Positions 1 through 64,000 of a DNA stretch of 64,000 nucleotides are shown here, one piece after another (position 1 is the first letter of the stretch; each line of letters starts with the position of its first letter). This DNA comes from Pararhodobacter oceanensis (lineage in GTDB: Bacteria > Pseudomonadota > Alphaproteobacteria > Rhodobacterales > Rhodobacteraceae), in assembly GCF_003076755.1 (NCBI RefSeq), contig NZ_QDKM01000003.1:372001-436000 (forward strand). Direction: 5' to 3'. Below the pieces are notes generated by a model that saw only the letters and a program-made list of their open reading frames with translations, was not told the DNA's origin and did not search any database. The position numbers and the translations under genes are program-made.

Positions 1-546
1 CGCCGCTTCCGCAAGGAACCTCTTGCGCGCCGCGCCCTGCGACGGGGCGAACCCCATAAAGCAAAACCGGTCGGTCGGCAGCCCGCCCACCGCCAGCGCC
101 GCCAGCACCGCCGAGGCGCCCGGAGCCGCAACCACCGAATGCCCCTGATCTATCGCCGTGCGCGCCAGTTGAAAGCCGGGATCCGAGATCAGCGGCGTGC
201 CCGCCTCGGGCGCAAAAGCCACGGATTTCCCCTCGGCCAGCGCCGCCATCAGACGGGGCCGCATCTGCCCGCCGTTATGGTCGTGATAGGCCAGCAGGGG
301 CCGCCCCTCGAGCCTGATACCGTGGATCTCCATCAACCGGCGCAGGCTGCGGGTGTCCTCGGCGGCGAGCACATCGGCGCCGGCCAGAATATCCAGCGTG
401 CGCAGGGTGATATCCCGCGCCGTGCCGATCGGCGTGGCGACCAGATGCAGCCCCGGCGGCACGCGGCGCGGGCTGGGCTCGAAACTGCGCTCGGAGACGA
501 TCTCGGGGCCATCTTCGGGATGGTCGGGTTCTTGCTCATGGGTCAT
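1..546 (-). CDS. rsmI: 16S rRNA (cytidine(1402)-2'-O)-methyltransferase RsmI, C-terminus cut off by window edge
   Basis: The minus-strand frame starting at ATG 546 stays open to base 1, giving 182 codons without a stop. It reads LVATPIGTARDITLRTLDIL followed by AAEDTRSLRRLM, the hallmark N-terminal SAM-binding segment of RsmI, and further on APGASAVLAALAVGGLPTDR, which is conserved in the tetrapyrrole-methylase fold. The family methylates the 2'-hydroxyl of C1402 in 16S rRNA in the ribosomal P site. About 30 residues precede the family core, so the first in-frame ATG may not be the true start. The C-terminal part lies outside the window. It is divergent from the LppC-like lipoprotein gene, a pairing also found in other proteobacteria, so identity is secure although the gene is partial. 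Confidence 0.93.
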   Translation of the reverse strand, partial: MTHEQEPDHPEDGPEIVSERSFEPSPRRVPPGLHLVATPIGTARDITLRTLDILAGADVLAAEDTRSLRRLMEIHGIRLEGRPLLAYHDHNGGQMRPRLMAALAEGKSVAFAPEAGTPLISDPGFQLARTAIDQGHSVVAAPGASAVLAALAVGGLPTDRFCFMGFAPSQGAARKRFLAEAA

Positions 547-643
547 AGGCAGGTCAGTGACACGTTTACTTCGCCGGGTCGAATCCTTAGTGTGACGCAA
601 AACGACCCCTGCTACCACACTCTGCATTCAGACGAGGAGCTCG

Positions 644-1843
644 ATGCCAGTCGAACCCACCCCCACCCGCCGCCGCCCTTCTCGCCTGTCCCGCATCAGC
701 CGTCGCGGCGCACTGGCTCTTGCCGGTCTGTTGACGCTTGGCGCCTGTGTGTCCTCGGGGATCAGCGGGTTGGCGCAGCGCATCAATCCCAATGCGCCGG
801 TGCAAGTGGCGCTTTTGGTGCCCAGCGGGTCGGCGGATGCGGGCAATACGATCCTCGCCGAAAGCCTTGAGAATGCAGCACGATTGGCGGTTTCGGACCT
901 GTCGGGCGTGGAGATTGATCTGCGGGTCTATAGCACGCAGGGCGATCCCGCGGTGGCCGCACAGGTGGCCCGCGAAGCGGTCGATCGCGGCGCGCAGATC
1001 ATCCTCGGGCCGGTGCGCAGCGCCGAGGCCAATGCCGTCGGCACCGCGGTGGCCAGCTCGGGCGTTAATGTGCTGAGCTTCTCGAACAATCCGGCGATTG
1101 CGGGCAATAATGTCTTCGTGCTTGGCCTGACGCCGGACAATGCCGCGCGGCGGATTTTTGAATATGCCGCGCGCAATGATCGCGGGCAGGTACTGGTGGT
1201 TGGCGAGCAGACCACCGCCGGTCAATTGGTGCTGGCGGCAGTCAACCGCGCGCAATCGGGCACCGGCGCCACCATTGCCGCGACCGCCACCTATGAATTT
1301 TCGCAGCAAGGCATTGTGAATGCGCTGCCCGAGATCGCCGATGCCGCGCGTTCGTCGGGGGCGCAATCGGTGCTGTTCACCGCCGATAGCGCCGGTGCCC
1401 TGCCGATCCTCGCGCAGCTTTTGCCTGACAACCGCATTTCGCATCCGCGTTTCCAGTTCATGGGCATCACCCAGTGGAATATCCCGCCGGCGACGCTGCA
1501 GCTCTCGGGGCTGCAAAACGGCTGGTTCACCCTGCCCGACCCTTCGCTGGTTGCGCAATTCGAGGCGCGTTTCACCCAAGCCTACGGCGAAGCGCCGCAT
1601 CCGATTGCCGGTCTCGCCTATGACGGGATCGCGGCGATTGGCGCGCTCTTGGGCACCGGTTCTGCCGATGCGCTGTCACGGGCCGCGCTGACCCAAGGTT
1701 CGGGGTTTGTCGGCGTCAACGGGATCTTTCGCCTGATGCCCGATGGCACCAATCAGCGCGGGCTGGCGCTGGCGACGATCCGCGACAATGCGGTGGTGAT
1801 CCTCGAACCCGCGCCGAGCAGCTTTGTCGGCTCGGGCTCGTAA
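644..1843 (+). CDS. LppC/LpoA-like penicillin-binding protein activator lipoprotein
   Basis: The 399-residue product begins with a positively charged stretch, a hydrophobic helix and a lipobox LGAC at about residues 32-35, so it should be a lipid-anchored envelope protein. The rest is a periplasmic-binding-protein fold of the type 1 (Leu/Ile/Val) class, with VALLVPSGSADAGN at the domain start and repeated alpha/beta segments. In Enterobacteria the LpoA homologue activates PBP1A for peptidoglycan synthesis; in alphaproteobacteria the exact partner is less certain. A GAGGAG ribosome site lies just before ATG 644. It is divergent from rsmI, and glnD starts 9 bases after its stop, suggesting co-transcription. 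Confidence 0.82.
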   Translation: MPVEPTPTRRRPSRLSRISRRGALALAGLLTLGACVSSGISGLAQRINPNAPVQVALLVPSGSADAGNTILAESLENAARLAVSDLSGVEIDLRVYSTQGDPAVAAQVAREAVDRGAQIILGPVRSAEANAVGTAVASSGVNVLSFSNNPAIAGNNVFVLGLTPDNAARRIFEYAARNDRGQVLVVGEQTTAGQLVLAAVNRAQSGTGATIAATATYEFSQQGIVNALPEIADAARSSGAQSVLFTADSAGALPILAQLLPDNRISHPRFQFMGITQWNIPPATLQLSGLQNGWFTLPDPSLVAQFEARFTQAYGEAPHPIAGLAYDGIAAIGALLGTGSADALSRAALTQGSGFVGVNGIFRLMPDGTNQRGLALATIRDNAVVILEPAPSSFVGSGS

Positions 1844-1852
1844 GCGCGCGCT

Positions 1853-4825
1853 ATGCGGCTGACCGGCGCGCGGACCGGCATGCGGACTGGCGGGGCAAGC
1901 GATGCGGTCGCTGATGGGGGTGCAACCGGCGCCGAGGCAACCGATGAGGCAGTTGATCATGGGTTAACTGATGGGGCGCAGGCTGCATCTGCCGCCCCTC
2001 AGAAGCCTTCCGAGCAGCAGGCAGAACAGCATTTACCGCCGCCCGAGGCGCGCATCTATGTGCAGCCGCCCCTGCCCGATGATCCGCTGATCTGCGACCC
2101 ACTGCATATCTGCGATATCGAGGCGCTGGATAATGCGCTGCTTGCCGGTCTCGCCGATCTGGATGACGCCCGCGATATCCGCGCCTTCACCGTCCAAACC
2201 CTGCTGGCCGCGCTCAAACAGGGCAATGCGGTGCTGAAATCCGCCCTCGCCGCCGCGCCGCGGGATGCGCGGTCGTTTGTGCGCGCGCAGACATGGCTGA
2301 CCGATGTGGTGGTCACCGCCGCGTTGAATGTGGCGCAGCGCAACCTGCATCCGAATCACGCGCTCACCGAGGGGCAGCGCATGGCAGTGGTCGCGGTCGG
2401 CGGTTATGGGCGCGCCGAGATGGCGCCCTGTTCGGATATCGATCTGCTGTTTTTGACCCCCTATAAGGTCACCGGCTGGGTCGAAAGCGTGATCGAAAGC
2501 ACGCTCTATATCCTCTGGGATCTGAAGCTGAAGATCGGCCATTCCAGCCGCACCATTGACGATTGCCTGCGCTTGGGCCGCGAGGATTACACGATCCGCA
2601 CCTCGCTGATGGAGCAGCGGTTTCTGACCGGCAATGAATTGCTGGCGCAGGAGCTGAAAACCCGCCTGTGGAAAGAGCTCTTCGCCGATACCGTGCCCGA
2701 GTTTGTCGAGGCCAAGCTCAACGAGCGCGACGCGCGGCACCGCAAACAGGGCGGCCAGCGCTATATGCTGGAGCCGAATATCAAAGAGGGCAAGGGCGGG
2801 CTGCGCGACCTGCAAACCCTCTATTGGATCGCGAAATATATCTACGGCGTTGATAAGGCGATTGAGCTGGTCGATGAGGGGTATTTCACCGAGGCCGAAT
2901 ACACCAGTTTTCGCGCCGCCGAGACTTTCGTCTGGGCGGTGCGCTGCCATATGCATCATCTGACCGGACGCGCCACCGACCAGCTGACCTTTGACATCCA
3001 GCCCGAGGTTGCCGAGCGGATGCAGTTTCTGGATCACGGCGGGCGCCGCGCGGTCGAGCATTTCATGCAGGCCTATTTCCGCCACGCGACACAGGTTGGC
3101 GAGCTGACCCGCGTGTTTCTGGCCGGTCTGGAAGCGCGGCATGTCAAAAAGGCGCCGGGTCTGTTCCGACTGCTGCGGCGGCGCAAGAAGGTCAAAGCGG
3201 ATTACCGCGTTGATATGAACCGGCTGAGCATTGTCGATCCCGAGGCGTTTCTCGCCGATCCGGTGAATATGCTGCGGATATTCGAGGAAGGGCTGCGCAC
3301 CGGCTTGTTGATCCACCCCGATGCGCTGCGCCTCGTCGCCGCAAATCTCGACCGGTTCGATGGCGAGGTGCGCGAGGATGCGGAGGCGGTGAAAATCTTC
3401 CTTGGCATGCTGCTGAAACACGGCAACCCCGAGCGGGCGCTGCGGCGGATGAACGAGCTCGGTGTGCTCTCGGCGTTTATCCCCGAGTTCGAGCCGATCG
3501 TGGCGATGATGCAGTTCAACGTCTACCATCATTACACCGTCGACGAGCACACCATCCAGTGCATCAGCACGCTGGCGCAGATCGAGCGCGGCGAGTTGGT
3601 CGAGGAACTGCCGATTGCCTCGGGGATCCTTGAGAAGGGCGTGAACCGCAAGGTGCTTTATGTGGCGTTATTGCTGCATGATATTGGCAAGGGACGGCCC
3701 GAGGATCACTCGGTTCTCGGCGCGCAGATCGCCCGCCGTGTGGCGCCGCGCCTGCGGCTGAACGGCAAGGAGTCAGAGACCGTCGAATGGTTGGTGCGGC
3801 ATCATCTGTTGATGTCGGATGTGGCGCAGAAACGCGATATCGGCGACCCGCGCACGGTGCGCGATTTTGCCAAGGCGGTGAAAAGCAAAGAGCGGCTGGA
3901 CCTGCTGACGGTGCTGACCGTCTGCGACATTCGCGGCGTCGGGCCGGGGACGTGGAACAACTGGAAAGCGATGCTGCTGCGCCAGCTTTACAGCGACACG
4001 GCGACGGCGCTGGAAAAGGGCGTCGAGGCGCTGAGCCGCTCGCACCGCGAGGATGAGGCGAAACGCGCGCTGCGCGAGGCGCTGGCGGACTGGCCACGCA
4101 CTGACCTGCGCAAGGAGACCTCGCGCCATTACGGCCCCTATTGGCAAGGGCTGCCGACCGAGACCCATATCATTTTTGCGCAGATGCTGCGTGATCTCGG
4201 CGATGATGAAATCCGCGTCGATATGCATCTCGACGAGGGCCGCGACGCCACTCGCGCCGCCTTTGTGCTGGCCGATCATCCGGGGATATTCTCAAGGCTG
4301 GCGGGGGCTTTGGCGCTGGTTGGCGCGAATATCGTCGATGCGCGCACCTATACCTCGAAAGACGGCTATGCGACCGCTGTCTTTTGGGTGCAGGACGCCG
4401 AGGGCCACCCCTATGAGGCCGAGCGCCTGCCACGGATGCGCAAGATGATCGCGCGCACCTTTGCCGGTGATATCGTCGCCACCGAGGCGCTGAAGTCCCG
4501 CGACAAGGTGAAGAAACGCGAGCGGCAATTCCGCGTGCCGACCAATATCGCCTTTGATAACGAGGGGTCGGAGATCTATACGATCATCGAGGTCGACACC
4601 CGCGACCGGCCCGGCTTGCTTTATGATCTGACCCGCACCCTGTCGGCAAACGGGATTTATATTGCCAGCGCGGTGATCGCGACCTACGGGGTGCAGGTGG
4701 TCGATACATTTTACGTCAAGGATATGTTCGGGTTGAAACTGCACAGTAAAACGCGGCTGGAAACGCTGGAGCGCAAGCTGCGCGAGGCGATTGATGCGGG
4801 CGCCAAACGGGCCTCCGAGGAATGA
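1853..4825 (+). CDS. glnD: [Protein-PII] uridylyltransferase / uridylyl-removing enzyme GlnD
   Basis: This bifunctional nitrogen sensor adds UMP to PII proteins when glutamine is low and removes it when glutamine is high. The nucleotidyltransferase motif GGYGRAEMAPCSDIDLLF is at residues 183-200, the HD phosphohydrolase pair is H609-D610 in LLLHDIGKG, and two ACT domains lie at roughly 800-870 and 910-985 (the second with RPGLLYDLTRTLS). At 990 residues it is longer than typical GlnD. The first 60-70 residues are Ala/Gly/Glu-rich and low in complexity, so translation may start downstream, for example at the ATG at 1880. It follows the lipoprotein gene by 9 bases and precedes murJ by 19. Confidence 0.96.
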   Translation: MRLTGARTGMRTGGASDAVADGGATGAEATDEAVDHGLTDGAQAASAAPQKPSEQQAEQHLPPPEARIYVQPPLPDDPLICDPLHICDIEALDNALLAGLADLDDARDIRAFTVQTLLAALKQGNAVLKSALAAAPRDARSFVRAQTWLTDVVVTAALNVAQRNLHPNHALTEGQRMAVVAVGGYGRAEMAPCSDIDLLFLTPYKVTGWVESVIESTLYILWDLKLKIGHSSRTIDDCLRLGREDYTIRTSLMEQRFLTGNELLAQELKTRLWKELFADTVPEFVEAKLNERDARHRKQGGQRYMLEPNIKEGKGGLRDLQTLYWIAKYIYGVDKAIELVDEGYFTEAEYTSFRAAETFVWAVRCHMHHLTGRATDQLTFDIQPEVAERMQFLDHGGRRAVEHFMQAYFRHATQVGELTRVFLAGLEARHVKKAPGLFRLLRRRKKVKADYRVDMNRLSIVDPEAFLADPVNMLRIFEEGLRTGLLIHPDALRLVAANLDRFDGEVREDAEAVKIFLGMLLKHGNPERALRRMNELGVLSAFIPEFEPIVAMMQFNVYHHYTVDEHTIQCISTLAQIERGELVEELPIASGILEKGVNRKVLYVALLLHDIGKGRPEDHSVLGAQIARRVAPRLRLNGKESETVEWLVRHHLLMSDVAQKRDIGDPRTVRDFAKAVKSKERLDLLTVLTVCDIRGVGPGTWNNWKAMLLRQLYSDTATALEKGVEALSRSHREDEAKRALREALADWPRTDLRKETSRHYGPYWQGLPTETHIIFAQMLRDLGDDEIRVDMHLDEGRDATRAAFVLADHPGIFSRLAGALALVGANIVDARTYTSKDGYATAVFWVQDAEGHPYEAERLPRMRKMIARTFAGDIVATEALKSRDKVKKRERQFRVPTNIAFDNEGSEIYTIIEVDTRDRPGLLYDLTRTLSANGIYIASAVIATYGVQVVDTFYVKDMFGLKLHSKTRLETLERKLREAIDAGAKRASEE

Positions 4826-4844
4826 CCGGAGGGGTAACCGGGGG

Positions 4845-6401
4845 ATGACACCGATCCGTTTGATGCGCAGTTTCGCCACCGTCGGCGGCTGGACGCTGGG
4901 CAGCCGTGTGCTGGGCTTTGTGCGCGACATCATGATTGCGCGGTTTCTGGGGGCGGGGGCGGCCTCGGATGCGTTTTTTGTCGCCTTCTCGCTGCCCAAT
5001 ATGTTCCGCCGGTTCTTTGCCGAGGGTGCGTTTAACGCGGCCTTTGTGCCGATGTTCACCAAGAAGCTGGAGCAGGACCGCGCCGAGGGGCTGAACGAGG
5101 CCGAGGATTTCGCCCGCGATGCGTTTTGGCTGATGGCCAGTTTCCTGTTGGGCTTTACCTGTCTGGCGCTGGCCTTCATGCCGGCGCTGGTCTGGATCAT
5201 GGCCGCCGGTTTCACCGCCGATGCGCGGTTTGATCTGGCGGTGTTCTACGGGCGCATTGCCTTTCCCTATATCCTGCTGATCTCATTGACCGCGTTAATG
5301 TCGGGGATGCTGAACGCCAGCGGACGCTTTGCCGCCGCTGCCGCCGCGCCTGCCTTGCTGAATGTGGCGTTTATCGCCGGTCTGGCCTTGGGCGCGTGGC
5401 AGGGCTGGCCGATCGGCACGGTGCTGGCCTGGTCGGTGCCGGTGGGCGGCGTCGCGCAGATGGTGGTGGTCTTCGCGGCGATCAAACGCGCGGGCTACTC
5501 GCTGCGCATCCGGCTGCCGCGGCTGACGCCGGACCTCAAGCGGATGCTGGTGATTGCCGTGCCCGCGGTGCTGGCGGGCGGCGTGGTGCAGATCAATCTG
5601 GTGGTCGGGCGGCAGGTGGCCTCCTTCACCGAGAACGCGATTTCATGGCTGTCTTACGCCGACCGGCTCTATCAACTGCCGCTTGGCGTGGTCGGGATTG
5701 CGGTGGGCGTGGTGCTGCTGCCGGAACTGGCGCGGCGGTTGCGCACCGGCGAGCCCGAGGGCGCGCGCGCGGCCTTCAGCCGTGGCATGGAGTTTGCGCT
5801 GGCGCTGACCGTCCCCGCCGCCGTGGCGCTGGTGGTGATTGCCGAGCCGTTGATTTCAGTGCTGTTCCAGCGCGGGGCGTTCAGCGCAGAAGACAGCGCC
5901 GCCACCGCCATGGCCTTGGCGATTTATGGCGTCGGTCTGCCCGCTTTCGTGCTGCATAAGGTGCTGCAACCGCTGTATTTCGCGCGCGAGGACACCAAAA
6001 CGCCGTTTCGCTATGCGCTGGTCTCGATGGTGGTCAATGCCGCGATTGCCATCGGCTTGATGCCCTTCATCGGCTTTCTCGCCGCCGCTTTGGGCACCAC
6101 TTTGGCGGGCTGGGCGATGGTCTGGCAGCTCTGGCGCGGGGCGCGCAGCATGGGCGATGCGGCCCGCCCCGACGCGCGGCTGTTTGACCGGCTGTGGCGG
6201 ATCATTCTGGCGAGCGTGATCATGGGCGCTGTGCTCTGGCTGGCCGCGCTCGGGCTGGAGGACGCACTGCAGGGCACATGGCGCTCACTGGCGCTTCTGG
6301 CACTGGTGATGATCGGCGGCGTGGCCTATTTCGGCGCGGGCGCGCTGGTCGGGGCGTTTGGCCTTGCCGATTTCAAATCCGCCATGCGGCGCGGTAGTTG
6401 A
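4845..6401 (+). CDS. murJ: Lipid II flippase MurJ (MviN family)
   Basis: The 518-residue product is an inner-membrane protein with about 14 hydrophobic segments that flips the peptidoglycan precursor lipid II to the periplasm. The N-terminus TPIRLMRSFATVGGWTLGSR, then RDIMIARFLGAG and FFAEGAFNAAFVPMF, is typical of MurJ. The start at ATG 4845 is preferred over an in-frame codon at 4791 because it lies after the glnD stop, has GGAGGGG at 4828-4834 and gives the usual family N-terminus. It is transcribed with glnD; the order glnD-murJ-trpS is common in Rhodobacterales. Confidence 0.95.
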   Translation: MTPIRLMRSFATVGGWTLGSRVLGFVRDIMIARFLGAGAASDAFFVAFSLPNMFRRFFAEGAFNAAFVPMFTKKLEQDRAEGLNEAEDFARDAFWLMASFLLGFTCLALAFMPALVWIMAAGFTADARFDLAVFYGRIAFPYILLISLTALMSGMLNASGRFAAAAAAPALLNVAFIAGLALGAWQGWPIGTVLAWSVPVGGVAQMVVVFAAIKRAGYSLRIRLPRLTPDLKRMLVIAVPAVLAGGVVQINLVVGRQVASFTENAISWLSYADRLYQLPLGVVGIAVGVVLLPELARRLRTGEPEGARAAFSRGMEFALALTVPAAVALVVIAEPLISVLFQRGAFSAEDSAATAMALAIYGVGLPAFVLHKVLQPLYFAREDTKTPFRYALVSMVVNAAIAIGLMPFIGFLAAALGTTLAGWAMVWQLWRGARSMGDAARPDARLFDRLWRIILASVIMGAVLWLAALGLEDALQGTWRSLALLALVMIGGVAYFGAGALVGAFGLADFKSAMRRGS

Positions 6402-6435
6402 GCAGACGCAGGAACCCGCGCTGTTTGGCGCACTC

Positions 6436-6672
6436 CTACTTTGCAATCGCGCGGTAGCCGTAGATCAGGATCACGGCCCCGATCAGTCCGGCAATCAGAT
6501 AACCGAGCACGCCCGAGAAATTTACGCCCACCAACCCGAACAGGAAGCTGGCAACAGCGGCGCCGACAATCCCGAGGATAATGTTGAGGAAAATTCCGGT
6601 GTTGGAGTTCATGAAGTTCGAGGCGATCCAGCCTGCCAAACCGCCGATGATGATTGCTCCGATCCAACCCAT
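6436..6672 (-). CDS. GlsB/YeaQ/YmgE family (transglycosylase-associated) membrane protein
   Basis: This is a 78-residue, three-helix, glycine-rich membrane protein starting MGWIGAIIIGGLAGWIAS and ending IGAVILIYGYRAIAK. The pattern of Gly-rich helices is that of the GlsB/YeaQ/YmgE stress-associated family, whose biochemical role is not established despite the transglycosylase-associated label. The start at 6672 has AAGGAG eight bases upstream; an in-frame start 54 bases earlier lacks a site and adds a non-family extension. It sits alone between murJ and the rhomboid-like gene. Family assignment is good, function unknown. Confidence 0.85.
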   Translation of the reverse strand: MGWIGAIIIGGLAGWIASNFMNSNTGIFLNIILGIVGAAVASFLFGLVGVNFSGVLGYLIAGLIGAVILIYGYRAIAK

Positions 6673-6752
6673 GTCGCGCTCCTTGTTGATGAAACCATAG
6701 AGTACACCAACCGCCGCACGACGCAAAAGGTTCCGCAGCGCAATCCGCAGGT

Positions 6753-7481
6753 CTAGCGGCGAATACGCGCGCGCAGCCGTCGCCAGCTACCCGGACCCAG
6801 CACCCAGGCCGAAAGGCCGTAGCCGATCACGAAGGCGGCGAGTTCGGCGACCCAGCCGGGACCGGTCTCGGCCAGCAGGCCAAAGCCCAATCGCGCGGCC
6901 AGCAGAATGCCGATCATCGCGAAAGCACGACGCTGGCGGGTGCCGTCGCCCTCGGCCTCATGCCATCTGAGCCAGGTGAACCCGCCGACCAGCGCAAAGG
7001 CCATCGGCATCGCGCCAAAGAGCCAGCCCTGCGCATTCTCGCCCACTGCCAGCCCGAAACAGATCGCGCCAAGGATCGGGGTCAGAAGCGCCAGCAGCAG
7101 AAACCGGACCGCGCCAAAAGCATCGCCCAGAGCCTTGCCCAAAGCGGCGACCAGCACCGCGCCAAACAGCGCATGCATCGGCGTGCCATGGATGAAGCTG
7201 AATGTGCCGTAGCGCAGCAGATGCATACCCGGAAAGGCGCGGTTTTCGAGCATCCAGTTCTGCACCGCGCTGGAAAAGCCGAAGCGCTGGATCACCTCGA
7301 TCCGCCAGCCAATCGCCTGCGGCCCGCCGATGAACCCGGCGCTGGCCGCCCAGAGCACCGCCTCGACCCCGAGGATCGCGATCAACAGCAGCCAGACCGC
7401 GCCCGGCAGCGGGTTCAGCGGCGAGGCGTTGAGATCGGCCAGAGGGTCGGCGTCGCCCTGGTCGTGTAGGTCTTTGGTCAT
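6753..7481 (-). CDS. Rhomboid-fold membrane protein, predicted proteolytically inactive
   Basis: The 242-residue product has about six to seven hydrophobic segments and a rhomboid-like layout: a cytosolic N-tail, the FSFIHGTPMHALFGAV segment matching the H-x-x-x-N region, and GAMPMAFALVGG at about 156-167 where active enzymes carry GASGAIFALLG. The catalytic Ser is thus Met158 and the following Gly is Pro. In the final helix AELAAFVIGYGLS replaces the active form in which His precedes the GG, so the catalytic His is Glu213. Intramembrane serine-protease activity is therefore unlikely. ATG 7481 has AGGAG five bases upstream; a GTG immediately before it is less likely. It is divergent from trpS. 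Confidence 0.82.
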   Translation of the reverse strand: MTKDLHDQGDADPLADLNASPLNPLPGAVWLLLIAILGVEAVLWAASAGFIGGPQAIGWRIEVIQRFGFSSAVQNWMLENRAFPGMHLLRYGTFSFIHGTPMHALFGAVLVAALGKALGDAFGAVRFLLLALLTPILGAICFGLAVGENAQGWLFGAMPMAFALVGGFTWLRWHEAEGDGTRQRRAFAMIGILLAARLGFGLLAETGPGWVAELAAFVIGYGLSAWVLGPGSWRRLRARIRR

Positions 7482-7592
7482 CACGGCTCCTGCTCTTGGT
7501 TCGGTTGACGCCCCCGCCTGCCAGCGATAAGCGAGGAGCTAGGATTTTTCCACGTATTTTCCACGCAATTTCCACTGCGGAGAGCCTTTCCC

Positions 7593-8642
7593 ATGGCCGA
7601 GACCCAAACAGCCCCCTCCAATGCGAAGTTCAAGCCGCGGGTGTTTTCCGGCATCCAGCCTTCGGGCGGGCTGACCTTGGGCAACTACCTGGGCGCAATC
7701 AAACGCTTTGTGGATATGCAAGACAGCGGTATCGAGACGCTTTACTGCATGGTCGATATGCATGCGATCACCGTTTGGCAGGACCCCGAGGCGCTGCGCC
7801 GCCAGACCCGCGAATTGGCGGCGGGCTATCTGGCGGCGGGGCTTGATCCGGCAAAATCGATCCTGTTCAACCAAAGTCAGGTCTCGGCGCATGCGGAATT
7901 GGGCTGGGTGTTCAACTGCGTGGCGCGGATGGGCTGGATGAACCGGATGACCCAGTGGAAGGACAAGACCACCGGCAAGAACGCTGAACAGGCCTCGCTG
8001 GGGCTGTTCGCCTATCCCTCGCTGATGGCCGCCGATATTCTGGTCTATCACGCGACGCATGTGCCGGTGGGCGAGGATCAAAAGCAACATGTGGAACTGA
8101 CCCGCGACATCGCGGCGAAGTTCAACCATGACTATAAGGTCGATTTCTTTCCGATCACCGAGCCGGTGATCGAAGGCGCTGCAACGCGCGTGATGAGCCT
8201 GCGCGACGGCAGCAAGAAGATGTCGAAATCCGACCCTTCGGACAACTCGCGGATCAATCTGACCGATGACGCCGATAAGATTGCCTCGAAAATTCGCAAG
8301 GCAAAAACCGATGCCGAGCCGCTGCCCGAGAGCATGGAAGGGCTGGACGCACGGCCCGAGGCGAAGAATCTGGTGAATATCTATGCGGCGCTCTCGGGGA
8401 TGAGCAAAGAGGCAGTGCTGGGCGAATTCGCCGGGCAGGGGTTTGGCGCGTTCAAACCGAAGCTGGCGGATCTGGCGGTGGCGTCATTGGCGCCGATCTC
8501 GGTGGAGATGGGGCGGTTGATGGAAGACCCGGCCGAGATCGACCGGATCTTGGGTGCCGGCGCCGACCGCGCGGCGGCAATCGCCGAGCCGGTATTGGCG
8601 CAGACGCTGGATATTGTCGGCATGATCCGCTCGCGGCGCTGA
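7593..8642 (+). CDS. trpS: Tryptophanyl-tRNA synthetase
   Basis: This class I aminoacyl-tRNA synthetase charges tRNA-Trp. The HIGH-equivalent segment is [13 protein letters not shown] near residue 22, and the KMSKS loop is at residues 209-213 inside [17 protein letters not shown]. Its length of 349 residues and the segment [20 protein letters not shown] match bacterial TrpS. The start at ATG 7593 is preceded by a GGAG-like site. It is transcribed toward a copy of the GGATATTT-hairpin repeat and then an unknown membrane protein gene. Confidence 0.97.
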
Positions 8643-8661
8643 CCTGCTGTTAGGCCGCTTT

Positions 8662-8765
8662 GGGGGGCATCGAGCCCCCGCGCAGCGGGCGCGTTTACAC
8701 GCGCAAGGGGCGCTGCCCCCTCGGCCTGCGGCCTCACCCCCGGGATATTTATCGACAGATGACGG
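8662..8765 (+). repeat. Intergenic hairpin repeat, family 1, copy A
   Basis: This non-coding element between trpS and the next gene contains a GGGGGC/GCCCCC hairpin (8663-8677), a GGGGC/GCCCC hairpin (8707-8719), a GGCCTGCGGCC palindrome (8723-8733) and the tail CCCCCGGGATATTT (about 8737-8750). Four other copies are in this window (27169, 28254, 60600, 62850). The first hairpin could also terminate trpS transcription, although no U-run follows it. Confidence 0.75.
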
Positions 8766-8813
8766 TGGCTTGCGTGGCTTGTCTCGGCAGCGGCTGCGCG
8801 CCAGACTGGGCGC

Positions 8814-9953
8814 GTGGTCAGGTTGAAACCCCCAGTGCAGAAAGCTGATTTGCGGCGCAGGCGGGCGGCGCGGATCGAGCGTGCCGTGCTGGCGGTGATT
8901 GCGGCGCTGTCGCTCGGTTGGTCCGGGTGGTGGCTCTGGCAGGTCGCGCAATTGCCCGCCGCGACGCTATTGGTCGAGCGCGTAGGGTCAAACCTGCAGG
9001 CCGCCTATGAGCGCGATTTGCAGCGGGTGGCGACATCCGAGGCGGTGGCCGAGCGCTTGGCGGCACGACTGGACGAGGCGCCGCGCGATTGGGTGGTGAT
9101 CGGCGCATTGATGGAATTGGCCGAGGTGCAGGGGCTGGAGTTGCCGCCCGAGTTGCTGGCGCGGCATCAGACACTTTACGCGCAGGACAATGGCTGGATC
9201 GCCTCGGGTCTGGGCTGTGCCGCCTGCGCCTGGGATCTGCGCGATTGCGATCTCTCTCTCGGGCTGGCTTGCGGGGTGGCGGTCAATGTCACCGTTTTGG
9301 GGGATCTGGTGGCACTGACCCGCGAGGGCGGCAATTATCTGGCCGGTCTGGAGGTCGATCAGGTCGATCTGGGCATTGCCTTTGTCGGCATTGCAGCAAC
9401 CGGCCTGGTGGTGGTCACCGGCGGCACGTCTTTGGTGGTGAAGGGCGGCGCGGCACTCTTGCGGGTGGCGCATCGGACCGGACGGGTGGCGCCCGAGGTG
9501 ATGGCGGTGTTTCGCCGCGCCTTCACCTTCGGCATTGATTGGGCGCGAATGCCTGCGGTGCGCGGCAGTGATGATCTGCTGCGCTTGGCGCGGCCCGAGG
9601 TGCTGCGGCCTGCGGTCCGTGTGGCGCAGGATCTGGGCCGGATGGAGGGGGTATTGGGCGCGCGGCAGACCCTGCATCTGATGCGCGCCGCTGATACGCC
9701 GACCGAGATTGCCCGGTTGAGCCGCGCCGCCGACGGGCTGGGGCCGCGCACCTTGGGCGCCTTCGAGATGCTGGGCAAATCGCGGTTCTTCCGGCTGGGG
9801 CTGCGGATGGCAGATGAGGTGATCGCGGTGATTGCCGGGCTCTTTGCCGCGCTGACCTCATTGGCTGCGCTGCTTGGGCCGCTGCTGGCGCGGCTGTTGC
9901 GCCCCGCGCTGCGTTTGGGCCTCCGCGGGGCGCTGCGTCTGGTGCTGCGTTAG
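8814..9953 (+). CDS. Conserved membrane protein of unknown function
   Basis: The 379-residue product is not assigned to a characterised family. It has an N-terminal basic stretch, a membrane helix at about 23-43, a soluble helical part, a cluster of four Cys (135, 138, 145, 153) in NGWIASGLGCAACAWDLRDC and following residues, hydrophobic segments at about 188-202 and 335-360, and a Leu/Arg-rich C-terminus. The cysteine pattern could bind a metal or form disulfides; this is inference. The start is GTG 8814. The 3' end overlaps the convergent L,D-transpeptidase gene by 4 bases. The coding call is supported by codon structure and length. Confidence 0.7.
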   Translation: MVRLKPPVQKADLRRRRAARIERAVLAVIAALSLGWSGWWLWQVAQLPAATLLVERVGSNLQAAYERDLQRVATSEAVAERLAARLDEAPRDWVVIGALMELAEVQGLELPPELLARHQTLYAQDNGWIASGLGCAACAWDLRDCDLSLGLACGVAVNVTVLGDLVALTREGGNYLAGLEVDQVDLGIAFVGIAATGLVVVTGGTSLVVKGGAALLRVAHRTGRVAPEVMAVFRRAFTFGIDWARMPAVRGSDDLLRLARPEVLRPAVRVAQDLGRMEGVLGARQTLHLMRAADTPTEIARLSRAADGLGPRTLGAFEMLGKSRFFRLGLRMADEVIAVIAGLFAALTSLAALLGPLLARLLRPALRLGLRGALRLVLR

Positions 9954-10519
9954 ATCAGCAGCACCGGCGTGCCGACCATCACCTGTTCAAAGAGTTCTTC
10001 GACGTGATGGTTGTGCAACCCGATGCAGCCGCTGGAGGCGCGGCGGCCGATTTTCTCGATATTATCGGTGCCATGAACGCGGTAGTATTGCCAGGTCAGG
10101 TTCAGCGCCCGCGTGCCCATCGGATTGAGTGGACCGGCCTCGATACGGGCGGGGAGATCGGGGTTCTCGGCGCGCATCGAGGGGGTCGGGATCCAGACCG
10201 GATTGCGGCGCTTGAGGGTGATCTCGGTATAGCCGCGGCGGGTGTAGTCTTCGCTGATCGGCACGGTGCTGGGATAGAGGCGGTAGCTGCCATCAGCGCC
10301 CCAGAAATGTAGCACCCGCGAGTCCATGTCGCAGAGGATTGCACCGCGTGCGAGCGTGTCGAAATAGGGGCGCCAGTCCTGCGCGCGAAAGCCCATCACA
10401 TTGTGGCGGGTGACCTGCGGGAGGTCTTCAGCCTTGGCGCGCAGCGAGAGCGCGGGCATCGCCAGGGCGGCGGCTCCGGCGGTCAATACGGCGCGGCGGC
10501 TAATGAGTGACTGGGTCAT
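9950..10519 (-). CDS. L,D-transpeptidase family (YkuD domain) exported protein
   Basis: The 189-residue product begins with a twin-arginine-like signal, SRRAVLTAGAAALAMPAL, ending near residue 30. The C-terminal YkuD domain carries H149 in VHGTDN and the nucleophile Cys165 in ASSGCIGLHNHHVEEL. Enzymes of this fold make 3-3 peptidoglycan crosslinks or attach proteins to the wall using the active-site Cys. In most members an Arg follows the Cys at +2; here it is Gly167, a variant that defines or weakens the active site. It is convergent with the preceding membrane protein gene and divergent from the COG0523 GTPase gene. Confidence 0.88.
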   Translation of the reverse strand: MTQSLISRRAVLTAGAAALAMPALSLRAKAEDLPQVTRHNVMGFRAQDWRPYFDTLARGAILCDMDSRVLHFWGADGSYRLYPSTVPISEDYTRRGYTEITLKRRNPVWIPTPSMRAENPDLPARIEAGPLNPMGTRALNLTWQYYRVHGTDNIEKIGRRASSGCIGLHNHHVEELFEQVMVGTPVLLI

Positions 10520-10716
10520 TGTTCCTGTCCTTTTTTCAGCTCGATGGGCCAGAGCTACGCAGGTGCCACAGAAAGCGCCAGCGCGGCGCGGTCACATTGC
10601 CGCCAGACCCGCAAATCCTCGAGCAGACCGGACGCTTGGCGCGGCGTGGCGCGGGTGCTAGGCAGCGGAGACCCTGCCCCGCGCGGGTGCAATGGGCGAA
10701 ACGCTGTGAGGTGCCG

Positions 10717-11775
10717 ATGTCTGCGCAACCGATTCCTGTCACCCTGCTCACCGGCTTTCTGGGCTCGGGCAAAACCACACTGCTGAATGCGCTGCTGCGC
10801 GATCCGCAGATGGACCGGGTGGCCGTGGTGATCAATGAGTTCGGCGAGATCGGGCTGGACCATGACCTGATCGAGAGCGCCACCGAGGCGATGGTGCTGA
10901 TGCGCTCGGGCTGTCTGTGTTGCGAGCTGCGCGGCGATCTGGCGCAGACGCTGGCCGGATTGCGCGACCGGCGCGAGATTGGCGAGGTCGATTTTGACCG
11001 TGTGGTGATCGAGACCACCGGTATCGCCGACCCCGGCCCGATTGTGCAGACCTTGGTGATGGACGGCGAGTTGTCCAATGATTTCATGCTCGACGGGGTG
11101 CTGGCGACGGCGGATGCGGCGACCGGCATGGCGACGCTGGACCGGCATTTCGAGGCGGTGCAGCAGATCGCGATGGCCGACCGGATCATCCTAACCAAGA
11201 CCGATCTGGTGTCGCCAGAAGAGCGCGCGGCATTCGAGGCGCGGCTTGCGGCGCTCAATCCAGGGGCGCCGCAGGGCGTTGCGGTGCAGGGGGCGATTGA
11301 GCCGCGGCGTTTGTTTGGCGTGGCACCGCGGCAGAGCAGCACGCAGGCGCAGGCGCTCTCATGGGTGGCGGCGCCCGCCGCATTGCCCCGGCTGAGCGGA
11401 TTGTCCGAGCGCAAAGCTTCCCCCCTGCCCCTTGCCGATACCGGCGCGCATGACGGGCGGATCACCTCGCAGGCGATCGAGATTGCCGCGCCGGTCTCGC
11501 CGATTGTCTTTGATCTTTGGCTGGATGCGCTGATGAGCGCGGCGACGGGGATTTTGCGGCTCAAGGGCGTGGTGCATGTCGACGGGATGGCGCATCCCTT
11601 CGCGCTCCACGGGGTGCAGCATATTTTCCACCCGCCGGTGCCGCTGCCGCATTGGCCCGCGGATGACAGGATCAGCCGGATCGTGGTGATCGGGCGCGAT
11701 CTGCCCGAGGGCTATCTGGCCGAGAGCCTTGCGCTTTTGCAGTCACAGCCGGAAGTCACCGAGCACCGCCTATAG
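10717..11775 (+). CDS. CobW/COG0523 family GTPase (putative metal chaperone)
   Basis: The 352-residue product has Walker A GFLGSGKTT at residues 13-21, the metal-binding CxCC motif GCLCC at 65-69, and a TKTD guanine-specificity motif in ILTKTDLV, followed by a CobW C-terminal domain with HGVQHIFHPP. Members of COG0523 hand metals, often zinc or cobalt, to target proteins using GTP hydrolysis; the metal here cannot be told. The start ATG 10717 has GAGG upstream; the 210-base upstream open frame does not look coding. No Zur-like palindrome was recognised upstream. Confidence 0.9.
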   Translation: MSAQPIPVTLLTGFLGSGKTTLLNALLRDPQMDRVAVVINEFGEIGLDHDLIESATEAMVLMRSGCLCCELRGDLAQTLAGLRDRREIGEVDFDRVVIETTGIADPGPIVQTLVMDGELSNDFMLDGVLATADAATGMATLDRHFEAVQQIAMADRIILTKTDLVSPEERAAFEARLAALNPGAPQGVAVQGAIEPRRLFGVAPRQSSTQAQALSWVAAPAALPRLSGLSERKASPLPLADTGAHDGRITSQAIEIAAPVSPIVFDLWLDALMSAATGILRLKGVVHVDGMAHPFALHGVQHIFHPPVPLPHWPADDRISRIVVIGRDLPEGYLAESLALLQSQPEVTEHRL

Positions 11776-11798
11776 GCGCCCTGTGGCAGGCTGCGGGG

Positions 11799-12662
11799 TT
11801 ATTCCGCCGCCAAATCGAACACCCCGGCGCCGGTATCGAGCGCGGCAAGCTCGGCGATGACGCCGCGCATCAGGCCCTGGAAGGCGGCGAAATCTGCCGA
11901 GGGCGCGATCTTGGCTTCATCCATATAAAGCGCGCGGTCGATCTCGATCTGCACCACATTCATGCCGGTCGAGGGCTGGCCGTAGCGCTGGGTGATATAG
12001 GCGCCGGCGAAGGGCGCATTGCGCGCCACGGTGAGGCCGGTCTTGCGCCAGATCGCCTCAACCTGATCGACGATTGCGGGGGCACAGGCGGCGCCCCAGC
12101 GGTCGCCGATGATGATCTGCGGGCGCCGCGCACCACGGGCGACATGGCCGGTCAGCGCCTCATGCGGCATCGAGTGGAAATCACAGAGCAGGACCTGCCC
12201 GAATCGCCGGTGCTGGCGCTCCAACAGGCCGGTCAGCGCAGTGTGATAGGGATGCCAATAGGCGGTGATTCGCGCCTGCGCCTCGCTGAGGGGAATTTTG
12301 CCGCGGTAGATCGCGCGCCCATTCGACACCACCCGCGCCACCACCCCCAGCCCCGAGGCCACCCGCGGGTTCAAACCGGCGCGCGGTGCGCCAAGGATCA
12401 GCGCGGGGTCCAGCTCATCAGCGTCGCGGTTGAAATCGACATAGGCGCGCGGCACCTGCGTGGTTAACAAGGGCGCCCCGAATTCGGGGGCCGAGGCCAG
12501 CAATTGATCAACAAATGCATCCTCGGACGAGCGCAAAATCAGTTCCGGCAGCTGCGCCTCGGCCAGAAATGCCGCCGGATAGACCCGCCCCGAATGCGGC
12601 GAGGCAAAGACCACAGGCGAGGTGGCGCGCAGGGGTTCTGCGATCTGGGCGGCTATCGGCAT
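11799..12662 (-). CDS. N-formylglutamate amidohydrolase family protein
   Basis: The 287-residue product carries FASPHSGRVYP near residue 19, RAYVDFNRDADELDP, and DFHSMPHEAL, the conserved blocks of the FGase/HutG family, including His and Asp residues that would bind metal. The family hydrolyses N-formyl-L-glutamate to glutamate and formate in the five-step histidine pathway, or acts on related N-formyl amino acids. No other hut genes are nearby, so the physiological substrate is uncertain. It is convergent with the GTPase gene with a 23-base gap. Confidence 0.88.
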   Translation of the reverse strand: MPIAAQIAEPLRATSPVVFASPHSGRVYPAAFLAEAQLPELILRSSEDAFVDQLLASAPEFGAPLLTTQVPRAYVDFNRDADELDPALILGAPRAGLNPRVASGLGVVARVVSNGRAIYRGKIPLSEAQARITAYWHPYHTALTGLLERQHRRFGQVLLCDFHSMPHEALTGHVARGARRPQIIIGDRWGAACAPAIVDQVEAIWRKTGLTVARNAPFAGAYITQRYGQPSTGMNVVQIEIDRALYMDEAKIAPSADFAAFQGLMRGVIAELAALDTGAGVFDLAAE

Positions 12663-12716
12663 GCGGTGCTCCTTTGCGCCAGAGTATATCTATGAAAATC
12701 CATGCACACAAAGCCC

Positions 12717-12745
12717 TTGAACATCATCCCGATCCCTTCTATAGA
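12717..12745 (+). promoter_or_regulatory. Sigma-70 promoter for tRNA-Val
   Basis: TTGAAC at 12717-12722 and TATAGA at 12740-12745 are separated by exactly 17 bases and lie 43 bases before the tRNA 5' end. This is the cleanest housekeeping promoter seen in the window. Confidence 0.7.
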
Positions 12746-12788
12746 CCCCTTCATTGATGAAGTCAGCCTTCGGGCAATGGCCAAGTCA

Positions 12789-12863
12789 GGGCGCGTAGCT
12801 CAGTGGTAGAGCACTTCGTTGACATCGAAGGGGTCACAAGTTCGAACCTTGTCGTGCCCACCA
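12789..12863 (+). tRNA. tRNA-Val (anticodon GAC)
   Basis: A full cloverleaf can be drawn: acceptor GGGCGCG pairs with CGTGCCC (one G-U), the D-arm GCTCAGTGGTAGAGC is canonical, the anticodon stem CTTCG/CGAAG encloses loop TTGACAT giving anticodon GAC, and the T-arm is ACAAG-TTCGAAC-CTTGT. The discriminator base A is followed by an encoded CCA. The gene is 75 nucleotides long. Confidence 0.97.
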
Positions 12864-12911
12864 TTATTGTCTAGACAGGCCCCGTCCTGTTTACGCAGAA
12901 TCGGGACCACC

Positions 12912-12937
12912 ACGCCCCTCGTCGGGGGCGTTAATGT
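12912..12937 (+). terminator. Hairpin between tRNA-Val and rpmJ
   Basis: ACGCCCC (12912-12918) and GGGGCGT (12925-12931) form a 7-bp stem with a 6-base loop, followed by TAATGTTT. It may end the tRNA transcript or attenuate into rpmJ, whose start is 42 bases further on. Confidence 0.45.
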
Positions 12938-12973
12938 TTCAAGGCGCTCGCGCGCCGCGAAGAGGAGAAGGCC

Positions 12974-13099
12974 ATGAAGGTCAGAAATTCGCTGCGCTCG
13001 CTCAAGCAGCGCCACCGGGATTGCCAAATCGTGCGCCGCAAAGGCCGCGTTTACGTGATCAACAAGACCCAGCGTAAGTTCAAGGCTCGTCAGGGCTGA
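12974..13099 (+). CDS. rpmJ: 50S ribosomal protein bL36 (zinc-ligand-free type)
   Basis: The 41-residue product starts [17 protein letters not shown] and ends [12 protein letters not shown], matching alphaproteobacterial bL36. It lacks the C-x2-C...C...H zinc ribbon of the other bL36 type, keeping a single Cys17, so it is the C-minus (YkgO-like) form that is the standard one in this group. GAGGAGAAGG precedes ATG 12974. It stands alone behind tRNA-Val and is followed by a strong terminator. It is short but unambiguous. Confidence 0.96.
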
Positions 13100-13122
13100 T
13101 CCGAACGATCGCGATACGCAGG

Positions 13123-13150
13123 GCCGCCCGGGAAACCGTGGCGGCTTTTT
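13123..13150 (+). terminator. Rho-independent terminator of rpmJ
   Basis: GCCGCC (13123-13128) and GGCGGC (13140-13145) form the stem around an 11-base loop, followed directly by TTTTT. It lies 24 bases after the rpmJ stop. Confidence 0.85.
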
Positions 13151-13302
13151 GCATGTCTTGCCAGTGGCGAGAGTGATGCGGTGGCGGCGGGTGGCGAATC
13201 AGCGCCCCGCCGCCACAGTCATTTCTGGGGTACGCTGGGGTGGCGAGTTGAGCTGCGTGTGAGCGGCTTTCCCAAAGAGCGCTATCGATTCCCCCGCTCC
13301 GA

Positions 13303-13462
13303 GCAAAGCGCAAAGGGACGCGCCCGACCCTGGGTGGGCGCTTGCACCATTTGAACGAAGTGCAGCGCCCTAAAGCATCCATGGCGTGTGGTCAGTGAAT
13401 GACATCGCCAATGCGCCCTCCCATGGGGACGGTCGGGCGCGGCCCGTGGGGCCACGGGCCTG
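13303..13462 (+). repeat. Dispersed 160-bp repeat, family 2, copy 1
   Basis: This segment starts with CAAAGCGCAAAGGGACG, runs through TGGGTGGGCGC, ATTTGAACGA, AAGCATC and GCGCCCTCCC, and ends in a GCCCGTGG/CCACGGGC hairpin. A second copy follows exactly 230 bases later and a more diverged one is at 53844. Small open frames on either strand here are products of the repeat and are not called as genes. Confidence 0.72.
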
Positions 13463-13532
13463 ACGGGTTGAATGGCTGTGAAGTGCTTCCCGATGTTGAC
13501 TTGGGACGTTCCGATTGGGATCAGGACCGAAG

Positions 13533-13692
13533 TCAAAGCGCAAAGGGACGAGCCCGACACTGGGTGGGCGCCTCTATCATTTGAACGATGTGATGCGCCT
13601 CGAAGCATCGATGTCGGCTGGGCTGTGAAGGGCATCGCCAGCGCGCCCTCCCCGGGGGAGGGTCGGGTGCGGCCCGTGGTTCCCACGGGCTT
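13533..13692 (+). repeat. Dispersed 160-bp repeat, family 2, copy 2
   Basis: This copy lies in direct orientation with copy 1 at a 230-base period, with the same opening (CAAAGCGCAAAGGGACG at 13534-13550), TGGGTGGGCGC, ATTTGAACGA, AAGCATCGATGTCGG and the terminal GCCCGTGG...CCACGGGC hairpin. Together with copy 1 it fills most of the 640-base gap between rpmJ and the caspase-like gene. Confidence 0.72.
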
Positions 13693-13739
13693 AAGCTTAG
13701 GCTTAGGGGCGCCCCCGCCGGAACGGGGGCACCCATTGC

Positions 13740-15374
13740 TTAGCGCAGCAAATCTATGACCCCCTCGGCCAGCAGCCGCGCGACGATCGCTTGGGTCAGA
13801 TAGCCGGTCACCGGCATATTCGACGCCCGTTGATAGCGCCGGATCGCGCGGCGGGTGTGGTTGTTGAAATTCCCGTCCACCGGCCCCGGCTCGAGCCCCA
13901 TTGCGGCCAGACGCTGCTCGATGATCTCGCGGGTGAACCGCGGCAATCTGAGCGCGGCCTCGGCGGCCTGAGCGGCCTCAATATTGGGATCGGGCACCTC
14001 GGGGGCGTTAAGCTGCCGGATGCGGGTGCGCGCCTGTTCGACAAAGGCGCCGTCGGGGAAGTCGCGGATATACTGACGGTAGGCCGGTATCCGGTCCGCC
14101 TGCCGCGCCTGATCCCAAGCCGCTCGGTCGCGGGCCTGTGCGGCGGCGCGGCGGTCGGCTTCGATCCGGTCAAGCCGCTGCTGCGCGACATTCGAGAAAA
14201 TCCCGTCGGGGAAATTCTCGAGATACGAGCGCAGCCCGACCTCATCCTGCCCCGAGCCGGTATCGCGCCAGAAAGCACGGTCGCGGCGCTCTTCGGCCTG
14301 CTGGCGGGCACGCGCCTCGGCTTCAAGCTCTGCCGCCCGCTGGGCGCCCTGCTGGGCCAGCGCAAAGATCTGGTCACGGTTGAGGAAGCTGGTCCGCGCA
14401 TGACCGTTATTGCCCTGCCATGAGGCGATGGCGGCGCGGGTGCCGCTGCCGAAAATCCCGTCGATGCCGCGCGGCTCATAGCCAAGGATGGTCAGATCGC
14501 GCTGGATCGCGCGGCGCTCGTTGCGCGACAGGTTCAGCGCTGCCTCGATACGCTCGGGCGTGTTTTGCAGGCTTTGTAACTCGGCGCGCGCCTGTTCGGC
14601 ATAGGTGCCATTGGGATACTCGCCGAGAAACGCCTGATAGCCCTCGATCGAATGCGTCGAGACCGCCGATTCCCATGCCTGCAGTTCGAAGTCGACCACC
14701 GGTTGATGATCGGCGGGCAGGAAGGTCAGCAGATGCGGATCAAACCCCTCGAGCTGCACCGAGCCACGGCGCCGCACCAATGTGCCGATATTCACCCCGG
14801 GGGCGGCAATCGCGCGCAAAAACTCGGTGACACCGGCGCCGGAGCCGCGCACCAGCGAGACCCCCTGCGGCACCGCGACACTGCCCGGCAGGCCACTGCT
14901 GAACCCCTGCGCATTGACCTGCGGAAAGCCGTAATCGGCAATCGCCACAATCGCCCCGCCCTGACGCTGCGCGGCCAGATCCAGCAGGCGCTGCAGCCGC
15001 ACGCCCTGACGCGCGACGCTATCGGGGTCCGCCGCCGTGGCCTCGGTGCCCATCAGCCAAGTGCCATATTTGGCGCTCACCACATGGCCCGAATAGACGA
15101 TCACCACGCGTTCATTAGCGGGATCACCAAGCGCGCCGGACAGCTGCGTCAGCGCCGCCTCCATCGCCGGTGCCGAGAGGTCGGTCGCCAGTTCGACGCG
15201 AAAGCCCATTTCCTCGAGACGCCGCACCGATTGCAGCACGCTGCCCGCGCCCTGTGCATTGCGCACCCGGTCGTAATTCTGATTGGCAATCACCAATGCG
15301 ATGCCGGTTGATGCCTGCGCCGGCAAGAGGGTCACGATCCAGAATGCCGTGGCTGTGAGAATTCGCCTAAACAT
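13740..15374 (-). CDS. Caspase-like (C14-fold) protein with two peptidoglycan-binding domains, predicted catalytically degenerate
   Basis: The 544-residue product has a signal peptide (1-21, cleaved after QAS or nearby), then a caspase-like domain with GIALVIANQNYDRVRNAQGA near residue 24 and the His region VYSGH (His97). The second catalytic site, normally a DxC-type loop, reads IVAIADYGF at 142-150 without Cys, so protease activity is doubtful. The middle holds three FPDG/YPNG-type repeats (about 240, 380, 435), and PG_binding_1-like domains lie near 285-335 and 480-540 (GIDGIFGSGTRAAI and GPVDGNFNNHTRRAI). It is probably a periplasmic wall-associated protein. GGAGGTGAC precedes the start. 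Role unknown. Confidence 0.78.
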   Translation of the reverse strand: MFRRILTATAFWIVTLLPAQASTGIALVIANQNYDRVRNAQGAGSVLQSVRRLEEMGFRVELATDLSAPAMEAALTQLSGALGDPANERVVIVYSGHVVSAKYGTWLMGTEATAADPDSVARQGVRLQRLLDLAAQRQGGAIVAIADYGFPQVNAQGFSSGLPGSVAVPQGVSLVRGSGAGVTEFLRAIAAPGVNIGTLVRRRGSVQLEGFDPHLLTFLPADHQPVVDFELQAWESAVSTHSIEGYQAFLGEYPNGTYAEQARAELQSLQNTPERIEAALNLSRNERRAIQRDLTILGYEPRGIDGIFGSGTRAAIASWQGNNGHARTSFLNRDQIFALAQQGAQRAAELEAEARARQQAEERRDRAFWRDTGSGQDEVGLRSYLENFPDGIFSNVAQQRLDRIEADRRAAAQARDRAAWDQARQADRIPAYRQYIRDFPDGAFVEQARTRIRQLNAPEVPDPNIEAAQAAEAALRLPRFTREIIEQRLAAMGLEPGPVDGNFNNHTRRAIRRYQRASNMPVTGYLTQAIVARLLAEGVIDLLR

Positions 15375-15403
15375 GTCACCTCCGTGTTTGCGGAGGTTAC
15401 AGG

Positions 15404-16603
15404 TTACTCATAACTGCGCAGATCTTCGATCACCTTCCCGTCATTCGGCAAAGATCCGGGCGGCACCAGTTCGACCTTGCCGCGCAGTTTCAGCGTATCC
15501 AGAAGCGTGCCCTCATAGAGCGCCGGATTCGATGCGCGGGTTTCGATCTGCACGGTCATCACATCCATTTCGCCATCGCGCGAGGCGACCACGCGGGCGC
15601 GGCTGACCTCATCATGGCGGCTGACAAAGGCGGCGACCTGCTCGGGGCGCACGAACATGCCCTTGATCTTGGTGGTCTGGTCGGCGCGGCCCATCCAGCC
15701 CTTGATGCGCAGGTTGCTGCGGCCACAGGGGCTGGTCCCGTCCATGATCGCCGACATATCGCCGGTGGCAAAGCGGATCAGCGGGTAATCGGGGTTGAGG
15801 CTGGTGACCACGACTTCGCCGACCTCGCCATGGGCGACGGGATCGCCGGTGCCGGGGCGCACGATCTCGACGATCACACCCTCGTCGATCACCATGCCCT
15901 CCAGTGCATCGGTCTCATAGGCGATATTGCCCAGATCGGCGGTGGCATAGCATTGCCGCGTGGTGATGCCGAGATCGGCGTAATGCTGGCGCAGGCTGGG
16001 GAAGAGCGCGCCGCCGCCGACCACCGCCTTGGTGATCGCCAGTTTGACGCCCATCTCGTCGGCTTTATCGAGGATGATCTTCAGGTAATCGGGCGTGCCC
16101 GCATAGGCGGTGCAGCCAATATCGCGCGCCGCTTGCACCTGCAGTTCGGTCTGGCCGGTGCCCGCGGGCAGCACCGCTGCGCCGACCGCGCGGGCGCCGT
16201 TTTCAAACATCATACCGGCGGGCACGAGATGATAGGAAAAGCAGTTCTGCACGATATCCGCCGCACCGATGCCCGAAGCATGCAGGAACCGGCCCATACG
16301 CCACCAATCGGGCGTCACCCCGCCCGGCTCATAGATTGGGCCGGGGGATTGGAAATAATGCGCGACATTCGAGACCGCGATGCCACCAAAGGGCGGGCGC
16401 TGTTTTTGCCAGGATGAGAGGTCGGATTTGCGCAGCACCGGCAGTTTCGGCAGATCCTCGGCGGAATGCACCTGTGCGGCGGCCTCTTGCCAGCCCTCGG
16501 GGGCGATGGTGATCGCCGAGAGCCGCTGCCGCAGCAAGGCGGATTGCTCGGCGGCGCGCTGGTCGGCGCTGCGGGTTTCCAGCTTGTCGAAAAACTTGCT
16601 CAT
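15404..16603 (-). CDS. Phenylacetate-CoA ligase (PaaK)-like acyl-CoA ligase
   Basis: The 399-residue product is an adenylate-forming enzyme of the PaaK branch: YFQSPGPIYEPGG near residue 83 replaces the usual SSGTTG-type P-loop, GGGALFPSLRQ and YATADLGNIAYE follow in the core, and RFATGDMSA and GRADQTTKIKGMFVRPEQV are typical of the C-terminal part. The family joins CoA to aryl acetates or other carboxylates with ATP. It is the last gene of the Liv-type ABC cluster, 90 bases behind livF, so it probably activates the imported substrate. The acid it uses cannot be read from sequence; the variant P-loop is notable. Confidence 0.8.
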   Translation of the reverse strand: MSKFFDKLETRSADQRAAEQSALLRQRLSAITIAPEGWQEAAAQVHSAEDLPKLPVLRKSDLSSWQKQRPPFGGIAVSNVAHYFQSPGPIYEPGGVTPDWWRMGRFLHASGIGAADIVQNCFSYHLVPAGMMFENGARAVGAAVLPAGTGQTELQVQAARDIGCTAYAGTPDYLKIILDKADEMGVKLAITKAVVGGGALFPSLRQHYADLGITTRQCYATADLGNIAYETDALEGMVIDEGVIVEIVRPGTGDPVAHGEVGEVVVTSLNPDYPLIRFATGDMSAIMDGTSPCGRSNLRIKGWMGRADQTTKIKGMFVRPEQVAAFVSRHDEVSRARVVASRDGEMDVMTVQIETRASNPALYEGTLLDTLKLRGKVELVPPGSLPNDGKVIEDLRSYE

Positions 16604-16693
16604 CTGTGCTCAGGGCTCCTTGTCCCCAATCCTTCGCCTGCGCGCATCGCTTTGCGCGGCGCTTTCACCAATCCTTGCCGACCCCTTTCGGGA

Positions 16694-17536
16694 TCAGGCC
16701 AGCCAACGCTTGCGGCGGCGGTAGCTGCGCACTTCGCGGAAACTCCGGCGGCCCTTGTCGGACATGCCCAGATAAAACTCTTTCACATCGGGATTCTCGC
16801 GCAGGTCTTTGGCCGTGCCTTCCATCACCACACGGCCATTCTCGAGAATGTAGCCGGTATGGGCGAAGCGCAGCGCGACATTGGTGTTCTGCTCGGCCAG
16901 AAGGAAGGTCACGCCCTGCTCTTCGTTGAGACGTTTGACGATGGTGAAGATTTGCTCAACGAGCTGCGGCGCCAGACCCATCGAGGGCTCATCAAGCAGG
17001 ATCATCTCGGGGCGGGCCATCATCGCGCGGCCGATCGCCACCATCTGTTGCTCACCGCCCGAGGTGTAGCCCGCCTGCGATTTGCGGCGCTCTTTGAGGC
17101 GCGGGAAATAATCATAGACCATCTCAAGGTCGGCAGCGATCGCGGCGCGGCCTTGGGTGCGGGTATAAGAGCCGGTCAGCAGGTTTTCCTCAACGGTGAG
17201 ATGCTCGAAACAATGCCGGCCCTCCATCACCTGAATCAGACCTTTCGACACTTGATCCGCCGGATTCTCGCCGGTCAGACGCTGGCCACGGTAGGAAATC
17301 GAACCTTTGGTGATATCGCCGCGCTCGGACCGCAACAGTCCCGAGATGGATTTCAGCGTGGTCGATTTGCCCGCGCCATTGCCGCCCAGAAGCGCCGTGA
17401 TCCCGCCCTTGGGCACCGACAGGCTGACGCCCTTCAGCACAAGGATCACGTGGTTGTAGATCACCTCGATATTGTTGATCTCGAGCAGCGTCTCGGGCGT
17501 TGCGGTGATCTCGGTCTCGGCGGCGGGGTCAATCAT
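16694..17536 (-). CDS. livF: Branched-chain amino acid-type ABC transporter ATP-binding protein (LivF family)
   Basis: The product has Walker A GGNGAGKSTT, signature SGGEQQM and Walker B MILLDEPSMGLAP followed by the LivF-typical EEQGVTFLLAEQN. It is about 280 residues from ATG 17536; a GTG at 17551 in frame is an alternative start but has no ribosome site. It energises import through livH and livM together with livG. The C-terminus carries an extra basic tail, RSFREVRSYRRRKRWLA. It lies between the substrate-binding protein and the PaaK-like ligase in one direction. Confidence 0.92.
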   Translation of the reverse strand: MIDPAAETEITATPETLLEINNIEVIYNHVILVLKGVSLSVPKGGITALLGGNGAGKSTTLKSISGLLRSERGDITKGSISYRGQRLTGENPADQVSKGLIQVMEGRHCFEHLTVEENLLTGSYTRTQGRAAIAADLEMVYDYFPRLKERRKSQAGYTSGGEQQMVAIGRAMMARPEMILLDEPSMGLAPQLVEQIFTIVKRLNEEQGVTFLLAEQNTNVALRFAHTGYILENGRVVMEGTAKDLRENPDVKEFYLGMSDKGRRSFREVRSYRRRKRWLA

Positions 17537-17627
17537 GGTGCGTTCCGTCACATAAAGCGGCCACTTAGTGCGGCAGGGGGTGGCGGGCGCACAGGGGCGC
17601 GCCCGCCGGGGTCAAGCCGGTCTCAGA

Positions 17628-18920
17628 TCACATGTCGCAATGCGATTCGATGCCGTTTTCGGCGGCATAGGCAGCGGCATCTTCCGCCGCCAGTTCGGTG
17701 ACCAATTCGCGGTCGGCGTCGATCCAGTCGGTGATCAGGCTCCAGGTGCCGGTGTCGGCATCCCATTGCTGCAGCATCGCCGCACCCGAACCACCGTGGT
17801 TCTCACAGGAGACGTTGAACGGTGCCGAAAAGCCCGGCAGACCGAGTTCGGTCAGACGCTCTTCGGTAAGGCTCAACGCTTCCATCCCGTCACGCATCAT
17901 CGCCGGGGTGATCTCGGCAACACCGTGGATCTCCTGCGCGGTGCGTGCCGCTTCCGAGGCCAGCATCGCCGCGTAGAGACCGCGCGAATAGACCGCCGAG
18001 CCGATCTGGTCGCCATTGCCTGCCGCCATACCGGCGTCGACAACATACTGCTGGATTTCGTCATAGACCGGATAATCGGTGCCAACACCGTGGAAGGTCA
18101 ACGCGGTGTAACCGTCAGCACCATCGCCAACCGGCAGCACGTCATTCTCCGAACCCGACCACCAGATACCGATGAAGTTCTCCATCGGAAAGCGGATGTT
18201 CGCGGCTTCTTGAATGGCGACCGCGTTCATCACGCCCCAGCCATACATGATCACATAATCGGGACGCTCACGGCGGATTTGCAGCCATTGCGAGCCCTGC
18301 TCCTGACCGGGGTGGTCAACGGCCAGCGGGTTGAACTCGAAGCCGTAACGCTCGGCCAGAGTTTCCAGCGTACGGATCGGCTCACGACCGTAGGCCGAGT
18401 TGTGATAGACCAGAACGATCTTCTTGCCCTCGAGCGAGCCGTCGTTCTGCTCGAGCAGATGGTTGATCGCCACCGAGGCGCCATCCCAATAGTTGGCGGG
18501 ATAGTTGAACACCCAAGGGAAGCTGTCACCGATCACCGCCGAGGTGCGCCCGTAGCCCATGGTGTGCATCGGGATGCCATCTTCGGTGACGCGCGGGATC
18601 AGCTGATAGGTGATGCCGGTGGACAGCGGCTGGATGACCAGCGGGCTGTCGTCGCGGATACCCTCATAGCATTCCACGCCGCGCTCGGTGTTATAGGCGG
18701 TTTCGCATTCGCTCAGCCGGATCGGCACGCCGCCGATACCGCCATCGCGCTCGTTGAGCAGGGTCAGATAGTCCTGATACCCGTCCGCGAAGGGAATGCC
18801 GCCGGGGGCGTAGGGCCCGGTGCGGTAGTTGAGCATTGGAAAATGCAGGTCCTGTGCGAGCGCCGGAGCGGCCACGGACAGGGTTGCCGCGATACCCACG
18901 GCCAGTTTCATCATCTTCAT
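17628..18920 (-). CDS. Liv-type ABC transporter periplasmic substrate-binding protein
   Basis: The 430-residue product has a signal peptide (KLAVGIAATLSVAAPALA, cleavage about residue 22) and a type 1 periplasmic-binding fold: GIPFADGYQDYLTLLNERDGGIGG near 40, then PLSTGITYQLIPRVTEDG, and IVLVYHNSAYGREP. The family binds branched-chain amino acids, amides or aromatic and aliphatic acids. With two CoA ligases in the cluster, a carboxylate ligand is a reasonable inference, unproven. GGAGGAG precedes the start. An AAGACCRAACGT tandem repeat lies between it and livM. Confidence 0.9.
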   Translation of the reverse strand: MKMMKLAVGIAATLSVAAPALAQDLHFPMLNYRTGPYAPGGIPFADGYQDYLTLLNERDGGIGGVPIRLSECETAYNTERGVECYEGIRDDSPLVIQPLSTGITYQLIPRVTEDGIPMHTMGYGRTSAVIGDSFPWVFNYPANYWDGASVAINHLLEQNDGSLEGKKIVLVYHNSAYGREPIRTLETLAERYGFEFNPLAVDHPGQEQGSQWLQIRRERPDYVIMYGWGVMNAVAIQEAANIRFPMENFIGIWWSGSENDVLPVGDGADGYTALTFHGVGTDYPVYDEIQQYVVDAGMAAGNGDQIGSAVYSRGLYAAMLASEAARTAQEIHGVAEITPAMMRDGMEALSLTEERLTELGLPGFSAPFNVSCENHGGSGAAMLQQWDADTGTWSLITDWIDADRELVTELAAEDAAAYAAENGIESHCDM

Positions 18921-18942
18921 TGGTTCTCCTCCCAGTCGATGA

Positions 18943-18991
18943 ATTTTCGGTCTTACGTTCGGTCTTATGGTCGTTCGGACGTTTGGTCTTG
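18943..18991 (-). repeat. Short tandem repeat in the livM/substrate-binding-protein gap
   Basis: Read on the minus strand, the gap holds AAGACCAAACGT, then AAGACCGAACGT and AAGACCGAAAAT, with a further CCGAACGACC between the first two. The units are imperfect and about 12 bases long. They could form part of a leader for the highly expressed binding protein, or be slippage-derived. Confidence 0.5.
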
Positions 18992-19006
18992 AGGGCCGCG
19001 CCCCGC

Positions 19007-20083
19007 TTAATGCGGGAAGGGCCAGAGGCGTAGTTTCTCTTTGGCGGTGCGCCAGAGCGCCGCCATGCCGTGGGGCTCGACGATCAGCACCAGCACGATC
19101 AGCGCGCCGATGATCATCACCTCAAGATGCCGCGCCAGATCGGCAGGCCAGCCCAGCGCATCGACCAAGAACACCTTGAGCAGCACCGGCAGCACGATCA
19201 GGAAGGCCGCGCCCAGAAACGAGCCGAGGATCGAGCCGAGGCCGCCGATGATCACCATGAACAGCACAAGGAACGACTTGTTGATGCCAAAGGCCTCACC
19301 GGCTTCGGCGGCACCCAGATAGACACCGAACAACAAGGCTCCGGCGACGCCGACAAAGAAGGACGACACCGCAAAGGCGGTCAGCTTGGCGATCAGCGGG
19401 TTCACCCCGATAATCTCGGCGGCGATATCCATGTCGCGGATCGACATCCATGTCCGCCCGACGGTGCCACGGGTCAGATTGCGCGCCAGCCATGCCATGC
19501 CGACAACAAAGACCAGACAGGTCATATAGACCGCCATCGCGCTGGCTGCGGGGCCGGTGACCAGAACGCCAAACACGGTGCGCTCGGGCATCGAGATCAT
19601 GCCGGTGGCGGAGTCGTTGAAGAACCAGCCCACCCGCGTGAACAGCCAGATCAGGAAGAACTGCGCCGCCAGCGTTGCCACCGCCAGATAGAAACCCTTG
19701 ATCTTGAGGGACGGCAGGCCGAACAACACCCCAACCGCGGCGGTGACCAGACCGGCGAGGATGAACACGATGTAGATCGGCATCCACGGAAAGGCGGTGG
19801 TCAGCTTGAAGGTCGCGTAAGCGCCCACCGCCATGAAGGCGCCGGTGCCCAGCGAGAGCTGCCCGCAGTAGCCGATCAGGATGTTCAGCCCCAAGGCCGC
19901 GATCACATAGATCAGCAGCGGGATGACGATGGAATTCGCCCAGTAATCGGTCAGCAGGAACGGCACCACCAGAAAGGCAAAGCCGATCAGCGCCCAATAG
20001 GCATAGCGGTCAAAGCGGATCGGAAAGGTCTGGTTGTCGCTGGGATAGGTCGATTTGAAATCGCCGGCTTCACGGTAGAGCAT
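19007..20083 (-). CDS. livM: Branched-chain amino acid-type ABC transporter permease LivM
   Basis: The 358-residue product has about nine to ten membrane segments and the LivM signatures AALGLNILIGYCGQLSLG and SLKIKGFYLAVATLAAQ, followed by TRGTVGRTWMSIRDMDIAAE, the cytosolic EAA-like contact with the ATPase. The start at ATG 20083 lies 4 bases after the livH stop; an upstream in-frame start at 20188 would overlap livH coding sequence in another frame. It forms the transmembrane pore with LivH. Confidence 0.93.
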   Translation of the reverse strand: MLYREAGDFKSTYPSDNQTFPIRFDRYAYWALIGFAFLVVPFLLTDYWANSIVIPLLIYVIAALGLNILIGYCGQLSLGTGAFMAVGAYATFKLTTAFPWMPIYIVFILAGLVTAAVGVLFGLPSLKIKGFYLAVATLAAQFFLIWLFTRVGWFFNDSATGMISMPERTVFGVLVTGPAASAMAVYMTCLVFVVGMAWLARNLTRGTVGRTWMSIRDMDIAAEIIGVNPLIAKLTAFAVSSFFVGVAGALLFGVYLGAAEAGEAFGINKSFLVLFMVIIGGLGSILGSFLGAAFLIVLPVLLKVFLVDALGWPADLARHLEVMIIGALIVLVLIVEPHGMAALWRTAKEKLRLWPFPH

Positions 20084-20087
20084 AGTC

Positions 20088-21089
20088 TCAGACCCTCTCG
20101 ATGATTTTTTCGCCGAACAAGCCCTGAGGGCGGAACAGCAGGAAGGCCAAGGCCAGCATATAGGCGAACCAGTTTTCGGTCGCGCCACCGATGATCGGCT
20201 GCATGAAGAAATCGAAGAGTTTCTCGCCGACCCCGATCAACAACCCGCCGACAATCGCGCCGGGGATCGAGGTGAAGCCGCCCAAGATCAGCACCGGCAA
20301 AGCCTTGAGCGCGATCAGCGAGAGCGAGAATTGCACGCCGGATTTCGAGCCCCACATGATCCCCGCGACCAGCGCCACGATGCCCGCGATCGACCAGGTC
20401 AGCACCCAGATAAAGCGCAGCGAAATGCCAACCGAGAGCGCCGCCTGGTGATCATCGGCCACCGCCCGCAGGGCGCGGCCCTGTTTGGTGTATTGCGAAA
20501 AGATCACCAGCGCGGTCACCAGAATCGCGGCGATCACCAGCGCATAGAGGTTCAGCGTGTCGATGTAGAAGCCGTAGAAATTCTCGTTGCCGAAGCCCAG
20601 CCACTGGGTGTTTTCCTCGAACCAGATATTGCCCCCCTGCGGCAGACCGACATCGAGACGCTTGACCTCGGCGCCCCACATGATGTCGCCGAGACCCTCA
20701 AGGAAATAGGCCAGACCGATGGTCGCCATGAACAGGATGATCGGCTCTTGGTTGACCAGATGCTTGAGCACGATGCGCTCAACCAGCCAGGCAAAGCCGA
20801 CCATCACCGCGATGGTCAGCGGAATCGCGATCAGCGTCGGGATATTGAACCCGAAGTGATGGATCGAAGTGCCGAAAGTGGCGTTGATCAGATGCGCGAA
20901 GGGAATCGCGCCCTCTTGCAAGCCAACGAGGGTCAGCGCCGCGAATAGCGCCATCACGCCCTGCGCGAAGTTGAAGATCCCCGAGGCTTTGAAAATCAGC
21001 ACAAAGCCCAGCGCCACCAGCGAATACATGATGCCGACGGTCAAACCGTTGATCGCGGCCTCGAAGGCGAAAAGAACGGTATCAGACAC
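20088..21089 (-). CDS. livH: Branched-chain amino acid-type ABC transporter permease LivH
   Basis: The 333-residue membrane protein begins with AINGLTVGIMYSLVALGFVL and FNFAQGVMALFAA, the classic LivH N-terminus. The ATPase-contact segment QGRALRAVADDHQAALSVGI is present, and GGFTSIPGAIVGGLLIGVGE follows in a late membrane segment. It lies between livG and livM, 29 and 4 bases away, in a single operon. Confidence 0.94.
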   Translation of the reverse strand: MSDTVLFAFEAAINGLTVGIMYSLVALGFVLIFKASGIFNFAQGVMALFAALTLVGLQEGAIPFAHLINATFGTSIHHFGFNIPTLIAIPLTIAVMVGFAWLVERIVLKHLVNQEPIILFMATIGLAYFLEGLGDIMWGAEVKRLDVGLPQGGNIWFEENTQWLGFGNENFYGFYIDTLNLYALVIAAILVTALVIFSQYTKQGRALRAVADDHQAALSVGISLRFIWVLTWSIAGIVALVAGIMWGSKSGVQFSLSLIALKALPVLILGGFTSIPGAIVGGLLIGVGEKLFDFFMQPIIGGATENWFAYMLALAFLLFRPQGLFGEKIIERV

Positions 21090-21118
21090 GGCGGCCCCCC
21101 AGTCGAATGCGGATAAAA

Positions 21119-21970
21119 TCAGTCATGTGAGACCCCCAGATATGCGTCGATGACATCCTGGTTGTTCATCACCTCTTCGGGGGTGCCGTCGCCGATTTTC
21201 TTGCCGTAATCCATCACCACGACACGGTCGGACAGGTCCATGACCACGCCCATATCGTGCTCGATCAACACCGTGGTGGTGCCGAATTCGTCGTTCACAT
21301 CGAGAATAAAGCGGCTCATGTCCTCTTTTTCCTCGACGTTCATGCCCGCCATCGGCTCATCGAGCAGCAGGATCTGCGGCTCGGCGGCCAAGGCGCGGGC
21401 CAGTTCGACGCGCTTTTTCAACCCGTAGGGCAGGCGCGAGACCGGGGTTTTGCGGATCGCCTGAATTTCCAGAAAGTCGATGATCTTCTCGACCGCTTCG
21501 CGGTTCTCGGCCTCTTCGCGCGCCGCCGCGCCCCACCAGAATGCCTGGCTCAGAAACCCTGCCTTCATATGGTGCATGCGGCCGGTCATGATGTTGTCGA
21601 GCACCGACATGCCCTCGAACAGCGCGATGTTCTGGAAGGTCCGCGCAATGCCCATGCGCGAGACCTTATAGGGGCGCATCTGCGGGCGTTTATAGCCCTT
21701 GTAGATCAGCTCGCCTTCTTGCGGGTTATAGAACCCCGAAATGACGTTGAGCATCGAGGATTTCCCCGCCCCGTTCGGCCCGATGATCGCGCGGATCTCG
21801 CCGTGACGAATGTCAAAGCTGATATCCTTGATCGCGACCACGCCGCCAAAGCGCAGGGTGATATTCTTGAGCTCCATCACCACGCCGCCAATCTGGCGCC
21901 CATCGGCGGTGACATAACCCTCGGTCTGCGTGTCCAGCATCGGCACCTGTTCCCTTTGTTCCACCGTCAT
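21119..21970 (-). CDS. livG: Branched-chain amino acid-type ABC transporter ATP-binding protein (LivG family)
   Basis: The 283-residue product has Walker A GPNGAGKSSM, RTFQNIALFEGMSVLDNIM typical of LivG, signature LPYGLKKRVE (a variant of LSGG), and Walker B ILLLDEPMAGM. It has an N-terminal extension of about 30 residues before MELKNITLRFGG, so an internal start is possible. Its ATGA overlaps the stop of the acyl-CoA ligase gene, implying translational coupling. Confidence 0.93.
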   Translation of the reverse strand: MTVEQREQVPMLDTQTEGYVTADGRQIGGVVMELKNITLRFGGVVAIKDISFDIRHGEIRAIIGPNGAGKSSMLNVISGFYNPQEGELIYKGYKRPQMRPYKVSRMGIARTFQNIALFEGMSVLDNIMTGRMHHMKAGFLSQAFWWGAAAREEAENREAVEKIIDFLEIQAIRKTPVSRLPYGLKKRVELARALAAEPQILLLDEPMAGMNVEEKEDMSRFILDVNDEFGTTTVLIEHDMGVVMDLSDRVVVMDYGKKIGDGTPEEVMNNQDVIDAYLGVSHD

Positions 21971-23928
21971 TGCGCCGCAACAGAGGCGGCCACGGTGTCA
22001 AACACCCGTGCATCGCGCAGTTCGACCGTAGCTTTGATTGCGCCCTTGCGCCCGTCTTCATAGGTCACTTCGGTCTCGGTATAGACCTGATCCGCGCCCT
22101 CATAGAGACCGGCGATCAGGTCGGCGAATTTCTCTTCGACGATCCGGCGGCGCACTTTGCGGGTGCGGGTCATCTCGCCGTCATCGGCGTCCAACTCTTT
22201 GTGCAGGATCAGAAATCTGTGGATCTGGCAGCTTGACAGCATCGGGTCTTGGGCGACGCTTTCGTTCACCTCTTCGACATGGCCCTGCATCATCTCCAGC
22301 ACCTGCGGGTGACCGGCGAGCTCCTGATAGCTGGAATAGGCGATGTTGTTGCGCTCAGCCCAATTGCCCACCGCGGTCAGGTCGATATTGATAAAGGCGG
22401 TGCAGCGGTCGCGGGTGTTGCCAAAGACCACCGCTTCAAGGATCGAGGGGAAGAACTTGAGTTTGTTCTCCACGTATTTCGGCGCGAACAGCGCGCCATT
22501 GGCCATTTTGCCGACATCCTTGGCGCGGTCGATGATCCGCAGATGGCCGGTGCCTTCCTCAAAGAACCCGGCATCGCCGGTGGCGACCCAACCCTCGGGG
22601 TCTTTGGTCGAAGCGGTGGATTCGGGGTTCTTGTAATACTCCACAAAGGTGCCCGGCGAGCGGTAGAAGACCTCGCCATTGTCGCCGATGCGCACCTCGA
22701 CACCGGGGCTGGGCACGCCGACGGTATCCGAGCGCACCTCGCCGTCGGGCTGCTGGGTGATGAACACCGAAGCCTCGGTCTGGCCGTAAAGCTGTTTCAG
22801 GTTGATCCCCAGCGAACGGTAGAAATCAAAGATCTCGGGCCCGATTGCCTCACCGGCGGTATAGGCGACGCGGATATTGGTCAGGCCCAGCGTGTTTTTC
22901 AGCGGCCCGTAGACCAGCATCTCGCCGATGCGGTATTTCATCCGGTCCGAGGCGTTGACCGGCTTGCCGTCAAGGATCAGCCCGCCAACCTTGCGCGCAT
23001 GCGCCATATAGGTGTCGAACATCTTTTTCTTGGTGGCGCCGGCGTCCTCCATGCGGATCATCACCGTGGTCAGCATGGTCTCGAACACCCGCGGCGGGGC
23101 GAAATAATAGGTCGGCCCGATCTCGCGCAAGTCGGTGAGCATGGTCGCCGCGCTTTCCGGGCAGTTGACGGTGAAACCAGCCCAATAGGCCTGCCCCACG
23201 GCAAAGATGAAATCGCCGACCCAAGCCATTGGCAGGTAAGCCAGAATTTCCTCGCGGTGGGTGAGATTGTCGAATTCGCTCGAGGATTTTGACGCCTCGA
23301 TGATGTTGCGGTTCGACATCACCACGCCCTTGGGCTTGCCGGTGGTGCCCGAGGTGTAGAGCATCACGCAGGTGCTGTCGTAGTTGAGTTCGGCAATGCG
23401 CTTTTTCAGCTCCGGCTCGAAGCGTTGGCGGGCGGCACGGCCCTCGTCTTGCACATCCATCAACCAGTTCATGCTGGTGTGGTCGTATTTGCGCATGCCG
23501 CGCTTGTCCAAATAGAGGATTGTCTCGACGCAATCGACGGTGTCCTGCACTTCGATGACCTTATCGACCTGCTCCTGGTCGCCGCAGATCGCAAAACGCG
23601 CGCCGCAATGCTCGAGCACATAGGCCATTTCTTCGGCAACCGCATCGGCGTATTGCGGCACCGGAATCGCGCCCACGGATTGCGCCGCGACCATCGCCCA
23701 ATAGAGCGCCGGACGGTTGCGACCGATGATCGCCACATGGTCGCCGCGCTCCATTCCCAGCGCCAGAAAGCCCAGCGCCATCGCGTTGACCTCTTCGGCC
23801 GCCTGCGCCCAGGTCCAGGCCTGCCAGATGCCGAATTCTTTCTCGCGGTATGCCGTCAGGCTGGCGTATCGGGTCGCGTTGCGCGCCAACAGAGCTGGCA
23901 CGGACTGAAGGTCCGCCTGCGTTGCCAT
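21967..23928 (-). CDS. AMP-binding long-chain-type acyl-CoA synthetase
   Basis: The 653-residue product is an adenylate-forming acyl-CoA ligase: YTSGTTGKPKGVV (P-loop), YGQTEASVF, and VATGDAGFFEEGTGHLRIIDRAKD as the A8 motif, with the large insertions of FadD15/ACSL-type enzymes. It starts at ATG 23928, upstream of which an in-frame ATG at 23970 gives an unlikely extension. It overlaps livG by 4 bases and opens the transporter operon. The substrate could be a fatty or aromatic acid. Pairing with a second ligase at the operon end is unusual. Confidence 0.88.
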   Translation of the reverse strand: MATQADLQSVPALLARNATRYASLTAYREKEFGIWQAWTWAQAAEEVNAMALGFLALGMERGDHVAIIGRNRPALYWAMVAAQSVGAIPVPQYADAVAEEMAYVLEHCGARFAICGDQEQVDKVIEVQDTVDCVETILYLDKRGMRKYDHTSMNWLMDVQDEGRAARQRFEPELKKRIAELNYDSTCVMLYTSGTTGKPKGVVMSNRNIIEASKSSSEFDNLTHREEILAYLPMAWVGDFIFAVGQAYWAGFTVNCPESAATMLTDLREIGPTYYFAPPRVFETMLTTVMIRMEDAGATKKKMFDTYMAHARKVGGLILDGKPVNASDRMKYRIGEMLVYGPLKNTLGLTNIRVAYTAGEAIGPEIFDFYRSLGINLKQLYGQTEASVFITQQPDGEVRSDTVGVPSPGVEVRIGDNGEVFYRSPGTFVEYYKNPESTASTKDPEGWVATGDAGFFEEGTGHLRIIDRAKDVGKMANGALFAPKYVENKLKFFPSILEAVVFGNTRDRCTAFINIDLTAVGNWAERNNIAYSSYQELAGHPQVLEMMQGHVEEVNESVAQDPMLSSCQIHRFLILHKELDADDGEMTRTRKVRRRIVEEKFADLIAGLYEGADQVYTETEVTYEDGRKGAIKATVELRDARVFDTVAASVAAQ

Positions 23929-24165
23929 CGTCGTCACCCCTTGTCTCCTCCCATTGCGCAGCAGGGCCAAGGACCAGTGCGCGTCCCCACATCACTGACC
24001 TGCGAGTTTTGCGGTAGTTTTTCGCAATTGCAACGAATTGTAACAGCGGGGGACAGGGCGCGGGGTTTCAGCCGGGGCAGAGGCCTGGCCCTGCATCATG
24101 CGCGGCTTTGAAAGGCGGTGATCGCGACCCGCCCCGCATTGATAGCTCTGTAGCAGGTTAGGCGA

Positions 24166-24960
24166 TTACCCTTCGCCCATCTGCCGCGTGCGTGCGACCG
24201 CTGCGTCCAGCCCCGCCGCGATATCCTCGGCAATCCGCGACTCGTGCATCGCCAGCAATCCGGCGGCGGTGGTTCCGGCGTAATCGACCATGCCCTGCAC
24301 ATGCTCGGCGGCGCTCTGCGGCCCGGCCTCCAGCATCTGCCCCGCCGAGAGGAACAACTGCCGGACCGCGCGCTCGGCGGTGGCCTCGGGCACGCCCTGC
24401 CCTTTGGCATAGGCGGCCATACACTCGGCAAAGAACGCCACGAACCCCGGCACCGGACCGGTCAGCGCGGTAAAGATCGCCAGTTGGGACTGGTCGGGCA
24501 GCGCATCGGTCTTGCCGCATGCTTCAAAGATCGCGGTGACGCGGGTGCGGTCGGCCTCGGTGACGCCCGCAGAAGGCCACCACGGCGAATAGGCCAAGCC
24601 GAACTCCGCCGCAGGACTGGACATCGCGCAGATCACCCGGTTGCTGCCGGTGGCCGCGGCAATCTGCGCGGCGCTGATCCCTGCCATCACCGAGATCACC
24701 AGTTTGCCGCGCGCGTCCACCGTGAAGCCCTGCATCTGCGCCGGTGGTAGCGAGAGGATCACCACCTCGCTGGCCGCGACCAAGGCTTGGTTGTCGGCGG
24801 TGATTGTCACTTCGGGTCGCGCGTCGAATTCCGCCGCCCTGCCACTGCGGTTCGAGAGCCAGAGATCGCGCGCCCCCGCGCCAAGCAGCGCCAATGAGAT
24901 CGCCCGCCCCAGCATGCCGCTGCCGCCGATGATGCCGATGTTGTTAAGTGCCTGCGCCAT
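24166..24960 (-). CDS. ProC-like (pyrroline-5-carboxylate reductase family) NAD(P)-dependent oxidoreductase
   Basis: The 264-residue product has an N-terminal Rossmann motif GIIGGSGMLGRAISLALL and a C-terminal ALTGPVPGFVAFFAE and DYAGTTAAGLLAM, which parallel the dimerisation helix and the GGTTxxGL segment of pyrroline-5-carboxylate reductases. The authentic enzyme makes proline. Divergence from canonical ProC (GGTT replaced by AGTT, and a weak core) makes a different imine or keto substrate possible. It lies upstream of the Liv-type operon on the same strand with a 237-base gap in which nothing else was recognised. Confidence 0.75.
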   Translation of the reverse strand: MAQALNNIGIIGGSGMLGRAISLALLGAGARDLWLSNRSGRAAEFDARPEVTITADNQALVAASEVVILSLPPAQMQGFTVDARGKLVISVMAGISAAQIAAATGSNRVICAMSSPAAEFGLAYSPWWPSAGVTEADRTRVTAIFEACGKTDALPDQSQLAIFTALTGPVPGFVAFFAECMAAYAKGQGVPEATAERAVRQLFLSAGQMLEAGPQSAAEHVQGMVDYAGTTAAGLLAMHESRIAEDIAAGLDAAVARTRQMGEG

Positions 24961-25138
24961 TTCTCCCCCGCTCTGCCGCTATCCCTGTAGCGTCGCAGGA
25001 AAGCGTCCTGATCTCCAGCCCCGCAACCTCAAGCCTTCGCCCGGCGCCCCCCGCCGGGCAGCGCCAACCCGCCCCCCCCAGGGCGGCGCTTTGCACCACC
25101 CCGGCGGCTCGGCACCGCCCTTGGCACCATAGTTCGCT

Positions 25139-27145
25139 TTAGGCTTCGACCAGCCCGCGCCCTTTGAGCAGCGCCTCAACCCCCGGCATCTGTCCGCGAA
25201 ACGCGGTATAGAGCGCCTCGGCCTCCTGCGACCCGCCGGATGACAGCAACACCTCCAGCTTCGCTGCCAAGGCAGGATCAAAGGCATCCCCCGCCTCCTC
25301 GAAAGCGGCGAAAGCGTCAGCGTCCATCACCTCGGACCACATGTAGCTGTAGTAGCCGCTCGAATATCCGTCACCGGCAAAGACATGGGCGAAATGCGGC
25401 GTCGCGTGGCGCATGCGGATCGCGGGGGGCATGCCGATACTCTCCAGAACCTCGGCCTGTTTCTGCATCGGATCGGCGGGCGGCGCGCCGTCGTGGAACT
25501 CCAGATCGACCAGCGCCGAAGCGACGAATTCCACCGTCGCAAAGCCCTGATCCCATGTCGCGGCGGATTTCAGCTTGTCACGCAGCGCCTCGGGCATCAC
25601 CTCGCCGGTCTGCCAGTGGCGCGCGTGGGTCTCAATCACTTCCGGCACCTCAAGCCAATGCTCAAAGAGCTGGCTCGGCAATTCGACAAAATCGCGCGCC
25701 ACCGAAGTGCCCGAGATGAACCCGTAGGTCACATCGCTGAGCATCCCGTGCAGCGCATGGCCGAACTCATGGAACAAGGTCCGCGCGTCATCCCATGACA
25801 GGAGCGCCGGATCGCCCTTGGCGAAGTTGCAGACATTGACCACAATCGGCCGCTGGGTGCCGCCCAGCTTGTGCTGGCTGCGGAAATTCGACATCCAAGC
25901 GCCCGAACGCTTGGAAGGGCGGGCGAAATAATCGCCGATGAACACCGCGATATGCTGGCCATCGCGGGTCACCTCCCAGGCGCGGGCGTCAGCGTGATAG
26001 AGCGGCACATCCAAGGGCGTGAACTCAAGGCGAAACAGCCGCCCGGCCACGTCAAAGGCCGCCGCGATCATCGCGTCGAGCGACAGATAGGGTTTCAGCG
26101 CCGCCTCGTCGAAATCATGCAGTGCATGGCGGCGTTTCTCGGCGTAATAGCGCCAGTCCCAAGGCTGCAAAGGACCGGCATAGCCATCGGCCTGCAACAT
26201 CGCCGCCATCGCCTCGGCATCCGCCAATGCGGTCTTGCGCGCCGGTTCCCAGACCCGCATCAGCAACTCGCGCACCGCCTGCGGCGACTTGGCCATCTCG
26301 GTTTCCAGCTTGTAGCTGGCGAAATTCTCATAGCCCAAGAGACTGGCGCGCTCACCCCGCAGCGCCAAAGTCTCGGCGGCAATGGCACGGTTGTCACTCT
26401 CGCCGCCATTGGCACCGCGTGCGCCCCAAGCCTCATAGGCTTTCTCGCGCAGATCACGGCGGGTGGAATACTGCAGGAAGGGCACGATCAAGGAGCGGTT
26501 CAGCGTCACCACATGCCCCTCCAACCCGCGTTCTTTCGCGGCGGCAGCGGCGGTGTCGATGACGAAATCGGGCAGACCGGCTAGGTCGTCCAATGGCATG
26601 AACCAGTCGCGCTCATCAGCCAGAAGGTTCTGGGTGAAGGCGGTGCCCAGCGTCGCCAGCCGCGACTTCACCGCCGCCATTCGCTCCAAGTCTGCCCCCT
26701 CCAATCCGGCGCCCGCGCGCTGGAACATCCGCCGGTAGAGCATCAACACGCGGAGCTGCTCGGCGCTCAGGTCGAGCGCGTCGCGCTGCGCCCAGAGCGC
26801 CTCAATGCGCGCGAAGAGCGCCTTATTCGAGGTGATCTCCGAGGAATAGGCCGAGAGTTTCGGCGCCAGATCGCGGCTCAACGCCTCGCGCGCGGGGTTC
26901 GAATCCGCACCCACCAGATTGTAAAACACCCCCGCCACCCGGTCGAGCAACCGGTCGGCGCGCTCCAGCGCTTCGATGGTATTGGCGAAATCGGGCGCTT
27001 CGGGATTGCCCGCAATCGCCGCCACCGCCGCACGCCCCTCGGCCAATGCCGCCTCGAAGGCAGGCGCGAAATCTGCGTCGGTAATCTGCGCAAAGGGCGG
27101 CAGGCCAAACGCCCCGTCCCAGTCCGTCAACAAAGCATTGCTCAC
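25139..27145 (-). CDS. M3 family zinc metallopeptidase (oligopeptidase A/Dcp type)
   Basis: The 668-residue product has the zinc motif FHEFGHALHGM near residue 460 (HExxH), with the third ligand probably in the following RDFVELPSQLFEHW. It matches thermolysin-clan oligopeptidases PrlC/OpdA and Dcp, which degrade short peptides in the cytosol; no signal peptide is seen. The start is at ATG 27145. It shares strand with argF and argD and is separated from argF by a 154-base gap holding repeat copy B. Confidence 0.9.
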   Translation of the reverse strand: MSNALLTDWDGAFGLPPFAQITDADFAPAFEAALAEGRAAVAAIAGNPEAPDFANTIEALERADRLLDRVAGVFYNLVGADSNPAREALSRDLAPKLSAYSSEITSNKALFARIEALWAQRDALDLSAEQLRVLMLYRRMFQRAGAGLEGADLERMAAVKSRLATLGTAFTQNLLADERDWFMPLDDLAGLPDFVIDTAAAAAKERGLEGHVVTLNRSLIVPFLQYSTRRDLREKAYEAWGARGANGGESDNRAIAAETLALRGERASLLGYENFASYKLETEMAKSPQAVRELLMRVWEPARKTALADAEAMAAMLQADGYAGPLQPWDWRYYAEKRRHALHDFDEAALKPYLSLDAMIAAAFDVAGRLFRLEFTPLDVPLYHADARAWEVTRDGQHIAVFIGDYFARPSKRSGAWMSNFRSQHKLGGTQRPIVVNVCNFAKGDPALLSWDDARTLFHEFGHALHGMLSDVTYGFISGTSVARDFVELPSQLFEHWLEVPEVIETHARHWQTGEVMPEALRDKLKSAATWDQGFATVEFVASALVDLEFHDGAPPADPMQKQAEVLESIGMPPAIRMRHATPHFAHVFAGDGYSSGYYSYMWSEVMDADAFAAFEEAGDAFDPALAAKLEVLLSSGGSQEAEALYTAFRGQMPGVEALLKGRGLVEA

Positions 27146-27168
27146 CGCATCGCCCCTTTCATCTGTCC

Positions 27169-27262
27169 TAAAATATCCACGGGGGTTCCAAGGGGGCGCG
27201 TGCGCCCCTTTGGGCAGGTGCAGGGCGGCAGCCCGCGCGGGGCGCGGGGGCTCGATGCCCCC
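27169..27262 (-). repeat. Intergenic hairpin repeat, family 1, copy B
   Basis: Read in the reverse direction this copy has the GGGGGC/GCCCCC hairpin (27246-27261), a GGGGCG/CGCCCC segment and the tail CCCCCGTGGATATTTTA. It shares with copy A (reverse complement) the segment GCGCGGGGGCTCGATGCCCC, 20 bases. It sits between argF and the M3 peptidase gene. Confidence 0.72.
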
Positions 27263-27299
27263 AAGCCACGCCCCCTATAATTCCGCCGCTGCCTTGGGA

Positions 27300-28226
27300 T
27301 CACACACCCAAGCACCAGCGCATAACTGCTTTTTGCGCGTGCAGACGGTTTTCCGCCTCGTCCCAGATCACCGATTGCGCACCATCCATCACCGCGCTGG
27401 TCACCTCGTCTTCGCGGTGTGCGGGCAGGCAATGCATGAATAATGCGTCGGATTTGGCCGCTGCCATCAGCCGCTCGTTGACCTGATAGGGGCGCAACTG
27501 GTTGTGGCGGCGCTCTTTGGTCGACTGGCTGTCATGCATCGATACCCAAGTGTCGGTGACCACCAGATCGGCGCCCGCCACCGCCTCGAGCGGATCGCGG
27601 ATGATCTCGACCTTGCTGCCCTTGCTGCGGGCGAATTCGACGAATTCGGCCTCGGGGTTCAGCGTTGGCGGGCCGGTGAAGGTCATATCGAACCCGTATT
27701 GCCCCGCCGCATGCAACAAAGAGGCGCAGACGTTGTTGCCGTCGCCAGCCCAGACCACCTTTTTGCCGGCTATTGGGCCGCGATGCTCTTCATAGGTCAG
27801 GATATCGGCCATGATCTGGCAGGGATGGGTGCGGTTGGTCAGCCCGTTGATCACCGGCACGCTGGCAAATTCCGCCAGTTCCTGCAGCACGGTTTCCTCA
27901 TAGGTGCGGATCATGATCAGATCGACATAGCGGCTGAGCACCCGCGCGGTGTCGGCAATGGTCTCGCCGTGGCCGAGTTGCATTTCCGAGCCCGAGAGCA
28001 CCATCGTCTGCCCGCCCATCTGCCGCACGCCAACGTCAAAAGACACGCGCGTGCGGGTTGAGGGTTTCTCGAAAATTAGCGCCACCATACGCCCGTCCAG
28101 CGGCAACTCGTCGTCCGCAGCCCCCTTGCTGCGCCCGGTGCGGCCGGATTTCATCTGCGCGGCGAGATCGGTCATCTGGCGCAGGTCAGCAGGGGTGGTG
28201 GTGTGGATGTCGAGAAAATGGGGCAT
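27300..28226 (-). CDS. argF: Ornithine carbamoyltransferase
   Basis: The 308-residue enzyme makes citrulline from ornithine and carbamoyl phosphate in arginine synthesis. Carbamoyl-phosphate binding STRTR is at 56-60 within [16 protein letters not shown] at 134-137, and the ornithine-binding HCLP at 265-268. The ATG at 28226 gives the usual length; upstream in-frame starts at 28241 and 28289 would read through repeat copy C. It follows argD on the same strand at a gap of 92 bases, so the two are likely one transcript. Confidence 0.96.
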
Positions 28227-28253
28227 AGGTTCGGCTTTCATGTCGGGGCGGGT

Positions 28254-28318
28254 CAGGGGGCTTTGCCCCCTCGCAGTAAAGCTGCTCACCCCCAGGATAT
28301 TTAACGCATAAAGTGGGT
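28254..28318 (+). repeat. Intergenic hairpin repeat, family 1, copy C
   Basis: The copy holds a GGGGGC/GCCCCC hairpin (28256-28270), then CACCCCCAGGATATTT and AACGCATAAAGTGGG. The 34-base stretch ending in GTGGG (from about 28283) is identical, in inverse orientation, to copy D at 60601. It fills the argD-argF intercistronic gap. Confidence 0.78.
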
Positions 28319-29518
28319 TTAACCAGCGGCTTTAGGGGCGGCGGTCTGCGCAGTGGCGGCGGCCTCGAGGCGGGTGACGGCCTCGGCGATCTCATCGTCG
28401 CTGATGGTCAGCGCGGGCAGGAGACGCAGCACATTATCGGCGGCGGGCACCAGCAAGAGACCGGCGTCGCGGGCCGCGAGCACCAGTTCAGTGTTCGGCG
28501 CGCGGCATTTGATCCCCAGCATCAGGCCGGAGCCGCGGACCTCTTCGAAGGCCTCGGGATGCGCCGCGACCAGACCTTCGAGCTTTTGCCGCAAGAGACC
28601 TGCCTTGCGGTTGACCTCATCCAGAAACGCCGGATCCGAGATGATCTGCGTGACTTTCAGCCCGACCGCGCAGCCCAAAGGGTTGCCGCCGTAGGTCGAG
28701 CCATGAGTGCCAACCCCCATGCCCGAGGCGGCCTCGGCCGTGGCCAGCACCGCGCCCAGCGGGAAGCCGCCGCCGATACCCTTGGCGACCATCATGATAT
28801 CCGGAATGATCCCCGCCCATTCATGGGCAAAGAGCCTGCCGGTCCGGCCCATACCGCATTGCACCTCGTCAAGCACCAGCAGCGCGCCGGTCTTGTCGCA
28901 GGCGGCGCGCAGAGCTTTCAGCTCGGCCTCGGGCAGCGGGCGGATACCGCCTTCGCCTTGAATCGGCTCGACGATCACCGCTGCGACGCTGTCATCGAGC
29001 GCCGCCGCCAAGGCCGCGCTATCGCCCCAAGGCAGGGTTTCAAACCCCGGCATCAAGGGGCCGAAGCCCTTGGTCATTTTCTCGGAGCCAGCCGCTGCGA
29101 TCGCGGCGGTGGAGCGGCCATGGAAGGAGCCCTCGAAACTCAGGATCTTATGCCGCGGGGTCTCGCCCTCGGGCGCGCGGTCATACCAGTATTTACGCGC
29201 CATCTTGATCACCAGTTCCAGCGCCTCGGTGCCGGAATTGGTGAAAAACACCGTATCGGCGAAGGTCTGGTCAACCAGCAGATCGGCCAGCGCCTGTTGC
29301 TGCGGGATCTGGTAGAGGTTCGACACATGCCAGAGGTTCTGCGCCTGTTCGGTCAGCACCTCGACCAGCGCCGGATTGGCATGGCCCAGCGCATTCACCG
29401 CGATCCCCGAGCCGAGATCGAGAAAGCGGCGGCCATCTGCCTCGATCAACCAAGAGCCTTCGCCCTTCACAAAGGACAGGGGCGCGCGCGAATAGGTGGG
29501 CAGGACAGACGAAATCAT
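28319..29518 (-). CDS. argD: Acetylornithine transaminase (class III)
   Basis: The 399-residue PLP enzyme converts N-acetylglutamate semialdehyde to N-acetylornithine, and in many bacteria also acts in lysine synthesis. [40 protein letters not shown] and [14 protein letters not shown] (PLP lysine) are present. It precedes argF in the transcript. The C-terminal [13 protein letters not shown] tail is unusual but not damaging. Confidence 0.95.
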
Positions 29519-30187
29519 AAGAGTTCCCTTGGAAAACGAAGCCCATTCGTGCCGAAGCCATGGACCCGAGTCAATCTTGTTCAGTGGTGTGGTATCGTAT
29601 GGGGGAGTGGGGCCTGACGCGCAGGCACAACCAAGCGGACGCGGTCAGCGTCGGCGTCGCAGATCAGATGAGGATGTGATCACGTTGGTCATATCGACGA
29701 GGTAGCGTGAAAAAACCGACCTGTCGAGAGGATTTCGCGCGTTTTATGGGGGGCGCTGCCGCAATGCTGGGTTTTCTGCGGGCGCGCTTGGCCGTTTTGC
29801 GGGGCGGCTATTGGCCAAAGGTGGTGCCTGTTGGGGTCGCGATGACCGGTGGGGAAAGCGTGGGTTGCGGTCTGGTGTGCGGGGCGATTTCTGGCGCAGG
29901 GCGCGCGCCGTGGCGGTTTTGGTGAGCGTGGCTTCAGTTTTTCAAAGCGTCAGCAGTCGTTCGAGGTGGCGTTCCAAAGACACCGCAGGGGGCGCGCAAG
30001 TCGTTGGAGCTGCGGCAAACTCACGCAATTTGGCGACTTGCCCCGCCGCGCTGCAATCTCTATTTCTCGACCGGATGTGTGGGAACCCTTTGATGCCGTT
30101 ACAATCTGACCTTCTGATGCCGAGATCCGCGGCAGCCAAGCCGCTTGCGGCGGTGCCAGCCCCGCTGCGCATCCTTCGGGTAGCGCG
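29519..30187 (+). other. Gene-poor 669-base gap
   Basis: No recognised gene, RNA, repeat or confident promoter was found. Open frames exist on both strands but their products are rich in Arg/Trp/Gly without family motifs and overlap one another. It must hold the promoter of argD on one side and of the following lipoprotein gene on the other. Confidence 0.5.
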
Positions 30188-30811
30188 ATGATCCGTCTGC
30201 GTGCCGCCAGCGCATTCTTCGCCGCCGCGGCGTTTCTGGCCGCCTGTGTCGAGACCGAACCGCTTGAGGATGCCTCGGGGCGCGGGCTGCATCCGACCGC
30301 CGGGCCGACGCAATTGTCCGTGCTTGACGGTGCGGTGACGGTGACCGGACCGGTGGGCTATTGCGCCGACACACAGGCGACGCGCGAGAGCGACATCGAG
30401 GCCTTCGTGCTGCTGGTGCGCTGTCGCGGCACTTTGCGGCCAGCGCCGGTGCTTTCGGCGACGATCACCGGCTTGCCTGCCCCCGCGAGCGATGATCCCG
30501 GTTCGCTGCAGCGGCTGGCCGGGTTTCTGGCGACCACCGCCGGACGCGCACAACTCAGCCGCACTGGCGATCCCTCGGATGTGACCGTGCATGAGGCGAC
30601 CTATGCCAATTCGGCGATCTGGTTGCTGATCGAGGATAGCGGCAATCCAAGTGGCTTTGATCCGACCTACCGCCGCGCGATCCTGCCGATTGGCGGGCGG
30701 ATCGTGACGCTCTCGGTGCTGTCGGCCAGCGAACATCCGGTGGATAGTGGCAGCGCGCTAGCGACATTACGCCGCTTCGTCACGCGCATGCGCCGTGCCA
30801 ACGCCGGTTGA
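30188..30811 (+). CDS. Lipoprotein of unknown function
   Basis: The 207-residue product has a lipoprotein signal with lipobox LAAC at residues 17-20 and an extracytoplasmic region with two further Cys, in GPVGYCADT and LLVRCRGTL, that could pair. It is not assigned to a known family. The start is ATG 30188. It is convergent with the hydrolase-OsmC fusion, 15 bases away. The coding call is supported by the lipobox and uninterrupted frame. Confidence 0.72.
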   Translation: MIRLRAASAFFAAAAFLAACVETEPLEDASGRGLHPTAGPTQLSVLDGAVTVTGPVGYCADTQATRESDIEAFVLLVRCRGTLRPAPVLSATITGLPAPASDDPGSLQRLAGFLATTAGRAQLSRTGDPSDVTVHEATYANSAIWLLIEDSGNPSGFDPTYRRAILPIGGRIVTLSVLSASEHPVDSGSALATLRRFVTRMRRANAG

Positions 30812-30826
30812 GGCCGCGCCCAGCGC

Positions 30827-32050
30827 CTAGTCGTCGCCGCGCAGTTTCGTGGTGATATGCGCGCTGCCCTCCATCGTGCGGTGCACCGGACATTTATCGG
30901 CGATCTCCAGCAACCGCGCGCGCTGCTCGGCGTCGAGATCGCCCTCGAGCGTGATCACGCGGTTGAATTGATCGACCTTTCCCGGCCCGCTGCGGCCATC
31001 GGCGTCCTGCGCGTGGACCTTGTCATGGGTGACATCAACGCTGATGCCGGTGAGCGGCCATTTCTTACGCCGCGCATACATGCGGATGGTCATTGAAGTG
31101 CAGGCGCCCAGCCCCGCCGCGAGGAAGCCGTAAGGCGACATGCCGCGATTGCTACCGCCGTAGGATTCGGGCTCGTCAGCCAGCGTGTGATGCCGCGGCC
31201 CGTGGATCACGTCTTGCAGGAAGCCGTCGGGATCAACCTCGGTGACGCGGACGATGCCCTCGGGCGCGCCGGGCGGTGGGGCGGGCTGGCGCATGTCGAG
31301 ATAGCGCCCGACCCAAGCGCCGATCACCTCGGCGGCATAGGCGGCATCCTCGGCGCGCGTGATCAGATGGTCAGCGTCATCAAGGGTGACGAAACTCTTG
31401 GGGTGTTTGGCGGCGAGGAAGATTTTGGTCGCGTTTTCAATGCCCACCGACATATCGCGCGGCGCATGCATGACCAGTAGCGCGCGGTGCAATCCGGCGA
31501 TCGCGGGGGCGAGTTTCTCCGCCCTGACATCCTCGACGAAATCGCGGGTGATGCGGAAGGGGCGCCCGCCAAGGGTGACTTCGGCGGCGCCTTTGACCTC
31601 GATCTTCTGCAACGCATCGGCGAAATTATTGGTCACATGATCGGGGTCGAAGGGGGCGGCGATGGTCACCACCGCTTTGACGCTGGCCATGCTATCGGCC
31701 GCGCGGAGCACAGCCGCACCGCCCAAGGAGTGGCCGATCAACAGGCCGGGCGCCATATCCCGCCCTTCAAGATAGCGCGCCGCGGCCCCCAGATCGGCGA
31801 TATTCGAGGTGAAGGAGGTGTTTTCAAACTCGCCGCCCGAATGCCCCAATCCGGTGAAATCAAACCGCAGCACCGCGATCCCCATTGCCGCCAGTCGCGC
31901 GGCAATGCGGCGCGCGGCGTGGATATCCTTGCCGCAGGTGAAGCAATGGGCAAAGAGCGCGGTGGCCAGATGCGGGCCCTCGGGCAGATCAAGCCGCGCT
32001 GCCAGAGTGCTGCCATCGTGTCCGGTAAAGGTGATTTTCTCGGTCGGCAT
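30827..32050 (-). CDS. Alpha/beta hydrolase - OsmC fusion protein
   Basis: The 407-residue product joins an alpha/beta hydrolase (residues about 1-255, nucleophile Ser108 in GHSLGG, acid and His in DDADHL) to an OsmC-type domain (about 265-407) with Cys317 in LGACTSMTI and Cys387 in ADKCPVHRT. OsmC proteins reduce organic hydroperoxides with two cysteines, both of which are present, so the peroxidase half may be active. The hydrolase half may release substrate from an ester. The start at ATG 32050 has AGGAG before it; a longer frame to 32161 is unlikely. Confidence 0.85.
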   Translation of the reverse strand: MPTEKITFTGHDGSTLAARLDLPEGPHLATALFAHCFTCGKDIHAARRIAARLAAMGIAVLRFDFTGLGHSGGEFENTSFTSNIADLGAAARYLEGRDMAPGLLIGHSLGGAAVLRAADSMASVKAVVTIAAPFDPDHVTNNFADALQKIEVKGAAEVTLGGRPFRITRDFVEDVRAEKLAPAIAGLHRALLVMHAPRDMSVGIENATKIFLAAKHPKSFVTLDDADHLITRAEDAAYAAEVIGAWVGRYLDMRQPAPPPGAPEGIVRVTEVDPDGFLQDVIHGPRHHTLADEPESYGGSNRGMSPYGFLAAGLGACTSMTIRMYARRKKWPLTGISVDVTHDKVHAQDADGRSGPGKVDQFNRVITLEGDLDAEQRARLLEIADKCPVHRTMEGSAHITTKLRGDD

Positions 32051-32186
32051 GGCGGCTCCTTGCGGTTTCATCTCTGCACCAAAGCTGTTCTGGCGCGGCG
32101 CGTTCGGCAAGCCCTTTGGCGGCGGCGTCACGGGAAGGTGACGCAAGCGGGGGCGGTGCACGCCTTATGAAACCGAAGTGAGGCGC

Positions 32187-33083
32187 TCAGCCCAAGAGGA
32201 TGATCGCGATGATCGACGCAGCCAGAAGCCCCATGCCGATGACCTCGATCAGGCTGGGCCGTTCGCGGAACACCAGCACCGAGACGAGGATCGAAAAGAT
32301 CAATTCGATCTGCCCGACGCTGCGCACATAGGCGGCGTTTTGCAAAGAGAAGGCGATGAACCAGCCAGCGCTGCCCATGACGCCGGTCAGCGCCACCAAT
32401 GCGGTTTTGCGCCATGAACGCACCACGCGCGCAACCTCGCCGGGTTCGCGCCATGCCAGCCAGAGGGTCATCGCCAGTGCCTGAAAACTGGTCGCCAGCG
32501 CCAAGGCGGTGACCGCGCGGAGCACCGCCAGCTCGCTATCCACCTGCAGCGTGGCACCGCGGTAGCCAATCGCCGCCAGCCCGAAGAGCGCGCCTGCCAG
32601 CACGCCCAGACCCGTGGCGGCGTTGAGGAACCTGCCGCTGCGCCAGCCCTCGGGCGGCCGCGACAGCAGCAACACGCCAAGGGTGCCAATGATGATTGCG
32701 ATCCAGCCGAGCAGTGAGACCCCTTCGCCCAGCAAAAGCACAGACAAGAGCGCGACCTGAATCGTCTCGGTTTTGGTGAAGGCGATTCCGACTGCGAAAC
32801 TGCGCTTGGAGAACAGTGCCACAGTGCAGAAGGTGGCAAGGATCTGCGCCAGCCCGCCGATCACCGCATAGATAAAGAACCACGCATTCACCGAGGGCAG
32901 GCTTTGCCCGAGGCCGAGCAGCAGCGCCAAGAGCGCCGCAACCGCCAGTGGCGCGGCGAATAGGAACCGCGAGAAGGTGGCGCCGCCGGTCGACAGGCCC
33001 AAGCCTTTAAGCTGCTTTTGCAGCATGAAGCGCAGGGTTTGCACCGCTGCCGCCAGAACCGATATGATCACCCATGCATCCAT
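32187..33083 (-). CDS. EamA/DMT-superfamily transporter
   Basis: The 298-residue product has ten predicted membrane segments in two EamA-like halves, for example NAWFFIYAVIGGLAQILATF and TETIQVALLSVLLLGEGVSL. The family carries amino acids, nucleotides, drugs or metabolites, often outward; no substrate is indicated. It is divergent from fadH, 116 bases away, and shares strand with the hydrolase-OsmC gene. Confidence 0.85.
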   Translation of the reverse strand: MDAWVIISVLAAAVQTLRFMLQKQLKGLGLSTGGATFSRFLFAAPLAVAALLALLLGLGQSLPSVNAWFFIYAVIGGLAQILATFCTVALFSKRSFAVGIAFTKTETIQVALLSVLLLGEGVSLLGWIAIIIGTLGVLLLSRPPEGWRSGRFLNAATGLGVLAGALFGLAAIGYRGATLQVDSELAVLRAVTALALATSFQALAMTLWLAWREPGEVARVVRSWRKTALVALTGVMGSAGWFIAFSLQNAAYVRSVGQIELIFSILVSVLVFRERPSLIEVIGMGLLAASIIAIILLG

Positions 33084-33142
33084 GGCGGGCTTGTCCCATG
33101 AACCCCGCGGAAGGTCGACCGCTGACGCAAGGTTTCGGATGA

Positions 33143-35215
<2,073 letters not shown>

Positions 35216-35218
35216 TTC

Positions 35219-36130
35219 ATGATCTTCTGGCCTATTCTTGCCGGATTGATCCCCAGCTTCCTGTTGGTGGGGCTGGGCGGGCTGGTGCGGCGGCGTCTGT
35301 CCGAAAACGCATGGACCGGTCTGGATAAGCTGAACTTCGAGATCCTGTTTCCAGCGCTCCTGTTCACCGCCGCCGCCTCGCGCCCGATGGATGTGTCGCG
35401 GGTGGTGGTGATCGGCCCCGCGGTCTGGGCGATCCTGACGCTGGGCTTGGTGGCAGGCTATGCGGCGCGGCGCTTTGGGCCCGAGCGGTTTCTGGATTTT
35501 GCCGGCGCATGGCAGACTGCGTGGCGGTTCAACACCGCGATGGGCTTTGTCGCCGTTGCTGCGGTAAGCCGCGCCGATGCGGCAATGATGGCGGTGGTCG
35601 CAGGGATGGCGGTGCCGGTGGCGAATATTTTCGCGGTCACAGTGCTGTCGCGCGGCGGCAATCTGGGGCTCTGGGCGACGGTGCAGAAGGTGGCGCTGAA
35701 CCCGTTCCTGCTGGCTTCGGTGGGCGGGGTGATCGTCGGCCTGTCCAGCCTGAGCGTGCCGGTGTTGATTCTGGCGCCACTGCAATTGCTGGCGCAGGCG
35801 GCGATCCCGATTGCGCTGATCTCGGTCGGCGCGACGATGGACTGGCGGGCGCTGGCGCGGCTGACCCCGTTCAGCGGCATCCTTGCGGGGGTCAAACTGC
35901 TGCTGCTGCCCGCGGCGACGCTGGTAGGCTGTCTGATGCTCGGCGCTGACCCTGCGATCACCTCGATTCTGACGATGTTCGCGGCGCTGCCGACCGCCTC
36001 GGCGGCGCATGTGCTGGCCGCAGGTTTTGGCGCAGACCGGATGTTAAGTGCCACGGTTGTGGCGCAGATCACCCTGCTGTCGGCGCTGACTTTGCCGCTT
36101 TGGATCGTGGCCATCGAGGCACTTGTATAA
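35219..36130 (+). CDS. AEC (auxin efflux carrier) family transporter
   Basis: The 303-residue product has about ten hydrophobic segments in two inverted halves, with LRRRLSENAW-type loop near the N-terminus and SVGATMDWRALARL typical of the AEC family. Such carriers export or exchange anions such as malate or malonate. It is 4 bases behind fadH and ends at a 12-bp inverted repeat, so it likely shares fadH's transcript. A second AEC protein is at 48629. Confidence 0.84.
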   Translation: MIFWPILAGLIPSFLLVGLGGLVRRRLSENAWTGLDKLNFEILFPALLFTAAASRPMDVSRVVVIGPAVWAILTLGLVAGYAARRFGPERFLDFAGAWQTAWRFNTAMGFVAVAAVSRADAAMMAVVAGMAVPVANIFAVTVLSRGGNLGLWATVQKVALNPFLLASVGGVIVGLSSLSVPVLILAPLQLLAQAAIPIALISVGATMDWRALARLTPFSGILAGVKLLLLPAATLVGCLMLGADPAITSILTMFAALPTASAAHVLAAGFGADRMLSATVVAQITLLSALTLPLWIVAIEALV

Positions 36131-36137
36131 CGGAAAC

Positions 36138-36182
36138 AATCACTTGCCTGTCTCGCGACACTCAAGCTGCGGGCAGGTGATT
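36138..36182 (+). terminator. Inverted repeat after AEC gene, possible terminator or operator
   Basis: AATCACTTGCC at 36138-36148 pairs with GGCAGGTGATT at 36172-36182 (one wobble), loop about 23 bases. No U-run follows, so it may be a binding site rather than an intrinsic terminator. Confidence 0.4.
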
Positions 36183-36248
36183 GATGCAACATTGCGAACA
36201 ATTGTCCCTTGTTCACCGCAGCACTGTCCTAATCCCGCCGCATTTTCC

Positions 36249-36267
36249 CTGTGTAAAGGAAACACAG
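36249..36267 (+). promoter_or_regulatory. Palindrome upstream of LysR regulator start
   Basis: CTGTGT (36249-36254) and ACACAG (36262-36267) are perfect inverted halves separated by 7 bases and lie 25 bases before ATG 36293, in the leader. It could be the regulator's own operator or a hairpin with a short CTTTTG tail. Confidence 0.35.
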
Positions 36268-36292
36268 CTTTTGTAGTGTGACAGGTGCGAGA

Positions 36293-37198
36293 ATGGATCG
36301 TTTAACGGAAATGGAAGCCTTTGCCACGGTGGTGGACCAAGGTGGTTTTACCGACGCCGCGCGCAAAATGGGGATTTCAAAATCCGCTGTCTCGAAACAT
36401 GTCTCCTCGCTGGAGGCGCGGCTCGGGGCGCGGTTGCTCAACCGCACGACCCGGCGGGTCAGCCCGACCGAAATCGGCCTTGTCTATTACGACCGCGCGC
36501 GCCGTGTGCTCAATGACGCCGGTGAGGCGGATAGCATCGTCAGCGCCATGCAATCGGCCCCCTCGGGCGTGCTGCGGATGTCGGTGGCGACCGATTTCGG
36601 GGTTAGCCTGCTGTCGCCGGTGCTTGATGAATTTCTCAATGAATTTCCCGATATCAGCGTCAATATGGTGCTCAAGAACCGCTATGTGGAACTGATCTCG
36701 GAAGGGTTCGACATGGCGATCCGCGTCGGCGAGATGGAGGATTCCAGTCTGCGCGCCCGCCGGATTTCGCATTGCACGCAACGTCTGATCGCCGCGCCGC
36801 GCTATTTCCAACAGCATGGACGCCCGACGCGGATTGACGAACTCAGCGATCACCGGCTGCTGCATTACTCCAATCAGGCCAGCGCCAATGTCTGGAAAAT
36901 CGCCGCCCCTTCCGGCGAGATGCGGCAGGTGCGCGGCACCGGCTGGCTGACGGTCAATGACGGGCAATCACTGCTCAACGCCGCGATCAAGGGCATGGGC
37001 ATCGCCTATCTGCCGAGCTTTCTGTATCATGAGGCGATGGCCAGCGGCTTGGTCGAGGATGTGATCCCCGAACTGCCGGAAACCACGCTGGGCATCTATG
37101 CGGTCTACCCGCCGGGCCGATTTACCCAGCCCAAGGTGCGCGCCTTCATTGATTTTCTGGTCGAACGCTTTGCCGAGAAAGGCCCGAACGACTGGTAA
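36293..37198 (+). CDS. LysR family transcriptional regulator
   Basis: The 301-residue product has the N-terminal helix-turn-helix MEAFATVVDQGGFTDAARKM and KSAVSKHVSSLEARLGARLL, and a C-terminal LysR effector domain (DMAIRVGEMEDSSLRARRI, SLLNAAIKGMGIAYLP). It resembles the CrgA/AaeR subgroup. The start at ATG 36293 (codon 6 of a longer open frame that uses a GTG at 36278) gives the usual MDRLTEMEAF N-terminus. It lies behind the fadH-AEC pair and ends before a strong terminator. The effector is unknown. Confidence 0.9.
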   Translation: MDRLTEMEAFATVVDQGGFTDAARKMGISKSAVSKHVSSLEARLGARLLNRTTRRVSPTEIGLVYYDRARRVLNDAGEADSIVSAMQSAPSGVLRMSVATDFGVSLLSPVLDEFLNEFPDISVNMVLKNRYVELISEGFDMAIRVGEMEDSSLRARRISHCTQRLIAAPRYFQQHGRPTRIDELSDHRLLHYSNQASANVWKIAAPSGEMRQVRGTGWLTVNDGQSLLNAAIKGMGIAYLPSFLYHEAMASGLVEDVIPELPETTLGIYAVYPPGRFTQPKVRAFIDFLVERFAEKGPNDW

Positions 37199-37258
37199 GG
37201 CCTAGGCGACTGGTAACGCGAAACCTCGGGCCGTTTTCCCTCCGGCCCTCAGGTGCAG

Positions 37259-37294
37259 ACTGACCGACCCGTGAGGGCCGGTCAGTTCTTTTTT
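37259..37294 (+). terminator. Rho-independent terminator after LysR gene
   Basis: ACTGACCG at 37259-37266 pairs with CGGTCAGT at 37279-37286 around a 12-base loop, followed by TCTTTTTT. It lies 60 bases after the regulator stop and just before the convergent hydrolase gene ends. Confidence 0.85.
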
Positions 37295-37298
37295 GCGC

Positions 37299-38126
37299 TT
37301 AGAGCGTGCTTGCGAAACGCTCGGTGGTCAGGGTGATCACCTGCTCGGCCGAGGTGGCATCGGCGTCAAAGACGTTGAAAATATGATCCGCGCCATCGAT
37401 CACCACCGCTTCGACATCCGCACCCGCTGCGGCGCCGGCCATCGGGGTGGAATACATCGTATAGTAATCCTCGGAACCGGTGATGCCCAGAAACGGGCCG
37501 CTGTATTGCGCCAGTGCCGCGAGGATATTGTGCTGCGAGAGGCTGGTGAAAAACGTGTCTTTCAACGCCATGGTGCGCCAGCCCAGATCCAGCCCGACGA
37601 TCCCCTCATCCGCCGCGCGGTCAAAGGTCTCCTGCCCCATGCTCTGCAGGAAATCGGTGTCGTAATCACCCACCGACGACCATGTGACCAGTGATTTCAC
37701 CTCGGACCGTGCCGCGGCCAGCTGGATCGCCGCGCCGCCGCCAAAGGAGAAGCCCAGCACGCCGATGCGCTCGGCATCGACGCCGTCGGTGGCAAGAAGC
37801 GCCGAGAGGCCGATCTCGGCATCCTCGTTCTGCCGGTCAACCGTATGGTGGCCGGTGTCCCCGCCCGACTGGCCGAAACCGCGGAAATCAATCCGCAGTG
37901 ACGCGATCCCCGCCTCGGCCAGCGCCGCCGCTTCCATCGCAAACATGCCGCCAACCTCATCGCGGCTGGAGCCGAACCCGTGCAGCATCAAGACCGCCGG
38001 AAACGGGCCCTCGCCCTCGGGCATGTTCAACGTCGCGGCGATCCCCTCAGAGAGGGTCAGCGGCGTTTCCTCGGCCAGAGCCGGAGCTGCGGCCAGCGCC
38101 GCGATCAGGGGAAAAGCAAAGCGCAT
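37299..38126 (-). CDS. Exported alpha/beta hydrolase (dienelactone hydrolase-like)
   Basis: The 275-residue product has a signal peptide (MRFAFPLIAALAAAPALA, cleaved after Ala18), HGFGSSRDE oxyanion segment, nucleophile in GFSFGGG, an acid in ITGSEDYYTM, and catalytic His in IDGADHIFNV. It is a periplasmic or exported serine esterase of the alpha/beta class; the substrate is unknown. The start at ATG 38126 has GAAAGGA upstream; a longer frame to 38342 would lack the signal peptide at the front. Confidence 0.83.
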   Translation of the reverse strand: MRFAFPLIAALAAAPALAEETPLTLSEGIAATLNMPEGEGPFPAVLMLHGFGSSRDEVGGMFAMEAAALAEAGIASLRIDFRGFGQSGGDTGHHTVDRQNEDAEIGLSALLATDGVDAERIGVLGFSFGGGAAIQLAAARSEVKSLVTWSSVGDYDTDFLQSMGQETFDRAADEGIVGLDLGWRTMALKDTFFTSLSQHNILAALAQYSGPFLGITGSEDYYTMYSTPMAGAAAGADVEAVVIDGADHIFNVFDADATSAEQVITLTTERFASTL

Positions 38127-38226
38127 CGGGTATCCTTTCGGTGAAAAAGCCGAAGGATAGGCGGCGATGTTCTGCGGATCAATCTTTGCTGCTGTGCCGC
38201 TGGCGGGGGATTGCCGGTGCGGCAAT

Positions 38227-38260
38227 GAAAAACGGCCCCCGCCACATAGGGGCAAGGGCC
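38227..38260 (-). terminator. Rho-independent terminator of tpa
   Basis: On the minus strand CGGCCC and GGGCCG (38255-38260 and 38232-38237) form the stem, and a TTTTT run follows at 38227-38231. It lies 24-57 bases after the tpa stop. Confidence 0.7.
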
Positions 38261-38283
38261 GCGACGTCAGGTGCAGGCGCGGT

Positions 38284-39663
38284 TTACCCGCAAATCTCGC
38301 CCAGCGCGCCGTCGATGGCGTCGGACATTTGGTCGACATCATCCGCCGTCGAGATCAGTGCCGGTGACAGGCAGAGCGTGTTGTTGAAACCGGGCACCGA
38401 GCGGTTGGTCATGCCGATCTGCACGCCGCGTTTCATCACCGCGCCGACCACCGCCGCGACGGTGGCTTCGGCCAGTGGCTCGCGTGAGGTGCGGTCGGAC
38501 ACCAGTTCGGCGCCGATAAACAGCCCCTTGCCGCGCACCTGCCCGATCACCCGATGCTTCTCCATCAAGGCGTTCAGATTGCCCATCAGCCGCTCACCCA
38601 TGGCGGTGGTGTTCTCCAACAGCCCCTCGTCCTCGATGATCCGCATATTCTCCAGCGCCGCCGCCGGACCGGCGGTGCAGCCGCCAAAGGTCGAGATGTC
38701 GCGGAAGTAGTCCAGCGGGTCATTCGGGTTGCCTTTGAACATCTCGAACACCGCTTCGGTGGTTACGGTGCAGGAGATCGCCGCATAGCCCGAGGCCACG
38801 CCCTTGGCCATGGTGACGATATCGGGCTGCACGCCGTATTGCTGGTAGCCGAACCATTTGCCGGTGCGCCCGACGCCGCAGACCACCTCGTCGATGATCA
38901 GCAGCAGCCCGTATTTCTTGCAGATTTCCTGCACGCGGGGCCAATAGCCCTCGGGCGGGGTGATCACGCCGCCGCCTGCCGTCACCGGCTCGAGAATGAT
39001 CGCGCCGACGGTATCGGGGCCCTCGCGCAGGATCACCTCTTCGATGGCGTTGGCGGCGCGCAAGCCGTAGTCCTCAACCTCGCCCCATTGGCTGCGGTAT
39101 TCGAGGCAATGCGGCACCGGCACAAAGCCTTCGGGATAGGGGCCGTAGAAGGATTTACGCTCTTCCTGCCCGCCCGAGGCCAGCGCGGCGATGGTGGTGC
39201 CGTGGTAGTCGCGCTCACGGTAGAGGATTTTCCACTTCTTGCCGCCATGCACCTGATGGGCGATCTGGCGCACCATCTTATAGGCTTTCTCATTCGCCTC
39301 GGAGCCGGAGTTCGAGTAATAGACCCGCGTCATACCGGGCATTTTCTCGATCAGACGCTGGGCGAACATCGCGCCGGGGATCGAGCCTGCGGACCCGGCG
39401 AAATAGTTCATCTTGAGCAGTTGATCGCGCACCACATTGGCGATGCTTTCGCGCCCGTAGCCGACGTTGACCGTCCAGACCCCGCCCGAAACCGCGTCCA
39501 GCGTTTCGCGGCCGGTAGCATCCCAGACCCGCAGGCCCTTGCCCTCGACAATCACCCGCGGATCGACGGCTTCATATTGTTTGTGCTGGCTCAAATGGTG
39601 CCAGACGTGAATGCGGTCAGCCTCGACCACCTCGCTCAGATCGTTGATGTTTGACGTATCCAT
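38284..39663 (-). CDS. tpa: Taurine--pyruvate aminotransferase
   Basis: The 459-residue class III PLP enzyme moves the amino group of taurine to pyruvate, giving sulfoacetaldehyde and alanine. RVYYSNSGSEANEKAYKM, LLLIIDEVVCGVGRTG (Asp258) and TMAKGVASGYA with the Schiff-base Lys287 are present. The start ATG 39663 has a GGGGG-rich site; an in-frame start at 39732 lies within the regulatory region. Identification rests on fold plus neighbours tauR and xsc, the same order as in R. capsulatus. Two direct repeats 75-107 bases upstream are probable TauR sites. Confidence 0.93.
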   Translation of the reverse strand: MDTSNINDLSEVVEADRIHVWHHLSQHKQYEAVDPRVIVEGKGLRVWDATGRETLDAVSGGVWTVNVGYGRESIANVVRDQLLKMNYFAGSAGSIPGAMFAQRLIEKMPGMTRVYYSNSGSEANEKAYKMVRQIAHQVHGGKKWKILYRERDYHGTTIAALASGGQEERKSFYGPYPEGFVPVPHCLEYRSQWGEVEDYGLRAANAIEEVILREGPDTVGAIILEPVTAGGGVITPPEGYWPRVQEICKKYGLLLIIDEVVCGVGRTGKWFGYQQYGVQPDIVTMAKGVASGYAAISCTVTTEAVFEMFKGNPNDPLDYFRDISTFGGCTAGPAAALENMRIIEDEGLLENTTAMGERLMGNLNALMEKHRVIGQVRGKGLFIGAELVSDRTSREPLAEATVAAVVGAVMKRGVQIGMTNRSVPGFNNTLCLSPALISTADDVDQMSDAIDGALGEICG

Positions 39664-39737
39664 GGCGCAACCCCCTTTTGCCGGCAAATGCCGGGCCGAA
39701 ACTATCGCCTGACACTCGCCCTTTCCTAGCACCTTCG

Positions 39738-39770
39738 ATAGCGCCAGTTATACCCTATTCATATCGCCAG
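39738..39770 (-). promoter_or_regulatory. Putative TauR operator upstream of tpa (two direct repeats)
   Basis: On the minus strand CTGGCGATAT (39761-39770) and CTGGCGCTAT (39738-39747) repeat with a 23-base period, about two helical turns. They lie 75-107 bases upstream of tpa and 53-85 upstream of tauR. TauR of R. capsulatus is known to bind direct repeats before tpa. A matching-period pair lies before xsc. Confidence 0.6.
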
Positions 39771-39822
39771 AACCCGCTAAAGTGAAGTTGAGCGGGGCGG
39801 CAGAACAGGAAGGGCGTGCGGG

Positions 39823-41298
39823 ATGAGTGTTTCGGTGGAAAGCTTCCTGATGGACCCGCATCACGATGGCACGCTGCAAAGCCGTATCCGGCAGATGGTC
39901 GCGCAGGGGATATTGTCCGGGCGGATGCGGCGCGGTGAGCGCATGCCTTCGAGCCGCAAACTGGCTGCGCATCTGGGGGTCAGCCGGATCACCGTGACGC
40001 TGGCCTACGCCGATCTCGTTGCCGATGATTACCTGCGTGCCGAGGGGCGCTCGGGGTATTTCGTGTCCGAGGGTGCGCCCGAACCCGGCGACCACCCGCC
40101 CGCGCGGGCCAGCGGCGGGGATGCGGTGGATTGGGGGCGGATGCTGGGCCATCGGCCGGAGTCGGTGCCGATGAGCCTTGGCAAGCCGCGCAACTGGCGC
40201 GATTTCCGCTATCCTTTCGTCTACGGGCAGGCCGATCCGACGCTGTTTGATCACGCCAATTGGCGCGGCTGTATGTTGCAGGCTTTGGGGCAAAAGGATT
40301 TCGCCCTGATGACCGATGATAATTTCGACCATGATGACCCCGCGCTGGTCGAATATATCGCCCGCCACACGCTGCCACGGCGGGGAATTCTGGCCGCGCC
40401 TGATGAGATACTGGTCACGCTGGGCGCGCAGAACGCGCTCTGGCTGACCGCGCAACTTTTGCTGAACCAGCGGCGCACGGCGGCGATTGAGGACCCCGGC
40501 TATCCCGGGTTGCGCGAGATCCTGCGCCAGACCCGTTGCCGCGTGGTGCCGGTGCCGGTCGGCGCGCAGGGGCTGGAGCCCGCGCGCGTGCCTGCAGGCA
40601 CCGACATCCTGTTTTGCACGCCGAGCCACCATTGCCCGACCGGCGCGACTCTGCCGCTGGAGGCGCGTCACGCGCTGCTGCACGAGGCCGCCGCGCGCAA
40701 CACGCTGATTGTCGAAGATGATTATGAATTCGAGATCACCCATGGCCGCGCGCCCCTGCCGGCGCTGAAATCGCTGGACCGCGAGGGGCGGGTGATCCAT
40801 GTCGGCAGCTTCTCGAAATCACTATTTCCGGGGCTGCGGCTGGGGTTTCTGGTCGGCCCCGCGCCGTTCATCCGCGAGGCGCGGGCATTGCGTGCGACGG
40901 TGCTGCGCCACCCGCCCGGCCTGTTGCAGCGCGCCGCCTCGCATTTTCTCTCGTTGGGCTATTACGACGCGATGCTGCGCCGTCTCACGCGCAGTTTCTC
41001 GCAACGCCGCGCGGTTCTGCTGGAAGCTGCACAGGCCGAAGGGCTGACGATAGGCGGCGCGGTGGATGTTGGCGGCTCGAGCCTATGGATGCGCACGCCG
41101 CAGGGCGTCAGCGCCGAGACCTTGGCGCGCGATCTGCATGAGGACAGCGTGCTGATTGAGCCCGGCGCGCGGTTTTTCGACCGGCCCGAGGAGGGCGACC
41201 GCTATTACCGCATCGCCTACTCCTCGATCACCGAAGAGCGTATCCCCGAGGGGATCGCCCGCATTGCCCGCCGGTTGCGCAGCGGAAACTGGACCTAG
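39823..41298 (+). CDS. tauR: TauR-type MocR/GntR family transcriptional activator
   Basis: The 491-residue product has an N-terminal GntR winged helix (RIRQMVAQGILSGRMRRGER, PSSRKLAAHLGVSRITVTLA) and a class I aminotransferase-like domain with the PLP lysine in GSFSKSLFPGLRLGF (about K332). MocR regulators bind PLP and a metabolite; in R. capsulatus TauR activates tpa when taurine is present. It is divergent from tpa and 119 bases before xsc. The gene is given from ATG 39823 with AGGAAGGG upstream. Function is inferred from order and family. Confidence 0.9.
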   Translation: MSVSVESFLMDPHHDGTLQSRIRQMVAQGILSGRMRRGERMPSSRKLAAHLGVSRITVTLAYADLVADDYLRAEGRSGYFVSEGAPEPGDHPPARASGGDAVDWGRMLGHRPESVPMSLGKPRNWRDFRYPFVYGQADPTLFDHANWRGCMLQALGQKDFALMTDDNFDHDDPALVEYIARHTLPRRGILAAPDEILVTLGAQNALWLTAQLLLNQRRTAAIEDPGYPGLREILRQTRCRVVPVPVGAQGLEPARVPAGTDILFCTPSHHCPTGATLPLEARHALLHEAAARNTLIVEDDYEFEITHGRAPLPALKSLDREGRVIHVGSFSKSLFPGLRLGFLVGPAPFIREARALRATVLRHPPGLLQRAASHFLSLGYYDAMLRRLTRSFSQRRAVLLEAAQAEGLTIGGAVDVGGSSLWMRTPQGVSAETLARDLHEDSVLIEPGARFFDRPEEGDRYYRIAYSSITEERIPEGIARIARRLRSGNWT

Positions 41299-41321
41299 AT
41301 ATGCGCAGGTTTTGGCCCTAA
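41289..41321 (+). promoter_or_regulatory. Putative TauR operator upstream of xsc (two direct repeats)
   Basis: CTGGACCTAG (41289-41298, overlapping the tauR stop codon) and TTGGCCCTAA (41312-41321) have the same 23-base period as the pair before tpa. Together the four halves give a YTGGMSMTA core. The xsc start is 97 bases further on. Confidence 0.55.
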
Positions 41322-41417
41322 ACTTTCCGGCCATAGCGGATAGATCAGAGCCAACGCAGCTTTGCGCGATCCGACCCGCCAAAGCCCCGACACCATCCAA
41401 TTGCAAGGACCACCGCG

Positions 41418-43193
41418 ATGAAAATGACCACCGAAGAAGCCTTTGTCAAAACGCTGCAATTGCATGGGATCGCGCATGCCTTCGGGATTATCGGCTCGGC
41501 GATGATGCCGGTCTCGGACCTGTTCCCGAAGGCGGGGATTATGTTTTGGGACTGCGCGCATGAGGGCAGCGCGGGGATGATGGCCGATGGTTACACGCGC
41601 GCCAGTGGCAGAATGTCGATGATGATCGCGCAGAATGGCCCCGGTATCACCAATTTCGTCACCGCGGTGAAAACCGCCTATTGGAACCACACGCCGCTGC
41701 TGCTGGTGACCCCGCAGGCGGCGAATAAGACCATCGGACAGGGCGGTTTCCAAGAGGTCGAGCAGATGAAGCTGTTCGAGGATATGGTCGCCTATCAAGA
41801 GGAGGTGCGTGATCCCTCGCGGGTGGTCGAAGTGCTCAACCGGGTGATCCTCAACGCCAAACGCGCCAGTGCGCCGGCGCAGATCAACATCCCGCGCGAT
41901 TACTGGACGCAGGTGATTGATGTGGACCTGCCGCAGGTGCTGGAATTCGAGCGTCCCGCGGGTGGCGAAGCGGCGGTGGCGCAGGCGGCGGAACTGCTGT
42001 CGGGGGCGCAGAATCCGGTGATCCTGAACGGTGCAGGTGTGGTGTTAGCCAAGGGCGGGATCGCCGCCTCGATGGCGCTGGCCGAGCGCTTGGATGCGCC
42101 GGTTTGCGTCGGCTACCAGCATAACGACGCCTTCCCCGGCTCGCATCCGCTGTTTGCCGGACCCTTGGGGTATAACGGCTCGAAAGCAGCGATGGAGCTG
42201 ATTTCCGAGGCTGATGTGGTGCTCTGTCTGGGCACGCGGTTGAACCCGTTTTCGACGCTGCCGGGCTACGGGATGGAGTATTGGCCCGATAAGGCCAAGA
42301 TCATTCAGGTGGATATCAATCCCGACCGGATCGGGCTGACCAAGACGGTCAGCGTTGGTATTGTCGGGGATGCGGCCAAGGTTGCGACGGGTATCTTGGC
42401 GCAACTGTCGGTGACGGCAGGAGACGCGGGGCGCGCGGCGCGCAAGGCGAAGATTGCTCAGAAGAAATCGGCTTGGGCGCAGCAGCTATCCTCAATGGAT
42501 CACGAAGACGACGATCCCGGCACCGATTGGAACCAGCGCGCCCGCGCCGATAAGCCCGCGTGGATGAGCCCGCGCATGGCGTGGCGGGCGATACAGGCGG
42601 CGCTGCCGGTCGAAGCGATCATCTCCTCGGACATCGGCAACAATTGCGCGATCGGTAATGCCTATCCGTCGTTCGAGACGGGGCGCAAATATCTGGCGCC
42701 GGGGTTGTTCGGCCCCTGCGGCTACGGGCTGCCCGCGATTGTCGGCGCCAAGATCGCCTGCCCCGATGTGCCGGTGGTCGGTTTTGCCGGTGACGGGGCA
42801 TTTGGCATCGCGGTGAATGAGTTGACCGCCATTGGCCGCGAAGAATGGCCGGCGGTGACGCAGGTGGTGTTCCGCAACTACCAATGGGGCGCGGAAAAGC
42901 GCAACTCGACGCTGTGGTTTGACGATAATTTCGTCGGCACCGAATTGGATACAAAGGTTAGCTATGCGGGGATCGCCCAAGCCTGCGGCCTCAAGGGCGT
43001 GGTCGCGCGGACGATGGCGGAACTGACCGAGGCGCTGGATCAGGCGCTCAAGGACCAGAAGGCGGGGATTACCACGCTGATTGAGGCGATGATCAATCAG
43101 GAACTCGGTGAGCCGTTCCGCCGTGACGCGATGAAAAAGCCGGTGGAAGTGGCGGGGATTGATGCCGCTGATATGCGGGCGCAGGAGGCCTAA
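41418..43193 (+). CDS. xsc: Sulfoacetaldehyde acetyltransferase
   Basis: The 591-residue thiamine diphosphate enzyme cleaves sulfoacetaldehyde with phosphate to acetyl phosphate and sulfite. EGSAGMMADGYTRASGRMSM, the ThDP-binding GDGAFGIAVNELTAI and IGSAMMPVSDLFPKAG at the N-terminus are present, with the family length. AAGGA lies before ATG 41418. It follows tauR on the same strand and is convergent with pta, which uses its product acetyl phosphate. Confidence 0.96.
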   Translation: MKMTTEEAFVKTLQLHGIAHAFGIIGSAMMPVSDLFPKAGIMFWDCAHEGSAGMMADGYTRASGRMSMMIAQNGPGITNFVTAVKTAYWNHTPLLLVTPQAANKTIGQGGFQEVEQMKLFEDMVAYQEEVRDPSRVVEVLNRVILNAKRASAPAQINIPRDYWTQVIDVDLPQVLEFERPAGGEAAVAQAAELLSGAQNPVILNGAGVVLAKGGIAASMALAERLDAPVCVGYQHNDAFPGSHPLFAGPLGYNGSKAAMELISEADVVLCLGTRLNPFSTLPGYGMEYWPDKAKIIQVDINPDRIGLTKTVSVGIVGDAAKVATGILAQLSVTAGDAGRAARKAKIAQKKSAWAQQLSSMDHEDDDPGTDWNQRARADKPAWMSPRMAWRAIQAALPVEAIISSDIGNNCAIGNAYPSFETGRKYLAPGLFGPCGYGLPAIVGAKIACPDVPVVGFAGDGAFGIAVNELTAIGREEWPAVTQVVFRNYQWGAEKRNSTLWFDDNFVGTELDTKVSYAGIAQACGLKGVVARTMAELTEALDQALKDQKAGITTLIEAMINQELGEPFRRDAMKKPVEVAGIDAADMRAQEA

Positions 43194-43213
43194 GCGGTCA
43201 TGGCTGTGCGAGT

Positions 43214-44089
43214 TTAGCCCATCGCCAGAGTGATCGCGGTGGCGCTGACGATATCGGCAACAGAGGCGCCGCGGCTCAGGTCGCAGACGGGGCAGCGGAA
43301 GCCTTGCAGGAAGGGGCCGAGCGCCTGCGCGCCAGCCAGTTCCTGCAGCAGTTTATAGGCGATATTGCCCGCATCCAGTGAGGGGAAGATCAGTGTATTG
43401 GCGACACCGCCTGCGTAGCCCTTCTTGGCGGCGATCACCGCGTTCAGCGCCGCATCGGCCTGCACTGGCCCCGCAAATCCGCTGGCCTCGCAAGCCGCGC
43501 GCACGATGTCTACCGAGGCCCCCTGCCCCGATGCGCCGGTGGAAAACGACAAGAGCGCCACATGCGCCTCGCCGAGCAGGGCGCGGGCGGATCTTGCACT
43601 GGCACGGGCGATATCGGCGAGTTGTGCGGCGTCCGGCGCGGTGTTGACGGCGCAATCGGCAAAGACCAGCGGGCGGGCGGGTGCACCGTCGCGGGCGGGC
43701 ATCAACATCAGGAAAAAGCTGGAGGGCGTGGTGACGCCTTCGGCCATGCCGATGGCCAGCGACGCGGCTTCGATCACGCGGCGGGTGGGATGGGTGGCAC
43801 CGGCAACCATCGCCTCGGCCTCGCCCGCCGCGACCATCGCCGCGGCGCGGATCAGGGGTTTTTCCAGCATCCGCCGCGCCAGCGCAGGCTTCAGCGTGGG
43901 GCGGTTGACCAGCAGCAGGTCGACATAAGCCTCGGCAGGACGCGCGGCCTCCAGTGTCAGCGGTTCGGCCAACCCCTCGGCGCGCAGCCGCGCGGCGGCT
44001 TCGGCAATGCGCGGATCCTCCATTTCCGGCAGGACCACCCGCGCGCCGCGTGTTTTCGCAGCCTCAAATGCGCGCCCTACTACATCCAT
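43214..44089 (-). CDS. pta: Phosphate acetyltransferase (single-domain)
   Basis: The 291-residue product is a PTA_PTB-domain enzyme: RVVLPEMEDPRIAEAAARLR at the start, AEAMVAGATHPTRRVIEA, and SFSTGASGQGASVDIVRAA, GYAGGVANTLIFPSLDAGNIA near the C-terminus. It converts acetyl phosphate from Xsc to acetyl-CoA. It is shorter than many Pta proteins and lacks the N-terminal DRTGG and CobB-like regions of the long form, as in Xsc-linked homologues. The start ATG 44089 has GGAGGGCAGG upstream. It is convergent with xsc rather than downstream, a small rearrangement from other strains. Confidence 0.9.
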   Translation of the reverse strand: MDVVGRAFEAAKTRGARVVLPEMEDPRIAEAAARLRAEGLAEPLTLEAARPAEAYVDLLLVNRPTLKPALARRMLEKPLIRAAAMVAAGEAEAMVAGATHPTRRVIEAASLAIGMAEGVTTPSSFFLMLMPARDGAPARPLVFADCAVNTAPDAAQLADIARASARSARALLGEAHVALLSFSTGASGQGASVDIVRAACEASGFAGPVQADAALNAVIAAKKGYAGGVANTLIFPSLDAGNIAYKLLQELAGAQALGPFLQGFRCPVCDLSRGASVADIVSATAITLAMG

Positions 44090-44263
44090 CCTGCCCTCCG
44101 TTTCCTGCTTGATGCAGACTGCCGATATAGCGCAGACGGTCAAGCGCAACCGGCACCGCCAGAGGGCCCGAGGCAGCTTGCCACCAGCGGCATCGCAAGG
44201 AACCTTGCACTTGTGTAACGCCGCAGCGTATTGAGGCGGAGTGGTGACGGTGAGGAATGTTGG

Positions 44264-45142
44264 ATGGAACAAGGGCAGTCTCAGCCGTTCAAAGCGGCTC
44301 TGTGGATGTGCGGGGCGATTGCCTCCTTCACCTTTATGGCGGTGGCCGGACGCACGGTGCAGACCGAGCTCAACACCTTCGAGCTGATGTTCTGGCGCTC
44401 GTTCCTTGGCATGCTGATTGTGCTGGCGATCATCCGCTGGCGCACCGGCGAGTTCGCGGCGATCCGCACCCGCCATTGGGGGCTGCATCTGACGCGCAAT
44501 ATCTTCCACTTTTTCGGCCAGAACATGTGGTTCTACGGCATCGCGGTGATCCCGCTGTCGCAACTGGTGGCGCTGGAGTTCACCATGCCGATCTGGGTGC
44601 TGCTGCTGGCGCCGCTGTTTTTGGGCGAGGTGCTGACGCGGCGCAAACTGATTGTCGCGCTGATCGGCTTTATCGGCGTGCTGGTGGTGGCGCAACCGGG
44701 GGTGCAACCCTTGAGCAGCGGCCATGCGGCGGGGATATTGGCGGCGGTGGCCTTTGCGGTGAACCTGATATTCACCCGCAAGATCATGCTGCATGACGCG
44801 GTGCTCTGCGTGTTGTTCTGGATGACCCTCAGCCAGACGGTGATGGGGCTTGGCCTGTCACTGGCCAGCGGCTTTACATGGCCCAGTCTGGCGCTGTCGC
44901 CGTGGCTGGTGATCATCGCGATCACCGGCTTGACCGCGCATTACTCGCTGACCTCGGCGCTGGGGCTGGCACCGGCGATGCTGGTCGCGCCGATGGAATT
45001 TGCCCGCCTGCCGATCATCGCGCTGGTCGGGATGGTGGTCTATGCCGAGGCGCTGGACCCGATGGTGTTCCTTGGCGCGGCGATCATTTTCTCGGCGAAT
45101 TTCTGGAATATGCGCGGCGCAAGAATCCGCAGCCGCGCCTAG
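44264..45142 (+). CDS. EamA/DMT-superfamily transporter
   Basis: The 292-residue product has ten membrane segments in two EamA halves (NTFELMFWRSFLGMLIVLAI, MPIWVLLLAPLFLGEVLTRR). It is divergent from pta. In taurine dissimilation sulfite or an organosulfur compound must leave the cell, but nothing in this sequence shows that this protein does it. ATG 44264 with GAGGAA is preferred to an earlier in-frame codon. Confidence 0.85.
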   Translation: MEQGQSQPFKAALWMCGAIASFTFMAVAGRTVQTELNTFELMFWRSFLGMLIVLAIIRWRTGEFAAIRTRHWGLHLTRNIFHFFGQNMWFYGIAVIPLSQLVALEFTMPIWVLLLAPLFLGEVLTRRKLIVALIGFIGVLVVAQPGVQPLSSGHAAGILAAVAFAVNLIFTRKIMLHDAVLCVLFWMTLSQTVMGLGLSLASGFTWPSLALSPWLVIIAITGLTAHYSLTSALGLAPAMLVAPMEFARLPIIALVGMVVYAEALDPMVFLGAAIIFSANFWNMRGARIRSRA

Positions 45143-45262
45143 GGTGAAGCAGGCGCGGCGCAGCGCGCCAAGGCGGCGCGGCGAGGGGCTAAGCTCTGGG
45201 TTCCGTGCAGAAAAAATTCGCCCGACCTGACGCCACGATCTGACCGGATCGTCAAAACGGCT

Positions 45263-45291
45263 TTGCATGGATTATGCACTTGTGCTTTAAC
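45263..45291 (+). promoter_or_regulatory. Candidate promoter of TRAP operon
   Basis: TTGCAT (45263-45268) and TTTAAC (45286-45291) are spaced by 17 bases, 56 bases before the binding-protein start. The -10 is weak, so this is tentative. No TauR-like repeats are seen here. Confidence 0.35.
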
Positions 45292-45346
45292 TTCGGCTAT
45301 CGGCTCAAAAATAGGGCCGAATCCAACACCTTTGGGAGGCACTACT

Positions 45347-46453
45347 ATGGATCGTCGCTCTTTTTTGCGGACCTCGACCATCGGGGGCGCGGCGGCTGCT
45401 GCGTCAACTCTGGCGGCTCCGGCAATCGCGCAGGGCAATATCACCTGGCGCATGGTCACCACCTGGCCGCGTAACTTCCCCGGTCTGGGCGTCGGCGCAC
45501 AGCGTCTGGCCGACCGTATCACCACCGCTTCGGGTGGCCGTCTGACCGTCGAGGTTTACTCGGCTGGTGAGTTGGTGCCGCCGCTGCAGTCGCTGGACGC
45601 GGTGATCGACGGCACGGCCGAGATGAGCCACGGTGCCGCCTATTACTGGCAGAATAAATCCGTCGCGCTGTCGTTCTTTACCGGTGTGCCCTTCGGCATG
45701 ACCTCGCGCGAGATGGCGTCATGGGTGCGCTATATGGGCGGCCAAGAGCTTTGGGACGAGGTTTACGACCAGTTCGGCGTGCAGGGCTTCCTGTCCGGCG
45801 ACACCGGCACCCAGACCGGCGGCTGGTTCAAGAACGAGATCACCGGATTGTCCGACCTGCAGGGTCTGCGCTTCCGCACCCCGGGTCTGGGCGGTCAGGT
45901 CTGGCAGGCGCTGGGCGTCAGCGTCACCAATATGGCCGCGGGCGAGATTTTCCAGTCGCTGCAGTCGGGCACGCTGGATGCCGCAGAATTCGTTGGCCCC
46001 TATAACGATCTGGCGCTGGGCTTCTATCAGGTGTGCAACCACTACTACACCTCGTCCTTCGTCGAGCCGGGTCTGGCCACCGAACTGGTTGTCGATAAGG
46101 CCAAATATCAGGCCCTGCCCGATGACCTGCAGGCGATCATCCGCGATGTCTCGCAGGCGGAATACGACCAAGTGGCGTCGGACTTCTATGCCAATGATCC
46201 GCGCGCGCTGAACACGCTGGTCAACGAGCATGGCGTGACCCTGCACAACGCCTTCCCCGATGACGTGGTCGAAGCCGCAGCCGGTGCCGCCAAGGAAATC
46301 ATTGGCGGCATCCTGAACTCGGACGACGATCTGACCCGTCGTGTGGCGCGCAGCTTCATCGATTCGATGAACCTGACCCGCACCCGTACCGAGGCCACCG
46401 ATCTGACCTATGCTCTGGCACGCCAGCGCTATCTGGATTACTCGGATCTGTAA
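45347..46453 (+). CDS. dctP: TRAP transporter substrate-binding protein (DctP family, TakP-like)
   Basis: The 368-residue product has a twin-arginine-type signal (DRRSFLRTSTIGGAAAAAST, cleavage about ApaIAQ), then WRMVTTWPRNFPGLGVGAQRLAD, GGWFKNEITGLSDLQGLRFR and SLQSGTLDAAEFVGPYNDL. This matches the mannitol/chloroaromatic and 2-oxoacid (TakP) branch of DctP. The Arg in LRFRTPGLGG would hold a carboxylate. The start at ATG 45347 has GGGAGGC; an upstream frame from 45263 would lose the signal. The ligand, a 2-oxoacid or an organosulfonate, is unresolved. Confidence 0.9.
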   Translation: MDRRSFLRTSTIGGAAAAASTLAAPAIAQGNITWRMVTTWPRNFPGLGVGAQRLADRITTASGGRLTVEVYSAGELVPPLQSLDAVIDGTAEMSHGAAYYWQNKSVALSFFTGVPFGMTSREMASWVRYMGGQELWDEVYDQFGVQGFLSGDTGTQTGGWFKNEITGLSDLQGLRFRTPGLGGQVWQALGVSVTNMAAGEIFQSLQSGTLDAAEFVGPYNDLALGFYQVCNHYYTSSFVEPGLATELVVDKAKYQALPDDLQAIIRDVSQAEYDQVASDFYANDPRALNTLVNEHGVTLHNAFPDDVVEAAAGAAKEIIGGILNSDDDLTRRVARSFIDSMNLTRTRTEATDLTYALARQRYLDYSDL

Positions 46454-46528
46454 GCCAAAGATACGCCACGTGCGCGCCAAAATCCTTGACGGCGCGCACA
46501 AACTGCGTATTCCGAGACACATTCTTGG

Positions 46529-46561
46529 AGCCCGGTCCGAGCAATCGCACCGGGCTTTTTT
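46529..46561 (+). terminator. Terminator or attenuator between dctP and dctQ
   Basis: AGCCCGGT (46529-46536) pairs with ACCGGGCT (46549-46556), followed by TTTTT. It is 76 bases after dctP and 30 before dctQ, so it may let the binding protein be made in excess of the membrane subunits. Confidence 0.8.
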
Positions 46562-46590
46562 CATCCTAGGCATCCATTCGGGAGCTTCCC

Positions 46591-47142
46591 ATGCATAGCC
46601 TGTCTGTCATCATGCGCGCGATCAACGGGCTCAACCGGCTGATCGGCGGCATCTTTTCCTGGCTCTCGGTCGCCATCGTGGTGGTCTGCTTCTGGGTGGT
46701 TATCGAGCGCTACTTCTTCGGCAACACCCGCCTGTGGATGCAGGATCTCTACCCTTGGCTCAGCGGCGTGATGTTCACCGCTGTCGCCGGCTACGCGCTG
46801 CTCAACAACGACCATGTGCGCGTCGATATTTTCTACCGCCCGACCTCGAGCCGCAACAAAGCCTGGATGGACCTGATCGGGGTTTTGGTCTTCCTGCTGC
46901 CGTTCACCTATGTCGTGGCGATCTATTGCTACACCTTCGTGGCGCGCTCTTGGGGGCTGCGCGAGGGCTCGGCCAATCCGGGCGGCGCCGAAGGTCTGTT
47001 CCTGGTCAAGGGCTTCATTCTGGTGTTCGCCGCGACATTGGCCCTGCAAGGGATCTCGATGCTGATCCGCTCGATCCTGATCCTGAGGGGCCGCGAGGAT
47101 CTGGTGCCGCATGATTACCGCTATGAAACGCTGATGGGATAG
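46591..47142 (+). CDS. dctQ: TRAP transporter small permease (DctQ)
   Basis: The 183-residue product has four hydrophobic segments and the DctQ segment RLWMQDLYPWLSGVMFTAVA. It forms the small membrane subunit with DctM. A GGGAGC site precedes ATG 46591. It starts 30 bases after an intrinsic terminator-like hairpin and ends 5 bases before dctM, so the two are coupled. Charged C-terminal tail as usual. Confidence 0.9.
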   Translation: MHSLSVIMRAINGLNRLIGGIFSWLSVAIVVVCFWVVIERYFFGNTRLWMQDLYPWLSGVMFTAVAGYALLNNDHVRVDIFYRPTSSRNKAWMDLIGVLVFLLPFTYVVAIYCYTFVARSWGLREGSANPGGAEGLFLVKGFILVFAATLALQGISMLIRSILILRGREDLVPHDYRYETLMG

Positions 47143-47147
47143 ATACG

Positions 47148-48536
47148 ATGGATTTGACTCTTATCGGCGAGATTATGGCCGGAGCCATGTTCCTCGGCGT
47201 CATCGGCATGCTGATGCTGGGCTTTCCGGTCGCCTTTACGCTGGCCGGCACCTCGATCATCTTCGGGCTTATCGGCCTGTCGCTGGGTGTTTTCGACTTT
47301 TCCAATATGGCCGCGCTGGCCGGTCGCTATACCGGTTATATGACCAACGAAGTGCTGGTCGCGGTGCCCTTGTTCATCTTTATGGGCGTGATGCTCGAGC
47401 GGTCGAATATCGCCGAGCAACTCTTGACCACGATGGGCAAGCTGTTTGGCAATATGCGCGGCGGGCTGGGCATCTCGGTGATCATCGTCGGCGCGCTCTT
47501 GGCGGCCTCGACCGGGGTTGTCGGCGCTACCGTGGTGACCATGGGGCTGATCTCGCTGCCAGCGATGATCAAAGCGGGGTATGACCCTAAGCTTGCCTGC
47601 GGCACGATCAGCGCTTCGGGCACTTTGGGGCAGATCATCCCGCCCTCGACGGTGCTGATCTTCATGGGCGATATGATCGCCGGTATGCACAGCCAAGCGC
47701 AGATGCAGATGGGCAATTTCGCCCCCAGTGCAGTGTCGGTGGGCGATCTGTTTGCCGGTGCGTTCTTTCCCGGTCTGCTGCTGGTCGGCATCTATATCGC
47801 CTATATGCTGTTCATGGCAGTGGTGCGGCCCGAAAGCTGCCCGGCCACGCCGGTGCCCGAAGACGAGCGCAAGGACCTGCCGCGCGAGATCATCGTCGCG
47901 CTGGTGCCGCCGCTGCTGTTGATCATCGCGGTGCTCGGCTCGATCCTTGGCGGCATTGCCACCCCGACCGAAGCCTCATCGGTGGGCGCGGTGGGCGCGA
48001 CCCTGCTGGCCACGCTGCGCGGCAAGATGTCCTTCGCGATCCTCAAGCACACCGCGCATGCGACCGCCAAGATCACTTCGATGGTGTTCGTGATCCTGTT
48101 CGGCGCCTCGGTGTTCTCGGTGGTGTTCCGCCAGATGGGCGGCGATGATCTGGTGCATGAGTTCCTCTCGAACATCCCCGGCGGCGCGATGGGCGCGATG
48201 ATCGCGGTGATGATCGTGATGTTCGTGCTCGGCTTCATCCTCGACACCTTTGAGATCATCTTCATCGTGCTGCCGATCACCGCGCCGACCCTGCTGTTGC
48301 TCGGCGTCGATCCGATCTGGCTGGGAGTGATGATCGGGGTGAACCTGCAGACCAGCTTCCTGACACCGCCCTTCGGCTTTGCGCTCTTCTACCTGCGCGG
48401 GGTGGCTCCGGCGAGCGTATCGACGGGGATGATCTATCGCGGGGCGGTGCCTTTCGTGATCCTGCAGATCATCGCCATCGTGCTGCTGTTCATCTTCCCC
48501 GGTATTGTCACCTGGCTGCCGGATCAGCTGTATTGA
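47148..48536 (+). CDS. dctM: TRAP transporter large permease (DctM)
   Basis: The 462-residue product has about twelve membrane segments and the DctM landmarks GVIGMLMLGFPVAFTLAGTS, LLAASTGVVGATVVTMGLIS, and ILDTFEIIFIVLPITAPTLL. It catalyses sodium-driven uptake with the DctP protein. It is the last gene of the TRAP set; no terminator was recognised just after. Confidence 0.93.
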   Translation: MDLTLIGEIMAGAMFLGVIGMLMLGFPVAFTLAGTSIIFGLIGLSLGVFDFSNMAALAGRYTGYMTNEVLVAVPLFIFMGVMLERSNIAEQLLTTMGKLFGNMRGGLGISVIIVGALLAASTGVVGATVVTMGLISLPAMIKAGYDPKLACGTISASGTLGQIIPPSTVLIFMGDMIAGMHSQAQMQMGNFAPSAVSVGDLFAGAFFPGLLLVGIYIAYMLFMAVVRPESCPATPVPEDERKDLPREIIVALVPPLLLIIAVLGSILGGIATPTEASSVGAVGATLLATLRGKMSFAILKHTAHATAKITSMVFVILFGASVFSVVFRQMGGDDLVHEFLSNIPGGAMGAMIAVMIVMFVLGFILDTFEIIFIVLPITAPTLLLLGVDPIWLGVMIGVNLQTSFLTPPFGFALFYLRGVAPASVSTGMIYRGAVPFVILQIIAIVLLFIFPGIVTWLPDQLY

Positions 48537-48628
48537 TACACTCTGGCGGTCCGCATGATGCGGGCCGCTGGCCTTGCGGATAAGATGCGGGCCTTCCTGC
48601 CCTGCGCCACTGCGGATTGGCGCAAAGA

Positions 48629-49567
48629 ATGAGTTCCCCCATGCTGGCGGTTTTCCTGCAAACGCTTCCGTTTTTCGCGATCATCGGCCTTGGCTACGGG
48701 GCGGGGAAAATCGGGATGTTCCCGCCTGAAGCCACCGCATGGCTGACCAAATTCGTGTTCTATTTCGCGCTGTCGGCGCTGTTGTTCGGCTTTGCCGCGC
48801 AGATGTCGCTGGCGGATATTTTCGAGCCGCGCTCGGCGGCGGCCTATCTGCTGGGCTGCATGGTGATCTATGCCATCGCGCTGGGGGTGGCGATGCTGCG
48901 CCGCCGTCCGATCACCGAGGCGGTGATGGAGGCGCAGACCGCGATCATTGGCAACACCGGCTTTCTGGGCGTGCCGATGCTGGTGCTGCTGCTCGGCCCC
49001 GAGGCGGCGGCGACGGTGATCCTTGTCTTGGTGATCGACCTGATCGTATTTTCCAGCCTGCTGACCATCGTGATCACCGCCGCCAACGAGGGGCGGCTGT
49101 CGCCCAAACTACCGCGGATCATCGGCCTTGGGTTGATCAAGAACCCGATGGTTGCCTCGATGGCTGCCGGATTGGTGTGGTCGGCAACCGGCTTGGGATT
49201 GGCCGAGCCGGTGCGCGCGACCACCGACCTCTTAGGTGCTGCCGCCACGCCGGGCGCGTTGTTTGCCATTGGCGCCAGCCTGACCGCGAATAGCGCCGAG
49301 CGGCTGACCGTGGCCGGTTGGCTGAGTTTCGCCAAGCTGGTCCTGCATCCCGTCGCCGTTGCCATCGCCGCGATCTGGATTTTCCGCGCCGATCCCTTTG
49401 CCGCCGGTGTGCTGATCTCGGCGGCGGCGCTGCCGGTGGCGGGCAACGTCTATATTCTGGCGCAGCATTTCAACGTCGCGGTGGCCCGTGTCTCGGCGGC
49501 GATCCTGATCTCCACGGTGCTGAGTGTGATCACAGTGCCGATTGTGCTGGCCCAATTCACCGGCTGA
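48629..49567 (+). CDS. AEC (auxin efflux carrier) family transporter
   Basis: The 312-residue product has ten hydrophobic segments with FFAIIGLGYGAGKIGMFPPE near the N-terminus and ATPGALFAIGASLTANS in the middle. It is a paralogue of the protein at 35219, with modest resemblance. The start at ATG 48629 is used; a TTG at 48617 is less likely. The transported anion is unknown. It lies between the TRAP genes and dnaK on the same strand with no clear link to either. Confidence 0.83.
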   Translation: MSSPMLAVFLQTLPFFAIIGLGYGAGKIGMFPPEATAWLTKFVFYFALSALLFGFAAQMSLADIFEPRSAAAYLLGCMVIYAIALGVAMLRRRPITEAVMEAQTAIIGNTGFLGVPMLVLLLGPEAAATVILVLVIDLIVFSSLLTIVITAANEGRLSPKLPRIIGLGLIKNPMVASMAAGLVWSATGLGLAEPVRATTDLLGAAATPGALFAIGASLTANSAERLTVAGWLSFAKLVLHPVAVAIAAIWIFRADPFAAGVLISAAALPVAGNVYILAQHFNVAVARVSAAILISTVLSVITVPIVLAQFTG

Positions 49568-49643
49568 AACGCCAAAACCCGCCGATATCGCCGGTTTGCG
49601 CAAATAATCATGCGAAAGGGGCAAAAATGCCCCCCTTGGGACG

Positions 49644-49674
49644 CTTGCAGGGCCTCTAGCCGCTCCCTATATAG
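49644..49674 (+). promoter_or_regulatory. RpoH (sigma-32)-type promoter upstream of dnaK
   Basis: CTTG at 49644-49647 and CCTATATAG at 49666-49674 are separated by 18 bases, matching the CTTG and CYTATNT pattern of alphaproteobacterial heat-shock promoters. The dnaK start is 116 bases downstream. Confidence 0.65.
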
Positions 49675-49790
49675 CCATCGAAGCCGGAGAGACGCTCCGA
49701 TCAGGAGAGGCTCCGGGAATTGGGATCGGCGCGACGAAGCCTTACGGGATCGCCGTGCCAAAACATCGCCGAAGGAAGAGGAAAAGCATC

Positions 49791-51710
<1,920 letters not shown>

Positions 51711-51728
51711 CGCTTCACACTTCGTAGG

Positions 51729-51756
51729 GCCCCGGCCGGTTTCGCCGGACCGGGGC
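51729..51756 (+). terminator. Strong hairpin between dnaK and dnaJ
   Basis: GCCCCGG-CCGG and CCGG-(A)-CCGGGGC form an 11-bp stem with one bulged A and a TTTCG loop (51729-51756). No U-run follows, so it could stabilise or partly terminate the transcript, lowering dnaJ relative to dnaK. Confidence 0.55.
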
Positions 51757-51781
51757 TCTGCCCATGAAAGCGAGGTCCATA

Positions 51782-52933
51782 ATGGCTAAGCGCGATTACT
51801 ACGATGTTCTTGGCGTTTCGCGCGGGGCATCGGCGGACGAGTTGAAGAAAGCCTATCGCACCAAGGCCAGAGAGCTTCATCCCGACCGCAACAAAGACAA
51901 CCCTGACTCTGAGGCCTTGTTCAAAGAAGCGAACGAAGCCTATGAGGTGCTCAAGGACGCCGATAAAAAGGCCGCCTATGACCGCTATGGTCATGCGGCC
52001 TTCGAGGGCGGCATGGGCGGTGCACCACGTGGCGGCCAGCGCGGCCATCCCGGCGGTGACTTCAACTCGGCCTTCTCGGATGTGTTCGAGGATCTGTTCG
52101 GCGACTTCATGGGCGGTCGCGGTGGCGGCACGGCCCGTCAACGCGCCAGCCGTGGGTCGGATCTGCGCTATAATATGCGCATTTCGCTTGAAGAGGCGCA
52201 TCAGGGCTCGCAGAAATCGATCCGCGTGCCCACCCTCTCGGCCTGTGACGAATGCTCGGGCACCGGTGCCGAAGGCGGCGCGGAGCCGGTCACCTGCCCG
52301 ACCTGTTCGGGGATGGGCAAAGTGCGCGCCCAGCAGGGGTTTTTCACCGTCGAGCGCACCTGCCCGACCTGTGCCGGTCTCGGCCAGATCGTCAAGAACC
52401 CGTGCAAATCCTGTAAAGGCGCGGGCCGCGTAGAAAAAGAGCGCTCGCTGTCGGTAAACATTCCGGCAGGCGTGGAAACCGGCACCCGTATTCGCCTCTC
52501 GGGCGAGGGCGAGGCCGGTATGCGCGGCGGGCCAGCGGGCGATCTTTATATCTTCATCGAGGTGGCAGATCACCAGATCTTCCAACGCGACGGGATGGAT
52601 CTTTATTGCCTGGTGCCGGTCAGCTTCACCACCGCGGCCTTGGGCGGCGAGGTCGAAGTGCCGACCATCGACGGCGGCCGCAGCCGGGTCAAAGTGCCCG
52701 CCGGTGCGCAGTCGGGCAAGCAGATGCGCCTGCGCGCCAAGGGCATGCCGGCGCTGCGTGGCGGCGGTGTGGGCGATATGATGATCGAACTGGCCGTCGA
52801 GACGCCGGTCAACCTGTCGACGCGGCAAAAGGAATTGCTGCGCGAGTTCGACGAGTTGGGCGAGAACAACCATCCCGAGGGCTCGAGCTTCTTTGGCAAG
52901 GTCCGCAGTTTCTGGGACGGAATGAAGAGCTGA
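51782..52933 (+). CDS. dnaJ: Co-chaperone DnaJ (Hsp40)
   Basis: The 383-residue product has the J-domain with the HPD tripeptide in [12 protein letters not shown], a Gly/Phe-rich linker, and four zinc-binding CxxCxGxG repeats ([32 protein letters not shown]). It delivers substrates to DnaK and stimulates its ATPase. The start is ATG 51782 with a GCGAGG site. It ends 93 bases before radC; a GC-rich hairpin lies between. Confidence 0.97.
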
Positions 52934-52958
52934 TCTCAGGCTCTTGGTAAGACTTTGG

Positions 52959-52994
52959 CGCGCGCAGATCTGATGGGTCTGCGCGCGTTAAATA
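52959..52994 (+). terminator. Hairpin after dnaJ
   Basis: CGCGCGCAGA (52959-52968) and TCTGCGCGCG (52978-52987) form a 10-bp stem, followed by TTAAATATT. The tail is T-poor, so it is a weak intrinsic terminator at best. Confidence 0.55.
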
Positions 52995-53025
52995 TTTGGC
53001 AACCAGTTCTCGGCAGGCTGGGGCC

Positions 53026-53808
53026 ATGTCACGCGCCAAGGTCCAGATCGATTCGATGTCCGAGATGTCTCTGCCGCTGTTCCTGCCCTCAGCGCCCGCA
53101 GAGACGCGCGCTGGCGCCGCTTCTGCCCCCAAACCGCCGTCATACCTGCGCGACCACCGCAAGCGCCTGCGCAGCCGGTTTCTGGAGGGTGGCGCCGATG
53201 CAATGCCGGATTACGAGCTGCTGGAATTACTGCTGATGGGGGCGATCCCGCGCCGCGATGTCAAACCTCTGGCGCGGGCCTTGTTGGAGGAATTCAACGA
53301 CCTCGCCAGCGTCATTGCCGCGCCTGCGCCGAAACTGGCGCAGCAAGAGGGGGTCGGCCCTTCGGTGATCTGCGCGCTGCATCTGGCGGGCGCGATTGCC
53401 GCGCGCACCGCCCGCTCACGGGTGCTGAACCGGCGGGTGATCTCCAGTTGGGACGCGCTGCTGGAGTATTGTCACACGGTAATGTCGCACCGCGATGTCG
53501 AACATGTGCGGGTGCTGTTTCTGGATCGCAAGAACTGCCTGCTTACCGATGAGGAATTGGGCCGCGGGACCGTCGATCATGTGCCGGTCTATCCGCGGGA
53601 AATCCTGCGCCGCGCGCTGGAACTCGGTGCCTCGGCGTTGATACTGGTGCACAACCATCCCTCGGGCGATCCGACCCCCAGTCAGGCGGATATCGCAATG
53701 ACCGAGCGCATCAGGCAGGGCGCCGAGGCGCTCTCGCTGGTGCTGCATGACCATCTGATCATCGGTGCCTCAGCGGAATATAGCTTTCGCGCCAACGGGT
53801 TGTTGTGA
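53026..53808 (+). CDS. radC: RadC family protein (MPN/JAB domain)
   Basis: The 260-residue product has an N-terminal helix-hairpin-helix region and a C-terminal MPN domain with the JAMM residues His209, His211 and Asp222 in HNHPSGDPTPSQAD. RadC is named for a DNA-repair phenotype, but its role there is not proven; the domain suggests a metal-dependent hydrolase. The start ATG 53026 is preferred to a TTG at 52996. It is followed by dispersed repeat copy 3. Confidence 0.93.
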   Translation: MSRAKVQIDSMSEMSLPLFLPSAPAETRAGAASAPKPPSYLRDHRKRLRSRFLEGGADAMPDYELLELLLMGAIPRRDVKPLARALLEEFNDLASVIAAPAPKLAQQEGVGPSVICALHLAGAIAARTARSRVLNRRVISSWDALLEYCHTVMSHRDVEHVRVLFLDRKNCLLTDEELGRGTVDHVPVYPREILRRALELGASALILVHNHPSGDPTPSQADIAMTERIRQGAEALSLVLHDHLIIGASAEYSFRANGLL

Positions 53809-53843
53809 GCTAGTCACTGACAGGCGGCAGCGCCGGAACCTCC

Positions 53844-53997
53844 AAGCGAAAAGGGCCGCGGGTGACTATGGGTGGGCGCGCGGACCCGCGCCACATCGCG
53901 CGCATTGGAGCATGGATGTCGGTTGGGCCGCAGGTGACATCGCTAAGGCGCCCTGCCGGGGGTAGGGACCGGCGCTGCCCGTGCAGGGCACGGGCCT
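53844..53997 (+). repeat. Dispersed repeat, family 2, copy 3
   Basis: This more diverged copy keeps AAGCGAAAAGGG, GGGTGGGCGC, AGCATGGATGTCGG, TGACATCGC, GGCGCCCTGCC and the closing GCCCGTG/CACGGGC hairpin with CGGGCCTGA. It lies between radC and the secA-linked secreted protein gene, in the same orientation as copies 1 and 2. Confidence 0.65.
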
Positions 53998-54085
53998 GAG
54001 CGATGCCAAAGCAGGCATGAGTTGGCACCCTTGGAACGGCCAAAGGCCGGGATGACCCCGGCCGTTGAGCATTTATTGTCAGCGC

Positions 54086-55267
54086 TTAGCGCAGGGCGGC
54101 GATTTGCAGCGGGGGCAGCACGCCCGGCAGGACCACAAAGCCGCCGGTGCCGTCACAATCCGGCATATCCAGATGGATGGCACGGGTGCGGGCCGCCGCG
54201 TCGCCGCGCATCTCGATCGATTCCGCGACCAGCGGGCGGCCACAGCTTGCCGCGGTCACCGGTGCTTCGATTTCCAGCGTTACCGAGCCGCTGCGCGAGG
54301 ATTGGCCCGAGGGGAAGGAATAGACCTGCACCATATGGCCATCCGCCAGTTCGGGATCACCGAGCACGGTCAAAAACCCGTGGTCCTCGACATTCGGCTC
54401 TTGCGGGTTGCCCGCATGGATATGGCCGTTGGCGCCAAATTCCGCGCCGAATTCATAGGCATGCAGCAAAAGCGTCGCCGGTCCTTCCCATTGCAGCGCC
54501 ACGCGCTCGATCTGGTCCAGTTCCTCGACAAAGGTGCTGTCGGATTGCACGCGCCCATCGGGGAAGGTGACGTTCAGCGTGGCGTCGTCGATCAAGGCTG
54601 GCACCATCAGCATCAACTGCCCGTCCTGATCGATTTGCGTGTCAAAGGTCAGCCCGGCGTGTTCCACCTGCACCCGCGCATCACGGTCGCAGGGCGCGTA
54701 GACGCTAGCCTCGAGCATCGCGCCCTCGGCGGGTGTGACCACCAGCCAGACCGCACAGGCAGCAAGTTCGGCCGAGAGGTCTTCGTCAATCTCGCTCACC
54801 GGCAGGGCGGTGTCTGTGCTGGCCATGTCCGTCGCGTCGCCCCCCTCGCCCATATCATCGTTCAGGGCGGCTTGGGTGTCGCGCGGCGTCTCAGCGGCAT
54901 CTGCATCGCGCGCGGCGAGTTCAACCGCGGGCAGGATGCTGGCGCTGGTCAGCGGGGCGGCTGGCGTGTTGCTATCTTCGGTGCTGCTTGCTTGCGGGGT
55001 GCTCACCTGCGCTTGCGGGGCGCTGTCTTGCGCCACATCCGCGGCGCGCGCCTCGACCTGCAGGTCATTCACCGGCTCGGAATCCGCGACAGAGACCAGA
55101 GAGGCCACCGAGGTTTCGGCCCGCACTTCCGGCTCGGGCGCTTGCGCCACGCTCTGCGAGGCCTCGCCCAGCGCTGCGATCTCTTGCGACTTCTGGAATT
55201 GGGTGCCTGCAACCACAGCAACCCCAAGCACGACTGCCGAAATGGCAACAACGCGAACCCTGTTCAT
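54086..55267 (-). CDS. Membrane-anchored or exported protein of unknown function adjacent to secA
   Basis: The 393-residue product has an N-terminal membrane helix (VRVVAISAVVLGVAVVAG), an acidic, Ala/Ser/Pro-rich disordered linker (about 30-160), and a beta-rich C-terminal region with four Cys at 171, 193, 342 and 371, likely two disulfides. No family is recognised. The start at ATG 55267 has GGAG upstream. It is just downstream of secA on the same strand (114 bases), a position that may hint at a role in export, but nothing in the sequence supports a translocase activity. Confidence 0.72.
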   Translation of the reverse strand: MNRVRVVAISAVVLGVAVVAGTQFQKSQEIAALGEASQSVAQAPEPEVRAETSVASLVSVADSEPVNDLQVEARAADVAQDSAPQAQVSTPQASSTEDSNTPAAPLTSASILPAVELAARDADAAETPRDTQAALNDDMGEGGDATDMASTDTALPVSEIDEDLSAELAACAVWLVVTPAEGAMLEASVYAPCDRDARVQVEHAGLTFDTQIDQDGQLMLMVPALIDDATLNVTFPDGRVQSDSTFVEELDQIERVALQWEGPATLLLHAYEFGAEFGANGHIHAGNPQEPNVEDHGFLTVLGDPELADGHMVQVYSFPSGQSSRSGSVTLEIEAPVTAASCGRPLVAESIEMRGDAAARTRAIHLDMPDCDGTGGFVVLPGVLPPLQIAALR

Positions 55268-55381
55268 GGCGAACTCCGACTCGTTTAAATACAAGTCCAG
55301 TTCTGCCCGTAGAAAGGGGCAGCTTTGGGGCGCCCCTCGGGTGGTTTCGGGGCATGGTTAACCCCGAAACCCTTGTTAACC

Positions 55382-58102
<2,721 letters not shown>

Positions 58103-58280
58103 GTTATCTCCGCTCGCCGTTGTGTGACCGCTTGTTAACACCGACGGGGTTGCCGGTTTGCGGCTGCAATCCTAAACAGGCGCCGTAGTCACCTGTCTCT
58201 AGGTCCATTTTGGCATGTAAGGGGCGGGTTAGTTAGTGTCAATCTCAGGCCCCCGAATGGGGGCAATTCAGGAGCCCTGC

Positions 58281-59129
58281 ATGTTCAAAAACGCATCATT
58301 TGTCGCTGCAACCGCGATTTTCGCGAGTTTCGCAGCCCCCGCGCTGGCGCAAGACGCCTCGACCGTGGTCGCGCGGGTGGGCGATGCCGAGATCACTCTG
58401 GGCCATGCGATTGTGCTGCGCGGACAGTTGCCGCAGCAATTCGCCCAGATCCCCGACGAGACCCTGTTTCCGGCGCTGATCGAGCAGTTGATCGAGCAAG
58501 AGCTGCTGGCGCAGACCCATGCGCCGGAGCTGACGCTGGGCGAGCGCCTGATGCTGGAAAACGAGAACCGCAATTTCATCGCCAATACCGCGCTGGCCGG
58601 TGTCGCCAATGCGGCGGTCACCGAAGAGGCGATCAACACCGCCTATGAGGCCTATGTCGCCGCGTTTTCCGAGGGCGAGCCGGTCACCGAATATAACGCC
58701 GCGCATATTCTGGTGCGCGAAGAAGAGGCCCGCGACGAGGTTGTCGCTGCTTTGGCCGAAGGCCGCGAGTTCGCCGAAGTGGCGCAGGAGTTCTCGGTCG
58801 ATGGTTCGGCGCAGCAGGGCGGCGACCTTGGCTGGTTCTCGGCCGGAATGATGATCCCGACCTTCCAAGAGGCGGTCGAGGCGCTTGAGCCCGGCGAGAT
58901 TTCCGAGCCGGTGGAAACCCAGTTCGGCTGGCATGTGATCAATCTGATCGAAGTGCGCGACGCCAGCGCCCCGCCGCTGGCCGAAGTGCAAGAGGAACTG
59001 GCCGCCGAACTCCAGCGCGAAGCGACCCGTGCGATGATCGCCGAATTGCGTGAGGGTGCCGAGATCGAGAACCTCTCGGAAGATCTGGAACCGGCCCTGC
59101 TCAGCCAGCGCGATTTGCTGGACGAATAA
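58281..59129 (+). CDS. Periplasmic parvulin-type peptidyl-prolyl isomerase
   Basis: The 282-residue product has a signal peptide (cleaved after ALA23), a SurA-like N-terminal helical domain, and a parvulin domain (about 137-226) with AAHILVREEEARDEV, GGDLGWFSAGMM and TQFGWHVINL. It would assist folding of exported proteins. CAGGAG precedes ATG 58281. It is divergent from secA and followed by argJ and mutT, with an intrinsic terminator between it and argJ. Confidence 0.92.
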   Translation: MFKNASFVAATAIFASFAAPALAQDASTVVARVGDAEITLGHAIVLRGQLPQQFAQIPDETLFPALIEQLIEQELLAQTHAPELTLGERLMLENENRNFIANTALAGVANAAVTEEAINTAYEAYVAAFSEGEPVTEYNAAHILVREEEARDEVVAALAEGREFAEVAQEFSVDGSAQQGGDLGWFSAGMMIPTFQEAVEALEPGEISEPVETQFGWHVINLIEVRDASAPPLAEVQEELAAELQREATRAMIAELREGAEIENLSEDLEPALLSQRDLLDE

Positions 59130-59161
59130 GAAAACTCGGCGTAACTTCCGCGCCACCCCGG

Positions 59162-59188
59162 CCCGCACCGCACCGGTGCGGGTCTTTT
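59162..59188 (+). terminator. Rho-independent terminator after parvulin gene
   Basis: CCCGCACC (59162-59169) and GGTGCGGG (59175-59182) form an 8-bp stem followed by TCTTTT. It lies immediately before the argJ start region, so argJ may be transcribed by partial read-through or from its own promoter. Confidence 0.75.
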
Positions 59189-59208
59189 GCGTTGAAGGAA
59201 CACGCGCC

Positions 59209-60585
59209 GTGGCCAAACAGAATAAAGACACCTCCAGTAAACCGAAACGCGCCAAATTGGAAAAGCGCGTGGCCAAGTGGAAATCCCGCGCCAAATCGCT
59301 GGCCAAGGAGCTTGAGGCGCTGACCGCAGAGAAGCCCAAGGCCCCCAAGGTCTCGCCACTGGCGCCCAAGGGCGGCTTTCCGCAACTGCCGGTAATTGCC
59401 GGTGTCGACTTTGCCTCGGCGCAGGCCGGTGTGCGCTATAAGGGCCGCAATGACGTGATGCTGGCGCGGCTGGCGCCGGGCAGCGTGATCGCGGGCACGT
59501 TCACCCGTTCGGCGACCCGCTCGGCGGCGGTGCTCGATTGCCAGGCCAAGATTGGCACCAATGCCGAAGCGGATCAGGGCGCGGCAATCTTGGTGAACTC
59601 GGGCAATTCCAACGCCTTCACCGGCCAGCGTGGCCGCGATTCCGTTGAGGCGCTGACCCAGAATGTCGCGCAACTCCTCGACCTGCCGCTGTCGCGGGTA
59701 TTTACCTCTTCGACCGGTGTGATTGGCGAGCCGCTGCCCCACGACCGGATTATCGCCAGCCTTGAGGAACTCGCCGGCAATCTCGCCGCCGATGGGATCA
59801 CCGGCGCGGCGCAGGCGATCATGACCACCGACACGTTCCCCAAAGGCGCCACGGCCGAGATCGAGATCGGTGGCAAACCCGTGCGCATCGCCGGTATCGC
59901 CAAAGGCTCGGGGATGATCGCGCCGGATATGGCAACGATGCTGGTCTATATCTTCACCGATGCGGCGATCGGCCAGACCCAGTTGCAATCACTGGTCAGC
60001 CGGTTGACCGACACCAGCTTCAACTGCATCACCGTTGATAGCGACACCTCGACCTCCGACACGCTGCTGGTCGCCGCCACCGGACAAAGCGGCGCGGCGG
60101 AGATCACCGATCTGCGCTCACCAGAGGGCCGCGGTTTTGCCGAGGCGCTGGACGGGGTGATGCTGGATCTGGCGCATCAGGTGATCCGCGACGGCGAGGG
60201 GGCGACGAAATTCGTCGGCATCACCGTCACCGGCGCGACCAATGACGCGGACGCCAAACGTTGCGCCCTGTCGATTGCAAACTCGCCGCTGGTGAAAACC
60301 GCCGTGGCCGGCGAAGATCCGAACTGGGGGCGCATCGTCGCCGCAATCGGCAAATCCGGCGCCGCTGCTGACCGTGACCGGCTGGCGATCAGCTTTGGCG
60401 GTATCAGCGTCGCCACCAAAGGCATGGTCGATCCCGCTTACCGCGAGGCCGATGGCGCCGCTTATATGACGCGCGAAGAGATCGAGATCGGCGTCGATCT
60501 GGGGCTTGGCGATGGTAAATCCAAAGTCTGGACCTGCGACCTGACCCACCGCTATATCGAGATCAACGCCGACTACCGTTCCTGA
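59209..60585 (+). CDS. argJ: Glutamate N-acetyltransferase / amino-acid acetyltransferase ArgJ
   Basis: The 458-residue product regenerates N-acetylglutamate from N-acetylornithine in arginine synthesis. Autocleavage site APDMATMLVY holds Thr243, the predicted nucleophile after self-processing, within GSGMIAPDMATM. The N-terminal 45-50 residues are Lys/Ala-rich (KLEKRVAKWKSRAKSLAKEL) and could form a helix not found in compact ArgJ proteins. The start is GTG 59209 with AAGGA upstream. It precedes mutT by 109 bases containing repeat D. Confidence 0.95.
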   Translation: MAKQNKDTSSKPKRAKLEKRVAKWKSRAKSLAKELEALTAEKPKAPKVSPLAPKGGFPQLPVIAGVDFASAQAGVRYKGRNDVMLARLAPGSVIAGTFTRSATRSAAVLDCQAKIGTNAEADQGAAILVNSGNSNAFTGQRGRDSVEALTQNVAQLLDLPLSRVFTSSTGVIGEPLPHDRIIASLEELAGNLAADGITGAAQAIMTTDTFPKGATAEIEIGGKPVRIAGIAKGSGMIAPDMATMLVYIFTDAAIGQTQLQSLVSRLTDTSFNCITVDSDTSTSDTLLVAATGQSGAAEITDLRSPEGRGFAEALDGVMLDLAHQVIRDGEGATKFVGITVTGATNDADAKRCALSIANSPLVKTAVAGEDPNWGRIVAAIGKSGAAADRDRLAISFGGISVATKGMVDPAYREADGAAYMTREEIEIGVDLGLGDGKSKVWTCDLTHRYIEINADYRS

Positions 60586-60599
60586 TCTCGCCCCCTCTC

Positions 60600-60668
60600 A
60601 CCCCCACTTTATGCGTTAAATATCCTGGGGGTGAGCCGCCTTGCGGCGAGGGGGCAAAGCCCCCTGCC
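60600..60668 (-). repeat. Intergenic hairpin repeat, family 1, copy D
   Basis: Read in reverse this copy has GGGGGC/GCCCCC, GCCGC...GCGGC, CACCCCCAGGATATTT and AACGCATAAAGTGGG. A 34-base stretch is identical to copy C in inverse orientation. It lies between argJ and mutT. Confidence 0.78.
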
Positions 60669-60694
60669 CTTCCCTGAACAAAGGCCAAGTGTTG

Positions 60695-61093
60695 ATGAAA
60701 ATTGTCTATGTCTCCGCCGTCGCCCTGATCGACGTCGACGGGCGGGTGCTCTTGGCGCAGCGGCCCGAGGGAAAGCCGATGGCCGGTCTTTGGGAGTTCC
60801 CGGGCGGCAAGATCGAAGCGGGCGAGACCCCTGAGGCGGCGCTGATCCGTGAGTTGCACGAGGAATTGGGCATCGAGACCTGGACCTCCTGCCTTGCGCC
60901 GTTGACATTTGCCAGCCACAGTTATGAGGACTTCCATCTTGTGATGCCTTTGTTCGCCTGCCGCAAATGGGAGGGGATGGTGACCCCGCGCGAAGGCCAA
61001 GAGCTCAAATGGGTGCGCCCGAAGGACCTGCGCAGCTATCCGATGCCCGCCGCCGATCTGCCCCTGATTCCCATCCTGCGCGACTGGCTGTGA
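60695..61093 (+). CDS. mutT: MutT-type Nudix hydrolase (8-oxo-dGTP diphosphatase)
   Basis: The 132-residue product has the complete Nudix box at residues 38-60, with E44, R52, E53, E56 and E57 in place (GKIEAGETPEAALIRELHEE). Its length and the N-terminal VVAVAL-like segment match MutT, which removes oxidised dGTP to prevent mutation. The ATG at 60695 is chosen; a longer upstream frame has no family content. It lies behind argJ in the conserved secA-region cluster. Confidence 0.92.
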   Translation: MKIVYVSAVALIDVDGRVLLAQRPEGKPMAGLWEFPGGKIEAGETPEAALIRELHEELGIETWTSCLAPLTFASHSYEDFHLVMPLFACRKWEGMVTPREGQELKWVRPKDLRSYPMPAADLPLIPILRDWL

Positions 61094-61279
61094 GATTGTG
61101 GCAGCACCGGTCGAAATTGTTGGCCCTCCAGATACAATCGCACCCCGTTATCAGGACTGCGCTCAATTCGGAAACAAACCCCCATTAACTTGCTGTTAAT
61201 TATGTCTTTTTCTTGTCAATTTGCTAGAAATGCCGCGTAAAATATGGCACTGAAGACGCTACAAAATCTGAGGGACACC

Positions 61280-61417
61280 ATGCTTAAGACAATCATGATC
61301 GGCCGTTACCTGAGCATCCAAGGACAATTCATCCGCACCACACCGAACGGGCTGATGGTTGTGCGGATCGGCGACGAGACCTATGCCGGACGTCCGGTCA
61401 AAAAGACCGCCGCCTGA
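61280..61417 (+). CDS. Small protein of 45 residues, unknown function
   Basis: The product MLKTIMIGRYLSIQGQFIRT... is 45 residues, basic, and ends VKKTAA. AGGGA six bases before ATG 61280 is a good ribosome site and a strong terminator (61453) follows, so it is a real short transcription unit. No family is recognised. The GQFIRTTPNGLMVVRIGDET region resembles a small beta barrel. The preceding 186 bases are AT-rich and probably hold the promoter. Confidence 0.72.
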   Translation: MLKTIMIGRYLSIQGQFIRTTPNGLMVVRIGDETYAGRPVKKTAA

Positions 61418-61452
61418 CCCGTCAGCCGCGCTTGCTCACACGCCAGTGACAG

Positions 61453-61484
61453 GGCGCCGACCCCTCCAGAGGTCGGCGCCTTTT
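61453..61484 (+). terminator. Rho-independent terminator after 45-residue small protein
   Basis: GGCGCCGACC (61453-61462) and GGTCGGCGCC (61471-61480) form a perfect 10-bp stem with an 8-base loop, followed by TTTT. Confidence 0.88.
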
Positions 61485-61574
61485 GCCGTTCAGGATGCCC
61501 CGACGCCGCGGCTTGTCGTCCCCGTAATGCGCGTCTAACATCCCGTGACATTTACCTTGAACGCCGGAACCCCG

Positions 61575-62771
61575 ATGCAAAGTGACTTCTCCAAGACCCG
61601 CGCCGAATTCGACCTGCCCGAGGGGGTGATCTATCTCGATGGCAACTCGCTCGGCCCGCTGCCGCGCGGGGTGAGCGCGCGGGTGTCGCAGGCCATTCAT
61701 GCGGAATGGGGGCAGATGCTGATCACCGGCTGGAACAAGGCCGGCTGGATGGAACTGCCGACCAAGATCGGCGACCGGATCGCGCGGTTGATCGGCGCCG
61801 AGACCGGCCATGTGGTGCTTGGCGACACGCTGTCGATCAAGGTCTTTCAGGCACTGGCCTCGGCGCTGGATCTGAACCCCGGCAAAAAGATCATCCTCTC
61901 GGATGACGGCAATTTCCCATCCGACCTCTATATGGCGCAGGGCCTGTGCCAGATGCTCGGCGACGGTTATGAATTGCGCACTGTGGCGCCCGAAGCGGTG
62001 ATGGAAGCGATCACCGATGAGGTCGCGGTGTTGATGCTGACCGAGGTCGATTACCGCACCGGCCGCCGCCACGATATGCCGGCGCTGACCGCCAAAGCCC
62101 ATGAACATGGCGCGCTCGCGGTCTGGGATCTGGCGCATTCGGCCGGTGCCACCGATGTGCGCGTCGCCGAAGGTGGTGCCGATTTCGCCATTGGCTGCAC
62201 CTATAAATACCTCAACTCCGGCCCCGGCGGCCCCGCCTTCATCTATGTTGCGCCGCGCCATGCCGAGAAGGTGCGCCCCGCGCTGTCGGGCTGGCTGGGC
62301 CATGAGGCGCCCTTTGCCTTTGATCTCGATTACCGCCCCGGCAGTGGCATTGAGCGGATGCGCGTCGGCACGCCGCCGGTGTTGCAGATGGTGGCATTGG
62401 ATGCGGCGCTCGATGTCTTTGACATGGTCGAGATCGACGATCTGCGCGCCCGCTCGCTGGAACTCACCGATGCCTTCATCGCCGCTGTCGAGGCGCGCTG
62501 CCCCGATCTGGTGCTGGCGACCCCACGCGCGCATGCGCTGCGCGGTTCGCAGGTGAGCTTCCGCCACCCCGAGGGCTATGCGATCATGCAGGCGCTGATC
62601 GCCCGCGGCGTGATCGGTGATTTCCGCGCGCCAGATATCATCCGCTTTGGCTTCACCCCGCTGTTCACCAGCTTTGAGGATGTGGCGGCAGCGGTGGAAA
62701 TCCTTGCCGAGATCCTTGAAACCGGCGCGTGGGATCGCCCCGAATACAAAACCCGCGCCCGTGTGACCTAA
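61575..62771 (+). CDS. kynU: Kynureninase
   Basis: The 398-residue PLP enzyme cleaves kynurenine to anthranilate and alanine in tryptophan breakdown. GVIYLDGNSLGPLPRG near the N-terminus and the PLP lysine K211 in GCTYKYLNSGPGGPAF are typical. The ATG at 61575 gives the usual N-terminus MQSDFSKTRAEFDLPEG; an earlier GTG at 61545 is possible. No kynA or kynB is visible nearby. It is followed by repeat copy E. Confidence 0.95.
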   Translation: MQSDFSKTRAEFDLPEGVIYLDGNSLGPLPRGVSARVSQAIHAEWGQMLITGWNKAGWMELPTKIGDRIARLIGAETGHVVLGDTLSIKVFQALASALDLNPGKKIILSDDGNFPSDLYMAQGLCQMLGDGYELRTVAPEAVMEAITDEVAVLMLTEVDYRTGRRHDMPALTAKAHEHGALAVWDLAHSAGATDVRVAEGGADFAIGCTYKYLNSGPGGPAFIYVAPRHAEKVRPALSGWLGHEAPFAFDLDYRPGSGIERMRVGTPPVLQMVALDAALDVFDMVEIDDLRARSLELTDAFIAAVEARCPDLVLATPRAHALRGSQVSFRHPEGYAIMQALIARGVIGDFRAPDIIRFGFTPLFTSFEDVAAAVEILAEILETGAWDRPEYKTRARVT

Positions 62772-62849
62772 CCGCGTGACGTAACAGCGTGACCTGAGCT
62801 ATCAAACGGTCGCCCTGCGGGCGGTGGCGAACCTTCGGCACCTGCGGTG

Positions 62850-62921
62850 CTGGGGGCTGTCTGCCCCCTCTTCGGCTGCCGCCAAATTCACCCCTGAGGA
62901 TATTTCGGGCATAAAGTGGGG
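62850..62921 (+). repeat. Intergenic hairpin repeat, family 1, copy E
   Basis: The copy carries a GGGGGC/GCCCCC hairpin (62851-62868), CACCCCTGAGGATATTT and GCATAAAGTGGG, like copies C and D with a short insertion. It lies between kynU and the molybdenum hydroxylase genes. Confidence 0.72.
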
Positions 62922-63042
62922 CGGGTTATCAGGCAAAACACCTGCCCTCTGCCGGTTGACGCGTGGGTAAATTTACTGTGGCGGGTGACATTTGGCGGCT
63001 CTGCGCTATGTTTAAAGGGTAACTGCGAAATGCGGAGCCCCC

Positions 63043-63513
63043 ATGACAACCACCCTGACAATTAACGGCGCAGAGCATGTGATCGACGCGCCGGAAGACA
63101 CGCCGCTACTGTGGGTGTTGCGCGATGAACTCGGCCAGACCGGCACGAAATTCGGTTGCGGGGTCGCCGCCTGCGGCGCCTGCACGGTGCATGTGGATGG
63201 CGAAGCGGTGCGCTCGTGCCAAGTGGCGCTGGCGGATGTTTGGGGGCAGGTGACCACGATTGAAGGATTGGGCACGCCCGACGCGCCCCATGCTTTGCAG
63301 GCCGCGTGGCTACGCCATCAGGTTGCGCAATGCGGCTATTGCCAGAGCGGGCAGATCATGCAGGCAGCGGCGCTATTGGCCGAAATACCTGCGCCAAGCG
63401 ACGCGGATATTGATCAGGCGATGGCGGGCAACCTGTGCCGCTGTGGCACCTATGGGCGGATACGGGCGGCGATCCATGACGCCGCCGCCGAGTTGCAGGA
63501 GGCCGCGTTATGA
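63043..63513 (+). CDS. iorA: 2Fe-2S subunit of molybdenum hydroxylase (isoquinoline 1-oxidoreductase alpha-like)
   Basis: The 156-residue product has the plant-type [2Fe-2S] ligands C39, C44, C47, C59 ([15 protein letters not shown]...C) and the C-terminal type ligands C97, C100, C132, C134 (CGYCQSG, CRCG). Such subunits pass electrons from a molybdopterin subunit to an acceptor. With the neighbouring large subunit, it best matches IorA of isoquinoline 1-oxidoreductase or related aldehyde oxidases without a FAD subunit. Its TGA overlaps the ATG of the next gene. Confidence 0.9.
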
Positions 63514-64000
63514 GCCGGATCGGCAAGATCACCCGCCGCAGTTTTCTGGTTGGCGCGGTGGCGATCACCGGCGGCGTGGCCTTTGGTGTCTATAAAGTGC
63601 GGCAACCGGTGCCGAACCCGTTGAACCCCGAGGCCGGTGCGGCAATGAACGCGTTTTTGGTGATCGACCAGGAGGGCGTCACCGTGGTCTCGGGCCGCGC
63701 CGATATGGGGCAAGGCGCGCAGGGCACTTTGGCGGCTTTGGCGGCTGAGGAATTGGATGTGCCGTGGGAGCGCGTGCGGGTGGCGCATGGCCCGGCGTCG
63801 GCGGCCTATTACAACCGCGCTTTGGCCGAGAGCGTCGTGGGCGGCGCGGATTATGCGCTGTCCTCGTGGCAGCGCAGTCTCGGCGCGGCCTTGGGTGAGG
63901 TCGGCAAGCTCTTTGGCACGCAGATCACCGGCGGTTCGACCAGCATGCGCGACGGGTTCGACAAGCTGCGGCTGGCGGGGGCGAGCGCGCGCGAGGCGTT
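63510..64000 (+). CDS. iorB: Molybdopterin-binding large subunit (isoquinoline 1-oxidoreductase beta-like), 3' part beyond window
   Basis: The visible 163 codons begin [20 protein letters not shown], a twin-arginine signal, then [25 protein letters not shown] and [18 protein letters not shown], the start of the molybdopterin-binding domain in the IorB family. The ATGA overlap with iorA indicates translational coupling. The Tat signal suggests a periplasmic enzyme. Its substrate (isoquinoline, aldehydes or other heterocycles) cannot be told from the fragment. Confidence 0.88.

Follow-up and report, generated by a model that had tools for sequence, protein, structure and literature searches.

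Conserved direct-repeat pairs flanking tauR as putative TauR operators for tpa and xsc

The tpa-tauR-xsc locus and its repeat pairs

The locus lies in a 64-kb window, which is the whole stretch of DNA analysed, and comprises a regulator gene that adjoins tpa and xsc, as expected of the TauR orthologue group:

38284 to 39663, minus strand: tpa, encoding a class III aminotransferase (Pfam Aminotran_3), taurine-pyruvate aminotransferase by context
39823 to 41298, plus strand: tauR, encoding a MocR-type regulator (Pfam GntR, residues 19-81, and Aminotran_1_2, residues 174-481, class I aminotransferase-like)
41418 to 43193, plus strand: xsc, encoding sulfoacetaldehyde acetyltransferase (NCBIfam TIGR03457, 924.7 bits against a cut-off of 676.4)

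The regulator has the fusion that defines the MocR subfamily, a GntR DNA-binding domain joined to a class I aminotransferase-like domain. Its closest full-length solved relatives are 7pq9 and the GabR entries 4n0b and 4mgr, and by pairwise identity rather than a tree it is 49% identical to the tau-locus regulator of S. medicae and 52% identical to that of C. sphaeroides. NCBIfam labels it PdxR (339.9 bits, cut-off 320), a label that is also reached above cut-off by all three regulators taken from tau loci (C. sphaeroides 2.4.1, S. medicae WSM419 and Tropicimonas) and that therefore fails to separate TauR from PdxR. Automatic annotation may name TauR proteins PdxR, given that the NCBIfam PdxR equivalog model takes in tau-locus regulators. 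Six other places in the same genome match the regulator; identity is at most 32% over stretches of at least 185 residues and 38% over two stretches of 65-73 residues in the DNA-binding part. We assigned tpa by domain and context; its product reached the cut-off of none of the 25 NCBIfam families shown. We placed its start at the ATG at 39663, where relatives begin aligning; the open frame extends further upstream.

Two pairs of direct repeats flank tauR, one within the 159 bases that separate tpa from the divergently oriented tauR, the other ahead of xsc:

39761 to 39770 (read from 39770 to 39761), minus strand: box 1 (distal repeat) of the putative tpa operator, CTGGCGATAT; pair score 28.3 bits, second best in the window
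39738 to 39747 (read from 39747 to 39738), minus strand: box 2 (promoter-proximal repeat) of the putative tpa operator, CTGGCGCTAT; 23 bases from box 1, the pair being kept in relatives
41289 to 41298, plus strand: box 1 (distal repeat) of the putative xsc operator, CTGGACCTAG; it ends with the three bases of the tauR stop codon; the pair scores 30.3 bits, the best in the window
41312 to 41321, plus strand: box 2 (promoter-proximal repeat) of the putative xsc operator, TTGGCCCTAA; 23 bases from box 1

An earlier note on this DNA had pointed out these pairs and their common period, and comparison of the letters of all four repeats confirmed both the positions and the 23-base period exactly. The scores come from a weight matrix trained without the window (see below), by which the next-best place in the 64 kb reached 9.2 bits when both strands and spacings of 20-26 were scanned. 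The xsc boxes differ at one and two positions from the consensus CTGGACYTAA given for the direct repeats of R. capsulatus TauR (PMC5320631, seen in part). The tpa boxes differ at four and three of the ten; support for them comes from relatives.

The same matrix scan of the window bore out the note's statement that no TauR-like pair precedes pta or the TRAP genes. The former (43214-44794, minus strand) is convergent with xsc and has no such pair ahead of it. We considered the TRAP genes from 45263 on as a TauR-controlled taurine importer and rejected this: no operator lies ahead of them, the binding protein they encode shares 24% identity with the TauR-linked one of C. sphaeroides, and nine other places in the genome match the latter better. 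The best of these own-genome matches is 28% identical. A close taurine importer was likewise not found in this genome, where the best TauA-like match is 25% identical.

Conservation of the pairs in related genomes

Conservation was assessed at 110 discovery loci, 80 from a scan of named genomes and 30, including that of the window, from a family-wide search in which 183 of 295 genomes, that of the window among them, gave a match at E up to 1e-80; the sole other genome of the window's genus gave none at that limit. These loci were not thinned for close relatives, and some share sites (L025 and L092, for example). The two genes tpa and tauR are divergent in the window clade; in most other loci tpa is co-directional, elsewhere or outside the sampled stretch.

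A motif-free search, which recorded the most frequent 4-mer repeated at distances of 10 to 60 within 256 bases ahead of a gene, returned CTGG at 23 bases as the top result both before xsc (64 of 79 regions) and before tpa (28 of 61), the window included; the means in shuffled regions were 0.15 and 0.30, respectively. The 61 tpa regions include three of less than 100 bases (L092, L103 and L104) and three miscut at locus ends (L095, L097 and L105). For YTGGNNNTA pairs on the gene strand, the period was 23 in 63 regions before xsc and 37 before tpa, and 22 in 3 and 9; a few xsc regions showed other distances.

A two-box weight matrix was then built from 134 training sites, with the window excluded and the three short tpa regions dropped; two of the 134, entered as 'tpa' for L095 and L097, duplicate the xsc sites of those loci, and L105, which scored -0.2, was left out. 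Once the three miscut regions had been removed, a pair of at least 14.2 bits was present in all 78 xsc and all 54 usable tpa regions, which are the regions that trained the matrix; the maximum among 660 shuffled regions was 12.5 bits. On the reverse strands of the same 132 regions the top scores were 34.8, 16.6, 16.2, 14.7 and 14.7 bits, so that a few of them have pairs, real or fortuitous, on that strand as well. In a Dinoroseobacter MAG, two strong pairs lie upstream of tpa, one on each strand and some 55 bases from each other (L075:525-645), with 34.8 bits at period 24 and 30.0 bits at period 23, and these perhaps serve two divergent units.

For a hold-out set we took 60 further genomes, one per genus, and removed four that were near-identical to discovery loci (at least 92% of tauR DNA), which left 56; their genera may overlap those of the named discovery loci. 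The 14-bit limit used here was fixed when the discovery-region and shuffle scores were known, and was applied to short regions. The earlier note had proposed aligning the upstream regions of related genomes and looking for the 23-base spacing. Within the 260 bases scanned, 37 of 38 hold-out xsc regions contain a pair of at least 14 bits, 33 of them at 23 bases and four at 22, with one region under the limit. The corresponding discovery figures, window included, are 76 at 23, three at 22 and one of 80 under the limit. Among tpa sites, 9 of 56 in the matrix site list have period 22, mostly in Natronohydrobacter-type loci. Repeat spacing is thus kept at 23, less often 22, before xsc in both sets and before tpa in the discovery set.

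Across the 4.08-Mb genome, the exact pattern YTGGNNNTA-N14-YTGGNNNTA occurs at two places, both at this locus. Read backwards as a control it also occurs twice, so the count does not exceed background and the information lies in the location alone. Allowing one mismatch gives 16 places at period 23 (control 44) and 13 at period 22 (control 58). Scored on the printed columns, the known sites reach 25.7 and 23.2 bits and the next two places 19.1 and 17.0 bits. The latter two, on contigs C21 and C2, were rejected as extra sites: with flanks they score 14.6 and 14.9 bits, barely over 14 bits, which implies that a limit meant for short regions would give some background in a whole genome. The first of them lies within an open reading frame. 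No third genomic site of comparable score was seen at periods 22 and 23 with at least 11 of the 12 fixed letters kept.

That box 1 of xsc overlaps the tauR stop codon, as the note had also remarked, is correct, the TAG at 41296-41298 being part of the repeat. This is one arrangement among several. Of 116 xsc sites, 14 have a box 1 that overlaps the stop codon, 41 one that starts 3-20 bases downstream of it, 19 one that lies ahead of it and 42 one that starts further on. The register of the window recurs in 11 loci (window included), where the repeat encodes the last two residues, tryptophan and one other, and the stop.

Promoter geometry and spacing beside tauR

When discovery xsc sites are aligned on the start of box 2, 49 of 78 have a TA at offset 30 and 14 more have it at offset 31 (63/78), with T preferred at offsets 34-35. 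Hold-out sites behave alike, with TA at offset 30 in 22 and at 31 in 13 of 37 (35/37). The sequences thus point to a -10-like element before xsc, 20-21 bases after box 2, which would place box 2 over the -35 position. The tpa sites aligned in the same way show only a G at 28 and an A at 31 that stand out. Candidate elements in the window are:

41341 to 41346, plus strand: possible xsc -10 element TAGATC, at offset 29 from the start of box 2, against 30 or 31 in most relatives
39712 to 39717, minus strand: possible tpa -10 element GAGTGT, at offset 30 from the start of box 2; weak, and suggested by analogy with xsc sites and by the G(28) and A(31) columns
39756 to 39757, no strand assigned: TA at positions 4-5 of the tpa/tauR operator spacer, possibly part of a tauR promoter or of a further half-site

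Another TA ahead of xsc lies at 41334. A plain scan of 39640-41430 gave no canonical sigma-70 promoter, a weak argument since shuffled sequences average 0.2.

Where tpa is divergent from tauR, a single putative operator occupies the gap, with period 23 in 13 and period 22 in 8 of the 21 loci above the limit. The spacer TA at positions 4-5 is found in 11 of the 13 divergent loci with period 23, compared with 2 of 33 other tpa spacers, 2 of 109 xsc spacers and 1 of 84 tauR-adjacent 22-base spacers. This TA could be a tauR -10 or belong to a further half-site; as the divergent loci are related, common descent may also account for it. Since 11 of the 33 other tpa spacers have a TA one position earlier, the feature is not strictly limited to divergent loci. 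We rejected a third, inverted box (ATAGGG) in this spacer as a general feature, only the TA at 4-5 being widespread among the divergent 23-base sites.

Searching the 250 bases before tauR on the opposite strand revealed pairs of at least 14 bits in 77 of the 110 discovery loci (56 at period 22, 20 at 23 and one at 26) and in 43 of the 56 hold-out loci (36 at 22, five at 23, one at 24 and one at 19). No pair reaching that limit was present beside tauR in the other 33 and 13 loci. In the motif-free search, CTGG at 22 was the top result for hold-out tauR upstream regions (30/56). The 89 discovery loci in which tpa is not divergent divide into 48 at 22, seven at 23, one at 26 and 33 with none. A TA at offset 30 occurs in none of 84 tauR-adjacent 22-base sites, against 4 of 12 at 23.

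Where both sites are present and tpa is not divergent, the combination of 22 beside tauR and 23 before xsc accounts for 29 of the 37 such loci in the discovery set and 24 of the 31 in the hold-out, and the reverse combination for no locus in either group. Equal periods occur as 22,22 in two and three and as 23,23 in five and three discovery and hold-out loci, respectively, and one locus in each set has a tauR period of 26 (discovery) or 24 (hold-out). The 22/23 contrast is a reproducible positional pattern and not a strict activation code. The simpler notion that a spacing of 22 means repression only was rejected. The TauR-activated tauA promoter of S. meliloti 1021 carries a pair of 21.3 bits with period 22, and TATTTC stands at offset 30 from the start of its box 2. 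In C. sphaeroides 2.4.1 a pair of period 22 lies between tauR and TRAP genes that are divergent from it, and the Natronohydrobacter-type tpa sites with 22-base pairs also speak against the notion. No title in our literature searches on spacing or autoregulation reported such a contrast, and the spacing figure of PMC5320631, a paper seen in part, lay outside that comparison; we therefore make no claim that it is unpublished.

Interpretation and comparison with known systems

Taken as a whole, the data are best explained if both pairs are operators of TauR that activate tpa and xsc, a reading that we consider very probable from the sequences and that agrees with what the earlier note had proposed; the pairs and their 22/23 spacing are kept at orthologous loci. 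The subunits of MocR dimers of TauR's subfamily are thought to be arranged head to tail. A TauR dimer, encoded between the two pairs, would bind both repeats of one pair, spaced by about two turns of the helix. In the presence of taurine, and of PLP as in characterised relatives, TauR would then activate tpa and xsc. The second repeat would take the -35 place, about 20 bases before the -10, so that bound TauR probably holds RNA polymerase at an intrinsically weak promoter; we infer that activation proceeds through contact at this position. Because the tpa operator would lie within the divergent tpa-tauR gap, TauR may also limit its own synthesis.

The pairs could instead belong to another MocR or GntR regulator with a TGG..TA core, such as PdxR, with TauR acting elsewhere. 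The PdxR label of the window regulator, the TGT or TGG group that is common to many MocR motifs (PMC5320631, in the part available) and the two places in the genome that are 38% identical to TauR over its DNA-binding part all lean that way. Yet the label is borne equally by the three tau-locus regulators, over longer stretches no other MocR-like protein of the genome exceeds 32% identity, the pairs adjoin a gene for a window-type regulator in most loci examined, and the known TauR consensus fits them, which leaves this explanation very improbable. We give still less credence to the idea that the pairs are leftovers, or products of coding or promoter constraints to which no regulator binds. Box 1 of xsc does encode the last two tauR codons and the stop, so that this pair is partly the tauR 3' end, and some of the loci compared are close relatives; but 102 of 116 xsc sites do not overlap the stop codon, 42 of them start more than 20 bases past it with the pair still kept, and a pair also stands before tpa where that gene differs in position and strand.

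A more serious possibility, although on balance an unlikely one, is that the pairs serve only the activation of tpa and xsc and that the operator in the tpa-tauR gap has no effect on tauR expression. In the window 52 bases separate box 1 from the tauR start, compared with 0-16 in most relatives that have a tauR-adjacent pair, and the loci without a 14-bit pair beside tauR (33 of 110 and 13 of 56) imply that such autoregulation is not general. Against this, 22 of the 39 loci in which tpa is co-directional and ends less than 300 bases before tauR keep a pair (19 at 22 and three at 23; 17 have none) with no divergent gene to serve, which points to autoregulation, and GabR represses its own promoter (PMC5320631, seen in part). 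In many relatives the pair beside tauR is perhaps autoregulatory. We also put forward, as a tentative idea that is less likely than not to hold, that a single base splits two kinds of operator within one genome: pairs at 23 activating tpa and xsc, and pairs at 22 beside tauR mainly repressing tauR, with a -10 at the activating distance absent from the 22-base sites of the Rhodobacteraceae-type loci examined. The window clade would have merged both roles through a tpa gene divergent to tauR.

Reading the pairs as TauR operators would support a regulator circuit for taurine use in one more alphaproteobacterium. It would also give a quantitative picture of a direct-repeat operator, with near-fixed spacing, a near-fixed -10 distance before xsc and a separate class at the regulator gene. 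The 22/23 contrast lends itself to a simple test, by mutation, of how spacing is read by a MocR dimer.

Recognition of direct repeats is uncommon in the GntR family of regulators. GabR responds to GABA, and is unlike TauR in this signal and in having another conserved motif. It is a MocR regulator of Bacillus subtilis that acts on direct repeats (PMC5320631, available part). According to the same source, the distance between repeats is generally constant within a group, with slight variation possible.

The tauR-tauA region of S. meliloti 1021, where taurine induction of the tauA promoter needs TauR (PMC4254191, seen in part), has the same kind of repeats as the window, on the strand leading away from tauR, but differs in its period of 22 and in its target, the tauABC transporter. 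The text of PMC4254191 mentions neither 'direct repeat' nor 'operator', and no TauR repeat sequence or consensus was found in the text of the isethionate paper. A possible third, weaker repeat lies 23 bases after the second in the tauA promoter (L184:1911-1965), with 19.3 bits as a pair.

The TauR operator of R. capsulatus was reportedly located in the tpa promoter by Wiethaus et al. in 2008. The window resembles that system in its MocR regulator, in direct repeats of the CTGGACYTAA type and in the taurine genes concerned; it departs from it in the tpa repeats, which stray from the consensus to the extent given above, and has tpa divergent from tauR. Predicted alphaproteobacterial TauR regulons include tpa and xsc (Suvorova and Rodionov 2016, PMC5320631, available part) and list in addition tauABC, tauMLK, tauXY, pta, ackA, tauE and tauZ; they are broader than what we find here, where only the tpa and xsc sites were detected in the genome. 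Direct repeats recognised by TauR, and tpa and xsc as its targets, have already been described or predicted in Alphaproteobacteria, so the window is a further instance.
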